Origin: Chloroflexi bacterium UBA4736
GTDB taxonomy: Bacteria; Chloroflexota; Dormibacteria; Dormibacterales; Dormibacteraceae
NCBI GenBank assembly: GCA_002404015.1
Contig: DHIW01000104.1
Coordinates: forward strand, 128,542 to 192,541
DNA: 64,000 nt
Direction: 5' to 3'
The stretch's first letter is position 1, and each line of letters starts with the position of its first letter. The notes below the pieces were generated by a model. The model worked only from the letters and a program-made list of their open reading frames with translations. It did no database searches and had not been told where the DNA came from. The position numbers and the translations under genes were made by a program. Positions 1-64,000 of this stretch are shown here, piece after piece.

Positions 1-650
1 TAAGCGTCGCTGAAGCTCCGCACGCCGGGCAGGTCGGCGGCCTGGGCGAGCCCCAGGAAGCCCACGATCACGCTGGCCAGCAGCATCGCGTTGAGAACCA
101 GCCTCAGGTCCCGCCCATCCAGCTGCGAGCGCGAGTAGATCCAGTAGATGATCAGGAACTGCGCCGGCGCCAGCACCGACATCCAGGTCGGAAGATCGGC
201 GTCTGTCTGGGTGACGATGAGCGCCAGCGCCGGCACCAGCACCACAAAGCCGACGAAGGCAACGACCAGGCCGTCCAGCCAGGTCAGGCGAGCGCCCGGG
301 GGGGCCTCTTTGACCAAGCCGCGCTTCAGCAGCAGCGCGGCCAGGGTGAGCAGGATCAGCACCTCGCCCGGGCGGAGCAGAGGGATCACCGTGCCCCTCC
401 CCAGACCGGCTGTGAGCGGGACGGCGAGGGCGAGGATCACGCAGGCCACTCCCGTTCGCCAGACGGCAAGGAGAAAGACGGCCGCGGCGATGGCGGCTCC
501 CGCCGCCCCCAGGGCGCCCCGAGGGCCGAAGAGAGCTGTCAGCGGGATCGCCGCGACCAGCGCCAGCATGCCCGTCAGGAGGAGGGCGTTGACCGGCGCC
601 CCCTGACCCTGGCTGGCGCGCCTCGCCTCAGGCGACCGCAGGTAGACCAC
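1..650 (-). CDS. O-antigen ligase/polymerase-like membrane protein (partial)
   Basis: This open frame runs off the left edge of the window, so the C-terminus is missing. The visible ~216 residues are very hydrophobic, with about six membrane segments joined by short basic loops (for example RPGEVLILLTLAALLLKRG). This is the look of the Wzy/WaaL O-antigen ligase family, which polymerises or transfers lipid-linked glycans at the outer face of the membrane. The likely start is the GTG at 650, overlapping the end of the upstream glycosyltransferase by 23 bp; ATG at 570 is an alternative. It is the last visible gene of the exopolysaccharide operon read leftward from about 5.0 kb. The assignment rests on topology and context, because the conserved periplasmic loop lies outside the window. 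Confidence 0.6.
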   Translation of the reverse strand, partial: MVYLRSPEARRASQGQGAPVNALLLTGMLALVAAIPLTALFGPRGALGAAGAAIAAAVFLLAVWRTGVACVILALAVPLTAGLGRGTVIPLLRPGEVLILLTLAALLLKRGLVKEAPPGARLTWLDGLVVAFVGFVVLVPALALIVTQTDADLPTWMSVLAPAQFLIIYWIYSRSQLDGRDLRLVLNAMLLASVIVGFLGLAQAADLPGVRSFSDA

Positions 651-2895
651 GGATCCCGCCCAGGCCCAGCGCGTCGACGTAGCCATCCGAGATCGACTCC
701 CAGCTGATGGCCTTCAGCGCGCCGGCGGCCCGCTCCGCCTGCCGGCGGCCCCGCTCGGGCTGGTCCAACAGCTCCTCGATGCGTTCTGCGAGCTCGTCCA
801 CGTCGCCAGGCGTGAAATAGGACACGCAGCCGGGAGGAAAGTACTCCTCCATCGCGGCCAGCCGCGAGCAGACCGCCGGGATCCCCAGCGCGGCGTAGTC
901 GATCAGCCGGGTGGGCAGGATCAGGCTGCCGTAGCCGTCGTCCAGGATCGGCACCAGCCCGATCGTGGCCCGGCTGACGCGATCGATCGCCTGCTGCCAC
1001 TCGGGGATGAAGCCCTGGAAGTCGACCTGCCCCGCGACGCCCAGCTCGCTCGCCAGCCGGCGCAGCTGGGACTGGTACTCGCCGTCGCCGATCAGCTCGA
1101 AGCGGAGGTCGGGCCAGCGCTCGAGAAGCCGCGGCAGAGCCCGCATCACCAGCTGCAGACCGTAGCGCTCGATCTGGACGCCGTGGGCCACCAGCACCGG
1201 TGAGCCGGCCGTTGTGTGGGCTGCCTTCTGCTCCGGCGGATACTGGGTGTTCGGCACCACCGCGACCCGCTCCGGGTCGGCGCCTCGGCCGACCAGGATG
1301 CGGCGCCAGGTGTCGGACACTGTGATGACGCCATCCGCCCAGCGCACGGCGGCCTGCTCGCAGAGGACCGCCAGCCGGACCAGCGGATGACCGGCTCGCA
1401 GCCGGAGGCGAGTGGCGGTCAGCTCGGGGTTCATCTCCAGCATGTTGAGAACGACCCGGGCGCCCCGCAGCTTGGGCACCAGCGCCGTGAACACGGCCAG
1501 GTCGGGCTGGTTGTAGACATCCACGCTGCGGTAGCGCCGGAGGGCGCCGAGCACGGAGACCAGGGGCAGCGCCAGCAGCAGGATGCTGCAGTACTCGAAC
1601 ACGTACCAGAGCGGGTGCGAGCGCCGGTGGTGGACCGGCAGCCGGTACACGCGGAGCCCCGGCAGCCCCTCCTTGCCGAGTCCGACCAGGTTCGAGATCC
1701 AGGGGCAGAGCACGTCGACCTCGGCCCCGGCGGCGAGCAGGCTGCGCACGTTCCGGAGGATCACGTGGTCCGGGAACGGGTACCCGCTCACCACGAGCAC
1801 CCGTTCGGGCCTGGCGGAGGCGGCGGCTGCGAGCCGCGAGCCCAGCTCCTGCAGCGCGTCCTCGCGCTGGCTGACAAGGGCCGCCTTCAGCGCGCGGCTG
1901 CGCGCGGCAAGCTCGGCTGAGCGGCTGACCGCCTCGCGGAGGGAAGCGGCCATCGCCTCGGGGCGGTTGGCCGTGAACAGCGCCGCGGAGCCGAAGCGCT
2001 CCCTGAGGCCGGGCTGGTCCGAGAGCACCATCGGCTGTCCGAGACCCGCCGCCTCGAACGCCGCCCGGCTCATGGTGTTGGTCTCCTCGCTGAAGACAGC
2101 GACCACGTCGGCGGCGAGCATCTCGGCCAGGAAGCGGGGATAGTCCAGGAAGCCGGTCAGCACGATGTTGCCGGCTGCCGGGCGCCTGAGCGCCCCCGGC
2201 AGCCGGAGCGGATCCCCGGTGAACCGGACCTCGAGCTCGGGCACCAGCTCAGCGGCCGCCAGGGCGCCCGCGAAGGGCTCGGTCTCGTCGAAGCTGCCCG
2301 CTACGAGGACGCGCGGTCGGGATCCGCGAGCCACCGGCTCGCCGGCCTCGGTCTCGCCGGGCACGTCGTCGGGGAGCAGGAGGACGGGCACGTGCCATCC
2401 GGCCAGGAGCTCGCGGTCGGAGTCGGTATGAACGAGCGCCACCGCAACCCGCCTCAGCAGCACGCGATGGATCGGTCGCGACCAGGCCCAGCGGCGATCT
2501 GTGAAGGCGCCCGTATGGCAGTCGACGACCAACCGCGCGGAGTTGAGCGCGCACCAGCCCCACGCCACAATCGGCGCGAAGACCGGAGGGGTGGTCACGA
2601 CGACTACCGCCGGGCGCTCGCGGCTCAGCTTGCCCCAGGTGCGCGCCGTGTCAGCCAGATAGCGGAGCGGCAGCAGCCAGCGGCTCCGCACCGGCGCGCC
2701 CGCCCGGGTGAAGAGCACGCCGCCCTCGAGACTGCGGGCGAGGGCCGCGGTGCGGGCCTGGAAGCGGTCCCAACCCACCACGACTGGGGCTCCGCGCCCG
2801 GCCTCGCGGCCATTGCCAGGCCGGGCGGGTCGGGGTCGGGCCGAACTGATCGGTTGGGCCGCGGTGCCGCCGCTATGCGGAGCGGCGTCGCTCAC
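628..2895 (-). CDS. Tandem glycosyltransferase fusion protein
   Basis: This 755-residue cytoplasmic protein appears to hold two glycosyltransferase modules. Residues ~40-360 form a GT-B-like unit (LTGFLDYPRFLAEMLAADVV, then an EAAGLGQPMVLSD donor-site-like stretch). Residues ~367-745 form a second, more typical GT4 unit beginning RVLVVSGYPFPDHVILRNV, with VITVSDTWRRIL, a FQGFIPEWQQAIDR segment and LPTRLIDYAALGIPAVCSR. A single GT4 enzyme is usually 350-420 residues, so length alone argues for a fusion. It starts 23 bp inside the Wzz-like gene and overlaps the ligase-like gene downstream, so the genes are translationally coupled. The role is probably adding two successive sugars to the lipid-linked repeat unit; the sugars cannot be read from sequence. 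Confidence 0.8.
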   Translation of the reverse strand: MSDAAPHSGGTAAQPISSARPRPARPGNGREAGRGAPVVVGWDRFQARTAALARSLEGGVLFTRAGAPVRSRWLLPLRYLADTARTWGKLSRERPAVVVVTTPPVFAPIVAWGWCALNSARLVVDCHTGAFTDRRWAWSRPIHRVLLRRVAVALVHTDSDRELLAGWHVPVLLLPDDVPGETEAGEPVARGSRPRVLVAGSFDETEPFAGALAAAELVPELEVRFTGDPLRLPGALRRPAAGNIVLTGFLDYPRFLAEMLAADVVAVFSEETNTMSRAAFEAAGLGQPMVLSDQPGLRERFGSAALFTANRPEAMAASLREAVSRSAELAARSRALKAALVSQREDALQELGSRLAAAASARPERVLVVSGYPFPDHVILRNVRSLLAAGAEVDVLCPWISNLVGLGKEGLPGLRVYRLPVHHRRSHPLWYVFEYCSILLLALPLVSVLGALRRYRSVDVYNQPDLAVFTALVPKLRGARVVLNMLEMNPELTATRLRLRAGHPLVRLAVLCEQAAVRWADGVITVSDTWRRILVGRGADPERVAVVPNTQYPPEQKAAHTTAGSPVLVAHGVQIERYGLQLVMRALPRLLERWPDLRFELIGDGEYQSQLRRLASELGVAGQVDFQGFIPEWQQAIDRVSRATIGLVPILDDGYGSLILPTRLIDYAALGIPAVCSRLAAMEEYFPPGCVSYFTPGDVDELAERIEELLDQPERGRRQAERAAGALKAISWESISDGYVDALGLGGIRGLPAVA

Positions 2896-4327
2896 GGAGG
2901 ATCCCGCTCTTGCGGCCGTTCTGGATCAGGATGCTGGCCACCAGCGGCACGCCCGACATCCGCAGCAGCTCGGCCGTCTCCCGGGCGTCCTCGAGGCGAG
3001 TGCTCCCGGCCGTGGCGACGACGATGGCGGCGTCCGTTCGCGCGGCCAGCGCCATGGCGACAGGGTGGCTGGTGGGCGTGGGCACGGAGGTCACGACCAG
3101 GTCGTAGCTCTTGCCGTCGGCGTCGCCGTCGCGGGGGTCCCAGGTGGGATGGCCGATGGGCAGCGCGAGCGTTCCGTCAGTGCTCTGGACCGGCTCCGGC
3201 TGGTTCCGGTCCATCTCGGCGGCAACCGTGTCCGGGTCGGCGCGCTCCTCGCCCCCGCCGAATACGACGACCGCCCGGTTGGAGCGCCCCGCGGCCGCGG
3301 CCACCCCGTTCGCGGACTCGGCGGCGCTATCGGACTCGGCGGCGCCCACCAGCATCAGGGTCCGAGCTTCCGGGTTCTGCGAGAGCACGCTCGCCCAGGC
3401 CGCGGAGTACGCCGCGAGGATCCGGGCCTGGCCCCCAGGCCGGCTGAAGTCGACCGTCACGGCCACGGGTGTTCCGGTCGCGTCTGCAAGGGCGTCGGGG
3501 CTGTGGATCCGGCCGTCGATGCGGTCAAGCAGCAGTGTCAGCATCACGCCCAGGAGGAGCCCGAGCAGCAGCCCGCCGCCGATGTAGAGCGGCGGCACGG
3601 GGCGGATCGGACGAATCGGCGGGGTCGCGGGTTCGGAGACGGAGAGGGCGTTCCCCAGCACGTCCTGCCGCGCCTGCAGGCTCTGCCGCTGGTGGTAGGT
3701 GTCGGAATACTGGTTCTGGAGAACCGTCAGCCGCGCCTGGTGGGAGCTGATCGCCCCCGCCAGCGTCCCGTCGGCGTTGGGACCGCTGCCCACCTGGAGG
3801 CGGGAGAGGGCGTCCTGCTCCGCCTTGATCAAGCCGTCAAGGCGCTCGATCTCGCCGTCCAGGTAGGTCCTCTGGCTGGCCAGTCGCTGGTCGACCTCCT
3901 GTTTGTTCAGGGCGATCGTGTGGCTGGCCACACCGTTGGCGAGCAGGGTCGCCTCGGCCGGGCTGGTCGAGGTGGCGGTGACGACGATCAGGTCGGTGCC
4001 CTTGAGCACCTGCACAGAGACCTGGCTGGAGAGGCGGTCCAGCCCGGAGATGGGGATGCCGCGATCGGCCGCGACGGCCTCGGTGACGGTCCGGCTCGTC
4101 GCCTTGGCGATGAAGTACTGGCTGAGCAGCTGAGTGTTCTGCAGGTTGGTGTCGAAGTCACCTGTCGAGCTGAGCCGTGTGTCGACGAGCAGCTGGGTGG
4201 TGGCCGCGTAGACCGGCGTCTCCAGCGCCGACGCGCCCAGTCCGGCGCCCGCCCCCAGGGCCACCAAGAGGGCTACCGCCCAGGGTCGGCGGCGCAGGCG
4301 CACCAGGAAGTCGGAGGTGCGGATCAC
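2873..4327 (-). CDS. Wzz/chain-length determinant protein with degenerate tyrosine-kinase domain
   Basis: The start is the GTG at 4327, which overlaps the TGA of the sugar transferase (GTGA). The reading frame extends further upstream but that part is antisense shadow. The ~484-residue protein has an N-terminal membrane segment after a basic RRRPWAVALLVALGAGAG stretch, a periplasmic Wzz domain with coiled-coil character (~residues 60-230), a second membrane segment after the PPIRPIRPVPP proline motif, and a cytoplasmic CpsD/BY-kinase-like domain (~290-484). The expected Walker A GKS/T is absent: the corresponding stretch reads GAAESDSAAESANG. The kinase part is therefore probably inactive and may only bind partners. 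Role inferred: control of polysaccharide chain length and export with neighbouring genes. Confidence 0.82.
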   Translation of the reverse strand: MIRTSDFLVRLRRRPWAVALLVALGAGAGLGASALETPVYAATTQLLVDTRLSSTGDFDTNLQNTQLLSQYFIAKATSRTVTEAVAADRGIPISGLDRLSSQVSVQVLKGTDLIVVTATSTSPAEATLLANGVASHTIALNKQEVDQRLASQRTYLDGEIERLDGLIKAEQDALSRLQVGSGPNADGTLAGAISSHQARLTVLQNQYSDTYHQRQSLQARQDVLGNALSVSEPATPPIRPIRPVPPLYIGGGLLLGLLLGVMLTLLLDRIDGRIHSPDALADATGTPVAVTVDFSRPGGQARILAAYSAAWASVLSQNPEARTLMLVGAAESDSAAESANGVAAAAGRSNRAVVVFGGGEERADPDTVAAEMDRNQPEPVQSTDGTLALPIGHPTWDPRDGDADGKSYDLVVTSVPTPTSHPVAMALAARTDAAIVVATAGSTRLEDARETAELLRMSGVPLVASILIQNGRKSGILRERRRSA

Positions 4328-5016
4328 AGTGCGACGGCGGCCAGGTCCGCCAAGAGCACGGGGACGGTGCGGGCCAGGATCTTGAGGTCGGCCCAGACCG
4401 AGCGGGTGGCGACGTAGGCGAGGTCGAGAGCCATCATCTCCGGCGCCGTGCGGCGGTCGCGGCCGGAGACCTGCCAGGGGCCTGTGATCCCCGGCTTGAC
4501 CTTCAGCCGGTCGTAGTACGACTCCTGGTAGTGCTCCAGCTCGTACGGGATGGCCGGCCGCGGCCCGACCAGGCTCATGTCCCCCCGGATGACGTTCACC
4601 AGCTGCGGCAGCTCGTCGAAGTTGGTCCCGCGCAGGATCCGGCCGACCCGCGTCACCCGATCGTCTCCCGACTTTCGATAACCGCGCACCGCGTCGCTGC
4701 CCTGGAACCAGGCCCGGGCCAGCTCCTGGTGAACCCGCTCGTCGTTGCTCGGCCGCATGGTGCGGAACTTCCACATTCGGAAGTGGCGCCCGTCCCTTCC
4801 GACCCGCTTCTGGACGAAGAGGACGGGACCTTCGCCGTCAAGGTGGATCAGCAGGGCGGCCAGCAGCATAAGGGGCGCCAGCAGGACCAGCGCAACGGAG
4901 GCGACGAGCAGGTCGACGATACGGGTGGCGGCGGCGTCGAGGGTGGCGCTCAGCGCGGGCCGGTCGCCCGCGCGCCGCAGCGCGTGGACGGGCTGGCCGA
5001 GGCGCAGCACCTGCAC
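4324..5016 (-). CDS. Undecaprenyl-phosphate sugar phosphotransferase (priming transferase)
   Basis: The 230-residue protein matches the bacterial sugar transferase family (WbaP/WcaJ/PglC). It has one N-terminal membrane segment ([20 protein letters not shown]), then [50 protein letters not shown] and [13 protein letters not shown], all family signatures. It lacks the four-helix N-terminal extension and CoA-binding-like domain of long WbaP enzymes, so it is the short form. It transfers a sugar-1-phosphate onto undecaprenyl phosphate to begin repeat-unit synthesis at the inner face of the membrane. The start is the GTG at 5016, with GTG 5010 possible. It is the first gene of the leftward operon; the promoter would lie in 5017-5180, opposite the acetyltransferase gene. 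Confidence 0.9.
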
Positions 5017-5171
5017 CTAGACGCCCCTCGGGAATGCCGCGACGACATGTGCCGAATACATATGAAGCACGCTAACAACTGCCCGGCCAGGCCCCAATGG
5101 GACGTTTGACCACCTTGTCCTATGACAACTGGGTAGGCTCGCAGCCGGGGCTCGCGTCGAGCGGCCGATGG

Positions 5172-5177
5172 TAGGCT
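5172..5177 (+). promoter_or_regulatory. Probable leaderless -10 element (TAGGCT)
   Basis: A TAGGCT hexamer lies 6 nt before the ATG at 5184, with no Shine-Dalgarno sequence between. Transcription from it would begin at or next to the start codon. A second TAGGCT at 5134-5139 could be an alternative start. No good -35 is visible at 16-18 nt. Confidence 0.5.
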
Positions 5178-5183
5178 GGGTCG

Positions 5184-5759
5184 ATGCTCAGCGCGGACGT
5201 CCGGGTGCACCCCTCGGCGGAGGTTTCGGAGGAGGCCGAGGTGGGTGACGGCACCGCGATCTGGAACGAGGCCCAGGTTCGAGCGGGAGCTCGCGTCGGC
5301 CGCGAGTGTCTGTTCGGGAAGGGTGTCTACGTCGACGTCGACGTCGTCGTCGGGGACCGGGTGAAGCTCGAGAACCGGGTCTCGCTGTTCCGAGGCGCGC
5401 GGCTCGGTTCCGGCGTGTTCGTCGGCCCGCACTCCTGCTTGTTGAACGACAAGCGGCCGCGGTCTCTCACGCCCGACGGGCAGCTCAAGGACCTCGCCGA
5501 CTGGATCGTGAGCGGCGTCACCGTCGGCGACGGGGCCTCCATCGGCGGCGGCTGCACGGTGCTGCCCGGAGTAACGATCGGCCGCTACGCGCTGGTCGGC
5601 GCGGGCTCGGTGGTCACCCGGGACGTGCCCGACCACGGGCTGGTGTACGGCAACCCCGCGCGCCTGGTCGGCTATGCCTGCGAGTGCGGGCAGCGGCTGG
5701 GGGCCGGCGGACTCTGCCCCGACTGCGGCCGCGTCCACGACCTCCCGGAGGCCGGTTGA
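5184..5759 (+). CDS. Hexapeptide-repeat N-acetyltransferase (WlbB/WbpD-like)
   Basis: This 191-residue protein is a left-handed beta-helix acyltransferase: repeated hexads such as VTVGDGASIGGGCTVLPGV and IGRYALVGAGSVVTRDV, ending NPARLVGY. It resembles WbpD/WlbB, which acetylates the 3-amino group of UDP-GlcNAc3NA, and the adjacent aminotransferase and Gfo/Idh dehydrogenase fit the same pathway. The C-terminus carries a small zinc-ribbon-like module (CECGQRLGAGGLCPDCGRV), seen in some members. The ATG at 5184 follows a TAGGCT -10 by 6 nt. The stop overlaps the TTG start of the aminotransferase. Substrate identity is inferred from context. Confidence 0.85.
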   Translation: MLSADVRVHPSAEVSEEAEVGDGTAIWNEAQVRAGARVGRECLFGKGVYVDVDVVVGDRVKLENRVSLFRGARLGSGVFVGPHSCLLNDKRPRSLTPDGQLKDLADWIVSGVTVGDGASIGGGCTVLPGVTIGRYALVGAGSVVTRDVPDHGLVYGNPARLVGYACECGQRLGAGGLCPDCGRVHDLPEAG

Positions 5760-6853
5760 CCGAGACCCAGATCTCGGTCGCCAAGCCCCTGCTCGGACCT
5801 GAGGAGGAGGCGGCGGTCATCGAGGTGATGCGCAGCGGGCAGCTGGCTCAGGGCGCCCGCGTCAAGGCGTTCGAGGCGGCCTTTGCCGCAGCCGTGGGCT
5901 CCCCCCACGCCGTGGCCACCTCGAACGGCACGACCGCGCTCCAGCTGGCGCTGCGCGCCTACGGGATCGGGCCGGGCGACGAGGTGATCACCAGCCCGCT
6001 CACCTTCATCGCCACCGCCAACGCCATCGTCCACGCGGGCGCCCGTCCGGTGTTCGGTGACGTCGACGCCACGCTGAACCTCGACCCGGCCTCGGCCGAG
6101 CGGCTGATCAACGAGCGCACCAGGGCGATCCTGCCCGTGCACCTGTACGGCAACCCGTGCGACCTGGCGGCCTTCCAGGACATCGCGCGCCGGCATGGGC
6201 TGGCCCTGCTCCAGGACGCCTGCCAGGCGGTGGCGGCGACGATCCAGGGCCGGCCGCTGGGCGACTTCGGGAGCGCGGTCTACTCTTTCTACGCGACCAA
6301 GAACATCACGACCGGCGGCGAGGGCGGCATGGTCGTCACCCAGGACGAGCGGGTGGCCGCCTACTGCTTTGGGATGCGCCACCAGGCCTACTCGGCAGTC
6401 GGCGGCTACGTACACGACGCCGTCGGCTACAACTTCAGGATGACCGAGATCCAGGCCGCGATCGGCCTCTGCCAGCTGGACAAGCTGGAGCGCCTCACCG
6501 ACCAGAGGCGGGCCAACGCCGGCTACTTCGACGAGGCGATCGACCACCAGCGTTTCCCCCGGCCCCGCGTCCTGCCCGGCCACCGGCACGTGTACCACCA
6601 GTACGTGGTCAGGATTCCAGCCGAGTCCGGCACGACCCGCGACCAGGTCCAGGCCGCGCTGCAGGCTCGGGGAATCGGCTCCGCCGTCCACTACCCGGTA
6701 CCGGTGCACCTCCAGCCCGCCTACTCGACGGACGGCCACCCCAGCCTGCCCGCGGCGGAGGCGGCGGCCTCGGAGGTCCTCTCGATCCCCGTGCACCCCG
6801 CCCTCAGCCGGCCGGAGCTGGAGCGGGTGGCGGAGGCTTTCCGGACGCTCTAG
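5756..6853 (+). CDS. DegT/DnrJ/EryC1/StrS family aminotransferase (WlbC/WbpE-like)
   Basis: The PLP-dependent sugar aminotransferase fold is clear. The N-terminus reads ISVAKPLLGPEEEAAVIEVM, followed by SNGTTALQLAL, DEVITSPLTFIATANA, DACQAVAA and YSFYATKNITTGGEGGM, in which the Lys should bind PLP. At 365 residues it is the usual family length. The start is taken as TTG 5756, overlapping the acetyltransferase stop (TTGA) and placing LTETQIS at the N-terminus. The frame is open further upstream but that part is shadow of the acetyltransferase. It probably converts a 3-keto UDP-sugar to the 3-amino sugar, working between the dehydrogenase (8108-9283) and the acetyltransferase upstream. It meets the deacetylase-like gene tail to tail with a 4-bp overlap. 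Confidence 0.9.
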   Translation: MTETQISVAKPLLGPEEEAAVIEVMRSGQLAQGARVKAFEAAFAAAVGSPHAVATSNGTTALQLALRAYGIGPGDEVITSPLTFIATANAIVHAGARPVFGDVDATLNLDPASAERLINERTRAILPVHLYGNPCDLAAFQDIARRHGLALLQDACQAVAATIQGRPLGDFGSAVYSFYATKNITTGGEGGMVVTQDERVAAYCFGMRHQAYSAVGGYVHDAVGYNFRMTEIQAAIGLCQLDKLERLTDQRRANAGYFDEAIDHQRFPRPRVLPGHRHVYHQYVVRIPAESGTTRDQVQAALQARGIGSAVHYPVPVHLQPAYSTDGHPSLPAAEAAASEVLSIPVHPALSRPELERVAEAFRTL

Positions 6854-8115
6854 CCGGCCAGGCGGTGGCCGGCGCCGGCAGCCGCGGCAGCCAGGCTCAG
6901 GCGGCCATCCGGTTCGATCTCCAGCACTCCGGGCACCGCCCCCGGGACATCGAGCGGGGCGGCCGCCTCGGCTCGGGCCCGCCACCAGCGGGCGACCTCG
7001 CGCGGAAGCGCGTGCCACTGCTCGTCCGATCCCTCGCGCACCTGCCTCAGGAACTGCTCGTACATCGGCCAGAGCGGCCCCTCGCGGAGGTAGTCGGGGT
7101 GGGAGTTGAGGAGTGCCATGCCGCCCACCGACCTGATGAACGCCAGCTTCTCCAGCCACAGCTTGGGTGTCCTCTCGCCCAGGACCGCCGCCAGCGTGTG
7201 GTCCTGCGGGAGGGTGTACGGCAGCTCCCAGAAGCGGCCGATGCGGAACGGCCAGACCGTCATGACGCCTCCGGGGATCGGTTCGTAGGGATCGCTGTCG
7301 AAGAAGGAGAGGTCGTACTCCATCTCCAGGTCCTGCATCCAGCCCGGGTGGCGGTGGGTCAGCGGCGAGCGGAACCCGACGGCACCCAGCTCCCGCAGGT
7401 GGCGGTTGATCCTGGCCGCACGGCGCAGGAACCGGCGGCGGCTCGAGAACAGGCGCCCGTCATGACGGCAGCCGTGGACGCCGATCTCAAAGCCGCGGCC
7501 GCGCAGATCGGCGATCAAGCCCTGGTCGAGGGGATAGCGCTCGGTCACGAAGTTGAACGAGGAGCGGAATCCCAGGCCCTCCTCCAGGTCGGCCACCCGG
7601 GCCGCGAACGCCTGACCTTTGGCGGTCTCGATGTCGTGCGTCAGAACGAATGCGAACTGGCGGCCCTCCGGCCACAGGCGCACGTACGGGAGCCGCTCCA
7701 GGCCGCGCGCCTTGGCGAGGTGCCCGACGGTCGCGGCGAGGAAGGCAGCCCACCGCGGCTCCTCCGGCCAGCCCAGCTCGAAGCGCTGTTCGGCAACCCC
7801 TCGGTGAAGGCTCCGCAGCCGGGTCGTGAGCGACCTCGGCAGCAGGGGTTTCAGGCGGTAGTAGGCACGACGGGGGAGGCCGAGCCGCCAGTGGTCGGGG
7901 CCGAACTGGCCCTCGCCGAGCGTGTTGAAGAGCAGCGCGGCGGCATCATCACCGTCCCGGCGAGCCGCGGCCGGCAGCTCGCCGGCGGCCTTCGCGATCG
8001 CCGCCGACCACTCCGGGTCGGTCGGCGCGGGGTCCACTGTCAGGCGCCAGAAGGCCTGCGGAGTGTTGCTGGCGGTGAGCTCGGGGCCCGGCCTGTCGGT
8101 CGCGACCTCAGGCAC
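6850..8115 (-). CDS. Polysaccharide deacetylase-like protein
   Basis: This 421-residue protein has an NodB/CE4-like core. LTHDIETAKG (about residue 155) contains an Asp/Glu pair at the metal site, and EIGVHGCRHDGRL (about residue 210) gives the His-x(3)-His metal ligands. FRSPLTHRHPGW and ALLNSHPDYL follow. The N-terminal ~140 residues have no motif I recognise. No signal peptide is seen, so it should act in the cytoplasm, unlike secreted chitin or peptidoglycan deacetylases. Similar proteins occur in O-antigen and EPS clusters. It starts within the 3' end of the dehydrogenase gene (8-bp overlap), so the two are one operon. Its substrate is unknown; an amino sugar from this pathway is an inference. 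Confidence 0.75.
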   Translation of the reverse strand: MPEVATDRPGPELTASNTPQAFWRLTVDPAPTDPEWSAAIAKAAGELPAAARRDGDDAAALLFNTLGEGQFGPDHWRLGLPRRAYYRLKPLLPRSLTTRLRSLHRGVAEQRFELGWPEEPRWAAFLAATVGHLAKARGLERLPYVRLWPEGRQFAFVLTHDIETAKGQAFAARVADLEEGLGFRSSFNFVTERYPLDQGLIADLRGRGFEIGVHGCRHDGRLFSSRRRFLRRAARINRHLRELGAVGFRSPLTHRHPGWMQDLEMEYDLSFFDSDPYEPIPGGVMTVWPFRIGRFWELPYTLPQDHTLAAVLGERTPKLWLEKLAFIRSVGGMALLNSHPDYLREGPLWPMYEQFLRQVREGSDEQWHALPREVARWWRARAEAAAPLDVPGAVPGVLEIEPDGRLSLAAAAAGAGHRLAG

Positions 8116-9283
8116 TCGCCACGAGGCCCAGCCCGGGCTCCGGCTGGCTGGTGAGGACGCGGTCGAGGCGGAGTCGCAGCCGCTCCACGCCGACCCGCTC
8201 GGGGATCACGACCGCCTCCTCGCGCCCCCCGTTGTGCAGCGACCTGTCCGCCGCCTCCAGTATGGCCACAACAACGAGGCCCTGGTGGCCGTCGGTCACC
8301 GGGGGTCGGCCGGTTCGGACTGAGCTCAGGAAGTCGGCGCACTCCAGGCGGAGCGGCTCCTGCCACTCGATGTAGGGGATCGTGATCGCGCCGTAGCGAT
8401 AGGAGAGCTGGAACTCGCCGAAATTGTCCGTCAGCGGCGTCGTCACGCCCTTGTCGAACACGCGGATCTTCTCGCCAAGGGAGACGTCGTTGTAGACGAC
8501 CATCTTGGCGTCGCCGACCACCGTGATCCGGCGCACCTTGGCCGGGTCCAGCCAGCTCACGTGCATCTGGGCGAGCACTCCGTTCGGGAACGTGAGCGTG
8601 AGGTAGGCGACGTCGTGCACGCCCGGCTGCACGCAGCTGCTGCCCCTCGCGCTGACCGAGACCGGAGCCTCGCCGAGGATGTCGACGAGGATCGAGATGT
8701 CGTGCGGCGCCAGGTCCCAGAGCACGTTGACGAGCGGGTGGAACTGGCCCAGGTTGAGGCGCGCGCCGTCCACATAGTGGACGCGCCCCAGCTCGCCGCT
8801 GCGCACCATCCGGCGCAGCTCGGCCACCGCCGGGTTGTAGAGGAAGGTGTGGCCGACCATCAGCGTCAGGTCGCGTTCGGCCGCCAGGTTCAGCAGGTCC
8901 TGGGCCTCCTCGACGCTGGCCGCCAGGGGCTTCTCGACGAGCACATGCTTGCCGGCGAGGAGCGCCTCGCGGGCGACCGCGTGGTGGGTGTGGATGGGCG
9001 TCGCGACGACGACCGCCTCCACGTCGCTGGCGAGCAATTCCTGGTGGTCCGGTAGGGCGAGGACGCGGTCGTAGCGGGAGCGGACGTAGTCGAGTCGCGA
9101 CGGCCGGCGATCGGCCACCGCGACGAGCTGAGCCTCCGGAAGCTCGGAGAAGTTGCGAATCAGCTGCGGGCCCCAGTAGCCGCAGCCGATGACACCGACC
9201 CGGACAGGCGTTTCGAGCCCGGGGCGAGGGGTGCGCCGGTCGGCCACTCTCCGCTTGGGAACGAGACCTCTGCGGATCGCCAT
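8108..9283 (-). CDS. Gfo/Idh/MocA family oxidoreductase (WlbA/WbpB-like)
   Basis: The NAD-binding Rossmann motif is VGVIGCGYWGPQLIRNF, followed by the family signature LLAGKHVLVEKPLAAS with its EKP triad, then HTFLYNPAV and DLAPHDISILVDIL. Size and motifs match UDP-N-acetyl-D-glucosaminuronate 3-dehydrogenase (WlbA/WbpB), which would feed the aminotransferase and acetyltransferase encoded nearby. I prefer ATG 9283, giving ~391 residues, because a TACGCT -10-like hexamer precedes it by 9 nt. The frame stays open to an ATG at 9397, but those extra 38 residues do not resemble the family N-terminus. The downstream deacetylase gene overlaps its end by 8 bp. Confidence 0.87.
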   Translation of the reverse strand: MAIRRGLVPKRRVADRRTPRPGLETPVRVGVIGCGYWGPQLIRNFSELPEAQLVAVADRRPSRLDYVRSRYDRVLALPDHQELLASDVEAVVVATPIHTHHAVAREALLAGKHVLVEKPLAASVEEAQDLLNLAAERDLTLMVGHTFLYNPAVAELRRMVRSGELGRVHYVDGARLNLGQFHPLVNVLWDLAPHDISILVDILGEAPVSVSARGSSCVQPGVHDVAYLTLTFPNGVLAQMHVSWLDPAKVRRITVVGDAKMVVYNDVSLGEKIRVFDKGVTTPLTDNFGEFQLSYRYGAITIPYIEWQEPLRLECADFLSSVRTGRPPVTDGHQGLVVVAILEAADRSLHNGGREEAVVIPERVGVERLRLRLDRVLTSQPEPGLGLVASA

Positions 9284-9447
9284 CGCCCATTGAGCGTAAG
9301 AAACGCTTGCCGCCGCCACAATGGGTCGCTCGGCGGTCGCAGGGTCAGGAGTGTCCCGTTGCCACTCGGGACACCCGGTGTCTAGAGTGACGTACATAGG
9401 GAGTTCTCAGTGGACTACTGGCCAATTTTCAATCGAGGTGAAAGGTG

Positions 9448-9726
9448 ATGACGCGAAGGCAAATCGTCGCCGGCGTTTCCGGAGCTGCGGTGGGTGTGCT
9501 GCTTTCGCTCCCCGTGTACGCCTATCAGGGCGTTCCGGAAAGCGGGGGGGTCAACGGGGATACCGGCGCCGTCCAGGCAAGCACTGGCACGTCCGTGCTG
9601 CCCAACACGTCGGCGGTCCCGCCGGCCCTCAACGTGACCGGCCTGGTCATCGCGGGCGGAGCGGCAGGCGGCGGCCTGCTCCTGCTGGCTGGGCTCGGCC
9701 TGGCGCGGAGGCGTCGGACCTCCTAG
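9448..9726 (+). CDS. Small secreted protein with LPxTG-like sorting signal
   Basis: The ~92-residue product has a signal peptide (basic start, hydrophobic core, cleavage plausible near VYAYQ), a short Gly/Ser/Thr-rich middle, then LPNTS, a hydrophobic stretch LVIAGGAAGGGLLLLAGLGL and a RRRR tail. That order is a cell-wall sorting signal, with Ser in place of the usual Gly after Thr. A sortase gene lies immediately downstream in convergent orientation, so it is a likely substrate. A Shine-Dalgarno-like AGGTGAAAGG precedes the start; GTG 9445 directly abuts ATG 9448 and could also be used. The mature protein would be only about 40 residues, so it may be a surface tether or pilin-like subunit; function unknown. 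Confidence 0.65.
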   Translation: MTRRQIVAGVSGAAVGVLLSLPVYAYQGVPESGGVNGDTGAVQASTGTSVLPNTSAVPPALNVTGLVIAGGAAGGGLLLLAGLGLARRRRTS

Positions 9727-9740
9727 CTTCGAACTAAGCC

Positions 9741-9789
9741 GCGGGGCTGGGGCGGGCTGCGGTGTCCCGGCCCCGGCCCCGCTTTTTTT
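9741..9789 (+). terminator. Rho-independent terminator
   Basis: A very GC-rich inverted repeat (GCGGGGCTGGGGCGGG against CCCGGCCCCGGCCCCGC) is followed by seven T residues. It ends the transcript of the small surface protein and separates it from the convergent sortase gene. Confidence 0.88.
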
Positions 9790-9805
9790 GTCCAGTGCGC
9801 GGTGC

Positions 9806-10381
9806 TTACGCGCCCTCCGGCCTCGCCACCACCACGATGCGCGGGTCCAACGGGTTGTAGGTCGTGCACGTCAGGAGGACGAGCTCCTCATGGTTCGCCG
9901 GCTGCAGGACGGACGCGTCGTTGCTCGGCCAGCGGGCGAAGTACTGGGTGATGACGTACTTCATCTCGGGCCCGCCGGTGCGCTCGATCAGGATCTCCTG
10001 GCCGGGGTGCGCCCTGAACAGGGGCCCGAACATGCCGTCGCGAGCGTGGGCGTACACGAGCGAACGGCCGCCCTCCCCGGGCGACTTGAGACTGGGGTAC
10101 AGCGCAGCCTTGTTGAGGGGAACGTTGAGGCCGTCGCCAACCACCAGCGGGAGGTCGATCTGCAGCTCCGGGACCTTGATGCGGAGCTCGACCGGGCCCG
10201 GCGCGGCGCCCGGCGGCGGGCTGGCGAAAACCCCGCTCGTGATGATGGGCGCCGGCAGCAGCGACCGGGCCGTGGCGGCGGGGTCCGGCGCCCGGGGCGG
10301 CTCGATTGCCACCCACGCGGTCATCTCGAGTATCAGGATCCCGGCGGCGAACGCGGCGGCCGGCCAGAGGCGCCTCACCAT
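9806..10381 (-). CDS. Sortase (class D/E-like)
   Basis: This 191-residue transpeptidase has an N-terminal membrane anchor (AAAFAAGILILEMTAWVA) followed by a sortase domain. The catalytic His lies in VYAHARDGMFGPL (about residue 112), the Cys in LVLLTCTTYNPLDPR (about residue 172), and the Arg in the same block. It should sit outside the membrane and attach proteins bearing an LPxTG-type signal to the cell wall. The obvious candidate substrate is the small LPNTS protein at 9448-9726, tail to tail with it. It starts 7 bp inside the DUF4012 gene, so the two form an operon. The linker between anchor and domain is Pro-rich, as in class E enzymes; class assignment is tentative. Confidence 0.9.
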   Translation of the reverse strand: MVRRLWPAAAFAAGILILEMTAWVAIEPPRAPDPAATARSLLPAPIITSGVFASPPPGAAPGPVELRIKVPELQIDLPLVVGDGLNVPLNKAALYPSLKSPGEGGRSLVYAHARDGMFGPLFRAHPGQEILIERTGGPEMKYVITQYFARWPSNDASVLQPANHEELVLLTCTTYNPLDPRIVVVARPEGA

Positions 10382-12156
10382 CGGTAGCTGAGCACCTGGT
10401 CGCGCTCCAGCCCGGTCGTCCTGCGGTCGCTGCCCCCCGGGTAGCTCACGGATATGGTCGCTGGCAGATCCAGCACCCCGGCCTGCTTCTGCAGGTACAG
10501 CGTGTACTGCCGGGATTCCTGGAGCGGGACCTCATACGCCAGCCGGATCACCGCCTGGTGACCACGCGGAACCGAGAAGAAGCCCCCGACCACCTGCTTG
10601 CCGTGCTCCAGGTAGATTCGGTCGGGTGCGGTCGCTACCGGCTGCCCGTCGAGCAGGATCTGGAAGCTTGCCACCGAGGCCTGCTCCGGCAGGTAGAAGC
10701 GCACATAGTCCCGGTAGGAGCCGTCGCCGGGGTTGAGCAGGCGGTCGGCCGCGTCCACGGCGGCCGGCATCTGGTACGTGACCTGCAGCTCGTGCCGGCT
10801 GAGCCCGCCGGCGTACACCTCGGTCTTGAGGTCGAGTGTCTTGTGTACGAACCAGTCCCCCTTGGTGCCGCCGACGTTGGCGTCGATCAGCATCAGGTAG
10901 TCGTCGCTCGCCGCTGTGAGCGTGGAGCCGTCGTACCGGGCGGCGACCAGGGCCTGCTGGGCGCCGGCGTCATGCATGTAGATCTGCACATGCCGGTTGA
11001 TCGCCTGCTGCTGGATGACGCTCAGCAGCGCCGGCCAGGAGCTCACCGGCTGAGCCAGCACCTGCTTCAGGACCTCCTGGGCGACCGCCGGCAGGGCCTG
11101 CTTGCCCACCGTGGTGTCGATACGGGCGTTGACGATGTTGTTGAGCTTGGCGAAGAAGTCATCTGAAGTGAACGTCCCGTAACCGGGCACGTCCACCGGC
11201 CCTGTCACCTTGAGCAGCGCTGCCACTGCGTAGGGATCCACCGAGAGCGTGCCCTGAAGGTCCGAGGGCACCGCCGACTTGTACATGGCCTCGGTCAGCC
11301 GGGCCGTGGTCGGAAAATCGGGATCCCAGCCGGCGTCGCCGAGCTCCAGCGAGTTCTTGTAGAACTCCAGGTAGCGGTCGAGCGGCGAGGGCACGGGGAG
11401 CCGCTCCTTGAACAGCGGGTTCAGGGCGTCGTAGTCGTGCAGGTCGAGCTGGGTCGGCGACCCCTGGTCGAACGTCACGGTTCCGGCGGAACCGATCAGG
11501 CCGCCTGAGGGCCTGATCTCAGAGGGGTTCTCCAGCAGCACCAGGTACGTCATTGGCTGCTGGGCGCCGAGCGCCGACGGCAGAAAGCGGGCGGCGACCG
11601 ACGAGGCGGCCGCCTGCGCCTCCGCTGGGCGGAGCTGCGCGGCTGCGATATGGAGCCGCGACTTCAGCGGCGCCACCAGGGCGAGCTTCTGGTCCTCGTC
11701 CAGCCGGCGCAGGGCGGGGCCCAGGCGGGACTCCGCGTCGGCCAACGGGACCTGGGTCTCGGCCAGCAGGCTCAGCAGGCGCCGGCCGGGAGGCTTCTGG
11801 TCCTTCGCCTCGCCAAGATAGGCGGTGCCGACCTTGACGAAGTCCGCGAAGGCGCCGCCCGCGGCGACTGCCGCGTCGCAGAGGTCCAGGGCCGCTCGCG
11901 CCTGATCGCCCAGGACTGGCAGGCGGCCGGCCAGGCCCAGCCCGGGGTCGTTGTCAAGGCGGGTGCAGCCCGCCACGATTAGGGGCTGGGCGCGGGCCTG
12001 GAGGCGGGCGGAGGCCGCCACGCGGCCTGGCGTCCATTGCTCGGGGCTCGTCCCGAGGTTGTCGCGAGCCTCGCCGAGGAGCGCGGTTCCCTGCTGGACG
12101 TCGCGGACCGCGATCCCGAGATCGACACCCTCCGCGACCAGGATGGCTGCCGGCAA
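10375..12156 (-). CDS. DUF4012 domain-containing membrane-anchored protein
   Basis: The protein carries the DUF4012 signature (LLENPSEIRPSGGLIGS, then the DPDFPTTARL region and KLNNIVNARI). This family is found in Gram-positives, often beside polysaccharide or sortase genes; its biochemical role is unknown. The first canonical start is TTG 12156, but the same frame remains open to a TAG at 12262-12264 and encodes a perfect membrane anchor there (KRVRWLTFALAGLLPAAI). No ATG, GTG or TTG lies in that extension. The real start may therefore be non-canonical: a TAGCTT -10-like hexamer stands 6 nt before an in-frame ACG at 12252. Sequence error is the other explanation. It is cotranscribed with the sortase gene. 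Confidence 0.85.
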   Translation of the reverse strand: MPAAILVAEGVDLGIAVRDVQQGTALLGEARDNLGTSPEQWTPGRVAASARLQARAQPLIVAGCTRLDNDPGLGLAGRLPVLGDQARAALDLCDAAVAAGGAFADFVKVGTAYLGEAKDQKPPGRRLLSLLAETQVPLADAESRLGPALRRLDEDQKLALVAPLKSRLHIAAAQLRPAEAQAAASSVAARFLPSALGAQQPMTYLVLLENPSEIRPSGGLIGSAGTVTFDQGSPTQLDLHDYDALNPLFKERLPVPSPLDRYLEFYKNSLELGDAGWDPDFPTTARLTEAMYKSAVPSDLQGTLSVDPYAVAALLKVTGPVDVPGYGTFTSDDFFAKLNNIVNARIDTTVGKQALPAVAQEVLKQVLAQPVSSWPALLSVIQQQAINRHVQIYMHDAGAQQALVAARYDGSTLTAASDDYLMLIDANVGGTKGDWFVHKTLDLKTEVYAGGLSRHELQVTYQMPAAVDAADRLLNPGDGSYRDYVRFYLPEQASVASFQILLDGQPVATAPDRIYLEHGKQVVGGFFSVPRGHQAVIRLAYEVPLQESRQYTLYLQKQAGVLDLPATISVSYPGGSDRRTTGLERDQVLSYRW

Positions 12157-12429
12157 CAGCCCGGCGAGCGCGAACGTGAGCCAGCGGACCCGCTTGCGGG
12201 CCGTGACGGTGGCGGGTTGGCGGATGCCCCTTCGGGGCAGCGTGAGGGCCGTGAATCGAAGCTAGCACGGGCTGGGAGCCCCACCAACGGGACATGTTTC
12301 CCGACCTCGGCGACCGAAGACCCAGCCCGGACCGGGACATCTCCCTAGACCTGGGAGCAAAATTGACAGAGCAAATGTAGCGCTTACCCGGCGTAGCCGT
12401 CCAGCATTCGAGAGCGCGAGGGTGTCAGG

Positions 12430-12807
12430 TCAACCCACACTCTCCAGGGTGGCTTCCGCCTCCGCTTTCAGGCGGCGCATCTCAGTAACGCTGATGGGCG
12501 CCACCTCCGTCCACTTGAGGAGGACCTCCAGGAGCCGCCGCCAGCGCCGCGCCTGCATCTGCGCGGCGGCCCGCCACACGGCCCGAGCGGTGGCGGCGCC
12601 GACCAGCCAGCCAGCCACGCAGCAGCAGAAAGCCCCGACCAGCAGGTCGAGCCAGCCCATCCATTGGCGGGGCGCCAGCGCGGCCAGGTTGGCGAGGCCG
12701 AGCAGGAGGTTGAGCGCGGCCAACGCGGGCAAGATCAGCCAGTAGAAGGCCCGTACGCGGGAGCTGCTCTCAAGGCTTCCGCGACTGTGCCCGTTGTTTC
12801 GCTGCAT
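12430..12807 (-). CDS. Small two-helix membrane protein, unknown function
   Basis: The 125-residue product has a hydrophilic N-terminus and two membrane segments (FYWLILPALAALNLLLGLA and WLDLLVGAFCCCVAGWLVGA), then an amphipathic basic tail rich in Arg, Lys and Glu. The start is the ATG at 12807; the open frame extends to 13203 but that part is antisense to the kinase gene. It is divergent from the histidine kinase gene (12968), so a shared regulatory region lies in 12808-12967. A membrane partner or target of the soluble kinase is possible, but nothing in the sequence proves it. Confidence 0.6.
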   Translation of the reverse strand: MQRNNGHSRGSLESSSRVRAFYWLILPALAALNLLLGLANLAALAPRQWMGWLDLLVGAFCCCVAGWLVGAATARAVWRAAAQMQARRWRRLLEVLLKWTEVAPISVTEMRRLKAEAEATLESVG

Positions 12808-12967
12808 CCGCTCAGGCGAGCATGTCACCTGGCGTCGCGCGGCCGGCAGGGTCATTCGCACCAGTTGTCTGACCGCTGATGCCCAGCCCCGTCTGGGCCG
12901 GGGGGTGCTAGGCTCGTATTCGCCAGCAGCCTTGTCTGGACGGCGGAAGGGTAGGGGGACAACAGAG

Positions 12968-13669
12968 ATGGAGCAACTGGCGGATCCAGGGGGCAGCGTC
13001 GATCCATCGGCCGTCGTTCTGCAGGTTGTGCAGACATCGTCCAGCGATGCCGACGTCAAGCGCTGGCTCGCCCGCGAGCTGCACGACAGTGTCGTCCAGT
13101 CATTGAGCCTGATGGTGCTCGAGATGGACCAGTTCAAGCTGCGCCGGCCCCGGCGCGCGCGCGATGCCAGGCAGGTCGAGCGCCTCGAGGCGCTGGCTCG
13201 CAACGCCCTGAGCAGCCTTCGAGAGACGATTCACGAGCTGCGCGGCGACCAGGCCGGAGAGGCTGAGCTGGTGCCCTGTGTCAGCCTGGCCCTCGAGCGC
13301 CTGGAGCGTGACATCGGCATCCGGGCGACCCTCTCGGTGGCTCCCTCCTGGCCCCCGAGCTTCTCCTGGCTGGTGACCCGCAACCTGGCTCGGGTGATCG
13401 ACGAGGCGCTTAGCAATGTTCGTTCGCACAGCGCCGCCAAGCAGGTCACGGTCTCCATGCGGACCGCCGGCGAAAGCGCGCTGGTCTCCGTCCAGGACGA
13501 TGGCCGTGGGTTCGACCCCGACGGCGCCGGGTCCGGCCTGCGCATCGGGGGCCTGGGCCTTATCGGCATGCGGGAGCGTGCGCTCCTGATCGGGGGATCG
13601 CTGCGGCTCGACAGCGCGCCAGGCCAGGGCACCAAGCTCTCGCTGGCCTTTCCCATCAGGGGTGTGTGA
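12968..13669 (+). CDS. Soluble NarL-type sensor histidine kinase (HisKA_3)
   Basis: The H-box WLARELHDSVVQSLSL holds the phospho-accepting His, and the ATPase domain follows with DEALSNVRSHS (N box), VQDDGRGFDPDG (G1) and GLGLIGMRERALLIGG (G2). At ~233 residues it is short: no membrane segment and only ~25 residues before the H-box, so the signal must be sensed in the cytoplasm or through a partner such as the divergent membrane protein. The start is the ATG at 12968, preceded by a GGGGGA stretch. Its stop overlaps the response regulator start (TGATG), a classic kinase-regulator pair. Confidence 0.88.
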   Translation: MEQLADPGGSVDPSAVVLQVVQTSSSDADVKRWLARELHDSVVQSLSLMVLEMDQFKLRRPRRARDARQVERLEALARNALSSLRETIHELRGDQAGEAELVPCVSLALERLERDIGIRATLSVAPSWPPSFSWLVTRNLARVIDEALSNVRSHSAAKQVTVSMRTAGESALVSVQDDGRGFDPDGAGSGLRIGGLGLIGMRERALLIGGSLRLDSAPGQGTKLSLAFPIRGV

Positions 13670-14307
13670 TGACGATGCCCCGGGTCCTGATCGTCGACGA
13701 TCAGCTGCTCTTCCGCTCGGGCCTGGCCGGCCTGCTGCAGGCGGATGGCAGGGTAGAGCTGGTGGGCCAGGCCGCGAACGGCCGCGAGGCGGTCGAGGCG
13801 GTCGCGCTATTGAAGCCGGACGTCGTGCTGATGGACGTGAAAATGCCCGACCTGGACGGCGTTGAGGCGACGCGACAGATCACCTCGGGGCACCCGGGCG
13901 TCAAGGTCCTGGTCGTCAGCGGCTTTGGGGCCGACAGCTTTGTGATCGACGCCCTGAAGGCGGGCGCCAGCGGCTACCTGCTCAAGGACAGCGGAATCGA
14001 GTCGATCGTGTCCAGCATCGTGGCGGTGGCCTCGGGTGAGAGCGTGATGACGCAGACGGTCGCCAACCGCGTGCTGGAGATGCTGACCCTGATGCCGCGG
14101 CAGTTCTATGACGGCCTCACCGAGCGCGAGGTCGAGATTCTGCGCCTGCTGGCCGACGGTCTGGCCAACAAGCAGATCGCCTACCGCCTGCGGGTGAGCG
14201 ACAAGACCGTCCGCAACCACATCAGCAACGTGTACCGCAAGCTGGGCATCTCCGACCGCACCCAGGCGGTGCTGTACGCGGTGAGGAAGGGCCTGGTCGA
14301 AGCCTGA
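13669..14307 (+). CDS. NarL/FixJ family response regulator
   Basis: The receiver domain (residues ~5-120) has the acidic pair in VLIVDDQ, the phospho-Asp in VVLMDVKMPDLDG, and the conserved Lys in GYLLKDSG. A LuxR-type helix-turn-helix follows (LTEREVEILRLLADGLANKQIA, then SDKTVRNHISNVYRKLG). It should bind DNA after phosphorylation by the kinase encoded just upstream. Start is ATG 13669, overlapping the kinase stop by one base; GTG 13666 is equally possible. No target operator is evident. Confidence 0.92.
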   Translation: MTMPRVLIVDDQLLFRSGLAGLLQADGRVELVGQAANGREAVEAVALLKPDVVLMDVKMPDLDGVEATRQITSGHPGVKVLVVSGFGADSFVIDALKAGASGYLLKDSGIESIVSSIVAVASGESVMTQTVANRVLEMLTLMPRQFYDGLTEREVEILRLLADGLANKQIAYRLRVSDKTVRNHISNVYRKLGISDRTQAVLYAVRKGLVEA

Positions 14308-14438
14308 GCGCGGCCGCCGGGGTCACGGTCTGGCTCAGTCCGACTGGGACATTGTTCCCAGCGACAGGTGCTGGGACCGCGGCTATCGTGGGAGCTGGAG
14401 CGGGTCGCAGCTCGACCCCCCTCCAGGAGATGATCGCC

Positions 14439-14588
14439 GTGACCCTGGTCAAGCTGCTCGCCCTGGTCGGCCTGCTGGGAGCGCTCGCCGGCGCGAGCGG
14501 CCTTGTGCTGCCTCGTGTCCTGGCGTCCCTGCCCGCGGCCGCGCTGCTTGCGATCGTCGATTCAGGGGCCGCCGGCTCAGCTCACTGA
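14439..14588 (+). CDS. Possible small hydrophobic membrane protein
   Basis: A 49-residue product with a nearly continuous hydrophobic core (VKLLALVGLLGALAGASGL, then LASLPAAALLAIV) would start at GTG 14439, which has AGGAG 9 nt upstream. ATG 14430 is in frame but too close to that ribosome site. The product looks like a one- or two-helix membrane peptide. It follows the response regulator by about 130 bp on the same strand. No family is recognised. Confidence 0.35.
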   Translation: MTLVKLLALVGLLGALAGASGLVLPRVLASLPAAALLAIVDSGAAGSAH

Positions 14589-14705
14589 GGCCGGCTGGGC
14601 TCCCCGCAGGACGCGGCCTCCAGCGCAGGTTTTCGCGCCCGTAGCCGTCAAATCCTTCACCTCCTCCGCTGAATCAAAGGGACTCGGCCCGGGGGACCTT
14701 TCCGC

Positions 14706-16223
14706 ATGGCTATATCCACACGCACGGTCGCTGCTCGCCTATCGGCACTCGGTGTGGCCGCGCTGATCGCCATCGCCCTGACGGGGAGCGGTCCCCTGAA
14801 GCCGGCGGCTGCGAACGCCGCCGGGCCCGCCTTCGCCGTCGGCATGTACAACACCGGGACGCCCTGGTCGTTCACGTCGGTGTCGAGCCTCGAAGCCCAG
14901 ATGAATTTCCACATGCAGATCATTCACTGGTACCAGGCCTGGGGCGCCACCCCCGTGAACGCCCGCGACTTCGACCCCTCGTTCCTGACCGCGACGGTCG
15001 CCCACGGCTCGACGCCCTTCATCAGCTGGGAACCGTGGGACATCACCCTGGCGACCAACCAGCAGACCTTCCCGTTGCGGGCGATCGCGAGCGGGCAGTT
15101 CGATTCCTACATCGACACCTGGGCCAACGGCCTTCACAACTACGGCCAGCCGGTGCTGCTGAGCTTCGCTCATGAGATGCAGGGCGACTGGTACCCGTGG
15201 GGCTACGGTGTCAACGGCAACACTGCCGCTGACTACATCAGCGCCTACCGCCATGTTCACGACCGCTTCACGGCCGCCGGAGCCACCAACGTCCGGTGGG
15301 TCTGGACCGTCGACGCCGACGACGCTGGCAGCTCGCGCCCGCCGGCGACCACCTTCTATCCCGGCGACGCCTACACCGATTGGCTCGGGGTCGACGCCTA
15401 CAACTGGGGAACGTCTCAGTCCTGGAGCTCGTGGCGATCACTGGCCGACGTCCTCAGCAACACCTACCAGGAGTTCACTCAGCTGAACGCCACCAAGCCG
15501 ATCGTGCTCTCGGAGTGGGGTTCCACCGAGGCCGGCGGGAGCAAGCCGGCCTGGATCCTGGCCGCCGCGAACGACCTTCAGCAGTACTTTCCCCGGGTCC
15601 AGGCCGTGATCTGGTTCAACGAGCACGGGTCGCGGTGGGCCATCGACAGCTCGCCCCAGTCCGTGGCCGCTGCCGGCCAGGCCTTCCGGCAGCTGGCGAA
15701 CCCCGGCTGCATCGGCAGCGGTTCGGTGGCCACCCAGACCAACACCAGCGGCAGCGGTGGCCTGATCGTACGTATGGGCACGCTCACCTGCCTGCTCATC
15801 GTCCCGCCGACCCTGGGGGCCGCGGTCGTCGCCGCTCCGGCCGCCTCGAGTCCGGCCGCCGCGCCGGCCGTCCCGGCCTCGATCCCGCCGGCGCCCGCCG
15901 TCGTCGTGCCGGCGGCCATCCCCCCGGCACCCGCCGCCGTCGTGCCCGCCGCAATCCCAGCGGCTGCCGCAGCCGTCGTGCCGGCCGTCTCCCCGCCCGA
16001 GCCGGCGCCGTTCGTCGTGTCGCCCGTGGGGCCGGCCCTGTTCGACGGCGCGCCGTTCAGCGGTGCCTCGGCCTCGGTGGCGACGCCGGCCCGGCCGCGG
16101 GCCGAGTCTTGGCTGGGGAGGGTCCTGAGAAACGGCCTGGGCGTGCTGCGCGGAGCCTTCGGCCGGCCGGCTCCCCGGCCTACGGTCGCCGGTCCGGACG
16201 GCGACCGCCTGACGATCCTCTAG
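14706..16223 (+). CDS. Secreted GH26-like glycoside hydrolase
   Basis: The 505-residue protein begins with a signal peptide (LSALGVAALIAIALTGSG) and a (beta/alpha)8 domain of about 310 residues. LSFAHEMQGDWYPWG carries the likely acid/base Glu and KPIVLSEWGSTEA the likely nucleophile Glu, matching clan GH-A family 26 (beta-mannanase and related endo-glycanases). FISWEPWD and VIWFNEHG are further substrate-site motifs. After a hydrophobic linker the C-terminal ~130 residues are Ala/Pro/Val-rich, with three copies of a 12-residue unit like PAAVVPAAIPAA, probably an extended wall-spanning stalk. It should act outside the cell. Its TAG stop overlaps that of the convergent cupin gene. Confidence 0.8.
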   Translation: MAISTRTVAARLSALGVAALIAIALTGSGPLKPAAANAAGPAFAVGMYNTGTPWSFTSVSSLEAQMNFHMQIIHWYQAWGATPVNARDFDPSFLTATVAHGSTPFISWEPWDITLATNQQTFPLRAIASGQFDSYIDTWANGLHNYGQPVLLSFAHEMQGDWYPWGYGVNGNTAADYISAYRHVHDRFTAAGATNVRWVWTVDADDAGSSRPPATTFYPGDAYTDWLGVDAYNWGTSQSWSSWRSLADVLSNTYQEFTQLNATKPIVLSEWGSTEAGGSKPAWILAAANDLQQYFPRVQAVIWFNEHGSRWAIDSSPQSVAAAGQAFRQLANPGCIGSGSVATQTNTSGSGGLIVRMGTLTCLLIVPPTLGAAVVAAPAASSPAAAPAVPASIPPAPAVVVPAAIPPAPAAVVPAAIPAAAAAVVPAVSPPEPAPFVVSPVGPALFDGAPFSGASASVATPARPRAESWLGRVLRNGLGVLRGAFGRPAPRPTVAGPDGDRLTIL

Positions 16224-16633
16224 AGAGCCCCCAGGTTCTCCACGATCGCCTCCTGCGTGGTGCGGGCGATCACGACCACCGCCGGCTCGTCGCTGTCGGT
16301 GTTGGACTCGACGTGGGGCACGAAAGGCGGCACGAAGACGAAGTCCCCGGGATCGGTGGCAAGCTTGACCTCGCGCCCCGCCAGCTTGTAGATGAACACC
16401 GGGTGGCCCGAGACGACGTAGATCGCCGTCTCGGAGTGGCCGTGGTGATGGGCGCCCGAGCTCGCGCCCGGAGCAACCGTCGTCTGCCCCATCCAGATCG
16501 CCTGCGACCCCACCGACTCCCCGGAGATCGCCGCCAGCCGGGCCATGCCCGCGGTCTGCGCGGTGCTGGTGGTGCAGGCAGCCGGCGGCACGTGGTGCAG
16601 CCGGGCCTCGCCAGGTTCGGGCCGATCGCTCAC
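16220..16633 (-). CDS. Cupin domain protein
   Basis: This 137-residue single-domain cupin contains the metal-binding motif in SGAHHHGHSETAIYVVSG (three His and a Glu) and the second motif in PGDFVFVPPFVPHVESN. Conserved metal ligands imply a small-molecule binding or enzymatic role in the cytoplasm. It starts 4 bp inside the end of the fused kinase-regulator gene (ATGA type), so it is translated with it. Its stop overlaps that of the GH26 gene. The substrate cannot be predicted. Confidence 0.8.
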   Translation of the reverse strand: MSDRPEPGEARLHHVPPAACTTSTAQTAGMARLAAISGESVGSQAIWMGQTTVAPGASSGAHHHGHSETAIYVVSGHPVFIYKLAGREVKLATDPGDFVFVPPFVPHVESNTDSDEPAVVVIARTTQEAIVENLGAL

Positions 16634-18321
16634 AGCCAGCCCTTGTCCAGGGCGATCCTGGCCGCTTCGGTCCGGTTCCTCGCGTTCAGCTTCTGGATCG
16701 CGTTGGAAAGGTGGTTGCGCACGGTCCCCTCGGACAGGAACATCCGGACCGCCACATCGGAGACGGTGGCGCCGCCGGCGAACGCCCCCAGGACCTCCGC
16801 CTCGCGCGGAGACAGCGGGCTCTCGCCGTCGCTCAGAGCCTGGGCGGCCAGGCTGGGGTCGACCACCCGCTCGCCGGCCGCCGTGCGCCGGATCGCGACT
16901 GCCAGCTCCTCCGCGCGGGCATCCTTGAGCATGAAGCCGCTGGCCCCGGCCGCCATCGCTCGGCGCAGGAAGCCGGGACGGCCGAAGGTGGTCAGGATTA
17001 GGACGCGGCAGTCGGGCAGCTCGCGGCGCAGCTCGGCGGCGGCCGCGATCCCGTCCTGGCCCGGCATTTCGATGTCCAACAGTGCCACCTGGGGCCGGTG
17101 CTCGCGGGCGGCGGGGAGCACCTGGTCGCCCCGGTTGACCTCCGCCACCACCTCGATGTCGGGCTCCAGCGAGAGCAGGGCCGCCAGCGCTCCGCGGACC
17201 AGGTCCTGGTCCTCGGCCAGGAGCACCCTGATCAGGGGGACGGTGACCAGGAGGCGCCAGCCGCCCACCGGTCGGGGACCGAACTCCACGTCGCCCTGCC
17301 GGCCGACCACCCGTTCCCGGAGGCCGCGCAGGCCGTTCCCGGGCTCGAACGAGTCGCCGCCGCGCCCGTCATCGGTGAGCTCCAGCTCGGCCCGGTCGGC
17401 GGTCCGGTTCAGGCAGATGCTGGCGGCGCTGGCGCCCGCATGGCGGACGACGTTGGTGACGCCCTCCCGCAGAGCCCAGGCGAGCACGTGGTCCACGGGC
17501 ACCGGGAGCGCCAGCTGGGACTGCTCGACGCGCACCCTCACCCCGGCGGCGGCCAGGGCGGAGCGGGCCTCCTGGAGCTCGTCCGAGAGGCTCGCAGCCC
17601 GGTAACCGGCCACCGCCTCGCGCACCTCGGTCAGCGCCTGGCGGGCCACTCGCTCGATGTCGGCCACCTCCGCCGCGGCGCGTTCCGGCGAGCGCCCGCC
17701 GAGCCTGCGGGCCAGCTCGGCTTTCAGCACGATCACCGAAAGGCTGTGCCCGAGCAGGTCGTGGAGGTCTCGCGAGAAGCGCAGCCGCTCCTCGGCCACC
17801 GCGAGCTGGGCGACCTCCTCGCGAGCCTCGTTGAGCGCCTGGTTGGTCCTGACCAGGAAGCCCGATGCCATCACGGCCAGACCGATCATCGGGACCTCGA
17901 TCAGGACGAAGGCGACGAAGATCGGCGGCGCTCCCTCGAGGATCGCCAGTGCGACGCTCAGGAGGGAGACGGCCGCCACCCCCGGGACGCCGCGCCGCCA
18001 GGTGCTGAACGATCCGCCGGTCGCCGCCGCCACGTAGATGAAGAGCGTGCCCCAGTCGCTGCCGCTGGCCAGAGTCATGAGCGTGGCGATGGCGGTCAGC
18101 GAAACCAGCCCCACCAGGATGCCGCCTATGTCGCAGTCCGAGAGCCGGACCCAGTGCCACGCGTACACCAGGCAGAAGACGGTCACCGCGAAGATCGAGC
18201 CGGCGATCTCGGCGCGGGGGTGGTGGCCGTCGAATAGATTGGCGATCGGGAAGGCCAGGAAGATGAGCCAGATCAGCGCGAACACATACGTGATGGCCCT
18301 CCGCCGCTTTGACCAGCCCAT
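16630..18321 (-). CDS. DesK-type histidine kinase fused to DesR/NarL-type response regulator
   Basis: One 563-residue frame contains what is normally two genes. Residues ~1-165 hold four to five membrane segments. Then come a HisKA_3 domain (FSRDLHDLLGHSLSVIVLKA), an ATPase domain (REGVTNVVRHAGAS, LTDDGRGGDS, GNGLRGLRERV), and at ~365 a receiver domain (IRVLLAEDQDLVRGAL, VALLDIEMPGQDG, GFMLKDARAEE) with a LuxR HTH (LSPREAEVLGAFAGGATVSD). The junction VTVPLIRVLLAEDQ has no stop codon. In DesK-DesR operons the regulator would begin exactly at IRVLLAEDQ, so this is a recent stop loss, a true fusion or a sequence error. It is divergent from an ABC exporter, the usual target of such systems. Confidence 0.88.
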   Translation of the reverse strand: MGWSKRRRAITYVFALIWLIFLAFPIANLFDGHHPRAEIAGSIFAVTVFCLVYAWHWVRLSDCDIGGILVGLVSLTAIATLMTLASGSDWGTLFIYVAAATGGSFSTWRRGVPGVAAVSLLSVALAILEGAPPIFVAFVLIEVPMIGLAVMASGFLVRTNQALNEAREEVAQLAVAEERLRFSRDLHDLLGHSLSVIVLKAELARRLGGRSPERAAAEVADIERVARQALTEVREAVAGYRAASLSDELQEARSALAAAGVRVRVEQSQLALPVPVDHVLAWALREGVTNVVRHAGASAASICLNRTADRAELELTDDGRGGDSFEPGNGLRGLRERVVGRQGDVEFGPRPVGGWRLLVTVPLIRVLLAEDQDLVRGALAALLSLEPDIEVVAEVNRGDQVLPAAREHRPQVALLDIEMPGQDGIAAAAELRRELPDCRVLILTTFGRPGFLRRAMAAGASGFMLKDARAEELAVAIRRTAAGERVVDPSLAAQALSDGESPLSPREAEVLGAFAGGATVSDVAVRMFLSEGTVRNHLSNAIQKLNARNRTEAARIALDKGWL

Positions 18322-18440
18322 GTCGCAGAGGTTAGCTCCCTCGCCCGCGCAGGAGAAGTGACTCAGCGGCTGACATTGAAGTTACGAATGTCATGCGCAA
18401 GTCCTGACGGGTCCTACTGGGCGGCCGCGCCGGACCCGAC

Positions 18441-18446
18441 TAGGCT
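18441..18446 (+). promoter_or_regulatory. Probable leaderless -10 element (TAGGCT)
   Basis: TAGGCT lies 8 nt before GTG 18455 of the ABC ATPase gene, and there is no ribosome-binding site between. It lies in the 130-bp gap facing the DesK-DesR fusion gene, where a regulator site would be expected. Confidence 0.45.
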
Positions 18447-18454
18447 GGGGGCCT

Positions 18455-19357
18455 GTGACAATCCTCGCCGTCGAGCTGATCGGAGCCCGCAAGCAGTTCG
18501 GCTCGCTCGAAGCCGTGCGCGGCGTCGACCTGGCCATCCAGCAGGGTGAGGTCGTCGCCATGCTGGGCCCCAACGGAGCGGGCAAGACAACCTGCATCAA
18601 CCTGATGCTGGGCATGAGAAAACCGACGGCCGGCCAGGCGCGGCTCTTCGGCCTCGATCCCTCCGACCGGCGGGCCCGCAGCCGCTGCGGCGTCATGCTG
18701 CAGGAGTCCGGCGTGATCGGCGCCCTCAAGGTGCGCGAGCTGGTCGACCTCTTTCGCTCCTACTATCCCCATCCCATGCCGGCCGAACGCGCGATCGCAC
18801 TGGCCGGGCTCCAGGAGCAGGCTGGACAGGCGGCCTCGAAGCTCTCGGGCGGCCAGCGCCAGCGCCTCTACTTCGCCCTGGCGGTCTGCGGCGACCCCGA
18901 GGTGATCTTCCTGGACGAGCCCTCCGTGGGAATGGACGTGGAGGCGCGGCGGGCGTTCCTGGCAGGCATCGGCGAGTTCGCAGCGTCCGGCAAGACGATC
19001 GTGCTGACCACCCACTACCTGGAGGAGGCCGACGAGCTGGCGCAGCGGATCATCGTGATCGACCGCGGCCTCGTGATCGCCGACGCCAGCCCGACCGAGA
19101 TCAAGTCGCGGGTCGCCGGCAAGCGGATCAGCTTCGTCAGCCGGGACGTCACCGAGGCGGTCCTGAGCGGGCTGGATGTGAAGAGCATGGACATCAAAGG
19201 CGAGCGCTTCCGGCTGCTCAGCAACGAGCCCGAGGCGGTGCTTCGCGAGCTCTTCCGGCGTGGCCTCGACATCCGCGAGCTCGAGGTCGCCGGCGCGGAT
19301 CTCGAGGAGGCCTTCATCAGCCTCACCTCACACGCGCAGGAGAAGACGACCGTCTAA
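18455..19357 (+). CDS. ABC transporter ATP-binding protein
   Basis: The 300-residue ATPase has Walker A (LGPNGAGKTT, about residue 42), Q-loop (VMLQESG), signature (KLSGGQRQRLYFAL), Walker B with catalytic Glu (VIFLDEPSVGMD) and H-loop (VLTTHYLEEADEL). The C-terminal ~80 residues resemble those of drug-exporter and lantibiotic-immunity ATPases (DrrA/CcmA group). The start is GTG 18455, after a TAGGCT -10. The next gene encodes its permease, with a TAATG overlap. The divergent DesK-DesR fusion probably regulates the pair. Substrate unknown. Confidence 0.92.
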   Translation: MTILAVELIGARKQFGSLEAVRGVDLAIQQGEVVAMLGPNGAGKTTCINLMLGMRKPTAGQARLFGLDPSDRRARSRCGVMLQESGVIGALKVRELVDLFRSYYPHPMPAERAIALAGLQEQAGQAASKLSGGQRQRLYFALAVCGDPEVIFLDEPSVGMDVEARRAFLAGIGEFAASGKTIVLTTHYLEEADELAQRIIVIDRGLVIADASPTEIKSRVAGKRISFVSRDVTEAVLSGLDVKSMDIKGERFRLLSNEPEAVLRELFRRGLDIRELEVAGADLEEAFISLTSHAQEKTTV

Positions 19358-20154
19358 TGAGCATCGCGGCAACTCCCAACCTGGACGTGGCACCCATCCC
19401 CCGAATGCTCTGGACGCAGACGCGGGCCATGGTCACCAACACGCTGCGCATCCCGGCGTTCAGCCTGACGACGATCATCCTGCCGATCATGTTCTTCGCC
19501 TTCTTCGGGCTGTCCCACGTGAACGACAAGATCCCCGGCAGCTCGCTCAGCGTGGGCGCCTACCTCATGGCGTCATTCGGCGCCTACGCGGTGAGCAGCG
19601 CCATGGTCTTCAACTTCGGGATCGGCGCCGCGGTGGCGCGTGCCCAGAAACTGGATCTCCTACAGCGCGCGACCCCGCTGCCGCCGGCAGTGGCGATCGC
19701 CGCCAACGTGATCAACGCCATGGTCTTCGCTCTGCTCTCGCTGATCGCCCTCTTTCTCTTCGTCTTCATCGTGGGCGGCGTCCGGCTGCCCGTCGAGACC
19801 TGGCTCAGCCTGACCTTCCGGCTGCTGACCGGTGCGCTGCCCCTGATCGGCCTCGGCATGGCCATCGGATACTCCGCCGGGCCCAACTCGGCTCCCGCGG
19901 TGGCCAACCTCATCTACCTGCCGATGTCCTTCGCGTCGGGCCTGTTCATCCCAGTCTCGCAGCTGCCGGATTTCATCCAGAAGATCGCGCCCTTGCTGCC
20001 CACCTATCACTACGGGCAGCTGGCCTGGAACGCGATCGGCGCGGACACCGAATCTGTCGGCAAGGCCGTGCTCTACCTGGGGATCTGGTCTGTGATCCTG
20101 TTCGGGGTCGCGCTGCGCGCCTTCCGGCTCGACCAATCCCGGAAGTTCGCCTAG
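19357..20154 (+). CDS. ABC-2 type transporter permease
   Basis: This 265-residue integral membrane protein has six predicted helices, starting FSLTTIILPIMFFAFFGL. The ABC-2 region LPMSFASGLFIPVSQLP before the last periplasmic loop is typical of DrrB-like permeases. The ATG overlaps the ATPase stop by one base (TAATG). Together the two proteins should form an exporter for a drug, lipid or similar hydrophobic compound. The gene ends at 20154, immediately beside the truncated nitroreductase reading the other way. Confidence 0.9.
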   Translation: MSIAATPNLDVAPIPRMLWTQTRAMVTNTLRIPAFSLTTIILPIMFFAFFGLSHVNDKIPGSSLSVGAYLMASFGAYAVSSAMVFNFGIGAAVARAQKLDLLQRATPLPPAVAIAANVINAMVFALLSLIALFLFVFIVGGVRLPVETWLSLTFRLLTGALPLIGLGMAIGYSAGPNSAPAVANLIYLPMSFASGLFIPVSQLPDFIQKIAPLLPTYHYGQLAWNAIGADTESVGKAVLYLGIWSVILFGVALRAFRLDQSRKFA

Positions 20155-20431
20155 CAGGGTGTTGAAAAGGGTCGGCGAGGGATTCGCCTGGGCGCCGAAG
20201 CACCGTCGGTTCCTTCAGGGCGACGTACGCCTGCCGGCGGTAGATCTCGCCGACCCGCCTCTTGAGCTCCGGGTCGCGGACGATCAGCCAGCGGGCCGGC
20301 TGGCTGCTGCCGCCCGGCGCGGCCATTGTCGCGGCCTCGATGAGCTTCATCAGGTCGCCCTCCGCGACGCCGCGTCGGGGGTCGAGACGGCGCATGGCGC
20401 GGGTGGTCCGGATCGCCTCCCCGAGCTCCAC
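20155..20431 (-). pseudogene. Truncated nitroreductase family gene (N-terminal remnant)
   Basis: From a GTG at 20431, overlapping the PfkB stop as TAGTG, the frame encodes the start of a nitroreductase: VELGEAIRTTRAMRRLDPR, then AATMAAPGGSSQPARWLIV and DPELKRRVGEIYRRQAYVAL. These are FMN-site motifs of the nitroreductase superfamily. After ~92 residues homology stops. The frame then runs antisense through the permease gene to a stop at 19973, giving meaningless sequence. Family members are 180-220 residues, so more than half of the gene is missing. A deletion or rearrangement probably joined this region to the ABC operon. A functional 150-residue protein is unlikely. Confidence 0.65.
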
Positions 20432-21372
20432 TAAAGCGGGCACTCCTGGCCGAAGCTTTCGCGGTATCGGGCTCCGAACTCGGCAAGGGTGTAGGAGTGC
20501 TCGACCGTGCCCGTCTGCTCGATCACGTAGGCGGCGGCGAGGGAAGCGATCCGCCCCGCCTGCTCGACCGGCAACCCGCGCAGCAGGCCGGCGACCAGCC
20601 CCGCCCGGTAGGCGTCGCCGGCTCCCACGGCGTCGATCTCCTGGCGGGCTGCGGCGGGCGGGATGCTGACCTCGCCGCCGGCGTGGCAGATCCGGGAGCC
20701 CTCGCGCCCCAGCGTTGTCACCACGATCTCGGCGAGCTCCAGCAGGCCGGCCGGGTCGCGGCCGGTGCGCTGCTGGATCAGCTCCAGCTCGTAGTCGTTG
20801 CCGACCAGGATCCAGGCTCCGGCCGCGCCCCTCTCGATGTCGTCGCTGCTCATGTGGGGGAGCTGGTGGGCAGGGTCGAAGACCCAGGGGACGCCCCGCT
20901 CCCGACACTCGCGGACGAGCCGGAACATCGCGTCGGGGGCGTTGGGGCCCACGATGACGGCGGCGGGGTCGGGCACCGTGTCGTCGAGGCCGAGCATGGC
21001 CGCCCGGTTCATGGCGCCGCCGTAGTAGCCGGTCAGCTGGTTGGCGTCGAGGTCCGTGGTGGTGAAGCCGGTGGCCGTGTGCTCGTCCTCCAGGACGAGG
21101 AGCCCGCGGCAGTCGACGCCCTTCTCCTCGAGCCAGGCCTTGTACTCGGCGCCGTCGCCCCCGATGGTGGCCAGGACGGCGACGGGGTGGCCGAGGAGCG
21201 CCAGCGTGTGGGCGTAGTTGCCGGCGACACCTCCCTTGCGCTTCTCCATCGAGTCGACCAGGAAGCTCAGGTTGATGATGTGCTTCTTGTCCGGGAGGAT
21301 GTGATCGCCGAAATGGCCTTTGAAGGTGAGGATGTAGTCGAAAGCCATCGAACCGGTGGCCACCACGGTCAC
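20431..21372 (-). CDS. PfkB family carbohydrate/nucleoside kinase (adenosine kinase-like)
   Basis: The 313-residue ribokinase-family protein begins VVATGSMAFDYILTF and has GGVAGNYAHTLALLG (substrate-site Gly-Gly), VVTTLGREGSRI, and the catalytic signature EIDAVGAGDAYRAGLVAG with the base Asp. The N-terminal FKGHFGDHILPDKKH segment resembles bacterial adenosine kinases, so phosphorylation of adenosine or a related nucleoside with ATP is the best guess. The start is GTG 21372, 6 nt after a TATAGT hexamer on this strand (21379-21384), another leaderless arrangement. The nitroreductase remnant overlaps its stop. Confidence 0.85.
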   Translation of the reverse strand: MTVVATGSMAFDYILTFKGHFGDHILPDKKHIINLSFLVDSMEKRKGGVAGNYAHTLALLGHPVAVLATIGGDGAEYKAWLEEKGVDCRGLLVLEDEHTATGFTTTDLDANQLTGYYGGAMNRAAMLGLDDTVPDPAAVIVGPNAPDAMFRLVRECRERGVPWVFDPAHQLPHMSSDDIERGAAGAWILVGNDYELELIQQRTGRDPAGLLELAEIVVTTLGREGSRICHAGGEVSIPPAAARQEIDAVGAGDAYRAGLVAGLLRGLPVEQAGRIASLAAAYVIEQTGTVEHSYTLAEFGARYRESFGQECPL

Positions 21373-21392
21373 GGCCGAACTATATGAAAGAA

Positions 21393-21415
21393 GGGGCGCC
21401 CGGTGTGGGCGCCCC
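21393..21415 (-). terminator. Rho-independent terminator of the basic-tail protein gene
   Basis: A perfect 9-bp GC stem (GGGGCGCCC/GGGCGCCCC) with a 5-nt loop lies just downstream of the minus-strand gene 21435-22013. On that strand it is followed by TTCTTTC. It separates that transcript from the PfkB gene, whose own -10 follows at once. Confidence 0.75.
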
Positions 21416-21434
21416 TCCCAACTGGTTGTTGTTG

Positions 21435-22013
21435 TCAGGCCGTCTTGCGGGCGGTGTTCCGGACCGTTGTCCGGACGCTGTGGGCCGCCTTGGTGACGCG
21501 CTTGCGGGTGGTGGTGGCCTTGGTCTTGGCCCTGACTGTCACGGTCGGGCGCTTGCGGGTCGCGGGCCTCGCGGTGCCGGTGCTGCGGGACTTAGCCGGC
21601 CGGGTCGGGGGCTCCGACGCGTTCTCCAGCCGGTTCAGCGTGCGCAGGGTCATCTCCAGGCCGCCGTTCAGGACCACGAGCGTGCGGTAGGCGACGTTGC
21701 CGACCAGGTCGCGCCGGCGGGCCGTGTTCTTGACCAGGCGGATGCCACTCAGGACGAACTTCTCCGGGATGGTTCCGTCCAGGAACTCGCCGGTGGTCTC
21801 AACCGCCTCGCCCAGGTTCCGCTCGACCTGGCGCGTCACCTTCCGGTTGACGGGCTGGCCGCGGTCCTCGAGCTTGCGGATCTCGCGCCTGGCGGTGCTG
21901 ACGGGGTGGCTGGCGGCGTCGACGATGCCGAGCACGGCGCCCGTGGCGGCGTCGGCCATCGTGGCCTCAGCCTGCTTGCTGTCGTTCTGGACGTCGTTCA
22001 TCTGTACTTCCAT
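21435..22013 (-). CDS. Protein of unknown function with basic histone-H1-like tail
   Basis: The 192-residue protein has no membrane segment or signal peptide. Residues ~1-125 are mixed and probably helical (TGAVLGIVDAASHPVSTARR, then RQVERNLGEAVETTGEFL). The last ~60 are almost only Arg, Lys, Thr, Ala and Pro (ATRKRPTVTVRAKTKATTT), like histone H1 or bacterial nucleoid-associated tails. DNA or polyanion binding is plausible but not shown. Its start MEVQ matches that of the bactofilin at 48473. It has a strong ribosome site (GGAGAAGGAG), a consensus-like promoter and its own terminator, suggesting high expression. Confidence 0.7.
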   Translation of the reverse strand: MEVQMNDVQNDSKQAEATMADAATGAVLGIVDAASHPVSTARREIRKLEDRGQPVNRKVTRQVERNLGEAVETTGEFLDGTIPEKFVLSGIRLVKNTARRRDLVGNVAYRTLVVLNGGLEMTLRTLNRLENASEPPTRPAKSRSTGTARPATRKRPTVTVRAKTKATTTRKRVTKAAHSVRTTVRNTARKTA

Positions 22014-22061
22014 GGCTCCTTCTCCTCTGCTCAGAGGTGGTTGGTTTTAACTTACTGCGTC

Positions 22062-22091
22062 ATTATGACACACTGCGCCAAAGGGCGTCAA
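22062..22091 (-). promoter_or_regulatory. Sigma-70-type promoter for the basic-tail protein
   Basis: On the minus strand, TTGACG (22086-22091) and CATAAT (22062-22067) are separated by 18 bp. They lie about 50 bp upstream of the ATG at 22013, which has a strong ribosome-binding site. The -35 overlaps the stop of the WYL regulator gene. Confidence 0.7.
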
Positions 22092-23296
22092 GGCTCGCGG
22101 AGGCGCTCAATGAGGCGCTGGGCGAACTCCCCGAAGACGTCGTAGTGGGCCACCGGGCGGCGCTTCTCGGGCTGGATCCATTCCGGCCGCAGCCCGTACC
22201 GGCGGCCCCAGTCGGCCAGCTGGGCGCGCAGCCCGATGACGTGCAGAAAGGGCTTGTCCATGCGAAACCCCCGGGGCGAGCGCGTGCCGTCATAGGAGTC
22301 GAAGTTCCGGTGGACGGCAATCCCGCCGGCCTCCGCCCAGGCGATCGCCTCCCGGACCTGGCGGCGTTCGAAGTAGCGCTCGCGAGGGCCGTAGAGGGTG
22401 GCCAGCTCGAGCCCCAGGCGAGCCAGCTCCACCCGCAGCTCGGGCGGCTCGACCACCTCGACGGCAGCCCCGAAGGAGGCCAGAAAGGCTGCGGCCGCCT
22501 CTCGCGCCGGGAAGCCCAGGCGGACACTCGCCGAGTCGCCCGCGTCAGTCACGCGGTCGCCCGCCACACGCAGCAGCAGCGCCCGCCCCGCGCCCTCGGC
22601 CCGCAGCCTGACATGGTAGTCGCTGCGTCCCGATCCCCAGTCCGCGGTCTGGTCGCGCCAGGCCCGGGCCAGGTCGAACCCGGGAGGCCGGCGCGCCGCT
22701 TCCCCCAGCGCCTCCGCCGAAACGACCCGCGAAAGCCGGAAGACGCGCTGCTGCCCGTCCACCAGCCCCAGCAGGTACCAGGTGCCCGCCTTGAGGACGA
22801 GGCCCAGCGGGTCCACGAGACGGACGACCAGGTCGGCCTCAGCCCGCCGGTAGGCCAGCCGGAGCCGGCGGTCGGCGAAGACGGCGTCCTGGACCGCCCG
22901 CAGATGGATCGGCGCGACGGCGCGGCGGCCCCAGCCCTCGGAATCCACGAGCAGGCGCTCGCGCATGCGCGCCACCCGCCGGCCGGGCTCGCCGGGCAGC
23001 GCGGCGGCGACCTTGCCCAGGGCGCTCTCCAGCGCCGGCCCCGGCGCCGCCGTAAGCAGCGACTCCACCTCGGGCTCGGTCAGGCCGGTCAGGTCCGTGC
23101 GCCAGCCCTCCATCAGCTCGATGCCGCCGCCGGCTCCCGGCTCCGCCCGGATCGGCACCCCGGCCACCCCCAGGGCGTCCACGTCGCGGTAGATGGTCCG
23201 CCGCGACACCTCCAGGCGGCCGGCCAGGTTGGATGCGCTCAGGCGGCCGTGGGCCTGGAGCAGCAGGAGCAGAGAGAGGAGGCGATCAGCGCGCAT
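22088..23296 (-). CDS. WYL-domain transcriptional regulator with extra C-terminal domain
   Basis: Residues ~1-60 form a DeoR/HTH_11-like winged helix (RADRLLSLLLLLQAHGRLSA, then LEVSRRTIYRDVDAL). A WYL-type domain lies at ~140-310 (RLRLAYRRAEADL, GTWYLLGLVDGQQRVFRLSR). WYL proteins such as PafBC respond to DNA damage, possibly by binding nucleic acid. After ~310 there is an extra ~95-residue domain (MDKPFLHVIGLRAQLADWGR, then LRPEWIQPEKRRPVAHYDVF) that resembles DUF4031 from memory and is not usual in this family. I use ATG 23296 rather than the TTG at 23305. A perfect palindrome lies just upstream, between it and the divergent DNA glycosylase gene. Confidence 0.85.
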   Translation of the reverse strand: MRADRLLSLLLLLQAHGRLSASNLAGRLEVSRRTIYRDVDALGVAGVPIRAEPGAGGGIELMEGWRTDLTGLTEPEVESLLTAAPGPALESALGKVAAALPGEPGRRVARMRERLLVDSEGWGRRAVAPIHLRAVQDAVFADRRLRLAYRRAEADLVVRLVDPLGLVLKAGTWYLLGLVDGQQRVFRLSRVVSAEALGEAARRPPGFDLARAWRDQTADWGSGRSDYHVRLRAEGAGRALLLRVAGDRVTDAGDSASVRLGFPAREAAAAFLASFGAAVEVVEPPELRVELARLGLELATLYGPRERYFERRQVREAIAWAEAGGIAVHRNFDSYDGTRSPRGFRMDKPFLHVIGLRAQLADWGRRYGLRPEWIQPEKRRPVAHYDVFGEFAQRLIERLREP

Positions 23297-23301
23297 CCTT
23301 C

Positions 23302-23330
23302 CCAATGTTGACAGAAGGTGTCAACATTGG
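23302..23330. promoter_or_regulatory. Perfect 12-bp inverted repeat, probable operator
   Basis: CCAATGTTGACA and TGTCAACATTGG are exact reverse complements separated by 5 nt. The site lies 5 bp before the regulator ATG (23296) and 18 bp before the glycosylase ATG (23349). Each arm contains TTGACA. It is the obvious binding site for the WYL regulator controlling both genes. Confidence 0.8.
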
Positions 23331-23348
23331 CCGGGCAGATTCCACGAC

Positions 23349-24242
23349 ATGAAAACCTTCCAGATCCAGCCCGTCGGTCCCTACTCGCTCGAAGAGAGCG
23401 CCCAGTTCATCGGCGGCTGGGTGCGTCCCTCGGAGAACGGTTCGTCCGCCGCTGGTCATCTCCACCTGGCCTTCCTGACCGACGCGGACTGGAAGCCGGT
23501 CGGCGTCTGCCTGACCCAGGATGCCGCGGGCACCGTCCACGGCGAGGTGTTCGGGGCGGCGGAGGTCGAGGCCGTGCGCCACCAGGTCGCCCGCACCCTG
23601 AGCCTGGACGTCGACGGCAGGGCCTGGCCCGCCCTGGCCGAGCGGGACCCGGTCGTGGCCGTGCTGCAGCGGATGTTCCCGGGTTTCCGGCCGGTCAACT
23701 GGTCGGACGCCTACGAGGCAGCGGCCTGGTGCATCGTCTCCTCGCGCATCAACATGCGCCAGGCGCAGGGCGTGAAGGACCGGCTCTGCCGGGAGCTCGG
23801 TCACGAGCTCTCGATCCATGGGCACGCCATGTGGACCTTCCCCGCCCCGGAGAGGCTGGCCCGGCTGGAATCGTTCCCCGGCCTGTTCGGCCGAAAGGTC
23901 GAGTATCTGACCGGCCTGGCTCGGGCCGCGCTGGCCGGCACCCTGGATACCGACAGCCTGCGCGCTCTGCCGGCCGACCAGTCGCTGGCCGCGCTTCGCC
24001 GTCTGGCGGGCATCGGCGAGTTCGGCTCCCAGCTGGTGAGGCTGCGCGCCCTGAGCGCGGTCGACGAGCTGCCGACGGCGGAGCCCCGAATGGAAGCGGC
24101 GGTCCGCAGCGCCTACGGGCTGCAGACCGAGCTGCGCGATGTGGCGGGCGATTGGAGCCCGTACACGATGTGGGTCTGCGTCTGCCTCCGGCGGGCCGCC
24201 GGCGGCGCGGCCGGCATGGTGCACTCCCGGGCGTCCGGCTAG
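23349..24242 (+). CDS. AlkA-like DNA glycosylase (HhH-GPD superfamily)
   Basis: The ~297-residue protein has an N-terminal AlkA-like domain and a C-terminal HhH-GPD domain. EAAAWCIVSSRINMRQAQGV matches the core helix of 3-methyladenine glycosylases, SFPGLFGRKVEYLTGLARA follows, and LRRLAGIGEFGSQLVRLRAL is the helix-hairpin-helix. The residue at the catalytic Asp position (AlkA Asp238) seems to be Glu, in DELPTAEPRM. It should remove alkylated bases in base-excision repair. Divergence from a WYL regulator with a shared palindrome suggests damage-inducible expression. It ends against a terminator shared with the convergent helicase operon. Confidence 0.82.
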   Translation: MKTFQIQPVGPYSLEESAQFIGGWVRPSENGSSAAGHLHLAFLTDADWKPVGVCLTQDAAGTVHGEVFGAAEVEAVRHQVARTLSLDVDGRAWPALAERDPVVAVLQRMFPGFRPVNWSDAYEAAAWCIVSSRINMRQAQGVKDRLCRELGHELSIHGHAMWTFPAPERLARLESFPGLFGRKVEYLTGLARAALAGTLDTDSLRALPADQSLAALRRLAGIGEFGSQLVRLRALSAVDELPTAEPRMEAAVRSAYGLQTELRDVAGDWSPYTMWVCVCLRRAAGGAAGMVHSRASG

Positions 24243-24298
24243 GGGTTCGGCCGGAAAACCGGCCGAGGCTCCGACTGGGCTTTTCGGCCGGACCCCTA
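24243..24298. terminator. Bidirectional terminator between convergent genes
   Basis: Nested inverted repeats fill the gap: AGGGGTTCGGCCGGAAAA pairs, with minor mismatches, to TTTTCGGCCGGACCCCT, and an inner CGGCCGG/CCGGCCG stem lies at the left. A-rich and T-rich edges at both ends suit termination in both directions. Confidence 0.65.
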
Positions 24299-27247
24299 GC
24301 GGCGGCTGGGACAGATCGGCCGGTAGCTGCACAGAAAGCAGGGCCGGTCGGCGTGCTCCGGCCGCAGTTCGAAGTCGCCGGCCCCGATCCGGCGGGCGAT
24401 CTCACCGAGCAGCGCCTCGGCCGCCTCCGGGTCCGGCGCGACCTCGATCGCCTCCGCCTCCCGGAGGTCGAACAGGAAGAGCCGAGGATCTGGGTCGGCG
24501 CCGGGCAACAGGCCGGCGCGGGCGGCCAGGCCGTACAGCCGGAGCTGCGTGGAGTAGGCCTCGAGCAGGCGGCGGTCGAGGCGGGCATTGGTCTTGTAGT
24601 CGACGAGCGCGGTGCGGCCCTCGTAGCTGCAGACCCTGTCGACGACCCCCTTGAGCCGGGTCTGGCCCAGCCTGAGGTTGAACTCGACCTCGGCGCCCAG
24701 CGTGGGGGCAGACGCCAGCGGACGCGCCAGGTAGCCGGCCAGCATCTCCCGGCCCGCATCCGGGCCATCGTAGAGGCCGAGCAGGTCGCCGCCCGAGGTG
24801 TGCCAGGCGGCCAGGGCACGGTGGACCGCCGCGCCCAGGTCCGCGGCGCCGGTCCCCCGGGCCTGCCGGGGCAGCAGCTCGTCGGGCGGCGCCGGGACGC
24901 GCCAGACCTCGGCGAAGCGGTAGCGGACAGGGCAGACCTCGAACTGGTGCAGCTGCGAGAAGCTGAGGCGCAGCTCGCCCGGCGCCTCCGGCGGTCGTGC
25001 CGGGCCGGTCGCCTGGATGCGTTCCAGCCGGGCCAGCACCTCCTCCACCGCCCCGGCGTCGACCGGGGTGGGGGCTGCCGGGGGTTCCAGCTCGGGCAGC
25101 TCCGGCTGCTCGGCCTGGATCACGGCCGCGGCCTCGGGGTGGGCCAGCGCCCAGCCCAGGATCTCTCCGAAGTGGTCGTCGTCCTCCGGGCTGACGTCCT
25201 CGGCCGAGGCCTCGTCCCGCGTCGCGCTCACGTACAGGGCGTCCTGGGCCCGGGTCAGCGCCACGTACACCGCCCGCCGGCGCTCCTGGCGCGCCAGCGC
25301 GAGCGCCGCCGCGCCCGGCAGGTTCTCGCGGAAGCGGGGATGCCGGTCGCCGCGCCACCACTTCATGACGAAGCCGAAGCCGTCCGGGTCGAAGAACAGG
25401 CGCTCCGTGTCGCGCGGGTTGGGCGGCCGCACGTTGACCAGGAACACGACCGGGAACTGCAGCCCTTTGGCGCCGTGGATCGTGAGCAGCCGGACGGCAT
25501 CCGCCGCCTCCACCTCGGCTTCACCGATGGGGATGGTCGCTTCCATGATGTGGTCCAGGTGGGAGACGAAGTCCACCATGCCGGCCAGCGCCGCGTCGCG
25601 CTCGAAGCGGCTGGCCATCCGGAAGACCTTGCGCAGGTTCATCACCGCCCGCGGGCCTTCCCGGGCCGCCCGCAGCTGGCAGTGGCGCAGGTAGCCCGTC
25701 TCCTCCAGCAGCCGGTTGAGCACGTCGGCCACGGTCAGGGCGTCGCGGGCCTCGCCCAACCGGTCGGCCACCGCCAGCACGGCCGCCGCCCGGTGGGCCG
25801 TCTCGGGGTCGAGGTCCTCGGCCGCGCCCTGGTCGAAGCAGTCGCGCAGCCGCATCCCGCGGCGGTCCAGGCGGCGGCAGGCCAGCCGGTACATCGCCGC
25901 ATCGTCCACCCGCACGACGGGACCCTGGAGCACCCGGACGAGGGCGCCGTCGTCCATGGGGTCGGCGGTGAGACGCAGCAGCGCCACCACATCCTTCACC
26001 TCCTCCCGGTCGAAGAAGCCGGAGCCGCCCGAGGTGACGTAGGGGATGTCGTGCCGGCGCAGCTCCTCCTCGAACTCGCGGGGCAGGTTCTTGACGGAGT
26101 GGGTGAGCAGCGCGATGTCGGAGAACGCCCGCCCGGCCTCGACCAGGCGGCGGACATCGGCGCACACCAGGCGCGCCTCGTGGCGGGCGCTCGAGGCCAT
26201 CACCACCGCGGTGCAGGCGCCGTTCGAGCCCCGCGAGGCCAGCAGCTCGGGCTCTTCCGCGAACAGGGCGTCGCGCCGGATGAAGGCGGTGGCCAGGTCC
26301 AGGATCTCCTGGTAGGAGCGACGGTTGACCGTGAGCGGCAGCCGGTAGCCCGGGAAGCGGCTCCGGATGTTCTCGATCTCGGCGTCGCGCCAGCCGTAGA
26401 TCGACTGCTTGGCGTCGCCGACCACCGCGACGTTGGCGAACCCCTCGGCGCCCAGGAGCTGGATCAGCTCCAGCTGGATCCGGTTGGTGTCCTGGAACTC
26501 GTCCACGACGAGATAGCGGAAGCGCCGGCGGCAGCGCTCCTGGAACTCGGGCACCCGCTTGAGCGCCGCGATGGTGGCCAGGATCAGGTCGTCGAAGTCC
26601 ATCCGGCCCTCCTCCCGCAGCCAGGCCTCGTAGGCGGCGTAGATGTTGTGGAGGAGCTCGATGGCCTCCTTCTCGGCTTGCGCCGAGGGCTGACCGGCCA
26701 GGGTCTGGGCCTGGCCCGCGTGCATCCCCAGTGCGCGCTCCTTGAACTCGGCCGGCCCGATCCCGCGGCCCTTGAGCGAGAGCGCGAAGCGGGGGCCGTC
26801 CTTGATCAGGTCGAAGACCTCGGCCGGGTTCAGCGCCTCCAGGCCCTCCATCTCGACGCCGGACTCGGCGCCGCTGCGGAGCTTCGACTGCAGGCGCTCC
26901 ACCAGCAGCCGCTGGTCGATGTCGTCCATCACCCGGATCTCGCGCGGGATGCCGACCAGGTAGGCGTGCTCGCGCAGCAGCCGGGCGCACACGCCGTGGA
27001 AGGTGCCGATCCAGGCCTCCTCCAGGGGGAGTCCGAGCTGGGCGGTGAGCCGATCGCGGAGCTCGGTGGCGGCCGCTTCGGTGAATGTGACGGCCAGGAT
27101 GGCGTCGGCCGGGACCGCCTTTTCGCGGACCAGCCAGCGGAATCGCTCGACCATGGTGAAGGTCTTGCCGGTGCCCGGCCCGGCCGCGATCAGATGGGCA
27201 CCCTCCGGTCCGGCGTGGGCGGCCGCGCGCTGCTCTTCGGTGATCAC
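24296..27247 (-). CDS. UvrD-like helicase-nuclease subunit (AdnA/AddA-type)
   Basis: This 983-residue protein has SF1A helicase motifs: Walker A AAGPGTGKTF (about residue 22), motif Ia TFTEAAATEL, motif II YLVVDEFQDTN, motif III VGDAKQSIYGWRD, motif V LTIHGAKGLQFP and motif VI AVYVALTRAQDALYVS. A C-terminal RecB-type nuclease follows (TALVDYKTN) with a probable 4Fe-4S set: Cys in FEVCPVRYRF and three in CFLCSYRPICPSRR. It should unwind and resect double-strand breaks as a heterodimer with the upstream gene product. ATG 27247 overlaps that gene's stop (ATGA). Confidence 0.9.
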   Translation of the reverse strand: MITEEQRAAAHAGPEGAHLIAAGPGTGKTFTMVERFRWLVREKAVPADAILAVTFTEAAATELRDRLTAQLGLPLEEAWIGTFHGVCARLLREHAYLVGIPREIRVMDDIDQRLLVERLQSKLRSGAESGVEMEGLEALNPAEVFDLIKDGPRFALSLKGRGIGPAEFKERALGMHAGQAQTLAGQPSAQAEKEAIELLHNIYAAYEAWLREEGRMDFDDLILATIAALKRVPEFQERCRRRFRYLVVDEFQDTNRIQLELIQLLGAEGFANVAVVGDAKQSIYGWRDAEIENIRSRFPGYRLPLTVNRRSYQEILDLATAFIRRDALFAEEPELLASRGSNGACTAVVMASSARHEARLVCADVRRLVEAGRAFSDIALLTHSVKNLPREFEEELRRHDIPYVTSGGSGFFDREEVKDVVALLRLTADPMDDGALVRVLQGPVVRVDDAAMYRLACRRLDRRGMRLRDCFDQGAAEDLDPETAHRAAAVLAVADRLGEARDALTVADVLNRLLEETGYLRHCQLRAAREGPRAVMNLRKVFRMASRFERDAALAGMVDFVSHLDHIMEATIPIGEAEVEAADAVRLLTIHGAKGLQFPVVFLVNVRPPNPRDTERLFFDPDGFGFVMKWWRGDRHPRFRENLPGAAALALARQERRRAVYVALTRAQDALYVSATRDEASAEDVSPEDDDHFGEILGWALAHPEAAAVIQAEQPELPELEPPAAPTPVDAGAVEEVLARLERIQATGPARPPEAPGELRLSFSQLHQFEVCPVRYRFAEVWRVPAPPDELLPRQARGTGAADLGAAVHRALAAWHTSGGDLLGLYDGPDAGREMLAGYLARPLASAPTLGAEVEFNLRLGQTRLKGVVDRVCSYEGRTALVDYKTNARLDRRLLEAYSTQLRLYGLAARAGLLPGADPDPRLFLFDLREAEAIEVAPDPEAAEALLGEIARRIGAGDFELRPEHADRPCFLCSYRPICPSRR

Positions 27248-30200
27248 TCGACCGGCTGGCCCCCGAATGGGCAGATGGCCGCGTGCGGGCAGCCGAACCA
27301 GGTCAGGCAGGTGCCCACGGTCTCCCGCGGGGCGGGATCGAAGTCGCCGGCCTTGATGCGGCGGATCGCCACCGCCACTGCGTCCCGGCCGCGGGCGAGG
27401 TCGCCCTCCGTCAGGGGCCGCTGGATCTGGTCGCGGACGCCGGGAGCGGCGCCGCCGACCGGGAAGAGGACCTGCCGGATGGAGCCGTAGACCCAGTCCT
27501 TCGGGTACCAGAGCGACAGGAAGCGGGGGTTGAGGCCGAGCGGCCGCCCCTCCTCGTCCAGGCCCTCCTGGCAGGCCAGGTAGTACAGCGCCAGCTGGAC
27601 GTCGTGGAGCTCGGGCCCGAAGTAGGAGTCGTAGGCCCGCTGCGCCGCGGACCCTCGCCCCGTCTTGTAGTCCACCACCTCACAGGTGCCGTCGCCTGTG
27701 TCGTTGATGCGGTCGATCTTGCCGACCACCTCCGCCCCGTCCACCAGCAGGCGGAAGCGCTGCTCGGTCTTGATGGTGCCCAGCCGGCGGATGACCTGCG
27801 TGCTGGTCGCGAAGCGGATGTAGTTGTCCAGGATGCGGCGCACCTCCTGCTCCTCCGCCCGGCGTTCCAGGACCGCGTCCACCCGGCCCAGGTAGCGCTC
27901 GAGGTGCGTCTCCAGCGCCTTGTCGAGCCACTCCCGCTGGAGCTCGGGGGCCAGCGTGCGCCACTCCGACTCGCGAGTGTGGAAGTCCTCCAGAACCCGG
28001 TGCAGGAAGCTGCCCCGCTCCAGCTCGACCCCTCGAGGCGGGGCCACCAGGCCCGGGTGCTGGTTGTAGAAGTACAGGCGGGGGCACTTCAGGTAGTCGT
28101 TGATGGCCGTCGCGCTGAAGTGGTCCGGGTGGACGCCCTCCGGGCGGTGGCCCACGCCGTAAGGCTCGTAGGGCCGGCCCGAGCAGGGGTCCATCACGAA
28201 CCGCATGTCGACGCCGAGCGCCGTGGCCCGCGCCGCCTCGGGCTCGCCGAGGGAGCCGCGCATCGACGCCAGCAGGGTTTCGGCCTCGGAAACCGTCAGC
28301 AGCTCGGCCGGTTCCAGCCGGGCGGCGGAGCGGCTCAGCTCGCGGCGGGGCGCGTCCGGGGCCGCCAGGTCGATGAACGCCGAGGACCCGGCGGACCGGT
28401 CGTAGTCCTCCGCGTAGCTGAGGTAGAGCCGGCGGCGGGCGCGCGTCATGCCGACGTAGGCCAGCCGGGCCTCCTCGGCCAGGTGGGCCTCGGGGTCGCT
28501 GGGCCAGGAGGGGCGGAACCCGCCCAGGTTGGCTTCCAGCCACTGCTGGTCCTCCTCCTCCAGGACCGGGTGGGGACGGGCGGCCACCGGGAATATGCCC
28601 TGCGCGAAGCCGGCCAGGAAGACGACCTCGAACTCCAGGCCCTTGGACTGGTGGACGGTCAGGATCTGGACGGCGTCGCGGGCCCCGACGGCGGGCTGGG
28701 CCTCGTCCACCGCGCGCGCCACGAACGAGTCCAGCCGAGGGGCGACGTCCGCCAGCAGGGGCGGCGCCCCGTGCAGGCGCCCCCAGACCTCCTCCAGCTC
28801 CGCGAAAGCCTCGAGTGCCGTCCGGAGGTCGGCCAGCGCCTCCTCGCGGTCAGGCCCGTCGAGCGGGAGCTGAAGCAGCCGCGCGAGGGCCCCGGTCTCG
28901 ATCAGGACCAGGTAGGCGAGAGCGGTGACCGGGAGCCCGCGAGCGTCCCTGGCGAGCTTGTAGAAGGCTGTGAGCGCGGTGTGGATGGCCAGCCGATCGG
29001 CCTCTGACAGGTGCTCCAGGTACTCGGGCTCGCGAGCGCCTTCCTCGAGCGGGGGTGGCAGCTCGCCGTTCCAGGGCAGGGGCCAGGGCAGGTGGTACAT
29101 CAGCCGCCTGACCACTCGGTCGAAGGCCCGGCCCTCCTCGATCGCATGGCGGCGAAGGCGGCCGGCGGGCCGCGGGCCGACGCCGGAGAGACCGCTCGAC
29201 AGGAAGCGCTCCAGGGCCTCGGGCTGGTCGGGGCGGTCCAGCGCGTGCAGTGTCGTGAGCAGGAAACGGACGACCTCGTTCCGGGCCATGGCGCCCACGC
29301 CGCGCACCTCGTAGGCCAGGCCCAGTGCGCGTACCGCCTCTTCGAAGGGTGCCGAGAGGGTGGTGGTGCTGCGAAGCAGGATCGCGAAGTCGCGCAGGCG
29401 CAGCTCGGGGTCGTCGAGCATGAGGCGCCGGATCTCGCGGGCGGCGAAGAAGGCCTCGTCCACCCCGTTGGCCTCGCGCACCACCTCGAGACTGGGCGCC
29501 GGCTCGGGGCGATCGCTGGCGAGGTCGCGCCGAGCCCGCATGGGCTGGGTCTCGCGCAGCAGCCGCTCCCCGGCTTCCAGCACGGACGCCGGACAGCGGC
29601 GGCTGACCTCCAGCGCGAGGCTCTCCCCGCCGTACACCCGGGGGAACTCGTCGCCGAGCAGCCTTGGCACGGCGCCGCGGAAGCCGTAGATCGACTGGTC
29701 GGGGTCGCCCGCGACCAGGAGCCGGGGCCGGCTCTCGGCCGGAGCCAGCCGGCGGAGAAGGGCGAACTGGGCCGGGTCCACGTCCTGGAACTCGTCGACA
29801 AGCAAGTAGCGGAAGCGCTCGCGCATCTGCTCCAGCAGGTCGGGAAGGGCGTCCAGCAGCCCGATCGCGTCGGCGATCAGGTCGCGGAAGTCCTTCAGTC
29901 CGCTCGCCTCCAGCCTGGCCTGGTAGGCGGAGTAGACGGCTGCCAGGACACGCAGCCGAGGCGTGCCAGCCGTCTCGGCGCGCAGGGAGAACTCGGCCGG
30001 GTGGACCAGGTTCTGCTTCAGCAGCGCCACGAAGGCCAGGGCGTCCTGGGCGAAGGCGTCCGTGTGGGCGACCCGGCCCAGCTCGCCCAAGGGGGCCCGG
30101 TCCATGTCCGCCAGCACGCCGCGCATGGCCACGAACTCCTGGAACCCGCTCAGAAGGAGGCGTCCGGGGTCGGGCCGGTGATCGCGCAGCAGGCGCGCGC

Positions 30201-30495
30201 AGAAGCTGTGGAAGGTGCTTATCCAGGCCTCGTCGTACGAGTCCTGTAGGCGCTCGTCGAGGCGGCGGCCGATCTCGCCCGCGGCGGCCGTCGAGAAGGT
30301 CAGGACCAGGATGCCGCCGCGCCCGGCGACGCCCTCCTGGACCAGCCGGGCGTACAGCTCCACGAGCGCGTGGGTCTTGCCCGTGCCCGGTCCCGCGAGC
30401 AGTCGGACAGGCCCGTTCAGCTGTTCAGGAGCGATGGTCGGAGGCAATGCGAGGTCCTTGGGTGGGGCGGGCCAGTCGATTATGACGGGCGCCAT
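27244..30495 (-). CDS. UvrD-like helicase-nuclease subunit (AdnB/AddB-type)
   Basis: The 1083-residue partner has the same layout: Walker A RLLAGPGTGKTH (about residue 34), ISTFHSFCARLLR, motif II YLLVDEFQDVDP, motif III AGDPDQSIYGFRG, motif V LTVHQSKGLEFEVVFL and motif VI AYVGMTRARRRLYLSY. The nuclease core is CEVVDYKTGRGS, and Fe-S-type cysteines appear in YLKCPRLYFY and CLTWFGCPHAAICPF. Both subunits thus look fully equipped, as in mycobacterial AdnAB and unlike AddA, which lacks the cluster. The start is ATG 30495 with GGAAGG 6 nt upstream. It is divergent from a small gene at 30516. Confidence 0.9.
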   Translation of the reverse strand: MAPVIIDWPAPPKDLALPPTIAPEQLNGPVRLLAGPGTGKTHALVELYARLVQEGVAGRGGILVLTFSTAAAGEIGRRLDERLQDSYDEAWISTFHSFCARLLRDHRPDPGRLLLSGFQEFVAMRGVLADMDRAPLGELGRVAHTDAFAQDALAFVALLKQNLVHPAEFSLRAETAGTPRLRVLAAVYSAYQARLEASGLKDFRDLIADAIGLLDALPDLLEQMRERFRYLLVDEFQDVDPAQFALLRRLAPAESRPRLLVAGDPDQSIYGFRGAVPRLLGDEFPRVYGGESLALEVSRRCPASVLEAGERLLRETQPMRARRDLASDRPEPAPSLEVVREANGVDEAFFAAREIRRLMLDDPELRLRDFAILLRSTTTLSAPFEEAVRALGLAYEVRGVGAMARNEVVRFLLTTLHALDRPDQPEALERFLSSGLSGVGPRPAGRLRRHAIEEGRAFDRVVRRLMYHLPWPLPWNGELPPPLEEGAREPEYLEHLSEADRLAIHTALTAFYKLARDARGLPVTALAYLVLIETGALARLLQLPLDGPDREEALADLRTALEAFAELEEVWGRLHGAPPLLADVAPRLDSFVARAVDEAQPAVGARDAVQILTVHQSKGLEFEVVFLAGFAQGIFPVAARPHPVLEEEDQQWLEANLGGFRPSWPSDPEAHLAEEARLAYVGMTRARRRLYLSYAEDYDRSAGSSAFIDLAAPDAPRRELSRSAARLEPAELLTVSEAETLLASMRGSLGEPEAARATALGVDMRFVMDPCSGRPYEPYGVGHRPEGVHPDHFSATAINDYLKCPRLYFYNQHPGLVAPPRGVELERGSFLHRVLEDFHTRESEWRTLAPELQREWLDKALETHLERYLGRVDAVLERRAEEQEVRRILDNYIRFATSTQVIRRLGTIKTEQRFRLLVDGAEVVGKIDRINDTGDGTCEVVDYKTGRGSAAQRAYDSYFGPELHDVQLALYYLACQEGLDEEGRPLGLNPRFLSLWYPKDWVYGSIRQVLFPVGGAAPGVRDQIQRPLTEGDLARGRDAVAVAIRRIKAGDFDPAPRETVGTCLTWFGCPHAAICPFGGQPVE

Positions 30496-30515
30496 TGTTA
30501 TCCTTCCGATCGGCT

Positions 30516-30827
30516 GTGGGAAAGGAACCCGGTAAAGAAGCCGCCGACAAGTCGGTCAACCCCGACCGCCTGCTGCCTGGTGAGGATTCGACCGCCACCG
30601 AGGTCGAGGACACCGCCCACTGGATCGCGGTCTACGCCGAGCTGGTGCTCTTCAAGGAGCGGCTGGTGGACCAGGCCCACCAGGGCATCCTGCAGGTCAC
30701 CGATGACGCCGCCCGCACCGAGATCGCGACGACCGACCTGATTGTGCTCAGCGCCGAGCGCGACCGCCTGGTCCGCCGGCTCGACTTCTGGAAGCAGAGG
30801 CAGAAGCAGCTCAGCTCGCGGGACTAG
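30516..30827 (+). CDS. Small hydrophilic helical protein, unknown function
   Basis: The ~103-residue product is charged and predicted helical (EDTAHWIAVYAELVLFKERL, then LSAERDRLVRRLDFWKQRQK), with no membrane segment. It may form a short coiled coil. GTG 30516 is preferred; TTG 30495 is also in frame. A TATCCT hexamer lies 11 nt before the GTG and no ribosome site is seen. It is divergent from the helicase-nuclease operon with only 20 bp between start codons, so both promoters must overlap. No family is recognised. Confidence 0.6.
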   Translation: MGKEPGKEAADKSVNPDRLLPGEDSTATEVEDTAHWIAVYAELVLFKERLVDQAHQGILQVTDDAARTEIATTDLIVLSAERDRLVRRLDFWKQRQKQLSSRD

Positions 30828-31156
30828 AGGTTCGGGCCGGGGTGCCGGCTACGGGCCAGTGGTCGGCGAAGGCTCAGCCCAGGTTGGCATCCTGGCGAGC
30901 GCCGCCCGGCGGCTGCACCGGCCCGGGGCCGCCCGGCAGGGGAATGGGAGGCCGCCGGGACCCGCGCCCAGGGGGACCGGGCACAGGTTGTTCCGGCGGC
31001 TCCGTCGAGCAGGCGGCGGCGCGGCCGCACTGCAGTCCCGGAGGTGACGGTCGCGAAGATCTGGATCGAAGCGAACACCGCCCAGGCGACGAGCAGCCCG
31101 CCCAGGAGGCCCACGAAGAGACCGGCCGCAGCCGAGCGAGCACTATCGACGCTCAT
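30824..31156 (-). CDS. Small membrane protein, C-terminal frame doubtful
   Basis: The N-terminal ~40 residues are convincing, with one membrane helix (AGLFVGLLGGLLVAWAVF). The start ATG 31156 lies 14 bp inside the SHOCT gene, so coupling is likely. After about residue 45 this frame becomes Arg/Ala-rich low-complexity sequence. In the frame ending at 30874 the same DNA encodes a tidier Pro-rich tail (EPPEQPVPGPPGRGSRRPPI). A frameshift near 31,040, real or from sequencing, may therefore have occurred. Function unknown. Confidence 0.45.
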   Translation of the reverse strand: MSVDSARSAAAGLFVGLLGGLLVAWAVFASIQIFATVTSGTAVRPRRRLLDGAAGTTCARSPWARVPAASHSPAGRPRAGAAAGRRSPGCQPGLSLRRPLARSRHPGPNL

Positions 31157-31451
31157 CGAGCAGGGTCTCGCGCATTCGCTTGTAGTCCTCGTGCTTGATC
31201 TCGCCGCGCACGTAGCGGTCCTGCAGCGTGTAGAGCGGGTCGGGGCGGAGATGGACGCGCTGGAAGGCGGTCAGGCCCAGCCAGACCAGTCCGCTGAGGA
31301 GCAGAAGTCCGACCAGCGGGCCCAGGGCACCAGGCCGCGCGCCCGGCGGGACGCGGTCCGTGTAGCCCATGACGAGTGCCGGCACTGCCACCAGGACGAC
31401 CAGGACGACGCCGACCAGGGCACCGATCAGGAACGGCGATCTCCATCTCAT
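31143..31451 (-). CDS. SHOCT domain membrane protein
   Basis: The 102-residue protein has two membrane helices (FLIGALVGVVLVVLVAVPAL and LGPLVGLLLLSGLVWLGLTA) and a C-terminal SHOCT motif (LYTLQDRYVRGEIKHEDYKR), a short helical module found at the ends of many bacterial membrane proteins. GGAGGT directly abuts the ATG at 31451. It lies downstream of the kinase gene on the same strand, 76 bp away, and may belong to that transcript. SHOCT is thought to mediate oligomerisation; no specific role can be given. Confidence 0.75.
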   Translation of the reverse strand: MRWRSPFLIGALVGVVLVVLVAVPALVMGYTDRVPPGARPGALGPLVGLLLLSGLVWLGLTAFQRVHLRPDPLYTLQDRYVRGEIKHEDYKRMRETLLDERR

Positions 31452-31527
31452 ACCTCCACTCTGTGCGAGCGGACTTAGACGTGACTGAGACGTTCCTGAG
31501 GATGGAGCCCGGGCCCGGCCGAGCGGG

Positions 31528-32916
31528 TCAGCTGCTCAGGGCGGGCTCCGACTGCTGAGGGATCGGTAGTTCGACTGTGAAAGTGGTGCCCTTGCCGCGG
31601 GCGCTGGCCACGCGGATGCTGCCGCCCTGGCGCTCGGCCAGGGCCGCGCAGATCGAGAGCCCCAGCCCGGCGCCGCCGCTGCGCCGGGTCCGCGCGCTGT
31701 CGCCTCGAAAGAAGCGCTCGAAGATGCGAGCCCGCTGGGCCTCGGGGATGCCGGGGCCGCTGTCCTGGACCTCGACCAGGGCGTGGCCGTTCTCACGCCG
31801 GGCTCTGAGCGTAATGGTCCCGCCCGCGGGGCTGTACTTGCCCGCGTTGTCGATGAGGTTGAGCAGGATCCGGTTCAGGGCGTCCGCGTCGGCGCGGGCG
31901 ACGGCGCCGTTCTCGACCTCCACGGCGATCGGGTGCTCGGGTGCCAGGTGGCGTCCGCTGCGGGCCGCTTCCTCCAGGATCGGCTTCAGGGCCAGAGCGG
32001 CGGGGCTCAGCTCGCCGCCCCGATCGAGCCGGGCCAGCGTCAGGAGGTCGTCCACCAGGCGGGACATGCGCACGACCGACTGGTGGATGTCACCCAGCGC
32101 GTTGCCGAGGTCCTCGGGGTCGGTCGCGGCGCCCCGGCGCAGCACGTCGACGTGGCCCCGGACCGCGGTCAGCGGCGTCCGCAGCTCGTGGGAGGCGTCG
32201 GCCAGGAAGCGGCGCATCGCCTCCTCCGACTCCTGGCGGCGCCTGAGCTCGTCCTGCATGCGGGTCACCATCTCGTCGAAGGTGCTGCCCAGGCGGCCCA
32301 CCTCGTCCGAGCCGGTGACACCGGAGCGGCGGTCGAAGTCGCCCCCCTGGATGGCCGCGGCGGCGCTGGACACCCTGGCCAAGCCGCGCAGCGAGCGGCT
32401 GGTCAGGAAGATGCCCGCGCCTCCGGCCAGCAGCAGCGCGACGATGGCGGAGACGCCGTACGTCAGCAGGTCACCGCTGAGTGCCGTCTCGGTCGGCTCG
32501 GTGGAACCCTCCACCACCAGGTAGCCGGTGGTGCCCGGCGATCTCGGCCCGAACCTGAGGCCCACGGAGGTCGCCACCGCCATGACGTGCGTGCTCTGGT
32601 TCGAGTAGAGCTGGTAGCCACCCTTGACCACGTCCTGGATGTGGGGCTCGATCCAGGGTTTGTTCTGGGGACCGGGGTCCGAGAGCGCGAGCTGATTGCC
32701 GTCCTGGTCGTACACCGCGGCGCGGTAGTCCCGCTGGGCGGCGGCCGTCACGGCATCCGTGGCCGGGCCGAGCACTCGAAGCTGCGCGCGCAGCGTGCTG
32801 GCCTGCGCCTCCAACAGGAAGTTGCGGAGGGCGAAATACTGGAAGACGCCGACCGCGGCCAGGGCCACCACCAGGACGCCCAGGAAGGCGGCCGTCAGGC
32901 GCCAGCGCAGGCTCAT
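31528..32916 (-). CDS. Two-component sensor histidine kinase (HAMP, HisKA)
   Basis: The 462-residue kinase has two membrane helices (LTAAFLGVLVVALAAVGVFQ near the N-terminus and VSAIVALLLAGGAGIFLTSR at ~160). Between them is a ~120-residue external sensor, then a HAMP linker, HisKA with DASHELRTPLTAVRGHVDVL, and HATPase motifs LLNLIDNAGKYSP, VQDSGPGIPEA and SGGAGLGLSI. The ATG at 32916 overlaps the regulator's TGA by 4 bp. The open frame extends to 33390, but that part is shadow of the regulator gene. The signal is unknown. Confidence 0.93.
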   Translation of the reverse strand: MSLRWRLTAAFLGVLVVALAAVGVFQYFALRNFLLEAQASTLRAQLRVLGPATDAVTAAAQRDYRAAVYDQDGNQLALSDPGPQNKPWIEPHIQDVVKGGYQLYSNQSTHVMAVATSVGLRFGPRSPGTTGYLVVEGSTEPTETALSGDLLTYGVSAIVALLLAGGAGIFLTSRSLRGLARVSSAAAAIQGGDFDRRSGVTGSDEVGRLGSTFDEMVTRMQDELRRRQESEEAMRRFLADASHELRTPLTAVRGHVDVLRRGAATDPEDLGNALGDIHQSVVRMSRLVDDLLTLARLDRGGELSPAALALKPILEEAARSGRHLAPEHPIAVEVENGAVARADADALNRILLNLIDNAGKYSPAGGTITLRARRENGHALVEVQDSGPGIPEAQRARIFERFFRGDSARTRRSGGAGLGLSICAALAERQGGSIRVASARGKGTTFTVELPIPQQSEPALSS

Positions 32917-33575
32917 GGCGCCAGCCGGTAGCCGTGGCCGCGCACGGTCTGGATCAGCTTGCGGCCCGCCTCGCCCAGCTTGGTCCGCAGGTACCCGATG
33001 TAGACCTCGACGTTGTTCTCGCTGCCGTAGAAGTCTCCGCCCCAGACCCGGTCGAGGATCGTCTGCCGGCTCAGGGCCTGGCGAGGGTTGCTCATCAGGA
33101 GTTGGAGGAGGTCGAACTCGCGGCTGGTGAGCTGCACCTGGCGGCCGTCCACGCTGACCTCGCGGGTCGCGGGGTCCAGGCTGATCGGGCCCACCCGCAG
33201 GGGCTCGCCGGTCGTGGCGCGGAGGCGGCGCAAAACCGCGCGCATCCGCGACAGCAGCTCGTCGAAATCGAAGGGCTTGACGAGGTAGTCGTCGGCGCCC
33301 ATGTCGAGTCCGATGACGCGGTCGTGGACCTCGTCCTTGGCGGTCAGCATCAGGATGCCGAGCTTGGGATCGCCCCGCAGGCGGCGGCACACCTCATGGC
33401 CGTCCATCCCGGGCAGCATGACGTCCAGGATCACCAGGTCCGGCCGGAAGGAGGCCGCGATCTCAAGGGCCTCGTCGCCGCTCTCCGCCTCCGCGATCTC
33501 GAAGCCCTCGTAGCGGAGTCCGGTGCGTAGGAAGTTGCGGATCAGAGGCTCGTCGTCGACGACAAGCACCCGCAC
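32913..33575 (-). CDS. OmpR/PhoB family response regulator
   Basis: The receiver domain (residues 1-115) shows VLVVDDEPLIRNFLRTGL, the phospho-Asp in LVILDVMLPGMDG, and the Lys in DYLVKPFDFDELL. The winged-helix C-terminus has LTSREFDLLQLLMSN and VEVYIGYLRTKLGEAG, then VRGHGYRL. It starts at GTG 33575; a TACCAT hexamer (33583-33588, minus strand) lies 7 nt upstream, so the mRNA is probably leaderless. It is the first gene of the operon with the kinase and perhaps the SHOCT protein. Confidence 0.93.
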   Translation of the reverse strand: MRVLVVDDEPLIRNFLRTGLRYEGFEIAEAESGDEALEIAASFRPDLVILDVMLPGMDGHEVCRRLRGDPKLGILMLTAKDEVHDRVIGLDMGADDYLVKPFDFDELLSRMRAVLRRLRATTGEPLRVGPISLDPATREVSVDGRQVQLTSREFDLLQLLMSNPRQALSRQTILDRVWGGDFYGSENNVEVYIGYLRTKLGEAGRKLIQTVRGHGYRLAP

Positions 33576-33621
33576 GCTACGGATGGTAGCCCGCGAGGTT
33601 GAGAGATTACTGAGCTTTTAA

Positions 33622-33734
33622 GTGGGGGAAACAAGCATGTTTCCCCCACGGGCCCCCTTTCCCGCATCAGATGTTGGTCGGCGTTTGGAAGACGGGCTCA
33701 ATCGGGCGGGCGGAGCCCGCCCCTACGGCGCCAT
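33622..33734. repeat. 113-bp double-hairpin repeat, copy 1
   Basis: The unit starts with a perfect 12-bp hairpin (GTGGGGGAAACA, 4-nt loop, TGTTTCCCCCAC). It continues with GGGCCCCCTT and a middle containing GTTGGTCGGCGT, and ends with a second hairpin GGGCGGGC-GGA-GCCCGCCC followed by TACGGCGCCAT. A second copy of equal length is at 41026-41138. This copy sits just downstream of the DsbA-like gene, between it and the start of the response regulator gene. It resembles REP/BIME elements or a small non-autonomous element; no open frame is present. Confidence 0.85.
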
Positions 33735-33745
33735 CTTCATTTTCT

Positions 33746-34351
33746 TTACATAAGTGCGTCAGCGGGTGGGGTTGCGCGCTTGATCTCGAGCAGGTAGGGG
33801 CGGCCGATCGCGTCAATCACCTCGTCGAAGGTCGCCAGGGCCGCCTCGCCTTCGGGTGCGGGCCGGATGCGGACGTAGGCCGCGGCCGCGGCCGCCGGGA
33901 TCACGAACGTCGGGGTCCCAAACGCGCCGTAACGCTCGACCGCCTCCGTGTGGTCGCGGCCGAGGGCCTCCAGGGTGGTGGCTTTCAGGTCAGCCTTGAA
34001 GCGTTCTACGTCAAGGCCGGCCTGGCCGGCCACCTCGCGGAGCACGGCAGGGGCGTCGATGTCCGACTCGTCAACGTGCCGCGCCGCCAGCAGCGCGTAG
34101 TGGAAGCGCAGGAACGCCTCGCCGCCCTGGCAGCGCGCCGCCTGGGCCGCCCGGAAGGCCTCGTTGCCGGCCACCTTCTCGCGGGTCTTCCAGACCTTCC
34201 ACCGCGGCCGCCGGCTGTTCACCTGGGTCAGGGAGAAATAGCGCCAGCCCACCGAGAAGTCGCGCTTCCCCGACTCTTGAACTCTCTGCAGCAACACGGC
34301 TGCCTGGTAGACGTACGGTCAGCGGTAGTCGTAAAAGACCTCGAGATCCAT
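33746..34351 (-). CDS. DsbA-like thiol oxidoreductase with in-frame TGA: candidate selenoprotein
   Basis: From ATG 34351 the frame encodes MDLEVFYDYR, a TGA at 34319-34321 (codon 11), then PYVYQAAVLLQRVQ and ~180 further open codons. Family members (DsbA/FrnE-type thioredoxin fold) have Cys-Pro at this point after the first strand (pattern DYxCPxxY), so TGA stands exactly at the active-site Cys. Later motifs fit the family: WRYFSLTQVN, FRAAQAARCQGGEAFLRFHY and the cis-Pro loop YGAFGTPTFVI. Downstream of the TGA a 5-bp hairpin (GCAGC-CGTGTT-GCTGC) has its loop 20 nt after the stop and G in loop position 2, as in bacterial SECIS elements. Alternatives are a nonsense mutation, or a shorter protein from TTG 34297. 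Confidence 0.6.
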
Positions 34352-34970
34352 GTCCACAAGTACCATCCGAAAGGCCCGCCTGATTCCGACCCGCGCTCCC
34401 GAGACGCTGGCCTGGATCCGTCTTGACCTGCTGACGCGGCTAGTGCCCTTCGCGTTCGTGGTCACCCTCGTCTACCGCCTCTGGCGGCCGGCCTGGCTCG
34501 GCTTCTCACCTGGCAACCTGGGCGCGCAGCTCTGGTTCGGCCTCCTGGGGGGCGCCCTGCTGTTCCTGGCGTCCGGCATCGTCCAGCTGCTTCTGACGAG
34601 GCGCCGCCAGACCCTGCGGGTGCCGGCTGACAGGCCTGACCTGCTGCTGCAGACCGGGTTCTACTGGCTGAACGGACCGGTCGAGGAGGCGCTCTTCCGC
34701 GGATTGTTGCAGGGCGGGCTGACGGTGTTGGCAGGGCCCTGGCTGGGCCTGCCGGTGGCCACCGCCGTTTACGTCCTCTACCACCGGCTCGGGCGCTGGG
34801 CCTGGCTCGACGTTTCCGCGACCGCGCTGCTGGGGGTGCCCCTGGCACTGGCCTTCTGGCAGCTGCCGGGGCCGCCCTCGCTGCTCGGTGTGGGCATTGC
34901 GCACGCGTGCGCCACCTGCGGTTTCCTGGGCCCGGGTCCCTGGCTGCTGCACCGCTTGCGGCTGGTGTAG
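34350..34970 (+). CDS. CPBP family intramembrane protease
   Basis: The 206-residue membrane protein has about five helices and the CAAX/CPBP motif 1 NGPVEEALFRGLLQG (Glu-Glu plus Arg), followed by YVLYHRLG and a His in GVGIAHACAT that may complete the metal site. The family cleaves prenylated proteins or small peptides within the membrane. Some motifs are weaker than usual, so activity is uncertain. ATG 34350 shares the sequence CATG with the divergent DsbA-like start, which means the two 5' ends must overlap. The MFS gene follows 2 bp after the stop. Confidence 0.75.
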   Translation: MSTSTIRKARLIPTRAPETLAWIRLDLLTRLVPFAFVVTLVYRLWRPAWLGFSPGNLGAQLWFGLLGGALLFLASGIVQLLLTRRRQTLRVPADRPDLLLQTGFYWLNGPVEEALFRGLLQGGLTVLAGPWLGLPVATAVYVLYHRLGRWAWLDVSATALLGVPLALAFWQLPGPPSLLGVGIAHACATCGFLGPGPWLLHRLRLV

Positions 34971-34972
34971 CG

Positions 34973-36148
34973 GTGCCCAGGCTGGCGCGTCACCAATGGC
35001 TGGTCCTCGGGCTGGCCGGGCTGGCCACCCTGCTGGCGGCTTTCGACAGCTCGGTCCTGGTGCTGGCGCTGCCCGCGATCAGCGCCGAGTTCCATGCCGG
35101 GGTGCCCGCCCTGGCCAACGTCGGGTCGGTCCTCGCCCTGGGCTCGCTCGGCGCCCTCCCGCTGGGCATGCTGGCCGACCGGCTGGGCCGGCGCCGGATG
35201 CTGGCCGTGGCGGTTTTCGGCTTCTCGCTGGCCAACCTGCTCAGCGGCCTCGCACCGTCGCTGGCCGTGCTCGCTCTGACGCGGCTGCTGGCCGTCTGCT
35301 TCGAGACCCTCGCGGCCGGGGTCGCCACGGCCCTGGTGGTCGAGGAGCTGCCCGCCGCGGCCCGCGGCATGTCGGTGGCCGCGATCACGGTCGCCGCGGG
35401 CGGCGGCACCGGGCTCACGGTGCTGCTCTACCCCCTCCTCGCCCCGCGCTGGCGCGCCCTCTACCTGCTCGGCGGCCTCGGTGTGCTGGGCGGGCTCCTG
35501 CTCTGGGCTCGGTTGCCCGAGAGCGAGACTTGGCGGGCCTCGCGCCACGAGGGAGTGCCGCTGGCGGTGCTCTGGAAGCCGCCCTGGCGCCGGCGCCTGC
35601 TGCTGGTGGGGGTCGCGGGCGCGCTGGGCGCCCTACTGCTCCAACCGGCGTCGCTGCTGGTCTTCCTGTTCGGAAGTCAAAGCCTGCACCTGGATCCGCT
35701 CGCGATCAGTGCGGTCGTCTTCGTGTCGGGGGTCGTGTCCGTGCCCGCGTTCCTGGTTGGCGGCCGGCTCTCGGACGCCTACGGGCGGCGCCTCTTGGGG
35801 GCGGGGCTGGTGGCGCTGACGGCGCTCGCGGTGGCCGCCACATTCGCGGGCGGCCTGGCCGCCTTCTGGGTGGGCAACGTGGTTTGGAGCGTCATCGCCA
35901 GCGCGGCGGTGCCGATCCTCGGCGCCTGGTTCGGGGAGCTGTTTCCGACCCGGGCTCGGGCCACCTCGGAGGCCGTCAATGCCCTGGCAGGGGCCCTGGG
36001 CGGGATCGCGGGGCTGCAGCTGGTGGGCCTGTTGGAACCCAGGCTGGGCTTCGGCGGCAGCATCCTGGCCGTGGCGGCGGGGGCCATCGCCGGCGCCGCC
36101 TTGCTGCTGGCGCTTCCCGAGACCCGCGGCGACCCACTGCCGGACTGA
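34973..36148 (+). CDS. Major facilitator superfamily transporter
   Basis: The ~391-residue protein has twelve predicted helices. The first is LVLGLAGLATLLAAFDSSVL, with an acidic residue typical of MFS helix 1, and the loop 2-3 signature is GMLADRLGRRRMLAVAVFG. A matching VGGRLSDAYGRRLLGAG lies in the second half, with LFPTRARATSEA near the end as in sugar/metabolite:H+ symporters. Start GTG 34973 lies 2 bp after the CPBP stop; the frame is open to 34907, but that part overlaps the CPBP gene. The substrate is not predictable. Confidence 0.88.
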   Translation: MPRLARHQWLVLGLAGLATLLAAFDSSVLVLALPAISAEFHAGVPALANVGSVLALGSLGALPLGMLADRLGRRRMLAVAVFGFSLANLLSGLAPSLAVLALTRLLAVCFETLAAGVATALVVEELPAAARGMSVAAITVAAGGGTGLTVLLYPLLAPRWRALYLLGGLGVLGGLLLWARLPESETWRASRHEGVPLAVLWKPPWRRRLLLVGVAGALGALLLQPASLLVFLFGSQSLHLDPLAISAVVFVSGVVSVPAFLVGGRLSDAYGRRLLGAGLVALTALAVAATFAGGLAAFWVGNVVWSVIASAAVPILGAWFGELFPTRARATSEAVNALAGALGGIAGLQLVGLLEPRLGFGGSILAVAAGAIAGAALLLALPETRGDPLPD

Positions 36149-36235
36149 TCTCGCCCTGTCCCGGGACCTTGACGCGGGCGTTCCGAGGGGTGTCCCACCA
36201 CATAAACCACCCGCCGCTTGCATCGCCCAGTACAA

Positions 36236-36264
36236 TTGGCATACCTTTAGCGGGCTTTCATAAG
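36236..36264 (+). promoter_or_regulatory. Probable promoter of the SF1 helicase gene
   Basis: TTGGCA (36236-36241) and CATAAG (36259-36264) are spaced by 17 bp in the 207-bp gap between the MFS gene and the helicase gene. The start codon is ~90 bp downstream. No other structure is obvious in the gap. Confidence 0.4.
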
Positions 36265-36355
36265 CGCTTGGCCTCCTGTGGCGGAGGCCCCGTTCAATCA
36301 CTTTGATCCCTCCCTCTTTCGTCCCCGCAGACGTGGCTGTTCAGGTCGCGAAGCC

Positions 36356-38737
36356 ATGAGCACGCCAAACCCAGGCGACATCCTGCCCCTCTGGAACCCG
36401 GAGATCCCGGGCGAGGAGATCCAGGCCGGCCGCCTTGGCATCCGCATCCGGCCCGAGAGCCCCGCGGCAGCCAAGCTCGCCTTCATCCCCAACGGCTCCG
36501 AGTGGCTGCGCCAGGTACTGGAAGAGCACAAGGAGATGGATGGCACGTACACCATCACCAAGCCCGACAAGCCGTTGGAGTTCGTCGGCAGCGTCGATTC
36601 CACGCTGATCACGGGTCGCTTGGGCCGGACCCCCAAGGGCCTGGCCCTCGAGGTCACGGACATGCAGCAGCTGGAGAGCGAGTTCGTGGTCGAGAAGGCG
36701 CGGCTACATGTGTCCTACAAGGAGCTGCAGCTGGTCGAGGACTGGGACGGCGACCTCGAGGGCTTCACGGCCATCGCACTCCGCGAGACGGCCAAGCAGC
36801 AGCCCATCCTCGACTCCACCATGCGCTTCATCGAGCACCTGCGGGATTTCCGGGAGTCGCTCGCGGAGGCCGCGATCCGGCGCTACGAGGCCACCGAGCA
36901 GTGGATCGAATGCCCCAAGTGCGAGGAGATCAGCCCGACTTCGAGCGGCATCCACTGCCCGAATTGCGGCGAGGACATGCGGGGCGGCGAATACGTTCGC
37001 GCGGCCCTGCTCCTGGAGGGCGACACCGACGGCCGCATCTACCGCGGCATCGACTCGCTGACCGTCCGCTCAGCCGGCTTCCCGGAGTACCGGGGGATGT
37101 CGCTCGACCGGGTCCAGGGCTCGACGCTCTGGGTCTCCTTCCGGCGCTACGACCCGCTGCCCGACGAGGGTGTCGTGTTGCCAACCGCCAGCGTCGAGAT
37201 GTTCGAGGCCCAGCGCTCGGTCATCAGGCAGCTGCAGATCGGCTCGCCGCGCACCGGCGCCCTCGCGGCCGAGCTGGCGGACCCCGGCTGGCTCGGCTCG
37301 CCGCCCCGGGTGCCGCTCGAGGGCAAGAAGGCCCACCACCTGCCCGATCCCAACGAGGAGCAGGCCGAGGCGGTCGCCCGCGTCATGGGGATGCGCCCGG
37401 GCCAGCTCTACCTCATCCAGGGGCCGCCCGGGACCGGCAAGACGACGGCCATCGTGGAGTCGATCCGGCGCATCCTGGGCCGCCACTCCGACTCCTCGAT
37501 CCTGCTGTCGTCCCACTCCAATGACGCGGTCGACACCGGCCAGGAGCGGCTGCTCGGATTCAGCCACGTTCGCCAGGCCCGGATCGCCGAGCCGGGCAAG
37601 GTACCCCGCCGCCTCCGCCACACCCTGGTGGAGGGTGACGACCTGGAGCCTTACAACCTGGTCGCCGGAACCTGCAACCGGCTGGCGATCGACTCCCGGC
37701 TGCGCTTCCGAGTTTTCGACTGGCTGATCCTCGACGAGGCCAACAAGGTGCGCGCCAACGAGGCGCTGGCGCTGATGCCGCTCGCCAAGCGCTGGGTGAT
37801 GATCGGCGACCTGAAGCAGCTTCCCCCCGTCATGGAGGAGGCGGCGATGAGCTTCAAGATCACCTCCGAGCTGGACGAGATGGTCCGCGACGACTCCTAC
37901 TACGGCTGGGTGTGGGACAAGGTGCCCAACACCTCCCGGATCATGCTGCCCCGCCAGTACAGGATGCGCGAGCCGATCGGCCGGGTGGTCTCCGACCTCT
38001 TCTACGACGGCAAGCTGATCCACGAGGCGCCCCACCCCCGGATGCCCCTGCCCTGGCCGTTCGACCGCGAGCTGGTCTGGGTGGACACCGGCGCCCAGGA
38101 CGAATACCGCGACGCCCAGAAGTCGGTCGCCAACGAGTTCGAGGTCGCGCTCTGCAAGGACATCACTTCGATCATCCGTAAGCGCGTCCGGAAGTCGAAG
38201 CTGGCCGTCATCGCCATGTACAACTCGCAGGTCAACCGGCTGGTCTCGGCACTCAAGGGAATCGTGCCGCCCGACGACGTGGAGTCGGTGGACGCCTTCG
38301 AGGGACGCGAGTCGGACGCCGTGATCCTCTCCCTCGTGCGCTCCAACGACCGGGCCGCCATCGGCTTCCTCAACGACCCCAACCGGGTCAACGTGGCGAT
38401 CTCGCGGGCCAAGAAGCTGCTCGTGATCGTCGGTGACTCCAAGACCGTGATCGGCGGCGCCCCCGAGCTGTTCGGCCCCCTGTTCGAGCACGCCAAGGAG
38501 GAGGGCCTGGTGGCGGGGGTGGGCGCGGTCGTGACCGCCTGCCAGCGGGTGGGCATCCGCTCTCACGTGCAGCGGCTGTCGCGGCCTCGGCGCGGGGACC
38601 GCCGCCGCCACAACCGCAGGCGCCGGCGCAGTCGCGACCAGGACGCAGTGGCCACGCAGCCCGAGATCAACGGCGAGCACCCCACGACGCCGCAGGTACC
38701 GCCCGCCCCCGAACCGACGACCGAAGCGGCGAGCTAG
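36356..38737 (+). CDS. SF1B (Upf1/Dna2-like) ATPase/helicase with zinc ribbon
   Basis: The ~793-residue protein has a long N-terminal region with a zinc-ribbon pair (ECPKCEE near residue 185 and CPNCGED), then the helicase core. Walker A is IQGPPGTGKTTAIVES (about residue 355), motif Ia SSHSNDAVD, motif II WLILDEANKV, motif III VMIGDLKQLPPVM, motif IV MLPRQYRMREPIG, motif V VDAFEGRESDAVILSL and motif VI RVNVAISRAKKLLVIVG. The tail is very basic (RRHNRRRRRSRD), suiting nucleic-acid binding. It should act on RNA or DNA; the substrate is unknown. The start is ATG 36356; an in-frame codon at 36278 is less likely. The site-2 protease frame follows directly after the stop. Confidence 0.85.
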   Translation: MSTPNPGDILPLWNPEIPGEEIQAGRLGIRIRPESPAAAKLAFIPNGSEWLRQVLEEHKEMDGTYTITKPDKPLEFVGSVDSTLITGRLGRTPKGLALEVTDMQQLESEFVVEKARLHVSYKELQLVEDWDGDLEGFTAIALRETAKQQPILDSTMRFIEHLRDFRESLAEAAIRRYEATEQWIECPKCEEISPTSSGIHCPNCGEDMRGGEYVRAALLLEGDTDGRIYRGIDSLTVRSAGFPEYRGMSLDRVQGSTLWVSFRRYDPLPDEGVVLPTASVEMFEAQRSVIRQLQIGSPRTGALAAELADPGWLGSPPRVPLEGKKAHHLPDPNEEQAEAVARVMGMRPGQLYLIQGPPGTGKTTAIVESIRRILGRHSDSSILLSSHSNDAVDTGQERLLGFSHVRQARIAEPGKVPRRLRHTLVEGDDLEPYNLVAGTCNRLAIDSRLRFRVFDWLILDEANKVRANEALALMPLAKRWVMIGDLKQLPPVMEEAAMSFKITSELDEMVRDDSYYGWVWDKVPNTSRIMLPRQYRMREPIGRVVSDLFYDGKLIHEAPHPRMPLPWPFDRELVWVDTGAQDEYRDAQKSVANEFEVALCKDITSIIRKRVRKSKLAVIAMYNSQVNRLVSALKGIVPPDDVESVDAFEGRESDAVILSLVRSNDRAAIGFLNDPNRVNVAISRAKKLLVIVGDSKTVIGGAPELFGPLFEHAKEEGLVAGVGAVVTACQRVGIRSHVQRLSRPRRGDRRRHNRRRRRSRDQDAVATQPEINGEHPTTPQVPPAPEPTTEAAS

Positions 38738-38812
38738 GCACCCCCGCCAACGGGCACCTCCATCCGGTTCGGTCGCCTTTTCGGGATCGAGATAGGCGCC
38801 AACTGGAGCCTG

Positions 38813-39856
38813 TTGGTCGTCTTCCTCCTCATCACCTGGAGCCTGGCCAACGCCTTCCTGCCCGTGCAGGCGCCGGGCCAGTCGAGCGCCGCCTACACGC
38901 TGGTGGGCGCCGTGACTGCCGGCTTCTTCCTGGCCGGGCTGGTGGCCCACGAGCTCGGCCATGCGCTGCTGGCCCGCAGCCTGGGCGTCCGGGTCCGCGG
39001 CATCACGCTCTGGCTCTTCGGGGGCGTGGCCAGCTTCGAGAGCACGCCCTCCAGCCCCGGCGCCGAGGCCGCGATCGCGGGGATCGGACCGCTCGTCAGC
39101 GTGCTGATCGGCGGGGCGCTGCTCGGCGTGGCGGCGCTTCTGCCGGACTCTCTGCCCGCGTTCGCGATCCTGTGGCTGGGCTGGATCAACCTCTCGCTGG
39201 CGGCCTTCAACCTCATCCCCGCCTTCCCGCTGGACGGCGGCCGGATCCTGAGCGCCCTGCTCTGGCGGTGGTCGGGTGACCGCGTCAGGGGCACCGCCAG
39301 GGCCGCCCGCGTCGGCCGTGTCCTGTCGGGCGCCATGATCCTGCTGGGCGTCGGCGAGCTGCTCCTGGTGCCCGGCCTGGGCGGGCTCTGGCTGATCATG
39401 CTGGGTTGGTTCCTGTTCACCGCGTCCCGGGCCGAGGAGTCGTCGGTGACGATCCGGCACGCGCTCGCGGGTGTCCGCGTCCGCGACGTGATGAGCTCCC
39501 CGGTGGTCCTGGCGCCGGACTGGATCACGATCCACGAGTTCCTCGAGAACTACACCAGGCCCAACACCTTCACCACCTTCCCGCTGCGCAACTTCGACGG
39601 CAAGCTGTCGGGGATGGTCAGGCTGCATTCGCTGCTCGCGGTGCCACCCGACCAGCGCCAGGCGCTCGCGGTGCGGGAGGTCGCCCAGCCCCTTGAAGCG
39701 GTTCCGCGGGCCACCCCCGACGAGCTCCTGATCGACCTCCTGCAACGGCTGGCCGGGCCGGCCGAGGGCCGGGTGATCGTGATGGATGGCGAGCAGCCGA
39801 TCGGCATCGTCACGCCGGCCGACATCACCCGGGGCCTGCAGGTGAAGCGCTCGTGA
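38813..39856 (+). CDS. Site-2 protease (M50) with C-terminal CBS-like region
   Basis: The rhomboid-like membrane core has the zinc motif LVAHELGHALLARSLG (HExxH) and FNLIPAFPLDGGRILSALLW (third ligand Asp), with about six helices. The C-terminal ~120 residues resemble paired CBS domains (VRDVMSSPVVLAPDWITIHE, then GEQPIGIVTPADITRGL). TTG 38813 is the first canonical start, but the conserved N-terminal segment (RFGRLFGIEIGANWSLL) is encoded upstream in the same frame, between the helicase stop (38735-38737) and 38813, and there is no ATG, GTG or TTG there. An in-frame ACG at 38750 or ATC at 38762 are the only sensible candidates. The protease cleaves membrane proteins; its target is unknown. 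Confidence 0.85.
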   Translation: MVVFLLITWSLANAFLPVQAPGQSSAAYTLVGAVTAGFFLAGLVAHELGHALLARSLGVRVRGITLWLFGGVASFESTPSSPGAEAAIAGIGPLVSVLIGGALLGVAALLPDSLPAFAILWLGWINLSLAAFNLIPAFPLDGGRILSALLWRWSGDRVRGTARAARVGRVLSGAMILLGVGELLLVPGLGGLWLIMLGWFLFTASRAEESSVTIRHALAGVRVRDVMSSPVVLAPDWITIHEFLENYTRPNTFTTFPLRNFDGKLSGMVRLHSLLAVPPDQRQALAVREVAQPLEAVPRATPDELLIDLLQRLAGPAEGRVIVMDGEQPIGIVTPADITRGLQVKRS

Positions 39857-40506
39857 GCCTGCGCACGATCGTGGTGGACCTGGACGACACGCTGATCGCC
39901 AGCGCGCGTGCTCGGGCCCGGGGCCGCCGCCATCTCCTCCAGTACGGCATCGACGGGCGCGCCTTCGCGGCTGCCGACCGGCGCTGGTGGCAGCTCTTCA
40001 GCACCGGCGCCTACTCGATCGAGGACCTGCGCCTGGGACGCCTCGCGGACGTCGGGGTGACGGGTCCCGACGCGAAGAAGATCGACGCCGCCTACCGGGC
40101 GATCGGCAACGACATCCGGATCCGGGTCGGCGCCCGCCGACTGCTGCGCGAGCTCAAGGCGGCCGGCTTCCGCACCGTGATCCTGACCAACGGCACCGTG
40201 GATCCCCAGCGCCACAAGGTCGAGCGGCACCGGTTGCACCTGATGGTGGATGGCGTGGTCGTCACTGAGGAGATCGGTCACCACAAGCCGGATCCGCGCG
40301 CCTTTCACGCTGCGCTGAACCTGGTGCAGGGGCGGCCCCGAGAAGCCGCCATGGTCGGCGACACGCTGGACTTCGACATCGCGGGCGCCCTGGCCAGCGG
40401 TTTCCAGCGAGCGGTCTGGATCACCGGGCGGCGGTTCCAGCACCCGGACCCCAGGGTGGTGCGCGTGAGCCGGCTCGACCAGGTGATGCCCGCTCTGACC
40501 GCCTGA
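39853..40506 (+). CDS. HAD superfamily hydrolase
   Basis: The 217-residue protein starts with motif I VVDLDDTLIA (nucleophile and general-acid Asp). Motif II is VILTNGTVD, motif III the Lys in IGHHKPDPRAFHAAL, and motif IV VGDTLDFDIAGA. A helical cap lies between motifs I and II (subfamily IA). It probably dephosphorylates a small metabolite. GTG 39853 overlaps the protease stop by 4 bp (GTGA), so they are cotranslated. Confidence 0.9.
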   Translation: MSLRTIVVDLDDTLIASARARARGRRHLLQYGIDGRAFAAADRRWWQLFSTGAYSIEDLRLGRLADVGVTGPDAKKIDAAYRAIGNDIRIRVGARRLLRELKAAGFRTVILTNGTVDPQRHKVERHRLHLMVDGVVVTEEIGHHKPDPRAFHAALNLVQGRPREAAMVGDTLDFDIAGALASGFQRAVWITGRRFQHPDPRVVRVSRLDQVMPALTA

Positions 40507-40589
40507 CGCAGGTCCTCGCCCGTCGTGTCTCCGGCGCAGGCTGGTTGGTGTGAGGCAACTCGCGGTGGCCCGGGTATCCTGTGCTGGGA

Positions 40590-41021
40590 ATGGGCGACGA
40601 TTGCGTTTTCTGTCGCATCGTGGCGGCCGAGGAGCAGGCGAGTTACGTCTACCAGGACGACGCGGTGGTGGCATTCATGGACATCCAGCCGATCCACCCC
40701 GGCCACATGCTGGTCGTCCCCCGCCAGCATGGCGAGCTGATGCACCAGTACAGCGACATGACGCTGGCCCGGACCTGGCAGATCGTGATGAGGCTGAATC
40801 GCGCGCTCCGGACCTCAGGGCTGCCCTGCGAGGGAGTGAACGTCTTCGTGGCTGACGGGGAGGCCGCCTTCCAGGACGTCATGCATTTCCACGTCCACCT
40901 CATCCCGCGCAGTGCGGGTGACGGCTTCGGCCTGACCTTCCCTCCCAACTACTCCGAGCCCACGCCCCGCTCAAAGCTGGAGGCCTACGCCTCCGCGATC
41001 CGAGCCCACGTCCCAGAGTGA
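40590..41021 (+). CDS. HIT family protein (histidine-triad hydrolase)
   Basis: The ~143-residue protein has the zinc-site-like CVFCRIV start, AFMDIQPIHPGHMLVVPRQH and the histidine triad HFHVHLIPR. The family hydrolyses adenylated or dinucleotide substrates such as AMP-lysine or Ap4A. ATG 40590 fits the conserved N-terminus; a TATCCT hexamer lies 9 nt upstream, and GTG 40581 is an in-frame alternative. Repeat copy 2 begins 5 bp after the stop. Confidence 0.92.
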   Translation: MGDDCVFCRIVAAEEQASYVYQDDAVVAFMDIQPIHPGHMLVVPRQHGELMHQYSDMTLARTWQIVMRLNRALRTSGLPCEGVNVFVADGEAAFQDVMHFHVHLIPRSAGDGFGLTFPPNYSEPTPRSKLEAYASAIRAHVPE

Positions 41022-41025
41022 CGAC

Positions 41026-41138
41026 GTGGGGGAAACAGGCTTGTTTCCCCCACGGGCCCCCTTCTCTCAAACAGACGTTGGTCGGCGTCTTGGAGACGGA
41101 CCCAAACGGGCGGGCTGAGCCCGCCCTTACGGCGCCAT
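41026..41138. repeat. 113-bp double-hairpin repeat, copy 2
   Basis: The unit has the same length and order as copy 1: hairpin GTGGGGGAAACA-GGCT-TGTTTCCCCCAC, GGGCCCCCTT, GTTGGTCGGCGT, second hairpin GGGCGGGC-TGA-GCCCGCCC, then TACGGCGCCAT. Changes in loops leave the stems intact, which suggests the structure is selected. It fills the gap between the 3' ends of the HIT gene and the convergent lipoprotein gene, so it may also end transcripts from both sides. Confidence 0.85.
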
Positions 41139-41142
41139 TCTC

Positions 41143-41559
41143 CTAACTGACTTGGATAGTTACTCGCCAGAGGCGTGCTAGCGCTGGGCAGGCGGTGCCG
41201 GGCGAGCAGTTCACCCCCGCCGAGGCAGTGACGTCGGAACGGCCGGGGCCGACGGCCTTGAACATCGCCAGCGTCACCCCTCGCACGGCGGTGGCGCGCA
41301 CGTCCACGACCGGCATCAGGACCGATGGGTTCGAGCTCTGAACCCCGCTCCACTGGGTGAAGCCGGGCTGCTGGTGCAGGACCAGCTCGACCTGGTCGCC
41401 GACGTGAAGGCTGATCGTCTTGCCGTCGTCGCCGTCGCTGATCTGCCCGCCCACCGGACTTGCGGTCGGGGTGGGCGTGGCAGCCGGCGGGTTGCTCCCG
41501 GAGACCGAGCCGCATGCCACCAGGGTCAGCGCCAGCGCGAGCAGGGTGAGGCGTGCCAT
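41143..41559 (-). CDS. Putative lipoprotein with chagasin-like (I42) domain
   Basis: The ~138-residue protein starts MARLTLLALALTLVACG, a lipoprotein signal with Cys at residue 16, then a Pro/Thr linker. The domain reads SLHVGDQVELVLHQQPGFTQ, then SSNPSVLMPV and FKAVGPGRSDVTA, resembling proteinase inhibitor I42 (chagasin) or a related Ig-like fold. It should be anchored on the outer face of the membrane. Start ATG 41559; upstream open sequence is antisense shadow. It is divergent from the DinB-like gene. Confidence 0.7.
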   Translation of the reverse strand: MARLTLLALALTLVACGSVSGSNPPAATPTPTASPVGGQISDGDDGKTISLHVGDQVELVLHQQPGFTQWSGVQSSNPSVLMPVVDVRATAVRGVTLAMFKAVGPGRSDVTASAGVNCSPGTACPALARLWRVTIQVS

Positions 41560-41611
41560 CAGTCGAGTTAACGCCACCGGTCGATCCACCGTAACGGCTA
41601 TCTTGACCGCG

Positions 41612-42133
41612 ATGGAGACGCTTACCACGTTCGGCGTCGCCGGCCTTCTGCGGGCCGGAGCGGCCGAGATCCGGGCTGAGGTCGAGGCGCTGCCGGAGGA
41701 GGTCCTGGCCTGGCACCCGATGCCGGGCGAGTGGTGCGTGAAGGAGTGCCTGGGCCACATCATCGAAGCCGAACGGCGTGGTTTCGCGGGCCGGATCCGG
41801 GTCCTGCTCGAGCACGACGGTGACGCGACGCTGGTGAGCTGGGATCAGACGGCGGTGGCTCGGGAGCGCAACGACTGCGACGCCGATTCCGCGCAGCTCC
41901 TCCTCGAGTTCCTCGGCCTGCGGGAGGCCAGTGTCAGCCTGGTCGCCTCGCTCAAGCCGGAGGACATGGGGCGCGGGGGCGAGCACCCCGACGTGGGGCA
42001 CCTGACGATCGGCGAGATCGTCAACGAGTGGGTTCACCACGACCGCAACCACTTCAAGCAGATGCTCAGCAACGTGCAGGACTACGTCTGGGACTCGATG
42101 GGCAGCGCCCAGAAGTTCTCCCAGCCGCGCTGA
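41612..42133 (+). CDS. DinB family protein
   Basis: The 173-residue four-helix bundle protein shows the DinB/YfiT pattern of three metal-binding His: one in CVKECLGHIIEAERR and two in WVHHDRNHFKQML near the C-terminus. Such proteins are often thiol-dependent S-transferases or of unknown role. ATG 41612 follows a TATCTT hexamer by 7 nt with no ribosome site, so it is probably leaderless. The stop overlaps the next start as TGATG. Confidence 0.85.
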   Translation: METLTTFGVAGLLRAGAAEIRAEVEALPEEVLAWHPMPGEWCVKECLGHIIEAERRGFAGRIRVLLEHDGDATLVSWDQTAVARERNDCDADSAQLLLEFLGLREASVSLVASLKPEDMGRGGEHPDVGHLTIGEIVNEWVHHDRNHFKQMLSNVQDYVWDSMGSAQKFSQPR

Positions 42134-42933
42134 TGCCACGGACCGTGGCGGTGGTCAGCGCCGGCGATATGGGCTCCGGTGTGGGGCGGCTGCTGGTCCA
42201 GGGAGGTTCCCGGGTGGTGACCTGGCTGGGCGGCCGCAGCCAGCGAACCCGGCGCCGGGCAGAGGACGCGGGCATGGAAGAGCTCGCCGATCTGGCGGCC
42301 GTCGTCCGCGAGGCGGACGTGTTGCTGTCGATCGTTCCGCCTGCCCATGCCCTCGACCTGGCGCGCGCCGTCGGCCCCCAGCCCGACCTTCTCTACGTGG
42401 ACTGCAACGCGGTCTCGCCGGCCACCGTGCGCCAGGTCGCGGACGTCATCGGCCAGCACTTCGTGGACGTGGGCATCATCGGCGCCCCGGCGGCCCCTCG
42501 CCTGTACGCTTCGGGGCCTCAGGCCCCGGAGCTGGCGTCCCTCGGCCTTGACACGCGGTTCCTGGGCGACCAGGTCGGGGACGCCTCCGGACTGAAGATG
42601 TGCTACGCGGCGTTCACGAAGGGGCTGACGGCGCTCGCCACGGAGCTCCTGGCCGCTGGCGACCGGCTGGGCCTGGCGGAGCCGCTCCGGGCTGAGCTCG
42701 AAGACAGCCAGCCGATGCTCTACTCCTGGTCCCAGCGCGCTATCCCGGGCATGGTGCCCAAGGCGTATCGCTGGATCGTGGAGATGGAGGAGATCGCGGC
42801 CACCTTCGCGGCGCTCGGGCTCACGCCGAAGATGCTGGAGGGAGCCGCCGAGGTCTACCGGCTGGTCGAGTCGGGCCTGCTACCGGCGGGTTTTGTACGC
42901 CCCGACGAGCAGGTCGCCGATCGTCGCCGATAG
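42133..42933 (+). CDS. 6-phosphogluconate-dehydrogenase-like NAD(P)-binding protein with DUF1932
   Basis: The Rossmann motif is degenerate but recognisable (VAVVSAGDMGSGVGRLLVQG), followed by VLLSIVPPAHALDLARAV and YVDCNAVSPATVRQVA as in beta-hydroxyacid dehydrogenases. The C-terminal half (ASGLKMCYAAFTKGLTALAT, then LGLTPKMLEGAAEVYRLV) is DUF1932. The catalytic Lys is probably the one in KMCYAAFTKG. Its substrate is unknown. It is coupled to the DinB gene by a one-base overlap, and its 3' end overlaps the convergent receiver gene by 54 bp. Confidence 0.83.
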   Translation: MPRTVAVVSAGDMGSGVGRLLVQGGSRVVTWLGGRSQRTRRRAEDAGMEELADLAAVVREADVLLSIVPPAHALDLARAVGPQPDLLYVDCNAVSPATVRQVADVIGQHFVDVGIIGAPAAPRLYASGPQAPELASLGLDTRFLGDQVGDASGLKMCYAAFTKGLTALATELLAAGDRLGLAEPLRAELEDSQPMLYSWSQRAIPGMVPKAYRWIVEMEEIAATFAALGLTPKMLEGAAEVYRLVESGLLPAGFVRPDEQVADRRR

Positions 42934-43257
42934 CAGGCCGGGGCTGGTCCGCGACTTGAGGAGGGCGCAGGCGACGCCGGCCGGCGGCGACTCGTAGCTG
43001 CGCTGGTCGTTCGTGAGAAGGATCACGAGCGCGTGGCGCTCAGCGAAGCTGCGTGCCGTTTCGAGGCCCGAACCGTCGGGCAGGCGGCTGTCGCAGCAGA
43101 CCACCTGGGGAGCCGTGGTCTCAAAGATGATCTGGGCCGTGGTGCCGTCCGAAGCGTGGTGGACGACGAACCCGTCCATCCTCAGCTTCAGCGCATAAAG
43201 CTCCGCGATGGAAGTGTCGTCCTCTACTAGAAGGACGCTACCCATGGCTATCGGCAT
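42880..43257 (-). CDS. Single-domain response regulator
   Basis: The ~125-residue protein is a receiver domain only: GSVLLVEDDTSIAELYALKL, the phospho-Asp in VVCCDSRLPDGSG, Thr in VILLTNDQ and Lys in CALLKSRT. No output domain is present, so it probably works by protein contacts, like CheY or DivK. ATG 43257 and ATG 43245 are both possible. It overlaps the dehydrogenase tail to tail by 54 bp. No cognate kinase is adjacent. Confidence 0.82.
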   Translation of the reverse strand: MPIAMGSVLLVEDDTSIAELYALKLRMDGFVVHHASDGTTAQIIFETTAPQVVCCDSRLPDGSGLETARSFAERHALVILLTNDQRSYESPPAGVACALLKSRTSPGLLSATIGDLLVGAYKTRR

Positions 43258-43347
43258 TTGAGTTTGGAATCTTACAGAGGCCCATGGTGATTTCAACGCG
43301 TTATCTCACTAAGCCTTGCTCCTCCGCGGGCCGCTAGCATTTCTCGT

Positions 43348-44883
43348 GTGCCAGGCCAGGACATCCTCGCGACCCACGCGGCCGTTCGGGGCGACAAGCC
43401 GGCGCTCATCGAGGGCGCCCGGACCGTTCTGTACCGCGACCTGAACGCGCGCGCCAGCCGGGCGGGCAACCTGCTCGCCTCGCTCGGAGTGCAGCCGGGC
43501 GACCGGGTTGCCGTGATGCAGCACAACTCGATCGCCGGTTTCGAGATCTCGGGCGGGCTGCGCAAGATCGGGGTCGTGGGCGTGCCGGTCAACTTCCGCC
43601 TGCGCGGGGCGGAGGTGGCCTACCTGGTCAACGACAGCGGGGCCAAGGTCGTGATCGCCGGTGAGAGCTTCGTGCCGGTCGTGGAAGAGGCCCGCGCCGC
43701 TGTCCAGGGCGAGAGGATTTACCTGGCGGTGGGAGGTCACGTGCCGAGGGGCTGGTTGCCCTTCGAGGAGCTGATGTCGGAGTCGGAGGAGGCCGAGCCG
43801 GCGTCAGGACCGTCGGATGGCGGGCTGGGCGCCTCCATGGTCTATACCTCTGGCACGACCGGCCACCCCAAGGGCGCCTACCGGCCCAAGGGCCTGCCCC
43901 TGGAGCGGGTCGTGGAGGCGATCCAGGCCTTCGGCCTCGGCGAGAGCGACGTCCACCTCATGGCCGGGCCCGGCTACCACAGCGCCGTCGGCGCCTTCTG
44001 CCTGCTGACCGTCGCACTCGGCGGCACCATCGTCGTCATGCCGAAGTTCGACGCCGAGGAGGCCCTCCGGCTGATCGAGCGGCACCGGGTCTCGACGACC
44101 TTCATGGCCCCGGTCTTGATGCAGCGAATCGTGGACCTGCCCGAGGCCACCCGCGCGCGCTACGACGTGTCCTCCATGCGCGCCCTCATCGCGGGTGCGG
44201 CGCCCTTCCCCTTCCCGCTCAAGGAGCGCGTGGCCGCCTATTTCGAGGACTGCCTGTACGAGTTCTACGGCGCCACCGAGACCGGCTTCAACCTGGTGCT
44301 CCGGCCCGAGGAGCAGCTGGCAAGGCCCGGCTCGGCGGGCCGGCCGCTGTCCGGCCACGCGATCCGGCTGCTGGACGAGGCCGGCGAGGAGGTTCCGGTG
44401 GGTGTGCCGGGCGAGCTCTGGGTCCGCAACGACGGGCTCGCCGAGTACTTCAACAAGCCGGACGCGACGGCCAGTTCGCTGCGCGACGGATACTTCTCGG
44501 TCGGTGACGTGGCCTATCGCGACGGGGACGGCTTCTACTACATCTGTGACCGCCGGATCGACATGGTCATCTCGGGCGGCGTGAACATCTACCCCGCCGA
44601 GGTCGAGGCCTGCCTGGCCGGCCACCCCGACGTGCTGGACGTGGCCGTGATCGGCGTGCCGGACGCCGAGTGGGGCGAATCGGTCAAAGCGGTCGTCTCG
44701 CCGCGCCCGGGGTCCTCGCCTGGCGAGGCGGAGCTGATCCAGTGGTGCCGGGTCCGGATCGCCGACTACAAGCGGCCGCGCTCGGTCGACTTCGTGGCGG
44801 AGCTGCCGCGCGACCAGGCCGGCAAGCTGCTGAAGCGAAAGATCCGCGAGCCGTACTGGCAGGACGCGGGCAGGAGCGTGTGA
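43348..44883 (+). CDS. Acyl-CoA synthetase / AMP-dependent ligase
   Basis: The 511-residue ANL enzyme has the P-loop-like motif MVYTSGTTGHPKGAYRP, EFYGATETGFNLVLRPEEQL, the hinge GYFSVGDVAYRDGDGFYYICDR, and SGGVNIYPAEVEACLAGHPD. The C-terminal catalytic Lys is in PRDQAGKLLKRKIRE. It activates a carboxylic acid, probably a fatty or aromatic one, to its CoA ester via an acyl-adenylate. GTG 43348 lies 7 nt after a TAGCAT hexamer, so the mRNA is probably leaderless. The LysE gene follows 12 bp downstream. Confidence 0.92.
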   Translation: MPGQDILATHAAVRGDKPALIEGARTVLYRDLNARASRAGNLLASLGVQPGDRVAVMQHNSIAGFEISGGLRKIGVVGVPVNFRLRGAEVAYLVNDSGAKVVIAGESFVPVVEEARAAVQGERIYLAVGGHVPRGWLPFEELMSESEEAEPASGPSDGGLGASMVYTSGTTGHPKGAYRPKGLPLERVVEAIQAFGLGESDVHLMAGPGYHSAVGAFCLLTVALGGTIVVMPKFDAEEALRLIERHRVSTTFMAPVLMQRIVDLPEATRARYDVSSMRALIAGAAPFPFPLKERVAAYFEDCLYEFYGATETGFNLVLRPEEQLARPGSAGRPLSGHAIRLLDEAGEEVPVGVPGELWVRNDGLAEYFNKPDATASSLRDGYFSVGDVAYRDGDGFYYICDRRIDMVISGGVNIYPAEVEACLAGHPDVLDVAVIGVPDAEWGESVKAVVSPRPGSSPGEAELIQWCRVRIADYKRPRSVDFVAELPRDQAGKLLKRKIREPYWQDAGRSV

Positions 44884-44895
44884 TGGGCACTCCCG

Positions 44896-45501
44896 GTGAG
44901 CAGCCTGCTGGCGGGTCTCGCGGCCGGTTTTGCGATCGCGGCCTCGCCCGGCCCCATCTCGTTCCTGACCGTCCGGCGCACGCTGGAGCGCGGCTGGTCT
45001 AGCGGACTCGCCTCCGGCTTCGGGGTCGCCACCGCTGACGCGATCTACGCCGCCCTCGCGGCGTTCGGCGTCGCCGCCGTCACCTCGGTCCTTAACGGCC
45101 AGCGGCGCTGGTTCGAGCTGGTCGGCGGGCTGGCGCTTGTGCTGCTCGGCGCCCGCTCGGCCCTGCGGCCGCCCGCGCTGGGCTCAGACGCGGCCCCGGC
45201 CGGCCCCGCCGGCCTGGCGACGATGTACGTGTCCATGGTCGGGCTGACCCTGGCCAACCCGCCCACGATCCTTTCGTTTGCCGCGGTTTTCGCCGGGCTG
45301 GGCGTGGTCGCCCCCTACCCGCTGCTGCTGGTTGTGGGAGTCATGCTCGGCTCTGCGCTCTGGTGGCTGCTGGTCACCGGGGTCGCGGCCCTGGTGCGGC
45401 GCCGGATCGAGCCAATAGCGCGCCGGATCGCACTCGGCTCCGGGCTGCTCGTGGCCGGCTTCGGCGCGGCGGCCATCCTGACCGCTCTCTTCAAAAACTG
45501 A
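44896..45501 (+). CDS. LysE family amino-acid exporter
   Basis: The 201-residue membrane protein has six helices and the LysE/RhtB signature near the N-terminus (AIAASPGPISFLTVRRTLER), then VATADAIYAALAAFGV and LTLANPPTILSFAAVFAGLG. It should export an amino acid or analogue. GTG 44896 follows the ligase gene closely, so they are likely cotranscribed. It is convergent with the Cgl0159-like gene 25 bp away. Confidence 0.88.
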   Translation: MSSLLAGLAAGFAIAASPGPISFLTVRRTLERGWSSGLASGFGVATADAIYAALAAFGVAAVTSVLNGQRRWFELVGGLALVLLGARSALRPPALGSDAAPAGPAGLATMYVSMVGLTLANPPTILSFAAVFAGLGVVAPYPLLLVVGVMLGSALWWLLVTGVAALVRRRIEPIARRIALGSGLLVAGFGAAAILTALFKN

Positions 45502-45526
45502 CGACCGACCTGAAGGCGCCTGCCCG

Positions 45527-46414
45527 TCAGGCGGTGCTCCTCTTCGCCTTGGTGGAGTAGCGGGCATGGTGGCGGTGGATGACGTGCACCGCGCGGGAGA
45601 CCGCGAAGGCGACGTCCCCGTCCGTGGGGTAGAGGATGCTGGGCCCGGCGATGACGCCGCGAACCTGAGAGTGGCCCAGAGCCTCCCACCACCTCTCGAG
45701 GTTCTCCACGCTCGGCTCGCCGCCAGAGATGATCGTGGGGAGGGTCGTCGCGGCCAGGATCGGCTCGAGGGGGTCGATGATAGGCACCTGCAGCCACGTG
45801 TAGGCCGAGCTGTTGCCCAGGCCGGCGGCCACCGCCATCGAGCGGATCAAGAACTCGGCTTCCATCGGCGTGGTCTGGACCTCGACCAGGGCCGGCCGCT
45901 CGCACCAGGCGAGGTGGTTAACGGCCTCGGCGACGGCGGCCATCCGCTCCGGCGTGGAGGGGTCGAGATCGTCGATCCGGAGGTGCATCCGGCCGCCGTC
46001 AAGGTTGGCCGTCTCGATGGCGTCCGCCGTGTAGGCCGTGAAGCCGCCGTGGTACTGCAGGTCGGAGCCCGCCAGGCCACCCGGGTTCATGGATCCGATG
46101 ACCAACCGGCGGTCCAGGGCGCCCAGCAGCGCCAGGTCGTCGACGACGTCGGGGGTGGCTACGATCCCCGCCACGCCCGGGTCCTGCAGGGCGGTGATGA
46201 TCCGGCGCAGGAACTCGCCCCGGTTGGCCATCGCCGAGTAGTCGTCGCCGGCCTCGATCACGCCCCGCGCCGGCGCGTCAGCCGAGATCAGCAGGATGGG
46301 CCCGCGGTACTCGTCGAGGGGGCGGCGCCGGCGGGCGGCCAGTGCCTGGCGGATCAGCCGGGGCTGGGTGGCGCGGGTGTCGGACAGCAGCGCGATGGGG
46401 TCGAGTTGTTCCAC
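45527..46414 (-). CDS. Cgl0159-like (beta/alpha)8-fold protein (class I aldolase-like)
   Basis: The ~295-residue protein resembles the Cgl0159/DhnA-like TIM-barrel group seen in actinobacterial inositol clusters. Motifs are ILLISADAPARGVI, GNSSAYTWLQVPIIDPLEPI, LPTIISGGEPSVENLERWWE and VRGVIAGPSILYPTDGDV. The last block resembles the phosphate-binding strands 7-8 of aldolases. GTG 46414 has GGAG about 9 nt upstream; the open frame beyond is shadow. It lies downstream of the methylmalonate-semialdehyde dehydrogenase gene on the same strand, which supports a role in inositol or related sugar-acid breakdown. Confidence 0.75.
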   Translation of the reverse strand: MEQLDPIALLSDTRATQPRLIRQALAARRRRPLDEYRGPILLISADAPARGVIEAGDDYSAMANRGEFLRRIITALQDPGVAGIVATPDVVDDLALLGALDRRLVIGSMNPGGLAGSDLQYHGGFTAYTADAIETANLDGGRMHLRIDDLDPSTPERMAAVAEAVNHLAWCERPALVEVQTTPMEAEFLIRSMAVAAGLGNSSAYTWLQVPIIDPLEPILAATTLPTIISGGEPSVENLERWWEALGHSQVRGVIAGPSILYPTDGDVAFAVSRAVHVIHRHHARYSTKAKRSTA

Positions 46415-46559
46415 TACAGCATCTCCGGGAGGGCGACCTCGAGCACTGCGGTGATTTTGACACTCCCACGGGATATTGGGGGAACCAATCCATCGGACAC
46501 CGCCATGTGGTGGTTGTCGGCCACCGCGGAACGTCGATACTTGCGCCCGAGCGGTGCCG

Positions 46560-47996
46560 TCACCAGCGGCTGACGAGCACCTTCTTTCGCGTGTAGAAGT
46601 CGAGGCCGTCGGTTCCGTGGATGTGCAGGTCGCCGTAGAAGGAGCTCTTCCAGCCGCTGAACGGGTAGAAGGCGAAGGGCTGGGCGGTGCCGACGTTGAC
46701 CCCGACCATGCCGGCCTCGACCCGCTCCCGGAACTGGCGGGCGGCGTGGCCGCTGCGGGTGAAGATGACCGCCATGTTGCCGTACGACATGCGGTTGGCG
46801 CGCGCGATCGCCCGGTCAAGGTCCTGCTCGCTGCTGACGCTCAGGACCGGGCCGAAGATCTCCTCCTTGCCCACGGTCATCGCGGCGCTGACATTGTCCA
46901 GCACGGTGGGGCCCAGGAAGAAACCCTGGCGCTCCAGGTGGCCGCGGCCGTCGGCCGCGATCGTGGCGCCTTCGGTAACGCCGCGGTCGATGTAGTCGAG
47001 GACCTTCTGGCGATGCTCAGCGCGGATCAGCGGCCCGACCTGGACCCCGGGCTCGTCGCCGGGCCCCACCTTCAGCTTGGCCGCCTGGTCCGTGAGCGCC
47101 TCCATGAGCTCGCCGTGGATCTTGCCGACGGCGACCGCGGCCGAGACGGCCAGGCAGCGCTCGCCGGCGTTGCCGAAGGCGCTGTTCAGGATGGCCGGGA
47201 CCGCGCTGTCAAGGTCGGCGTCCGGCATCACGATCGTGTGGTTCTTGGCCCCGCCGGCGGCCTGGACGCGCTTCTGGTGCCTGGCCGCCTGCTCGTAGAC
47301 GTAGCGGGCGATCGGCTCGCTGCCCACGAAGCTGATGGCCCGGATCCGGGGCTCCTCGAGCAGCCCGTCCACGACCTCCTTGGCTCCGTGGACCACGTTG
47401 AGGACACCCTCCGGGAAGCCCGCCTCCAGGAAGATCTCCGCCAGCTTGTTCATTCCGAGAGGGGTCCGCTCGGATGGCTTCATGACGAACGTGTTGCCGG
47501 CCACGATGGCGAGCGGGAACATCCAGAGCGGGATCATCACGGGGAAGTTGAAGGGCGTGATCCCGCCCACCACGCCGACCGGGAAGCGATACACGTCCTG
47601 ATCCACGTCGCCAGAGACATTCCGTAGGGTGCGGCCCTGGAGGAGGGTGGGTGCGCCGCACGCAAAGTCCACGACCTCGATCCCGCGCCGGGTCTCGCCA
47701 CGGGCCTCGTCCAGCGTCTTGCCGTGGTGGCGGGTGATGATTGCCGCCAGCTTCTCGAAGTCGCGCTCCAGCAGCTGCTTGTAGCGGAACATCAGCTGGA
47801 CGCGCTCGGTCAGGGAGGTCCGAGACCAGCTCTCGTACGCCTTTTCGGCGTAGTCGGTAGCCTTCCGAACCTCCTCTTTGGAGGAGAGCGGGACCTGCTC
47901 TATGACCTCGCCCGTGGCGGGGTTGAAAACAGGCAGCGTGTCAGCGTCCGGGCGGCTCCAGGCAGGGCCGATCAGGTTCGGGATCATTCCCGACAT
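46560..47996 (-). CDS. mmsA: CoA-acylating methylmalonate-semialdehyde dehydrogenase
   Basis: The 478-residue aldehyde dehydrogenase has GVVGGITPFNFPVMIPLWM, FVMKPSERTPLG, ISFVGSEPIARYVYEQAAR, the MmsA-typical QAAGGAKNHTIVMPDADLD and the catalytic Cys in FGNAGERCLAVSAAVAVG. EEIFGPVLSV and NPFAFYPFSG-like sequence near the end also fit. It converts (methyl)malonate semialdehyde to acetyl- or propionyl-CoA, in valine or inositol catabolism (IolA/MmsA). The Cgl0159-like gene downstream points to inositol. The 145-bp gap between them holds no gene. Confidence 0.93.
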   Translation of the reverse strand: MSGMIPNLIGPAWSRPDADTLPVFNPATGEVIEQVPLSSKEEVRKATDYAEKAYESWSRTSLTERVQLMFRYKQLLERDFEKLAAIITRHHGKTLDEARGETRRGIEVVDFACGAPTLLQGRTLRNVSGDVDQDVYRFPVGVVGGITPFNFPVMIPLWMFPLAIVAGNTFVMKPSERTPLGMNKLAEIFLEAGFPEGVLNVVHGAKEVVDGLLEEPRIRAISFVGSEPIARYVYEQAARHQKRVQAAGGAKNHTIVMPDADLDSAVPAILNSAFGNAGERCLAVSAAVAVGKIHGELMEALTDQAAKLKVGPGDEPGVQVGPLIRAEHRQKVLDYIDRGVTEGATIAADGRGHLERQGFFLGPTVLDNVSAAMTVGKEEIFGPVLSVSSEQDLDRAIARANRMSYGNMAVIFTRSGHAARQFRERVEAGMVGVNVGTAQPFAFYPFSGWKSSFYGDLHIHGTDGLDFYTRKKVLVSRW

Positions 47997-48029
47997 TCTG
48001 GCCCGTGCTACGCCACGACCGGCCGGGGA

Positions 48030-48473
48030 CTATGCGCCCCCGCTGTCGCCGCCCTTGTGCTTGCCCGAGTCCATCTGGACGTTGCCGTTGAGGGTGGCGC
48101 CGTCCTCGATCACCAGGCGGGCGATCTTGACGTTGCCGTTCACGCTCCCTGAACCGGCGATGATGAGCTTGCCCCGCGCGGTGACGTCCCCGTTCACGTT
48201 CCCGCGCACGTTGACGTTCTTGCCCTCGATCCGGGCGTCCACGTTGGAGTCACCTTCGATCCGGACATCGCCCGTCGAGGACACCTCGCCCTGGACGGTG
48301 CTGCCCTGGATGCGGACGTCGCTCTCCGTCGTGAGCTTGCCCTCCAGGCGGTCCTTGGGGCCAAGGACAATCGGTGAACCGGCCCCGTTGGCCGGTGGTT
48401 CGGGACGGCCGCGGTGACTCTTCACCTGGTGCTCCTCACCGTTCTCGGTCGGGGTCTCGGTCTGTACTTCCAT
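48030..48473 (-). CDS. Bactofilin (polymer-forming cytoskeletal protein)
   Basis: The ~147-residue protein has a disordered acidic/polar N-terminus and a beta-helix core of short repeats (SDVRIQGSTVQGEVSSTGDV, NVNVRGNVNGDVTARGKLII, GSVNGNVKIARLVIEDGATL). These are the bactofilin repeats that polymerise into filaments at the membrane or cell pole. The tail is Gly/Lys/Asp-rich. ATG 48473 follows a GGAAG ribosome site. It is divergent from the methyltransferase gene. Confidence 0.88.
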   Translation of the reverse strand: MEVQTETPTENGEEHQVKSHRGRPEPPANGAGSPIVLGPKDRLEGKLTTESDVRIQGSTVQGEVSSTGDVRIEGDSNVDARIEGKNVNVRGNVNGDVTARGKLIIAGSGSVNGNVKIARLVIEDGATLNGNVQMDSGKHKGGDSGGA

Positions 48474-48578
48474 ACTTCCCACTCCATGCCATGCCGGGAT
48501 TTTCGACGCCCATCGGGCTACACAGCGACCGTGCGCGGTGGGGCCAAGGGTAGGATCTTAGGCCAAGACGTCCCGACC

Positions 48579-49418
48579 TTGCCGCACTCAAAGACTCCTT
48601 CTTACCGGGACCTGGCCATCGCGTTCTTCGATTCCGTCGCGCCTGAGTACGACTCCTGGGCCGGCGGCCTCCATGCCCGGGTGGCCGGGCGCCTGGCCGA
48701 GCTGGCGGATCCCCAGCCCGGCCAGTCCGTGCTCGACGTGGGAACCGGGACGGGGCTCGTCGCCCTGCAGCTCGGGCGGAGCGTCGGCCGCCGCGGCCAG
48801 GTGGTCGGAGTCGACCTCTCGGAGAAGATGCTGGCGGTGGCGCGCTGGCGCTCGCTCAGGAACACGAGGCTCCTGGCGATGGACGCCGACCGGCTTGTCT
48901 TTCGGGACGCCTCGTTCGACTTGGTTACATTCGGCGACGTGCTGGGCTACCTGGACGACCCGCTGGTCTCGCTGGAGGAGGCCAGGCGAATCCTCCGGCC
49001 GGAGGGCCGGATCGCCATCTCGGTGAGGCGGCGATCCCTCAACACCGAGGCCCAGGAGGTCTTCTACCGGCTGCTCGACGAGCTGATCCCGGAGCTGCCG
49101 CTCACGATTCCCCTGTCGCATCCAGACCTAGAGCGACTGGGGGAGACCGAGTCGATCACCGAGCTGCTGGACACCGCCGGCTTCGGGGAGCCCCAGCTCA
49201 TGACGATGGTCACGGGCGCGCGCCTGGAGGGCCCCGCCTCCTGGGTCGGTTTGATGAGGGGCGCAGGTCCCCGGCCCCATGCCCTCATCGGGACCATGGG
49301 CCCGGCCCTTCGGCAGCAGTTCGAGCACTTCGTGGGCCGGGAGATGGCGAAGCTGGGCGAGGACGCCTTCCACTACCACGAGGCGTTCACCTTCGCCACT
49401 GCCCGCGCCCCGGGCTAG
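48579..49418 (+). CDS. SAM-dependent class I methyltransferase
   Basis: Motif I is VLDVGTGTGLVALQLG, followed by VVGVDLSEKMLAVARW and MDADRLVFRDASFDLVTFGD, typical of the UbiE/Methyltransf_11 group; RRILRPEGRIAISVRR is the post-II motif. The family N-terminus (YRDLAIAFFDSVAPEYDSWA) supports TTG 48579. GTG 48531 and ATG 48486 are also in frame. The C-terminal ~100 residues have no clear motif. The substrate is unknown. Confidence 0.82.
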   Translation: MPHSKTPSYRDLAIAFFDSVAPEYDSWAGGLHARVAGRLAELADPQPGQSVLDVGTGTGLVALQLGRSVGRRGQVVGVDLSEKMLAVARWRSLRNTRLLAMDADRLVFRDASFDLVTFGDVLGYLDDPLVSLEEARRILRPEGRIAISVRRRSLNTEAQEVFYRLLDELIPELPLTIPLSHPDLERLGETESITELLDTAGFGEPQLMTMVTGARLEGPASWVGLMRGAGPRPHALIGTMGPALRQQFEHFVGREMAKLGEDAFHYHEAFTFATARAPG

Positions 49419-49440
49419 CAGGCCGCGCCCGGTTGCGGAC

Positions 49441-50247
49441 CTAACTACCCGTCCAGGTGGGCTTCCGCTTGCCCAGGAATGCTTCGACCCCCTCCTTGAA
49501 GTCGTGGCTCATGTAGGCCTGGACAACCAGGTCGTGCCCCCCGTCCTTGGGTGCCATCTGCTCGCGGATCCGGCGCAGCGCCTCCTTGGTCGTCGCCAGC
49601 GTGAGCGGCGCCTGGCCGGCCAGGGTCCGGGCCAGCTCCTCTGCCCGCACCGGCAGCGAATCCTCGTCCGGCGTCACCTCGTTCAGCCAGCCGATCGCCC
49701 GAGCCTCGTCGGCCTCGACCAGGCGCGAGGTGAAAATGATGTCCTTGACGCGGGCCGGGCCGACCAGGACCGATAGCCTGACGAAGTTGCCCATCGACAG
49801 CGTGTTGCCGAGCGTCCTGGCAATCGGGAAACCGAAGCGCGTGGAGGGAGAGCCGATCCGCATGTCGCAGGCGGAGGCGATCCCGGCGCCGCCCCCTGTG
49901 CACGCGCCCTGGATGGCGGCGACGGTCGGCACCCGGACCGCCTCCAGCGCGTTGAGCACGCGGTCCATGCGGCCCTCGTAGTCGAGGGCGTCCTGCTCCG
50001 TCTCGAACGCGCGGAACTGGGAGATATCGGTGCCGGCGGCGAACGCCTTGCCACCGGCGCCGGCGAACACGATCACCTTGATCGAGCGGTCCCGGTTGGC
50101 CTCCACCGAGATGTCGTGCACCGCCTCGTACATGGCGAAGGTCAGCGCGTTGCGAGCCTGCGGCCGGTTGAACGTGACCCAGGCCAGCTCGCCTTCGTCC
50201 CCACGCCGCTCGAACTGGATCTCGTCGGTCTTCAGCTCGATCGTCAT
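49441..50247 (-). CDS. Enoyl-CoA hydratase/isomerase family protein
   Basis: The 268-residue crotonase-fold protein has WVTFNRPQARNALTFAMYEA, the first oxyanion strand KAFAAGTDISQF, and AIQGACTGGGAGIASACDMR, the second oxyanion Gly-rich loop. The catalytic Glu pair of true hydratases is not obvious (LGNTLSMGNFVRLS aligns there), so it may be an isomerase or carnitinyl-CoA-like enzyme. It is coupled to the CoA-transferase gene by ATGA overlap, suggesting CaiB/CaiD-like teamwork. Confidence 0.88.
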   Translation of the reverse strand: MTIELKTDEIQFERRGDEGELAWVTFNRPQARNALTFAMYEAVHDISVEANRDRSIKVIVFAGAGGKAFAAGTDISQFRAFETEQDALDYEGRMDRVLNALEAVRVPTVAAIQGACTGGGAGIASACDMRIGSPSTRFGFPIARTLGNTLSMGNFVRLSVLVGPARVKDIIFTSRLVEADEARAIGWLNEVTPDEDSLPVRAEELARTLAGQAPLTLATTKEALRRIREQMAPKDGGHDLVVQAYMSHDFKEGVEAFLGKRKPTWTGS

Positions 50248-51443
50248 GGCCTGACTATGATCCCCGAGCTCGCCAGCCGCTCCACGTCGGCCGCCGAGTA
50301 GCCCAGCTCGTCCAGGACCTCGGCCGAGTGCTCGCCCAGGAGGGGACCGGCGTGGTCGCGGACCACCGCCGTCGCGGCGAACCGCATCGGCGAGCCGAGC
50401 TGCTCGACGGCGCCCAGCGTAGTGTGGGGCGCCTTCCAGAAGAAGTCGCGGGCCGCCAGGTGCTGGTCCCGGAAGACCTGGCCGTAGTCCTGGATCGCCC
50501 CGCAGGGAACCCCCGCCTCCTGCAGGGCCGCGATCCAGTGGGCCATCGGCCGCCCCGCGGTGACCTCCTCGATCATGGGGATCAGCAGCGGCCGGTTGCG
50601 GTGTCGCGAAGGATTGTCCGCGAACCGTTCGTCCGCCACCCACTCCGGGTGTCCGAGGACTCTGCAAAACGACTCCCAGTTCCGGATCGAGGTGGCGCCG
50701 ACCGTGAAGTACCCGTCGGCAGCCCGGATCGCTTGGTAGGGGGCGGAGGTCTGGTGGGCCGAGCCCAGCGGCCCCGGGATCTCCCCCGTCGCGAAGAACT
50801 TGCCCGCCTCCCAGACCGCCAGCGAGACGCCGGCCTCGAACAGGCAGACGTCGATGAACTGCCCCCGCCCGTCCCTCTCCCTCGCTCGAAGCGCGGAGAC
50901 CGCGGCCAGCGCCCCGTAGAGAGCGCACACGAGGTCCGCCACCGGTACCCCGACCTTGACCGGGTCGCCGCCCGGCTCTCCGGTGATCGACATGAGTCCG
51001 CTCATCCCCTGGGCCATGATGTCCAGTCCCGCGAGCTGCGAGTAGGGCCCGGACTGCCCCCACCCCGAGGCCGCCACGTACACGAGCATCGGGTTCAGGG
51101 CGGAGAGCGTGGCGTAGTCCAGCTCCAGGTCCGTCATGGTTCCCGGCCGCAGGTTCTCTACCACCACGTCCGCGGTCGCGGCGAGCCGGCGGAACACCTC
51201 CTTGCCTTTCGGGGTCTTCAGGTCGAGGGCCAGCGAGCGCTTGTTCCGGTTCAGCCTCACAAAGTTGGACGATTCGCCGTCCAGGAACGGCCCCGTCTTG
51301 CGGACCTCGTCGCCGCCGGCCGCCGGCGACTCGACCTTGATGACGTCCGCGCCCAGGTCGGCCAGCTGCATCGCGCAGAAAGGGCCGGCCATGTAGTTGC
51401 CGACCTCCACCACGCGCACGCCGGCTAGCGGCGGGCTCGGCAT
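50244..51443 (-). CDS. CaiB/BaiF family (class III) CoA-transferase
   Basis: The 399-residue enzyme starts PLAGVRVVEVGNYMAGPFCA and has LADLGADVIKVESPAAGGDE, LNRNKRSLALDLKTPKGKEV, the catalytic Asp region AGLDIMAQGMSGLMSITGEP and FIDVCLFEAGVSLAVWEAGK. It moves CoA between acyl-CoA and a free acid. ATG 51443 has GGAG 5 nt upstream. It precedes the crotonase gene, so together they may activate and hydrate or isomerise one acid; the acid is unknown. Confidence 0.92.
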   Translation of the reverse strand: MPSPPLAGVRVVEVGNYMAGPFCAMQLADLGADVIKVESPAAGGDEVRKTGPFLDGESSNFVRLNRNKRSLALDLKTPKGKEVFRRLAATADVVVENLRPGTMTDLELDYATLSALNPMLVYVAASGWGQSGPYSQLAGLDIMAQGMSGLMSITGEPGGDPVKVGVPVADLVCALYGALAAVSALRARERDGRGQFIDVCLFEAGVSLAVWEAGKFFATGEIPGPLGSAHQTSAPYQAIRAADGYFTVGATSIRNWESFCRVLGHPEWVADERFADNPSRHRNRPLLIPMIEEVTAGRPMAHWIAALQEAGVPCGAIQDYGQVFRDQHLAARDFFWKAPHTTLGAVEQLGSPMRFAATAVVRDHAGPLLGEHSAEVLDELGYSAADVERLASSGIIVRP

Positions 51444-51593
51444 AGTGGCTCCACTAGGCTGAAAAGGCTACTCGCCCGAGGCGTCTCCCATGATGGCCGC
51501 AGGGTCCGCCGCACTGCCCTCGCCACCATGGTCAGGCTGGCGCTGGTCGCCGGCGCAGGGTACGGCTCGCGCCCGCCCCCGACTTCGCGGGGG

Positions 51594-51794
51594 TTAGCTG
51601 CCGGCCGTCCTCCGCATCCCCGCCGGCGGGGTGACGATGGTGGTCTCGCCGCCTTTGCTGAGGGGGCTCTCGCCGACCTTCTGGTCCCACATCTGAACCA
51701 GCTTCTCCCGCCTCCGAACACCGTGCTCGGGGTCGAAGAAATAGGCCAGAGCGGCCCCCGCGCCGACCAGTACCAGCGTCCTCGTTAGTCTCAT
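51594..51794 (-). CDS. Small membrane-anchored protein (YtxH-like)
   Basis: The ~66-residue protein starts MRLTRTLVLVGAGAALAYFF, one membrane helix, followed by DPEHGVRRREKLVQMWDQK, a motif common in small high-GC Gram-positive proteins of the YtxH/stress type. ATG 51794 is chosen because the helix begins there; the open frame extends to 51833. It follows a gap with no other gene. Function unknown. Confidence 0.6.
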   Translation of the reverse strand: MRLTRTLVLVGAGAALAYFFDPEHGVRRREKLVQMWDQKVGESPLSKGGETTIVTPPAGMRRTAGS

Positions 51795-51840
51795 GAGACC
51801 AGTCTGACAGGCGGTTCGGCACTCGGCCAGCAAGGGATCA

Positions 51841-51996
51841 CTAGGCGCGGCCCCCGGTGCCCCGTGAAATTCGCGCGTCCTCGTCGGGGTTCATAGACTG
51901 CAGCGTCACAAACCTCTTGAGGGTGGGCAGGAGCCGGTTCTGCAGTTCCTTGCGGGATGTCATCCAGATGAATTCGGGCTCGGTGAAGGGGAACAT
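51841..51996 (-). CDS. Possible 51-residue small protein
   Basis: ATG 51996 has GGAG 7 nt upstream (TGAGGAGTTGCTG) and opens a frame of 51 codons ending in TAG at 51841: MFPFTEPEFIWMTSRKELQN, then LLPTLKRFVTLQSMNPDEDA. The ribosome site and a TATACT hexamer ~43 nt upstream (52039-52044, minus strand) support it. The product is amphipathic, without a clear membrane helix. No family is recognised. It is divergent from the CGNR protein gene. Confidence 0.5.
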   Translation of the reverse strand: MFPFTEPEFIWMTSRKELQNRLLPTLKRFVTLQSMNPDEDARISRGTGGRA

Positions 51997-52080
51997 CAGC
52001 AACTCCTCAACATAACCAGTGAATAGTGATTACCAGTTAGTATAACCCGTAAACACTGTTTGAGGGTGAGTTATTCGCGG

Positions 52081-52086
52081 TAGACT
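52081..52086 (+). promoter_or_regulatory. Leaderless -10 element (TAGACT)
   Basis: TAGACT lies 6 nt before GTG 52093, with TTGAGG (52060-52065) 15 bp further upstream as a weak -35. No ribosome-binding site lies between, so the transcript should start at or next to the GTG. Confidence 0.55.
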
Positions 52087-52092
52087 TCAGCT

Positions 52093-52668
52093 GTGGCCAA
52101 CCCGGCTCCCGGCCAGTTGAAGCTGGTCCAGGACTTCGTCAACTCGACCGACCTGATGGACGGCACCGACGAGATCGCCCAGCCCAGCGCGCTGGCGGAG
52201 TGGCTGCGGCAGCGCGGGCTGATCGACCCCGCCGCCGAGCTGGCCGGCCCCGATGTCGAACATGCGCTGGCCATCCGGGAGGCTTTGCGGCGCCTGCTCC
52301 AGGCCAACAACGGAGCCCCCGTCTACCCGGTGGACCTGGCCACGCTGAACCGGGCTGCCGCCGAAAGCGCCCTCCGCCCCCGCTTCCTGCCCGACCGCAG
52401 CGTGAGGCTCGAGCCGGAGGCGGCTGGGGTGGCGGGCGCCCTGGGCCGCGTCCTGGGGATCGCGACCTCGGCCATGGCCGATGGCAGCTGGGCCCAGCTC
52501 AAGGTGTGCGCCGACCGTGCCTGCGCGTGGGCGTTCTGGGACAAGTCCAAGAACCACTCCGGTCATTGGTGCCGGATGGGCTCCTGCGGCAACCGGGCCA
52601 AGGCCCGGCGCTATCGCGAGCGCCGTCGCTCAGGTGACGAGCTCGGAGAAGGCGCTCTCGACGGGTGA
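52093..52668 (+). CDS. CGNR zinc-finger (ABATE domain) protein
   Basis: The 191-residue protein has an N-terminal ABATE domain (LVQDFVNSTDLMDGTDEIAQ, then ALAIREALRRLLQA) and a C-terminal CGNR zinc finger: KVCADRACAWAFWDKSKNHS, then WCRMGSCGNRAKARRYR, with four Cys and the CGNR motif. These proteins are probable stress-response transcription regulators. The start GTG 52093 appears leaderless. Its end overlaps the convergent gene by 39 bp. Confidence 0.9.
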   Translation: MANPAPGQLKLVQDFVNSTDLMDGTDEIAQPSALAEWLRQRGLIDPAAELAGPDVEHALAIREALRRLLQANNGAPVYPVDLATLNRAAAESALRPRFLPDRSVRLEPEAAGVAGALGRVLGIATSAMADGSWAQLKVCADRACAWAFWDKSKNHSGHWCRMGSCGNRAKARRYRERRRSGDELGEGALDG

Positions 52669-53313
52669 CTGGCGGGGGATGACATCGGAGCTGCTCGAGG
52701 CCCCGTGGACCTCGATGGCCGCCTCCGGGTCTACACAGAGAGCGAGCACCTCGCCGGCGTCCCGACCCAACGCCCGCGACTCGGTCGTGAACGCCCCGGT
52801 GACCTCGCCCCGGTTGAGCATGACAACGCCTCCGCCGGCCGCCGCCCGCACGCTCAGGCAGCCCGTGAAGCCCTGGGCCCGAAGGAAGTCGAGCAGCCCG
52901 TCGCCCTTCACCCAGGAGGCGTACAGGGGCGGATACATCGCCTCCCCGGAAGCCAGGTGATGGAGGCCGTCGATGAGCTCGCTGTCCAGGCTGACGACGT
53001 CCAGCACGCCGGCGCCGTCGTCGACCAGTCGGCGGATGGCTGTGAGCGCAGCTTCGCCGCGCTGGAGCCGGCCGCCCTCCCGGTGCAGGCAGTCGACCGC
53101 CTTCCCGTTGCGCAGCAGCACGATGCCGTTGGTGTTGGGCGCGACCAGGCGAACATAGCCCGAGGCGCCCAGTTCGCCGAGCGTCTGCAGCAGGCGGTCG
53201 AAGGCGATGAACTTGGAGGTCAGGGACTCGTAGAGGGGGATGCCGAAAGGCAGTGGCAAAGCCTCCTCGTCGGCGTCCGCCGGGCGGCTTTTCAGGTCGA
53301 GAGGATCTGGCAT
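52630..53313 (-). CDS. Protein of unknown function (DUF4388-like)
   Basis: The 227-residue soluble protein has two similar halves, each with alternating hydrophobic strands: ASGYVRLVAPNTNGIVLLRN and FTGCLSVRAAAGGGVVMLNR. GYVRL-x-GIVLLRNGKAV and GCLSV-x-GVVMLNRGEVT look like an internal duplication of a domain resembling DUF4388. This family often occurs with signalling or gliding proteins. ATG 53313 is chosen; the open frame upstream is shadow. It overlaps the CGNR gene tail to tail. Confidence 0.6.
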   Translation of the reverse strand: MPDPLDLKSRPADADEEALPLPFGIPLYESLTSKFIAFDRLLQTLGELGASGYVRLVAPNTNGIVLLRNGKAVDCLHREGGRLQRGEAALTAIRRLVDDGAGVLDVVSLDSELIDGLHHLASGEAMYPPLYASWVKGDGLLDFLRAQGFTGCLSVRAAAGGGVVMLNRGEVTGAFTTESRALGRDAGEVLALCVDPEAAIEVHGASSSSDVIPRQSPVESAFSELVT

Positions 53314-53389
53314 AGCCTCACAGTCATCGCACAGTCGACCCGCTCGGCGCAAACCGCGTAAGGGCCTGGGCGGGCCGGAAACCGCCGAA

Positions 53390-53821
53390 TCACCGGTCCA
53401 GGTAGAGGGTCGCCCGGGGGTCACCCGGCACGACGGGCAGCTTCCCGAAGACCTCCGGGTCCAGGGTCGAGCGGTCCGGCCAGTCCAGCTCGACGCGGTT
53501 ACCGGAGGGATCGCGGATGTAGAGCTGGACCGAGCCGTCGGGGAGGGCGCGGGGCCCGCCGTCCAGGATCCCGCGCCGCTTAGCGTCCAGGAAGGCGGCC
53601 TCGTAGTCGTCCACGTTGACCGCGAAGTGGTGGTGCTCGGGCGCCGGCGTGGCACGCTGGAAAAGGTGGACCTGGAGGGCTCCCAGGCGCAGCCAGCGCA
53701 CCGGGTAATCGAAGTCGGGAGTGGGGAGCTCCGTCATGCCGAAGAACTCTCGGTAGAAGGCGGCCGAGGCGTCCAGGTCATCGGCGTGGACGCTGACGTG
53801 GTTCAGAGACGTGGCTTTCAC
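53390..53821 (-). CDS. VOC family (glyoxalase-fold) protein
   Basis: The 143-residue protein shows the vicinal-oxygen-chelate pattern: NHVSVHADDLDASAAFYREF with a metal His, HHHFAVNVDDYEAAFLDAKR with a second, and LYIRDPSGNRVELDWPD with the Glu ligand. It may be a dioxygenase, isomerase or binding protein. GTG 53821 overlaps the upstream dehydrogenase stop as GTGA, so the two genes are cotranslated. Confidence 0.86.
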   Translation of the reverse strand: MKATSLNHVSVHADDLDASAAFYREFFGMTELPTPDFDYPVRWLRLGALQVHLFQRATPAPEHHHFAVNVDDYEAAFLDAKRRGILDGGPRALPDGSVQLYIRDPSGNRVELDWPDRSTLDPEVFGKLPVVPGDPRATLYLDR

Positions 53822-54594
53822 TTCCAGACCTCGTGCAACCGGTTGAACGCCAGGGCGGCCGTCGGCAGCGGCAGGTCGCGCTCGGCGGCGTCGACCAGCA
53901 GCGTACGGAGGTCCTTGCTGACGATGTCCAGGGCCCCGCCCGGCTCGTAGTCCCGCCACCAGGAGAGGACGGTGTCCCAGTTGGCGGCGGCCCAGGACGC
54001 CCCCGTCGAAGCCTCGATCACCGGCAGCACCTGCTCCGGGCGCAGCCCGTACTCCTCGGCCAGCTTGACACCCTCCTGGGTGGCGAACATGCAGACCGCC
54101 AGCATGAGCTGGTTGGCGAGCTTGACGGCCTGGGCCTGGCCGGGATGCTCGCCGATCACGAATATCCGCTGCCCCAGCGCCTCGAAGAGAGGCCGGCTGC
54201 GCCCGACCGCCTCGGGGTCGCCGGAGACCATGATCGTGAGGGCCGCGGACTTGGCGCCGGCCACCCCTCCGCTGACCGGCGCGTCCAGGGCGGTCAGGCC
54301 GCGCGCCTCGCAGAGGGCGTCGACCCGGCTCATCGCCGTGGGGCTGACCGTGCTCATGACGATGATGTCCAGCGGCCGCTCGGGGTCGATCTCGTGGGCG
54401 ACGCTCAGGACCTGGGCTGTGGTGCGGACGAGGATGATCACGGCCCGCTCCGCGCGCTGGACCACCTCCTCGACCGAGCCGCAGTCGCCGGTGCCCGTGA
54501 CGTCGAACCCGGCCACATGGTGGCCGGCCTTGCGCAGGTTCTCGGCCATCGGCGCGCCCATGTCCCCCAGTCCGATCACGCCCACCGCCGCCAC
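53818..54594 (-). CDS. 3-hydroxyisobutyrate-dehydrogenase-like NAD(P)-dependent oxidoreductase
   Basis: The 258-residue protein has the Rossmann motif VGVIGLGDMGAPMAENLRKA, the substrate-site signature LDAPVSGGVAGAKSAALTIM and the catalytic Lys in AVKLANQLMLAV. It reduces or oxidises a beta-hydroxyacid. GTG 54594 lies 7 nt after TAGCCT on this strand (54602-54607), so it is probably leaderless, and that element is shared with the divergent amidohydrolase gene. It is slightly short of the usual ~290 residues. Confidence 0.9.
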   Translation of the reverse strand: MAAVGVIGLGDMGAPMAENLRKAGHHVAGFDVTGTGDCGSVEEVVQRAERAVIILVRTTAQVLSVAHEIDPERPLDIIVMSTVSPTAMSRVDALCEARGLTALDAPVSGGVAGAKSAALTIMVSGDPEAVGRSRPLFEALGQRIFVIGEHPGQAQAVKLANQLMLAVCMFATQEGVKLAEEYGLRPEQVLPVIEASTGASWAAANWDTVLSWWRDYEPGGALDIVSKDLRTLLVDAAERDLPLPTAALAFNRLHEVWK

Positions 54595-54600
54595 GATGGC

Positions 54601-54607
54601 TAGGCTA
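54601..54607. promoter_or_regulatory. Shared bidirectional -10 element (TAGGCTA)
   Basis: The heptamer TAGGCTA gives TAGGCT on the plus strand, 8 nt before GTG 54615, and TAGCCT on the minus strand, 7 nt before GTG 54594. The two start codons are only 20 bp apart with no ribosome-binding sites, so both divergent leaderless transcripts must use this one site. Confidence 0.55.
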
Positions 54608-54614
54608 CCTCACG

Positions 54615-55475
54615 GTGATCGACAGCCACTTCCACATCTGGCGCCGAGCCGATGCAAAGCAGTCGGGAATCCTCGCCGCCCCCTACCTGCAGCGGGACGC
54701 GAGCTGGGAGGACTTCCGAGCCGCCTCGGGCGACCTGGCGCTGGAGGGGGCCGTGAACATCCAGGTCAACGATTTCTGCGACGGCACCGTGGAGGCCCGA
54801 TACATCGGGGTGGTCGCCCATGGCGATCCCCTTCTGGGGGCCATGATCGCGTGGGCGCGGATCGAATCTGCGGAGGCGCGCGGGGAGCTCGAACGGCTCC
54901 TTGGACTGGCCCATGTTCGCGGCGTCCGCCGGACCTGCCAGTTCGAAGCCGACCCTGAGTTCTGCGCGAGCTCCGATTACGTCCGGGGCGTCCGGCTGCT
55001 GGGAGAGCTCGACCTGCTCTGCGAGATCTGCGTTCGGCTGGAGCAGGTGAAGGCGCTGCCCCGGCTGGCTCGAGCCTGCCCCGAGACCCTGATCGTGCTG
55101 CAGCACCTGGGCAAGCCCGACCATTCCCAGCCCCCGCCCGCCTACTGGCTGCGCGCGATCGAGGAGCTGGCGGCGCTGCCCAACGTGCTGGCCAAGGTGT
55201 CGGTGGTCGTCCACAGCGACCGCGATGCGGCGCTCACGACCGACTTGGTGGCGCCATTCGTCCGCCACGTCGCAGGCTGCTTCGGCCCCGTCCGCGTCTT
55301 CTTCGGCAGCAACTGGCCGGTTGCGGGCGCGGTCGTCAGCTACCAGGGCTGGGTCGAGATGCTGCGGGAGCTGCTCGGCGACGATGAGCGGTTCTGGGCC
55401 GGGAACGCTCGCCGGCTCTACCGGCTGCCGCCGGTCACGGCGGTGTCGAGGCCGATCCCGCTGGCGGATTTGTAG
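54615..55475 (+). CDS. Amidohydrolase family TIM-barrel protein
   Basis: The 286-residue protein starts IDSHFHIWR, the amidohydrolase-2 metal motif. [25 protein letters not shown] (metal His) and [17 protein letters not shown] follow. The last motif normally reads FGSDWP with a metal-binding Asp; here it is Asn, as seen in some lactonase/fucolactone-type members. The role is likely hydrolysis of a lactone or decarboxylation of an acid. Its 3' end overlaps the convergent phospholipase-like gene by 41 bp. Confidence 0.85.
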
Positions 55476-56820
55476 CCAGGACCACGGGTCGTCGAGGCGC
55501 CTGGGCGAAGTTGAAGTCGGCCACCAGGTCGCCAAGAACCGAGGCAGTCTCGCGGACGCCGGGCCGGGGGTCGGGCCGGCCGTCGGTCCTGGGGTCCAGC
55601 CGCTGGCCGGCCAGGAAGTCGTCCTCGATGAACTTGACATAGGCGTCGAAGCTCAGAGTCTGATGGTCGATGAAGCCCTGGCGGGCGTACGGGCTGATCA
55701 CGATGCCCGGTACGCGCAGTCCGTATCCGTTCTGGTCCACCATCGGCGGCTGCACGTGGTCGTAGAAGCCGCCCCAATCGTCCCAAGAAAGGAAGATGGC
55801 GGTCGAACTCCAGTCAGGGCCCTGCATTATCTCGTTGATCAGCTGCGTCGTGTAGGCCTGGCCGGCGGAGAGCAGGGCCGGCGGGTGCTCGCTGACGGTG
55901 CCGTTGGGGACCACCCAGGAGACGGCCGGTAGGTGGCCGGCTTTGGCATCCGCGTGGAAGTGCTCGATGGTCTGGATGTTGCCCAGCTGACCGTCCTGCT
56001 TCACCGTGTCGAAGTAGGGCAGCGGGTTCCAGATCTCGGGCGTCCCGGTCTTTTGGGGCGCTGCGGGGCAGGTGGCCTGGTCGTCAGCGCAGTCGGGCTG
56101 GGTGCCCTCGGCCACGTAGTACTTCCAGCTCACGCTGCTCTTGTGGAGGAGGTAGGTGAGGTCGGTCCAGGCGTAGTCGGGCGCTTTGCCGGCGCCGTTC
56201 TTGGCGGTCTGCGCGGGGCTCTGCAGCGCGTTCTGACAACTCATCGGGTCGCCAGGCGTCGAGCACTTGGCTGACCACTCCGAGACCATGAACAGGTGCT
56301 CCGGCAGCGACCAGGACGCGTTCGGCTCGAACATGCGGTCCTGCAGCACGAAGTCTCGCGCGTACGTCCAGTAGTTCGGGATCTCGCGGGCGTCGTGGTA
56401 GCCCATGACGTCGGTCTGGCCCTGGCCACCGCCGCAATTGGGATCGAATGGACCCGTGCAAGCCGTCGCGTGACCCTGCTCCGCCTGGGCGATGAAGCCG
56501 TCCATCTTGCCGCCGTTCACGTCCGTCACGGCGTTCGCCTGACCGTGCGGACCGCCCGCGTTCTTGTCCGCCGGGTCGTGGTACGGCTTGCCGCACTGCC
56601 CGGTCTTGGGGTCGCTCACGCAGACCCCCGCCGGGATGCCGTCGGCGCCGGGGAAGGTGCCGAAGTAGGAGTCGAACGAGCGATTCTCCTGCATGATCAC
56701 GACCACGTGTTGGATCTTGTGGATGCCGGCCGCCCCTGCCGCTGAAGGCCGCGCTGGGACGGGCCCGCCGCTGCAGGCAGTGACCGCCAGGATCGCGATC
56801 AGCGCCAGCCGTTTTGACAT
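55435..56820 (-). CDS. Phospholipase C / acid phosphatase family lipoprotein
   Basis: The ~461-residue protein starts [18 protein letters not shown], a lipoprotein signal with the Cys at residue 16. The phosphoesterase domain follows: [20 protein letters not shown] (metal and Asn site), [33 protein letters not shown] and [20 protein letters not shown]. This is the PLC/AcpA superfamily that hydrolyses phospholipids or phosphate esters outside the cell. ATG 56820 fits the lipoprotein signal; ATG 56916 would add an unlikely N-terminus. Confidence 0.9.
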
Positions 56821-57002
56821 GGCGTCCAGTGGAACTGACAAACCGCAGGGCGATGTTAGCGCTTCGTAAGATGTCTGCTCGAGCAGGAAAAACCCGCACT
56901 CTGCCTGAGAAACCATGATAGTCCTGCACTAAAGATTCCTACACTCAGGAGCGAGAAAGAGTCCGACGATGATCCCTCACCTGCCCTATCCGAGACCGGC
57001 GA

Positions 57003-57160
57003 TGAACCCCCCGGCAGCCATGCCCAGCGCCCGCTCCATCGATCTCCACACGCACCTTGAAGAGCTCATCTCCGCTGTCTGGCAGGCCGAGGCCAACTGG
57101 GGGTTCGACGACCGCCTGGACATGTCTCTCAGGATCAATCGGACCAACTTCAGGTCCTGA
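57003..57160 (+). CDS. Possible small protein upstream of ferritin-like gene
   Basis: A frame of ~52 residues from ATG 57003 (or 63 from ATG 56969) encodes SIDLHTHLEELISAVWQAEA and a tail RLDMSLRINRTNFRS. Composition looks protein-like with a short amphipathic helix, and it lies 55 bp before the ferritin-like gene on the same strand. There is no strong ribosome site at either ATG (AGGAG is 18 nt before 56969). No family is recognised. Confidence 0.35.
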
Positions 57161-57215
57161 TCCCTTCCCCACGCAGCGACCGGGCCTCAAAACTCTGTCG
57201 CTGTATGTTTAGGAG

Positions 57216-57530
57216 ATGGGGTTCGAGCAGTACCACGAGCCGGCCGGAGAGCTGTCCGCCGAAGTCCGCAGCTTTGCCCGCATGATCGCCTCCCTCACCG
57301 AGGAGGCGGAGGCGATCGGCTGGTACGAGCAGCGACTCGCCGTCGAGCCTGACAGCCAGGCTCGTGCCATCATGGCCAACGCCCAGCACGAGGAGATGAA
57401 GCACTTCGGGATGGACCTGGAGTTCCTCCTGCGGCGCAAGCCCGCCTGGCGCGAGACGCTGAAGCGCATCCTCTTCTCCGAGGGCGACATCGTCAAGGCG
57501 GGCGAGGCCGCCGAGAAAGCGACCGACTAG
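57216..57530 (+). CDS. Encapsulated-ferritin-like (EncFtn) protein
   Basis: The 104-residue protein resembles the EncFtn half-ferritin family from memory: YHEPAGELSAEVRSFARMIA, then SLTEEAEAIGWYEQRLAVEP with the first iron Glu, and ANAQHEEMKHFGMDLEFLLR with the ExxH iron site. Two antiparallel helices dimerise to make a ferroxidase centre. Normal EncFtn proteins end with an encapsulin-targeting peptide; here the tail is VKAGEAAEKATD, without one, and no encapsulin gene is in the window. A GGAG site lies just before ATG 57216. Confidence 0.75.
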   Translation: MGFEQYHEPAGELSAEVRSFARMIASLTEEAEAIGWYEQRLAVEPDSQARAIMANAQHEEMKHFGMDLEFLLRRKPAWRETLKRILFSEGDIVKAGEAAEKATD

Positions 57531-57535
57531 CGCTC

Positions 57536-58396
57536 CTAAGAGGGCATCCGGCGGAGCAGCACCACCGCCCCCAGGATCGCCGCCCCGCCCGCGTACTGCA
57601 GCGGCACCAACGCGACCCCCAGCAGGGTCAGCGAGGCGACTGCGGCCGTGACTGGTTCGGTGGTGGCGGCCATGCTGGCGTCGCTGGGGCTGATGTGGCG
57701 GAGACTGGCCAGGTAGGCCAAAGCTGACCAGTGTCCCGAAGACGACCACGAACCCCGTCAGGAGCGCGATCTCCAGCAGGTTGCCCGTGGGGCGCGCCGA
57801 CCAGGGAGGCGCCCAGATCAGCAGCGGGACGCAGCCGACCAGGAAGCCCCAGGTGGTGGTCTGCCAGGGCCCGATGCTGTTGACCAGGCGCACGGAGCTG
57901 AGGGTGTAGAACGCGGCGGTGAGGGCGGCCAGGAGTCCGAAGATGAGACCCAGCGGGCTGAGCGCCAGGCCCTGGCCGCCGCCCAGAGCGAGCAGCGCCG
58001 CCCCGCCCAACGCCCCGACCAGGGCGGCTGCGCGCACCGGCGTCAGGCGTACCCGGCCGCGGGCGAGCTCGTAGCCGACGATCATAGGGATCGAGGTGTA
58101 CTGGAGGAAGGTGGCCGTGGCCACATTGGAGTAGTCGATGGCCGCGAAGTACGTGTACTGGGCGGCGGTGACCCCGAATAGCGCGAAGACCAGCAGCCGG
58201 CGCCAGTTGGCCCGGGGTAGGGCGGCCGCAGCCAGGCGTACAGCAGCACCCCAGCGCCCAGCATCCGGACGCCGACCAGCCACTGGGGCTGGATACCGTG
58301 GTGCTGGAACAGGACCTGGGCCGCCGTCCCCGAAAGACCCCAGAACGCGGCCCCGACCAGAACGTAGACGAGGCCGCGCAGGCGTTCCCCTTCCAA
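57536..58396 (-). pseudogene. EamA family transporter, broken by two frameshifts
   Basis: Three reading frames together encode one EamA drug/metabolite transporter. The N-terminus, from ATG 58396, has LVYVLVGAAFWGLSGTAAQV. The middle has YTYFAAIDYSNVATATFLQY and ALTAAFYTLSSVRLVNSIGP. The C-terminus (57536-57721) has ISPSDASMAATTEPVTAAVA. Frame changes occur near 58,220 and 57,725. Order, spacing and family motifs (TEPV after helix 8) are intact, so the damage is recent or due to sequencing errors. Confidence 0.7.
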
Positions 58397-58414
58397 TCCT
58401 CGAAACTATGCCGG

Positions 58415-58843
58415 ATGGCCAAGGACGAGTACCCGCTGCTGGAGGTCCTCCGCCGCTGGCAGCCCGAGGGTATGTGGGCCAACGTGGGCGGCCGCATGCT
58501 CGAGCTCGAGCCCGGCCGGGCGCTGATCGAGGCCCAGCTCAGCGCCGCATCTCACGGCTTCCCCACCGGGATGGGGAGCATCGTCCACGGTGGGGCGCTG
58601 GCTGCCGTCGCCGACATGGCGCTCGCCTCGGCCGGCGCCTCGCTCTGCCGGGAGGGCGAGGTGGCGACAACGGTGGACCTCAAGGTGGACTTTTTCCAGC
58701 CCGGCCAGCCGGGCCGGATCCTGGCCAGGGCGACCGTCCGCCGCCGCACGCGGCGCCTTGCCTTCTGCGAGACGACCCTGGAGCAGGAGGACGGCACCGT
58801 CATCGCCGAGGCGCGGGCGGTGATGGCGTATATCCGGGCCTGA
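58415..58843 (+). CDS. PaaI/hotdog-fold thioesterase
   Basis: The 142-residue protein has a hotdog domain: GFPTGMGSIVHGGALAAVAD with the HGG motif and following Asp, VATTVDLKVDFFQPGQPGRI and CETTLEQEDGTVIAEARAVM. It hydrolyses acyl-CoA, probably an aromatic or phenylacetyl type as in PaaI. The ATG at 58415 is 18 bp from the divergent EamA start. No strong ribosome site is seen. Confidence 0.86.
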   Translation: MAKDEYPLLEVLRRWQPEGMWANVGGRMLELEPGRALIEAQLSAASHGFPTGMGSIVHGGALAAVADMALASAGASLCREGEVATTVDLKVDFFQPGQPGRILARATVRRRTRRLAFCETTLEQEDGTVIAEARAVMAYIRA

Positions 58844-58867
58844 CCCCCGGATGGAGGCCAACTGGGC

Positions 58868-58897
58868 TTGACATGTGACTAAACGGTCACCTATAGT
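58868..58897 (+). promoter_or_regulatory. Consensus promoter with TetR-like operator
   Basis: TTGACA (58868-58873) and TATAGT (58892-58897) are spaced by 18 bp. Inside the spacer is the palindrome GTGAC-TAAACG-GTCAC (58875-58890), a form common for TetR-family repressors. It drives the SRPBCC gene at 58949. No TetR gene is in the window. Confidence 0.75.
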
Positions 58898-58948
58898 CTG
58901 GGATGCCGCCGCGCCCAGCGAGCTCAAGAACCAGATAGGAGGAAACGC

Positions 58949-59422
58949 ATGGAAAAGATCTTCGAGATCTACATCAAGACCACCCCGGAACGCCTTTGGG
59001 AGGCGATCACCGACACGGAGATGAGGAGCAAGTACAACTTCGGCACCCGCATGAAGTCGGACTGGACGCCCGGCTCGCGCCACGAGACCAGCCACCCGGG
59101 CGCCCCCGGACTCCTTGGGGAGGGTGAGAACCTCGAGGTCGACCCGCCGCGCCGGCTGGTCCAGAGCATGGTGGCCCTCTGGGGCGAGGACGTGAAAAGC
59201 GAGGGAACCTCGAGGGTGACCTGGGAGATCGAACCGGTCGGCGACTCCTGCCGTCTGACCGTCACCCACGACCAGCTTCGCGAGGGTGCGAACGCCCAGC
59301 TCTACGGCGGCTGGCCGATGATTCTCTCCGGGCTGAAGACGCTGCTCGAGACGGGCGAGCTGCTGACCACGCCGGGATCGCTGATGTACGCCAACCCGGC
59401 CAAGTCGGCGGCGGAGCGCTGA
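58949..59422 (+). CDS. SRPBCC/AHSA1 family protein
   Basis: The 157-residue protein has the START-like AHSA1 pattern: EKIFEIYIKTTPERLWEAIT, then GEGENLEVDPPRRLVQSMVA, TSRVTWEIEPVGDSCRLTVT and GGWPMILSGLKTLLETGELL. This is a hydrophobic-ligand-binding fold. A GGAGGAAACGC ribosome site precedes the ATG. Its strong promoter with an embedded operator suggests induction by a small ligand. The specific role is unknown. The 165 bp after its stop contain nothing I can support. Confidence 0.87.
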   Translation: MEKIFEIYIKTTPERLWEAITDTEMRSKYNFGTRMKSDWTPGSRHETSHPGAPGLLGEGENLEVDPPRRLVQSMVALWGEDVKSEGTSRVTWEIEPVGDSCRLTVTHDQLREGANAQLYGGWPMILSGLKTLLETGELLTTPGSLMYANPAKSAAER

Positions 59423-59587
59423 GGCCTGGGCGGAGGGCGGGACACGGCATCAGAGCTCTACATCGGTGATGGCGATTGTCCGGGCCCTGATCCCCGGATC
59501 GACGCCAATCGGAAGTCCTGTAACCGCCGCGTGGCTGCCGGGCGACCCGCTTCCGTAGCTCTTCTCCGTGCGCGCCTCGAAGCCCCG

Positions 59588-60031
59588 CTAGGCCACCTTC
59601 AGAACCAGGTCGCCTCTCGCCGTGCCCGAGCTGGCGCTGATGTCCCAACAGCCGGCCCGGGGGAACGTGATGCTCGATTCGAAGCGAACGTTGCTGGAGG
59701 AGGACCCGGTGCTCGGGAACGGCCCGGCCCGCACGAGGTCAGCCGTGTTCTCCAGTCGCATCGCCAGGAGCCTCAGGTCGCCGCCGGCGCGCCGGTCGTC
59801 GATCAACCAGCTCATCGGGGCCGGCTCGCCCGCGCGCAGCTCGCCGCTGTAGCGGAGCAGCGTCACGATCCCGGGACCCGGGGAGGCGGTCCGGGCCTGG
59901 GCCGTGCTGGTCTCGACCCGGGTCGAGGCGCAGGGGCCGGGCGTGGCGGCGGTGACGCTGGGGCCGGTGCCACAGGCGGCCGCGACCAGGCTGCTTAGGA
60001 GGCCGAGGGCCGCGAGCCGGAGCAAGGTCAT
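59588..60031 (-). CDS. Putative lipoprotein, unknown function
   Basis: The 147-residue protein starts MTLLRLAALGLLSSLVAAAC, a lipoprotein signal with lipid-bound Cys at residue 20. The rest is rich in Ser, Thr and Gly with beta-type motifs (APMSWLIDDRRAGGDLRLLA, then GCWDISASSGTARGDLVLKV). GCWDISA resembles a short conserved motif in several secreted high-GC Gram-positive proteins. ATG 60031 lies only 16 bp from the divergent GNAT start. Function unknown. Confidence 0.65.
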   Translation of the reverse strand: MTLLRLAALGLLSSLVAAACGTGPSVTAATPGPCASTRVETSTAQARTASPGPGIVTLLRYSGELRAGEPAPMSWLIDDRRAGGDLRLLAMRLENTADLVRAGPFPSTGSSSSNVRFESSITFPRAGCWDISASSGTARGDLVLKVA

Positions 60032-60047
60032 TAGATTGCGAGGCAGG

Positions 60048-60572
60048 ATGTTACGGGCGGCCGAGCCGGCTGACGCGATGGGCATCGCCACGGTCCAGGT
60101 GACCGCGTGGCGCTCCGCCTACCGGGGTTTGCTGCCCGCGGACTACCTGGCCGGCATGGATGCCGGTGAGGCGGCGAGCCGCTGGGAACGCCGGCTCCGG
60201 ACGCCGGACCCGCTCGTCTTCGTCGCCGAGTCGGAGGCCGGCCTGGTCGGTTTCGCCTCCGGGGGTCCGGAGCGGGAGGGCGACCCCGTCTATCGCGGCG
60301 AGCTCTACGCAATCTACCTGCTGCCCCAGCACCAGAGGCTGGGACACGGCCGGGCTCTGGCGGCGGCGGTGGCGGCCGGGCTGGCCGATCGGCGCATGCG
60401 CTCGATGCTGGTGTGGGTCCTGCGCGACAACGGCCCCGCGCGCGCCTTCTACGAGCGGCTCGGGGGGGCGTACGTGCGCGAGCACCCGCTGGAGATCGGA
60501 GGCGCGACCGTGGCGGAGGTGTCCTACGGCTGGCGCGATACGGTCAGCCTGCGGGGATCGGAGGCAGGCTGA
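60048..60572 (+). CDS. GNAT family N-acetyltransferase
   Basis: The 174-residue protein shows GNAT motifs: VQVTAWRSAYRGLLPADYLA, GELYAIYLLPQHQRLGHGRA (motif A, acetyl-CoA pyrophosphate loop QRLGHGRA) and RDNGPARAFYERLGGAYV (motif B). It acetylates an amine on a small molecule or protein; the substrate is unknown. Start ATG 60048 has GAGGCAGG upstream. Its 3' end overlaps the convergent membrane protein gene by 29 bp. Confidence 0.88.
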   Translation: MLRAAEPADAMGIATVQVTAWRSAYRGLLPADYLAGMDAGEAASRWERRLRTPDPLVFVAESEAGLVGFASGGPEREGDPVYRGELYAIYLLPQHQRLGHGRALAAAVAAGLADRRMRSMLVWVLRDNGPARAFYERLGGAYVREHPLEIGGATVAEVSYGWRDTVSLRGSEAG

Positions 60573-60885
60573 CGTCAGCCGGAAGGCTGGCCCGCTGCCA
60601 GGTGGCGCCGCGTCCCGCGTCGTCAGCAGCGCAGCCTGGCGCCGGCTGGCCGGTCTGCGTGTACAGCAGCAGCAGCCCGTGGCGGGCGTCCGTGAATTGG
60701 ATTTCGCCGACCGCGGCAAAGCGCGGTACCAGCGTTGGCACTTTCGGGGCCGGCCCGACCCTGGGCGGCGCGATGCTGGGGGCCAGGTACACAGCCGCCG
60801 CTACGACAAGGGCCAGCGCCGTCAGCACGATGACCGCCGGCCCGCGAAGCTCACGACTGCCGGTCAGGGGGGCTTCCTCGAACAC
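60544..60885 (-). CDS. Small membrane-anchored protein, unknown
   Basis: The 113-residue protein has one N-terminal membrane helix (AVIVLTALALVVAAAVYLAP) and a small external domain (FAAVGEIQFTDARHGLLLLY, ending SLPADVSLPPIPAG). The EIQFTDARHGLLL motif resembles one blade of a BNR/sortilin-type beta-propeller seen in secreted proteins. It starts 35 bp inside the MFS gene, so it is coupled to it. Function unknown. Confidence 0.6.
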   Translation of the reverse strand: MFEEAPLTGSRELRGPAVIVLTALALVVAAAVYLAPSIAPPRVGPAPKVPTLVPRFAAVGEIQFTDARHGLLLLYTQTGQPAPGCAADDAGRGATWQRASLPADVSLPPIPAG

Positions 60886-62044
60886 TCCTGGACCAGATGA
60901 TCAGGCTCAGCGCCACCCCGAGCAAGCAGATCGCGGTGCCGGCCCAGAACGCGAAGGCCGGGCGGATCGTGTAGAGGGCGCCGCCGGCCACCGCGCCCAG
61001 GACCTGGACCGCATTCACGGCGAGGCCGTAGATTCCCTGCGTCCGGCCCTGCTGGCCGGGCGGCGCGGCTCGGCTGACCTCGGCGTTCAGCGCCGGCTGC
61101 CCCGCGACGGTCAGGGCCCCCTCGCCGAACCCGATCAGGATCAGGGCCGGCACGTTTGCGATCAGCGGGTACACCCCGTTCAAGATGCCGTAGGTGGTGA
61201 TCGTCAGAGCCGCCGGCCGGCGGTAGCCCAGCCGGTCGCTGAGGCGGCCGATGGTGCCGCCCAGCAGCACGATGGGCAGGGCGTAGACGGCGAACGAGAG
61301 TCCAACCTGCACAGTCGTGGCGCCGCGGCCCGTTATATAGAGGCTCCAGATCGCGTCATAGGTGCCGAACACGTAGTAGATCGGACCGGCCAGCAGCAGC
61401 ACCGGCACCAGCCGCCGCAGCAGCTGGAGAGGAGCCCGCGGCGGCTCCGCCCCCAGGTCGGCGATGCGGGGAACGGCGGGTAGCTGCAGCATCATCACCG
61501 TTGCCGCCAGGCAGAGCAGGGCACCCGCCGCGAAGATGGCGTCCAGCCGGAATACGGCCACGACACCGCCCAGGACCGGCCCGATCACGGTGCCGACCAT
61601 GCTCGACGCCCGCAGCTGACCGTAGGCCCAGCCGCGCTGGGCCGGGGTCGTCAGGTCGGCCACCAGCGCGGCCGCCGCCGGGCCGAAGAAGCCGGCCACG
61701 AAGGCGTGGACGAAGCGGACCGGGACCAGCGCCCACACCGGCAGGGGCGCCAGGTAGACGAGGAAGAGGATCCCGTAGGTGGCCAGCGACAAGATGATCA
61801 CGCGCCGGCGGCCGAAGCGGTCCGAGGCCCAGCCGCCAGGGTACTGGGCGCTGCCGTAGCCGACCATCCCGGTGGCGAAGATCACCCCGACCAGCAGCGC
61901 CGAGCCGCCCCGACTGCCGATGAACAGGGGCAGGATGGGCAGGAAGAACCCGATCCCGATCTCGGTCAGCGCATTGCCTGCGAGCAGGATCCAGAGCGAG
62001 CGCCGGAAGCCCGCGGCGCTAGCGGTCGGCGGCCCGGAGCCCAA
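60851..62044 (-). CDS. Major facilitator superfamily transporter (DHA1-type)
   Basis: The 397-residue protein has twelve helices with the motif GGWASDRFGRRRVIILSLAT in loop 2-3 and GTIGRLSDRLGYRRPAALTI in the second half. The motif LVPVRFVHAFVAGFFGPAAA fits drug:H+ antiporters. Start at 62044 overlaps the upstream MFS gene's end by 26 bp, so the two transporters are coexpressed. Substrate unknown. Confidence 0.88.
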   Translation of the reverse strand: MGSGPPTASAAGFRRSLWILLAGNALTEIGIGFFLPILPLFIGSRGGSALLVGVIFATGMVGYGSAQYPGGWASDRFGRRRVIILSLATYGILFLVYLAPLPVWALVPVRFVHAFVAGFFGPAAAALVADLTTPAQRGWAYGQLRASSMVGTVIGPVLGGVVAVFRLDAIFAAGALLCLAATVMMLQLPAVPRIADLGAEPPRAPLQLLRRLVPVLLLAGPIYYVFGTYDAIWSLYITGRGATTVQVGLSFAVYALPIVLLGGTIGRLSDRLGYRRPAALTITTYGILNGVYPLIANVPALILIGFGEGALTVAGQPALNAEVSRAAPPGQQGRTQGIYGLAVNAVQVLGAVAGGALYTIRPAFAFWAGTAICLLGVALSLIIWSRSVRGSPPDRQS

Positions 62045-63449
62045 GTCCGTTCACGGCCGCGCCGGCCAGCATCAGCGCCGCGCAGCAGACCATCGCCAGG
62101 TGGAAGGCCGCGGTAGCGGTGGCGCCCGCGGAGGCGGTGAAGTCAGGCCGGCGGCCGCCGAAGACAGCAGCCACGCCGAGGAAGATCCCTGCCCCCGCCA
62201 GCTGAGGACCGACCCGGGACAGGGCGTTGTTGAGCGCAGAGGCGACGCCGGCGTTCTGTGCCGGAACGCTGGACATGAGCGCGGTCGTGAGCGGGGCCAC
62301 CACCAGGGCGATGCCGGTCCCGTAGACGACGATCCCTGGCAGGAAGTCGACCAGGTAGCCGACCGGCGGCAGGTAGGTGTGAGGATCGCCTGGCGTGAAT
62401 GCCCAGCGGCCGCTGGCCTGGCTCACCCGGGCCAGCCAGAGGATCCCCGCCGCCATCAGGACAGGCCCGGCGACAAGGAAGGGGCGCACGCCGAACCGCC
62501 CGCTCAGTCTTCCGATCGGTCGGGAGCCGAAGCCGAGGAGGAGCCCGCCTGGCAGAAAGACCAGTCCGGCCGCCGCCGCCGTATAGCCGAGGACGCCCTG
62601 GATGTAGAGGGGCAGGTAGTACGACTGGACATACAACGCGCCGTAGATGAGCAGCGTCGACAGGTTGACGATGTTGAACTCGCGGCGCCGGAAGAGAGAC
62701 AGGGGCACCAGCGGGTTGGGCGACCGGCGCAGCCACAGCGGGAGCCCGATGGCGGCCGCGACGCCCGCGGCCAGCAGGAGGATGGCGCCGATCCCCCAGC
62801 CGTGCTCCTGGCCGAAGACCACGCCGAAGGAGAGACCGCCGACGGCCACCGCGGCGAGCAGCGCGCCCAGCCAGTCGAAACCGGCCGGCGCCGCTTCGGC
62901 CCGGCTCTCGGGCACGTGGACGGCGGTCATCCAGAGGGCGGCCACGACCAGCGGGACGTTGATGAGGAACACCGCCCGCCAGCTGACCGTGTCGACCAGT
63001 AGCCCGCCCACCAGCGGCCCGGCGAGGGTCAGGAGGGTGGTGGCCCCCGCCCACGTCCCATAGGCTCGAGCCTGCTCCTCGCCTTCGAACGCCGTCCGGA
63101 TCAGCGCCAGCGAGCCCGGCACCAGCAGCGCCCCGGCGGCGCCCTGGATGATCCGGAAGGCGACCAGCGCCTCGATGTTGGGGGCCAGGCCGCAGAGCAG
63201 CGAGGCAGCGCCGAAGCCGGCGAGGCCGATCAGGAACGTGCGCCGGCGGCCGTAGCGGTCGTTCACTGCCCCGGCCAGGATCAGGAGGGTGGCCAGGGTC
63301 AGCAGGTAGCCGTTGAAGACGTAGGTCTGGCCTTCCAGCACGCCCAGAACCGAGCTGCGCAGGTCGTGGCCGATCCTCGGGAGTGCCACGTTGACGACGG
63401 TGCCGTCCAGGAAGACGATCCCGGAGCCGAGGATCGCCGCCGTCAGCAC
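62019..63449 (-). CDS. MFS transporter, EmrB/QacA (DHA2) family
   Basis: The 476-residue protein has fourteen predicted helices. ILGSGIVFLDGTVVNVALPR is the DHA2 motif D1 (Asp in helix 1), GAVNDRYGRRRTFLIGLAGF the loop 2-3 motif, and GPLVGGLLVDTVSWRAVFLI motif C. It should export cationic or hydrophobic drugs. GTG 63449 is the first usable start. It is divergent from the DUF1684 gene, with 28 bp between starts. Confidence 0.9.
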   Translation of the reverse strand: MLTAAILGSGIVFLDGTVVNVALPRIGHDLRSSVLGVLEGQTYVFNGYLLTLATLLILAGAVNDRYGRRRTFLIGLAGFGAASLLCGLAPNIEALVAFRIIQGAAGALLVPGSLALIRTAFEGEEQARAYGTWAGATTLLTLAGPLVGGLLVDTVSWRAVFLINVPLVVAALWMTAVHVPESRAEAAPAGFDWLGALLAAVAVGGLSFGVVFGQEHGWGIGAILLLAAGVAAAIGLPLWLRRSPNPLVPLSLFRRREFNIVNLSTLLIYGALYVQSYYLPLYIQGVLGYTAAAAGLVFLPGGLLLGFGSRPIGRLSGRFGVRPFLVAGPVLMAAGILWLARVSQASGRWAFTPGDPHTYLPPVGYLVDFLPGIVVYGTGIALVVAPLTTALMSSVPAQNAGVASALNNALSRVGPQLAGAGIFLGVAAVFGGRRPDFTASAGATATAAFHLAMVCCAALMLAGAAVNGLGLRAADR

Positions 63450-63477
63450 CCAGCCGGCAGGCTTAACCTGAGCCGAC

Positions 63478-64000
63478 GTGGGCGAGCTCCAGGGCTATCT
63501 CGATCTTGTCGACTGGCGCCGCCGGGTCGGGGACCTGTATCGCGTGGGCGTCGCGGAGGGCCTTGGCGAATTCCGGCGAGGCCGCGATCGACTCTTCAGG
63601 ACTCATCCTCAATCACCCATACCGGCTGACACCCGCGATTCCTTTCAAGGTCTCCGATATTTTGAAGGGGATCCCGCCTACCGCATCGCCTGCGGCCTGG
63701 AAGCCATAGGCGGCGAGGACCTCGAGGTCGACACCGGCGGCGAGGATGGCGTGGTCCGGTACCGACCTGCCGGCCGGCTCGCGTTCGACGTGGCGGGCAC
63801 GCGGGTGGCATTGACCGTCTTCTGGCTGGTGGGCTACGGCGGCGGGCTCTTCCTGCCCTTCCGTGACACCACCTCCGGCACGGAGACCTACGGCGGCGGC
63901 CGCTACCTCTTCGACACCATCAAGAACACCGACGGCCTCAGCCTGGAGGTGACCCCCGGCTCCTCGGACGTCGTGATCGACTTCAACTTCGCCTACAACC
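63478..64000 (+). CDS. DUF1684 family protein (partial)
   Basis: The frame from GTG 63478 is open to the right edge (174 codons). It begins VGELQGYLDLVDWRRRVGDL and shows the DUF1684 pattern: PQSPIPADTRDSFQGLRYFE, DPAYR, LFLPFRDTTSGTETYGGGRY and VVIDFNFAYN, where family members continue with a Cys-rich CPxPP motif outside the window. A TAACCT hexamer lies 8 nt before the GTG, another leaderless pattern. The biochemical role of DUF1684 is not known. Confidence 0.82.
   Translation, partial: MGELQGYLDLVDWRRRVGDLYRVGVAEGLGEFRRGRDRLFRTHPQSPIPADTRDSFQGLRYFEGDPAYRIACGLEAIGGEDLEVDTGGEDGVVRYRPAGRLAFDVAGTRVALTVFWLVGYGGGLFLPFRDTTSGTETYGGGRYLFDTIKNTDGLSLEVTPGSSDVVIDFNFAYN

Follow-up and report, generated by a model that had tools for sequence, protein, structure and literature searches.

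DsbA-like selenoproteins are in print with several active-site motifs. The UxxC type, represented by nine sequences in PMC1088965, is also listed as DsbA-like form 1 in PMC13188914, and the counts given in PMC1794560 include four DsbA-like selenoproteins overall and three selenoproteins for Chloroflexi. Two other types lie closer to the protein described here. The Global Ocean Sampling selenoproteome (PMC2398784) carries the entry ‘DsbA 3, pfam01323, UxxV, 5’, from marine sequences, and PMC13188914, citing Peng et al. 2016, gives a DsbA-like form 2 with the motif DxxUP, MDP6049977.1, which a table of the same paper also labels crotonase/enoyl-CoA hydratase. Since the UxxV and DxxUP forms stand in these entries as predictions, the kind of protein reported below has already been predicted.

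Among the fold matches listed, the closest solved structure is DR2335 of Deinococcus radiodurans (PDB 7dk9, 7dka), which, unlike the protein studied here, has Cys rather than Sec, in the motif CPYA. Wider kin are Rv2466c and kappa-class GST. NF041057, the Rcas_1661 family (seleno)lipoprotein, is likewise a thioredoxin-like family of DsbA-like (seleno)proteins, and its name presumably points to a Chloroflexota genome; our protein scores 19.2 bits against this model, for which the cut-off is 190.

The window, that is the whole 64,000-nucleotide stretch of Chloroflexi DNA that was analysed, encodes what comparison of related genes strongly supports as a further case of this predicted kind. New here are its distribution across Chloroflexota, a covarying hairpin and repeated exchange with Cys; our literature searches found no paper on DsbA-like selenoproteins of Chloroflexota. 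Taken as a whole, the locus is best explained (probability roughly 0.93) by a Sec-containing DsbA-fold oxidoreductase of single-cysteine type, whose UGA would be decoded via SelB, tRNA-Sec and the hairpin.

A DsbA-like gene with an in-frame TGA

The gene occupies 33746..34351 on the minus strand, stop codon included. Its frame starts with an ATG at 34351, runs through MDLEVFYDYR to a TGA at 34319..34321, and continues with PYVYQAAVLL to a TAA stop, giving a predicted Sec-containing protein of 201 residues if the TGA, residue 11 and the putative Sec, is read through. Residues 12–201 correspond to 190 open codons 3′ of the TGA. The read-through protein scores 63.5 bits against DSBA (PF01323, curated cut-off 25.6) and 51.5 bits against the Rv2466c-like family (PF22234, cut-off 27), and its AlphaFold2 model (mean pLDDT 95.2, pTM 0.89) has the DsbA fold, so that both profile and fold place it among DsbA domains. 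The frame and the Pfam scores thus confirm the sequence-only reading of a DsbA-like gene with a TGA at the active-site cysteine. A Gly-Thr-Pro at residues 145–147 (33911..33919, minus strand), invariant in 54 aligned relatives, precedes strand 148–151 of the model and is, judging by its position, what we take to be the cis-Pro motif of the thioredoxin fold.

The predicted active-site motif is DYRUPYV, in which U-P-Y-V would supply one selenol and no resolving Cys. This is neither the CXXC nor the UXXC active site of a classical dithiol DsbA. Valine stands at +3 in 42 of the 43 TGA proteins (window included), and a second Cys beyond the active-site residue is usually missing from the protein. 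Judged by motif, the arrangement resembles DsbA 3 of PMC2398784, also PF01323 with Sec and V at +3; DYRUP likewise fits the DxxUP of form 2, again PF01323 and again compared by motif alone (PMC13188914). With form 1, as given there, the protein shares the DsbA fold and Sec at the first motif position, but it has V where form 1 has the resolving Cys. The similarity to Rv2466c, a mycothiol-dependent nitroreductase, extends over the fold and the C-terminal region and is reflected in the PF22234 score, whereas Rv2466c has a two-Cys motif (CPWC in the aligned sequence) and the window protein has no second Cys.

A mechanical gene call yields a shortened ORF of 183 aa instead (33746..34297, minus strand, GTG start), the same form as the database protein P0002 (99% identical). 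Were this GTG at 34297 the true start and the upstream part untranslated, the product would be a DsbA lacking its active site; such a call is what favours it, but the first strand would be removed as well, and codons 1–10, upstream of the TGA, are conserved at the protein level in TGA and Cys forms alike. We reject a downstream start as highly improbable on these grounds.

The active-site column in related loci

Four overlapping genome sets were searched with the read-through protein: 400 genomes from the phylum, 36 of which gave matches, and three classes of 110, 158 and 294 genomes, with matches in 43, 62 and 28, respectively. Column counts omit matches beyond the loci returned (for example, 6 of the 36 in the phylum set and 13 of the 43 in the class of G380), as well as two distant DsbA proteins with Cys (L003, L004), a locus that is the same gene as L001 (L035) and the second L002 copy. 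In the resulting 94 distinct Chloroflexota loci, the active-site column holds TGA in 42, TGC in 42, TGT in 10 and nothing else, and no other stop occurs before query residue 196. The alignment of homologs therefore bears out two earlier suggestions, that TGA replaces the catalytic Cys and that the frame beyond it is long and intact. Taken with these relatives, the TGA column goes beyond chance, and an in-frame UGA where other members have Cys is one mark of a bacterial selenoprotein. The same column is TGA in L001 and L002, two loci from Chloroflexi genomes found by contig scan; G380 is the only match with an internal TGA among those listed in its class, in which 43 of 110 genomes matched.

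The protein database presents the family differently. Among the best 120 of 747 matches, four start with MLLQRV, the point at which a gene caller would be expected to resume if a TGA stood in the column: P0002 (99% identical), P0003 (72%), P0004 (70%) and P0101 (57%). The other matches listed among these 120 have Cys-Pro in the column, except P0033, whose displayed sequence ends before it; P0005, P0006 and P0008 are close Cys-form relatives (58–60% identity). Mechanical ORF calls cut such genes just past the active site, so databases show the redox enzyme, if at all, in truncated form.

A 183-aa truncated database protein (P0002) and Cys forms at 58–60% identity are also what one would see if the gene were a pseudogene whose TGA came from a sequencing error or a recent nonsense mutation. 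However, the same TGA is found in 42 other genomes across the tree, never as TAA or TAG, and the three further truncated proteins (57–72% identical) share one starting position, immediately beyond the Sec column. Given this recurrence, the open frame and the covarying hairpin described below, we reject the pseudogene and assign it a negligible probability.

The candidate SECIS hairpin and the Sec machinery

The putative bacterial SECIS element is the hairpin GCAGC-CGTGTT-GCTGC (34288..34303, minus strand), comprising a 5-bp stem and a 6-nt loop whose second position is G and third T, and separated from the TGA by 20 nt to the loop. Its geometry, as first proposed, falls within the limits stated in the 2026 review PMC13188914 (spacing 16–37, loop 3–9, stem 4–16 bp, loop G). 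Its energy is borderline: the best rule-obeying perfect hairpin reaches -6.4 kcal/mol and the 48 nt 3′ of the TGA fold at -8.7, the limit given in PMC13188914 being -7.5. Taken alone, the window hairpin is no better than chance when set against 200 synonymous recodings (p 0.27), and the case for a SECIS comes from covariation in the family.

The five core pairs are formed in 191/215 cells of the 43 TGA genes (window included), compared with 128/260 in 52 Cys genes. Loop positions 2 and 3 are G and T in 39 of the 43 each, leaving four TGA sequences without the loop G. Pairing is also frequent in TGA genes when the partners are slid by -3 (159/215 versus 191 unslid). The best rule-obeying hairpin averages -8.2 kcal/mol in TGA genes and -3.8 in 200 synonymous recodings per gene, while in Cys genes the averages are -3.2 and -3.3 kcal/mol; hairpins with p < 0.05 relative to recodings occur in 17/43 TGA genes and 2/52 Cys genes. 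Across 41 distinct sequences, two-sided changes fall in 30 cells, against 11.6 in shuffles, none of 500 reaching that number; the covariation score of 0.255 compares with 0.142 in shuffles and no more than 0.106 in slides. Two of the five covariation measures do not clearly exceed shuffles: pairs with a two-sided change (80/500 as high) and further pair types (44/500), neither of which is decisive. RNAalifold, run unaided on the 41-sequence alignment, does not predict the hairpin. Considered together, these comparisons indicate that TGA genes maintain the hairpin through paired changes and that Cys genes do not maintain it.

Evidence for the sel machinery comes from the relatives' genomes; no sel gene was found among the window's RNA genes. 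tRNA-Sec lies above cut-off in 36 of 42 TGA genomes, and SelA does so in all of the remaining six (G569, G526, G559, G524, G534, G553). When all three components were scored in 11 TGA genomes, SelA and tRNA-Sec were above cut-off in 11 and SelB in 9, falling below in the other two; the tRNA-Sec anticodon is TCA in each of the 11. In G380, selA adjoins selB. We infer that the window's genome also carries sel genes and inserts Sec.

tRNA-Sec is widespread, being present in 209/294 genomes of the class of G238 (TGA genomes 23/24) and in 104/158 of the class of G374, where TGA genomes, at 10/15, are no richer. The frequency in these two classes exceeds what the three Chloroflexi selenoproteins counted in PMC1794560 would lead one to expect. 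In a 37-genome set, 26 genomes are without a known TGA form and 20 of these have tRNA-Sec. Because Sec use is common in these classes, the association with tRNA-Sec is a weak test; many Cys-form genomes also carry the machinery, so that its presence in TGA genomes is a necessary condition that holds without discriminating.

Insertion of Cys by the Sec machinery is known elsewhere, which lends some weight to a UGA read as Cys or Trp without selenium, through a code change or leaky decoding. Yet TGA is the stop codon in 31 of the window's 58 heuristic ORF calls, so there is no general reassignment, the relatives have Cys and not Trp in the column, and the hairpin and tRNA-Sec indicate Sec. We therefore reject a code change, and decoding without selenium is very unlikely. 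Comparison among relatives establishes the UGA column, the covariation of the hairpin and the presence of sel genes in related genomes. Together, the column, the covariation in TGA genes and the relatives' tRNA-Sec and/or SelA support the original suggestion of selenocysteine, and UGA codon 11 is very probably decoded as Sec.

Neighbourhood, exchange with cysteine and probable role

The DsbA gene is flanked by a divergent Rce1-like (CPBP) protease gene (34350..34970, plus strand), in a neighbourhood kept in relatives. Their ATGs overlap at 34349–34352, as they do in G380 (L160), leaving no space for a classical promoter between the two genes. A helicase gene lies near by (36353–38737), its product 83–91% identical to database proteins among the matches listed. 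Of the 120 rows in that list, 13 carry an organism name: Candidatus Dormibacteraeota in 10, Actinobacteria in 2 and Chloroflexi in 1. The order helicase, helicase, DsbA, Rce1-like protease, MFS is common to G380 (TGA form) and to G446 and G031 (Cys forms), and the window's gene order belongs with the class of G380. G451 (L161) is the closest genome when judged by one helicase (64%); it retains the pair of helicases, and the protein search found no DsbA match there.

For 95 proteins, a quick maximum-likelihood tree was built after the trait column had been blanked. On it, Sec and Cys must have been exchanged at least 10 times, compared with about 31 for shuffled labels; three changes are forced by well-supported branches. 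A Cys clade of 29 rows (SH-aLRT support 97) has the window and G380 as branches immediately outside it. On the simplest reading of this tree, whose root is not fixed, Sec would have been lost in this clade.

The product is probably a cytosolic DsbA/thioredoxin-fold oxidoreductase of single-cysteine type, in which SelB and tRNA-Sec would decode UGA at codon 11 under the direction of the hairpin that follows it by 20 nt. Sec11 would then be a lone selenol at the N terminus of helix 1 that attacks a disulfide, a peroxide or a mixed disulfide, after which a low-molecular-weight thiol from outside would resolve it; in Cys-form relatives, a thiol would take the same job. A lone selenol with an outside thiol is suggested by the lack of Cys at +3 (U-P-Y-V) and usually anywhere else in the protein. 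Our best inference for the role is accordingly a cytosolic monoselenol reductase working with such a thiol, although we put thiol-reductase function of this type at about even odds. That Sec is inserted into a protein acting instead as a kappa-class GST/HCCA isomerase-like enzyme or a peroxidase is somewhat less likely.

More tentatively, these genes may form one family of cytosolic DsbA-like enzymes with a single selenol, spread across Chloroflexota in at least three classes, dependent on an outside thiol instead of a resolving Cys, having switched between Sec and Cys at least ten times and including tandem Sec copies and copies in frame behind a ubiquitin-like domain, beside an E1-like gene. 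This picture was not found in the literature searched; the motif itself is published. If true, the family would connect a pathway of sulfur-carrier type with selenium and provide a natural series for Sec/Cys exchange. Sec and Cys forms on one tree, in conserved neighbourhoods, offer matched pairs for testing what selenium gains a one-residue active site, in uncultured Chloroflexota whose trace-element biology is, in our judgement, almost unstudied.

Two variants of the family were seen. L002 carries tandem DsbA copies (7213–7833 and 8001–8597), and TGA occupies the active-site column of each. In L001 (7021–8609) and L145, a ubiquitin-like stretch ending FIRGG, labelled MoaD/ThiS-type by eye, directly precedes the Sec-DsbA within one uninterrupted frame, either as a fusion or with an internal start; L001 also has a ThiF/E1-like gene just upstream.
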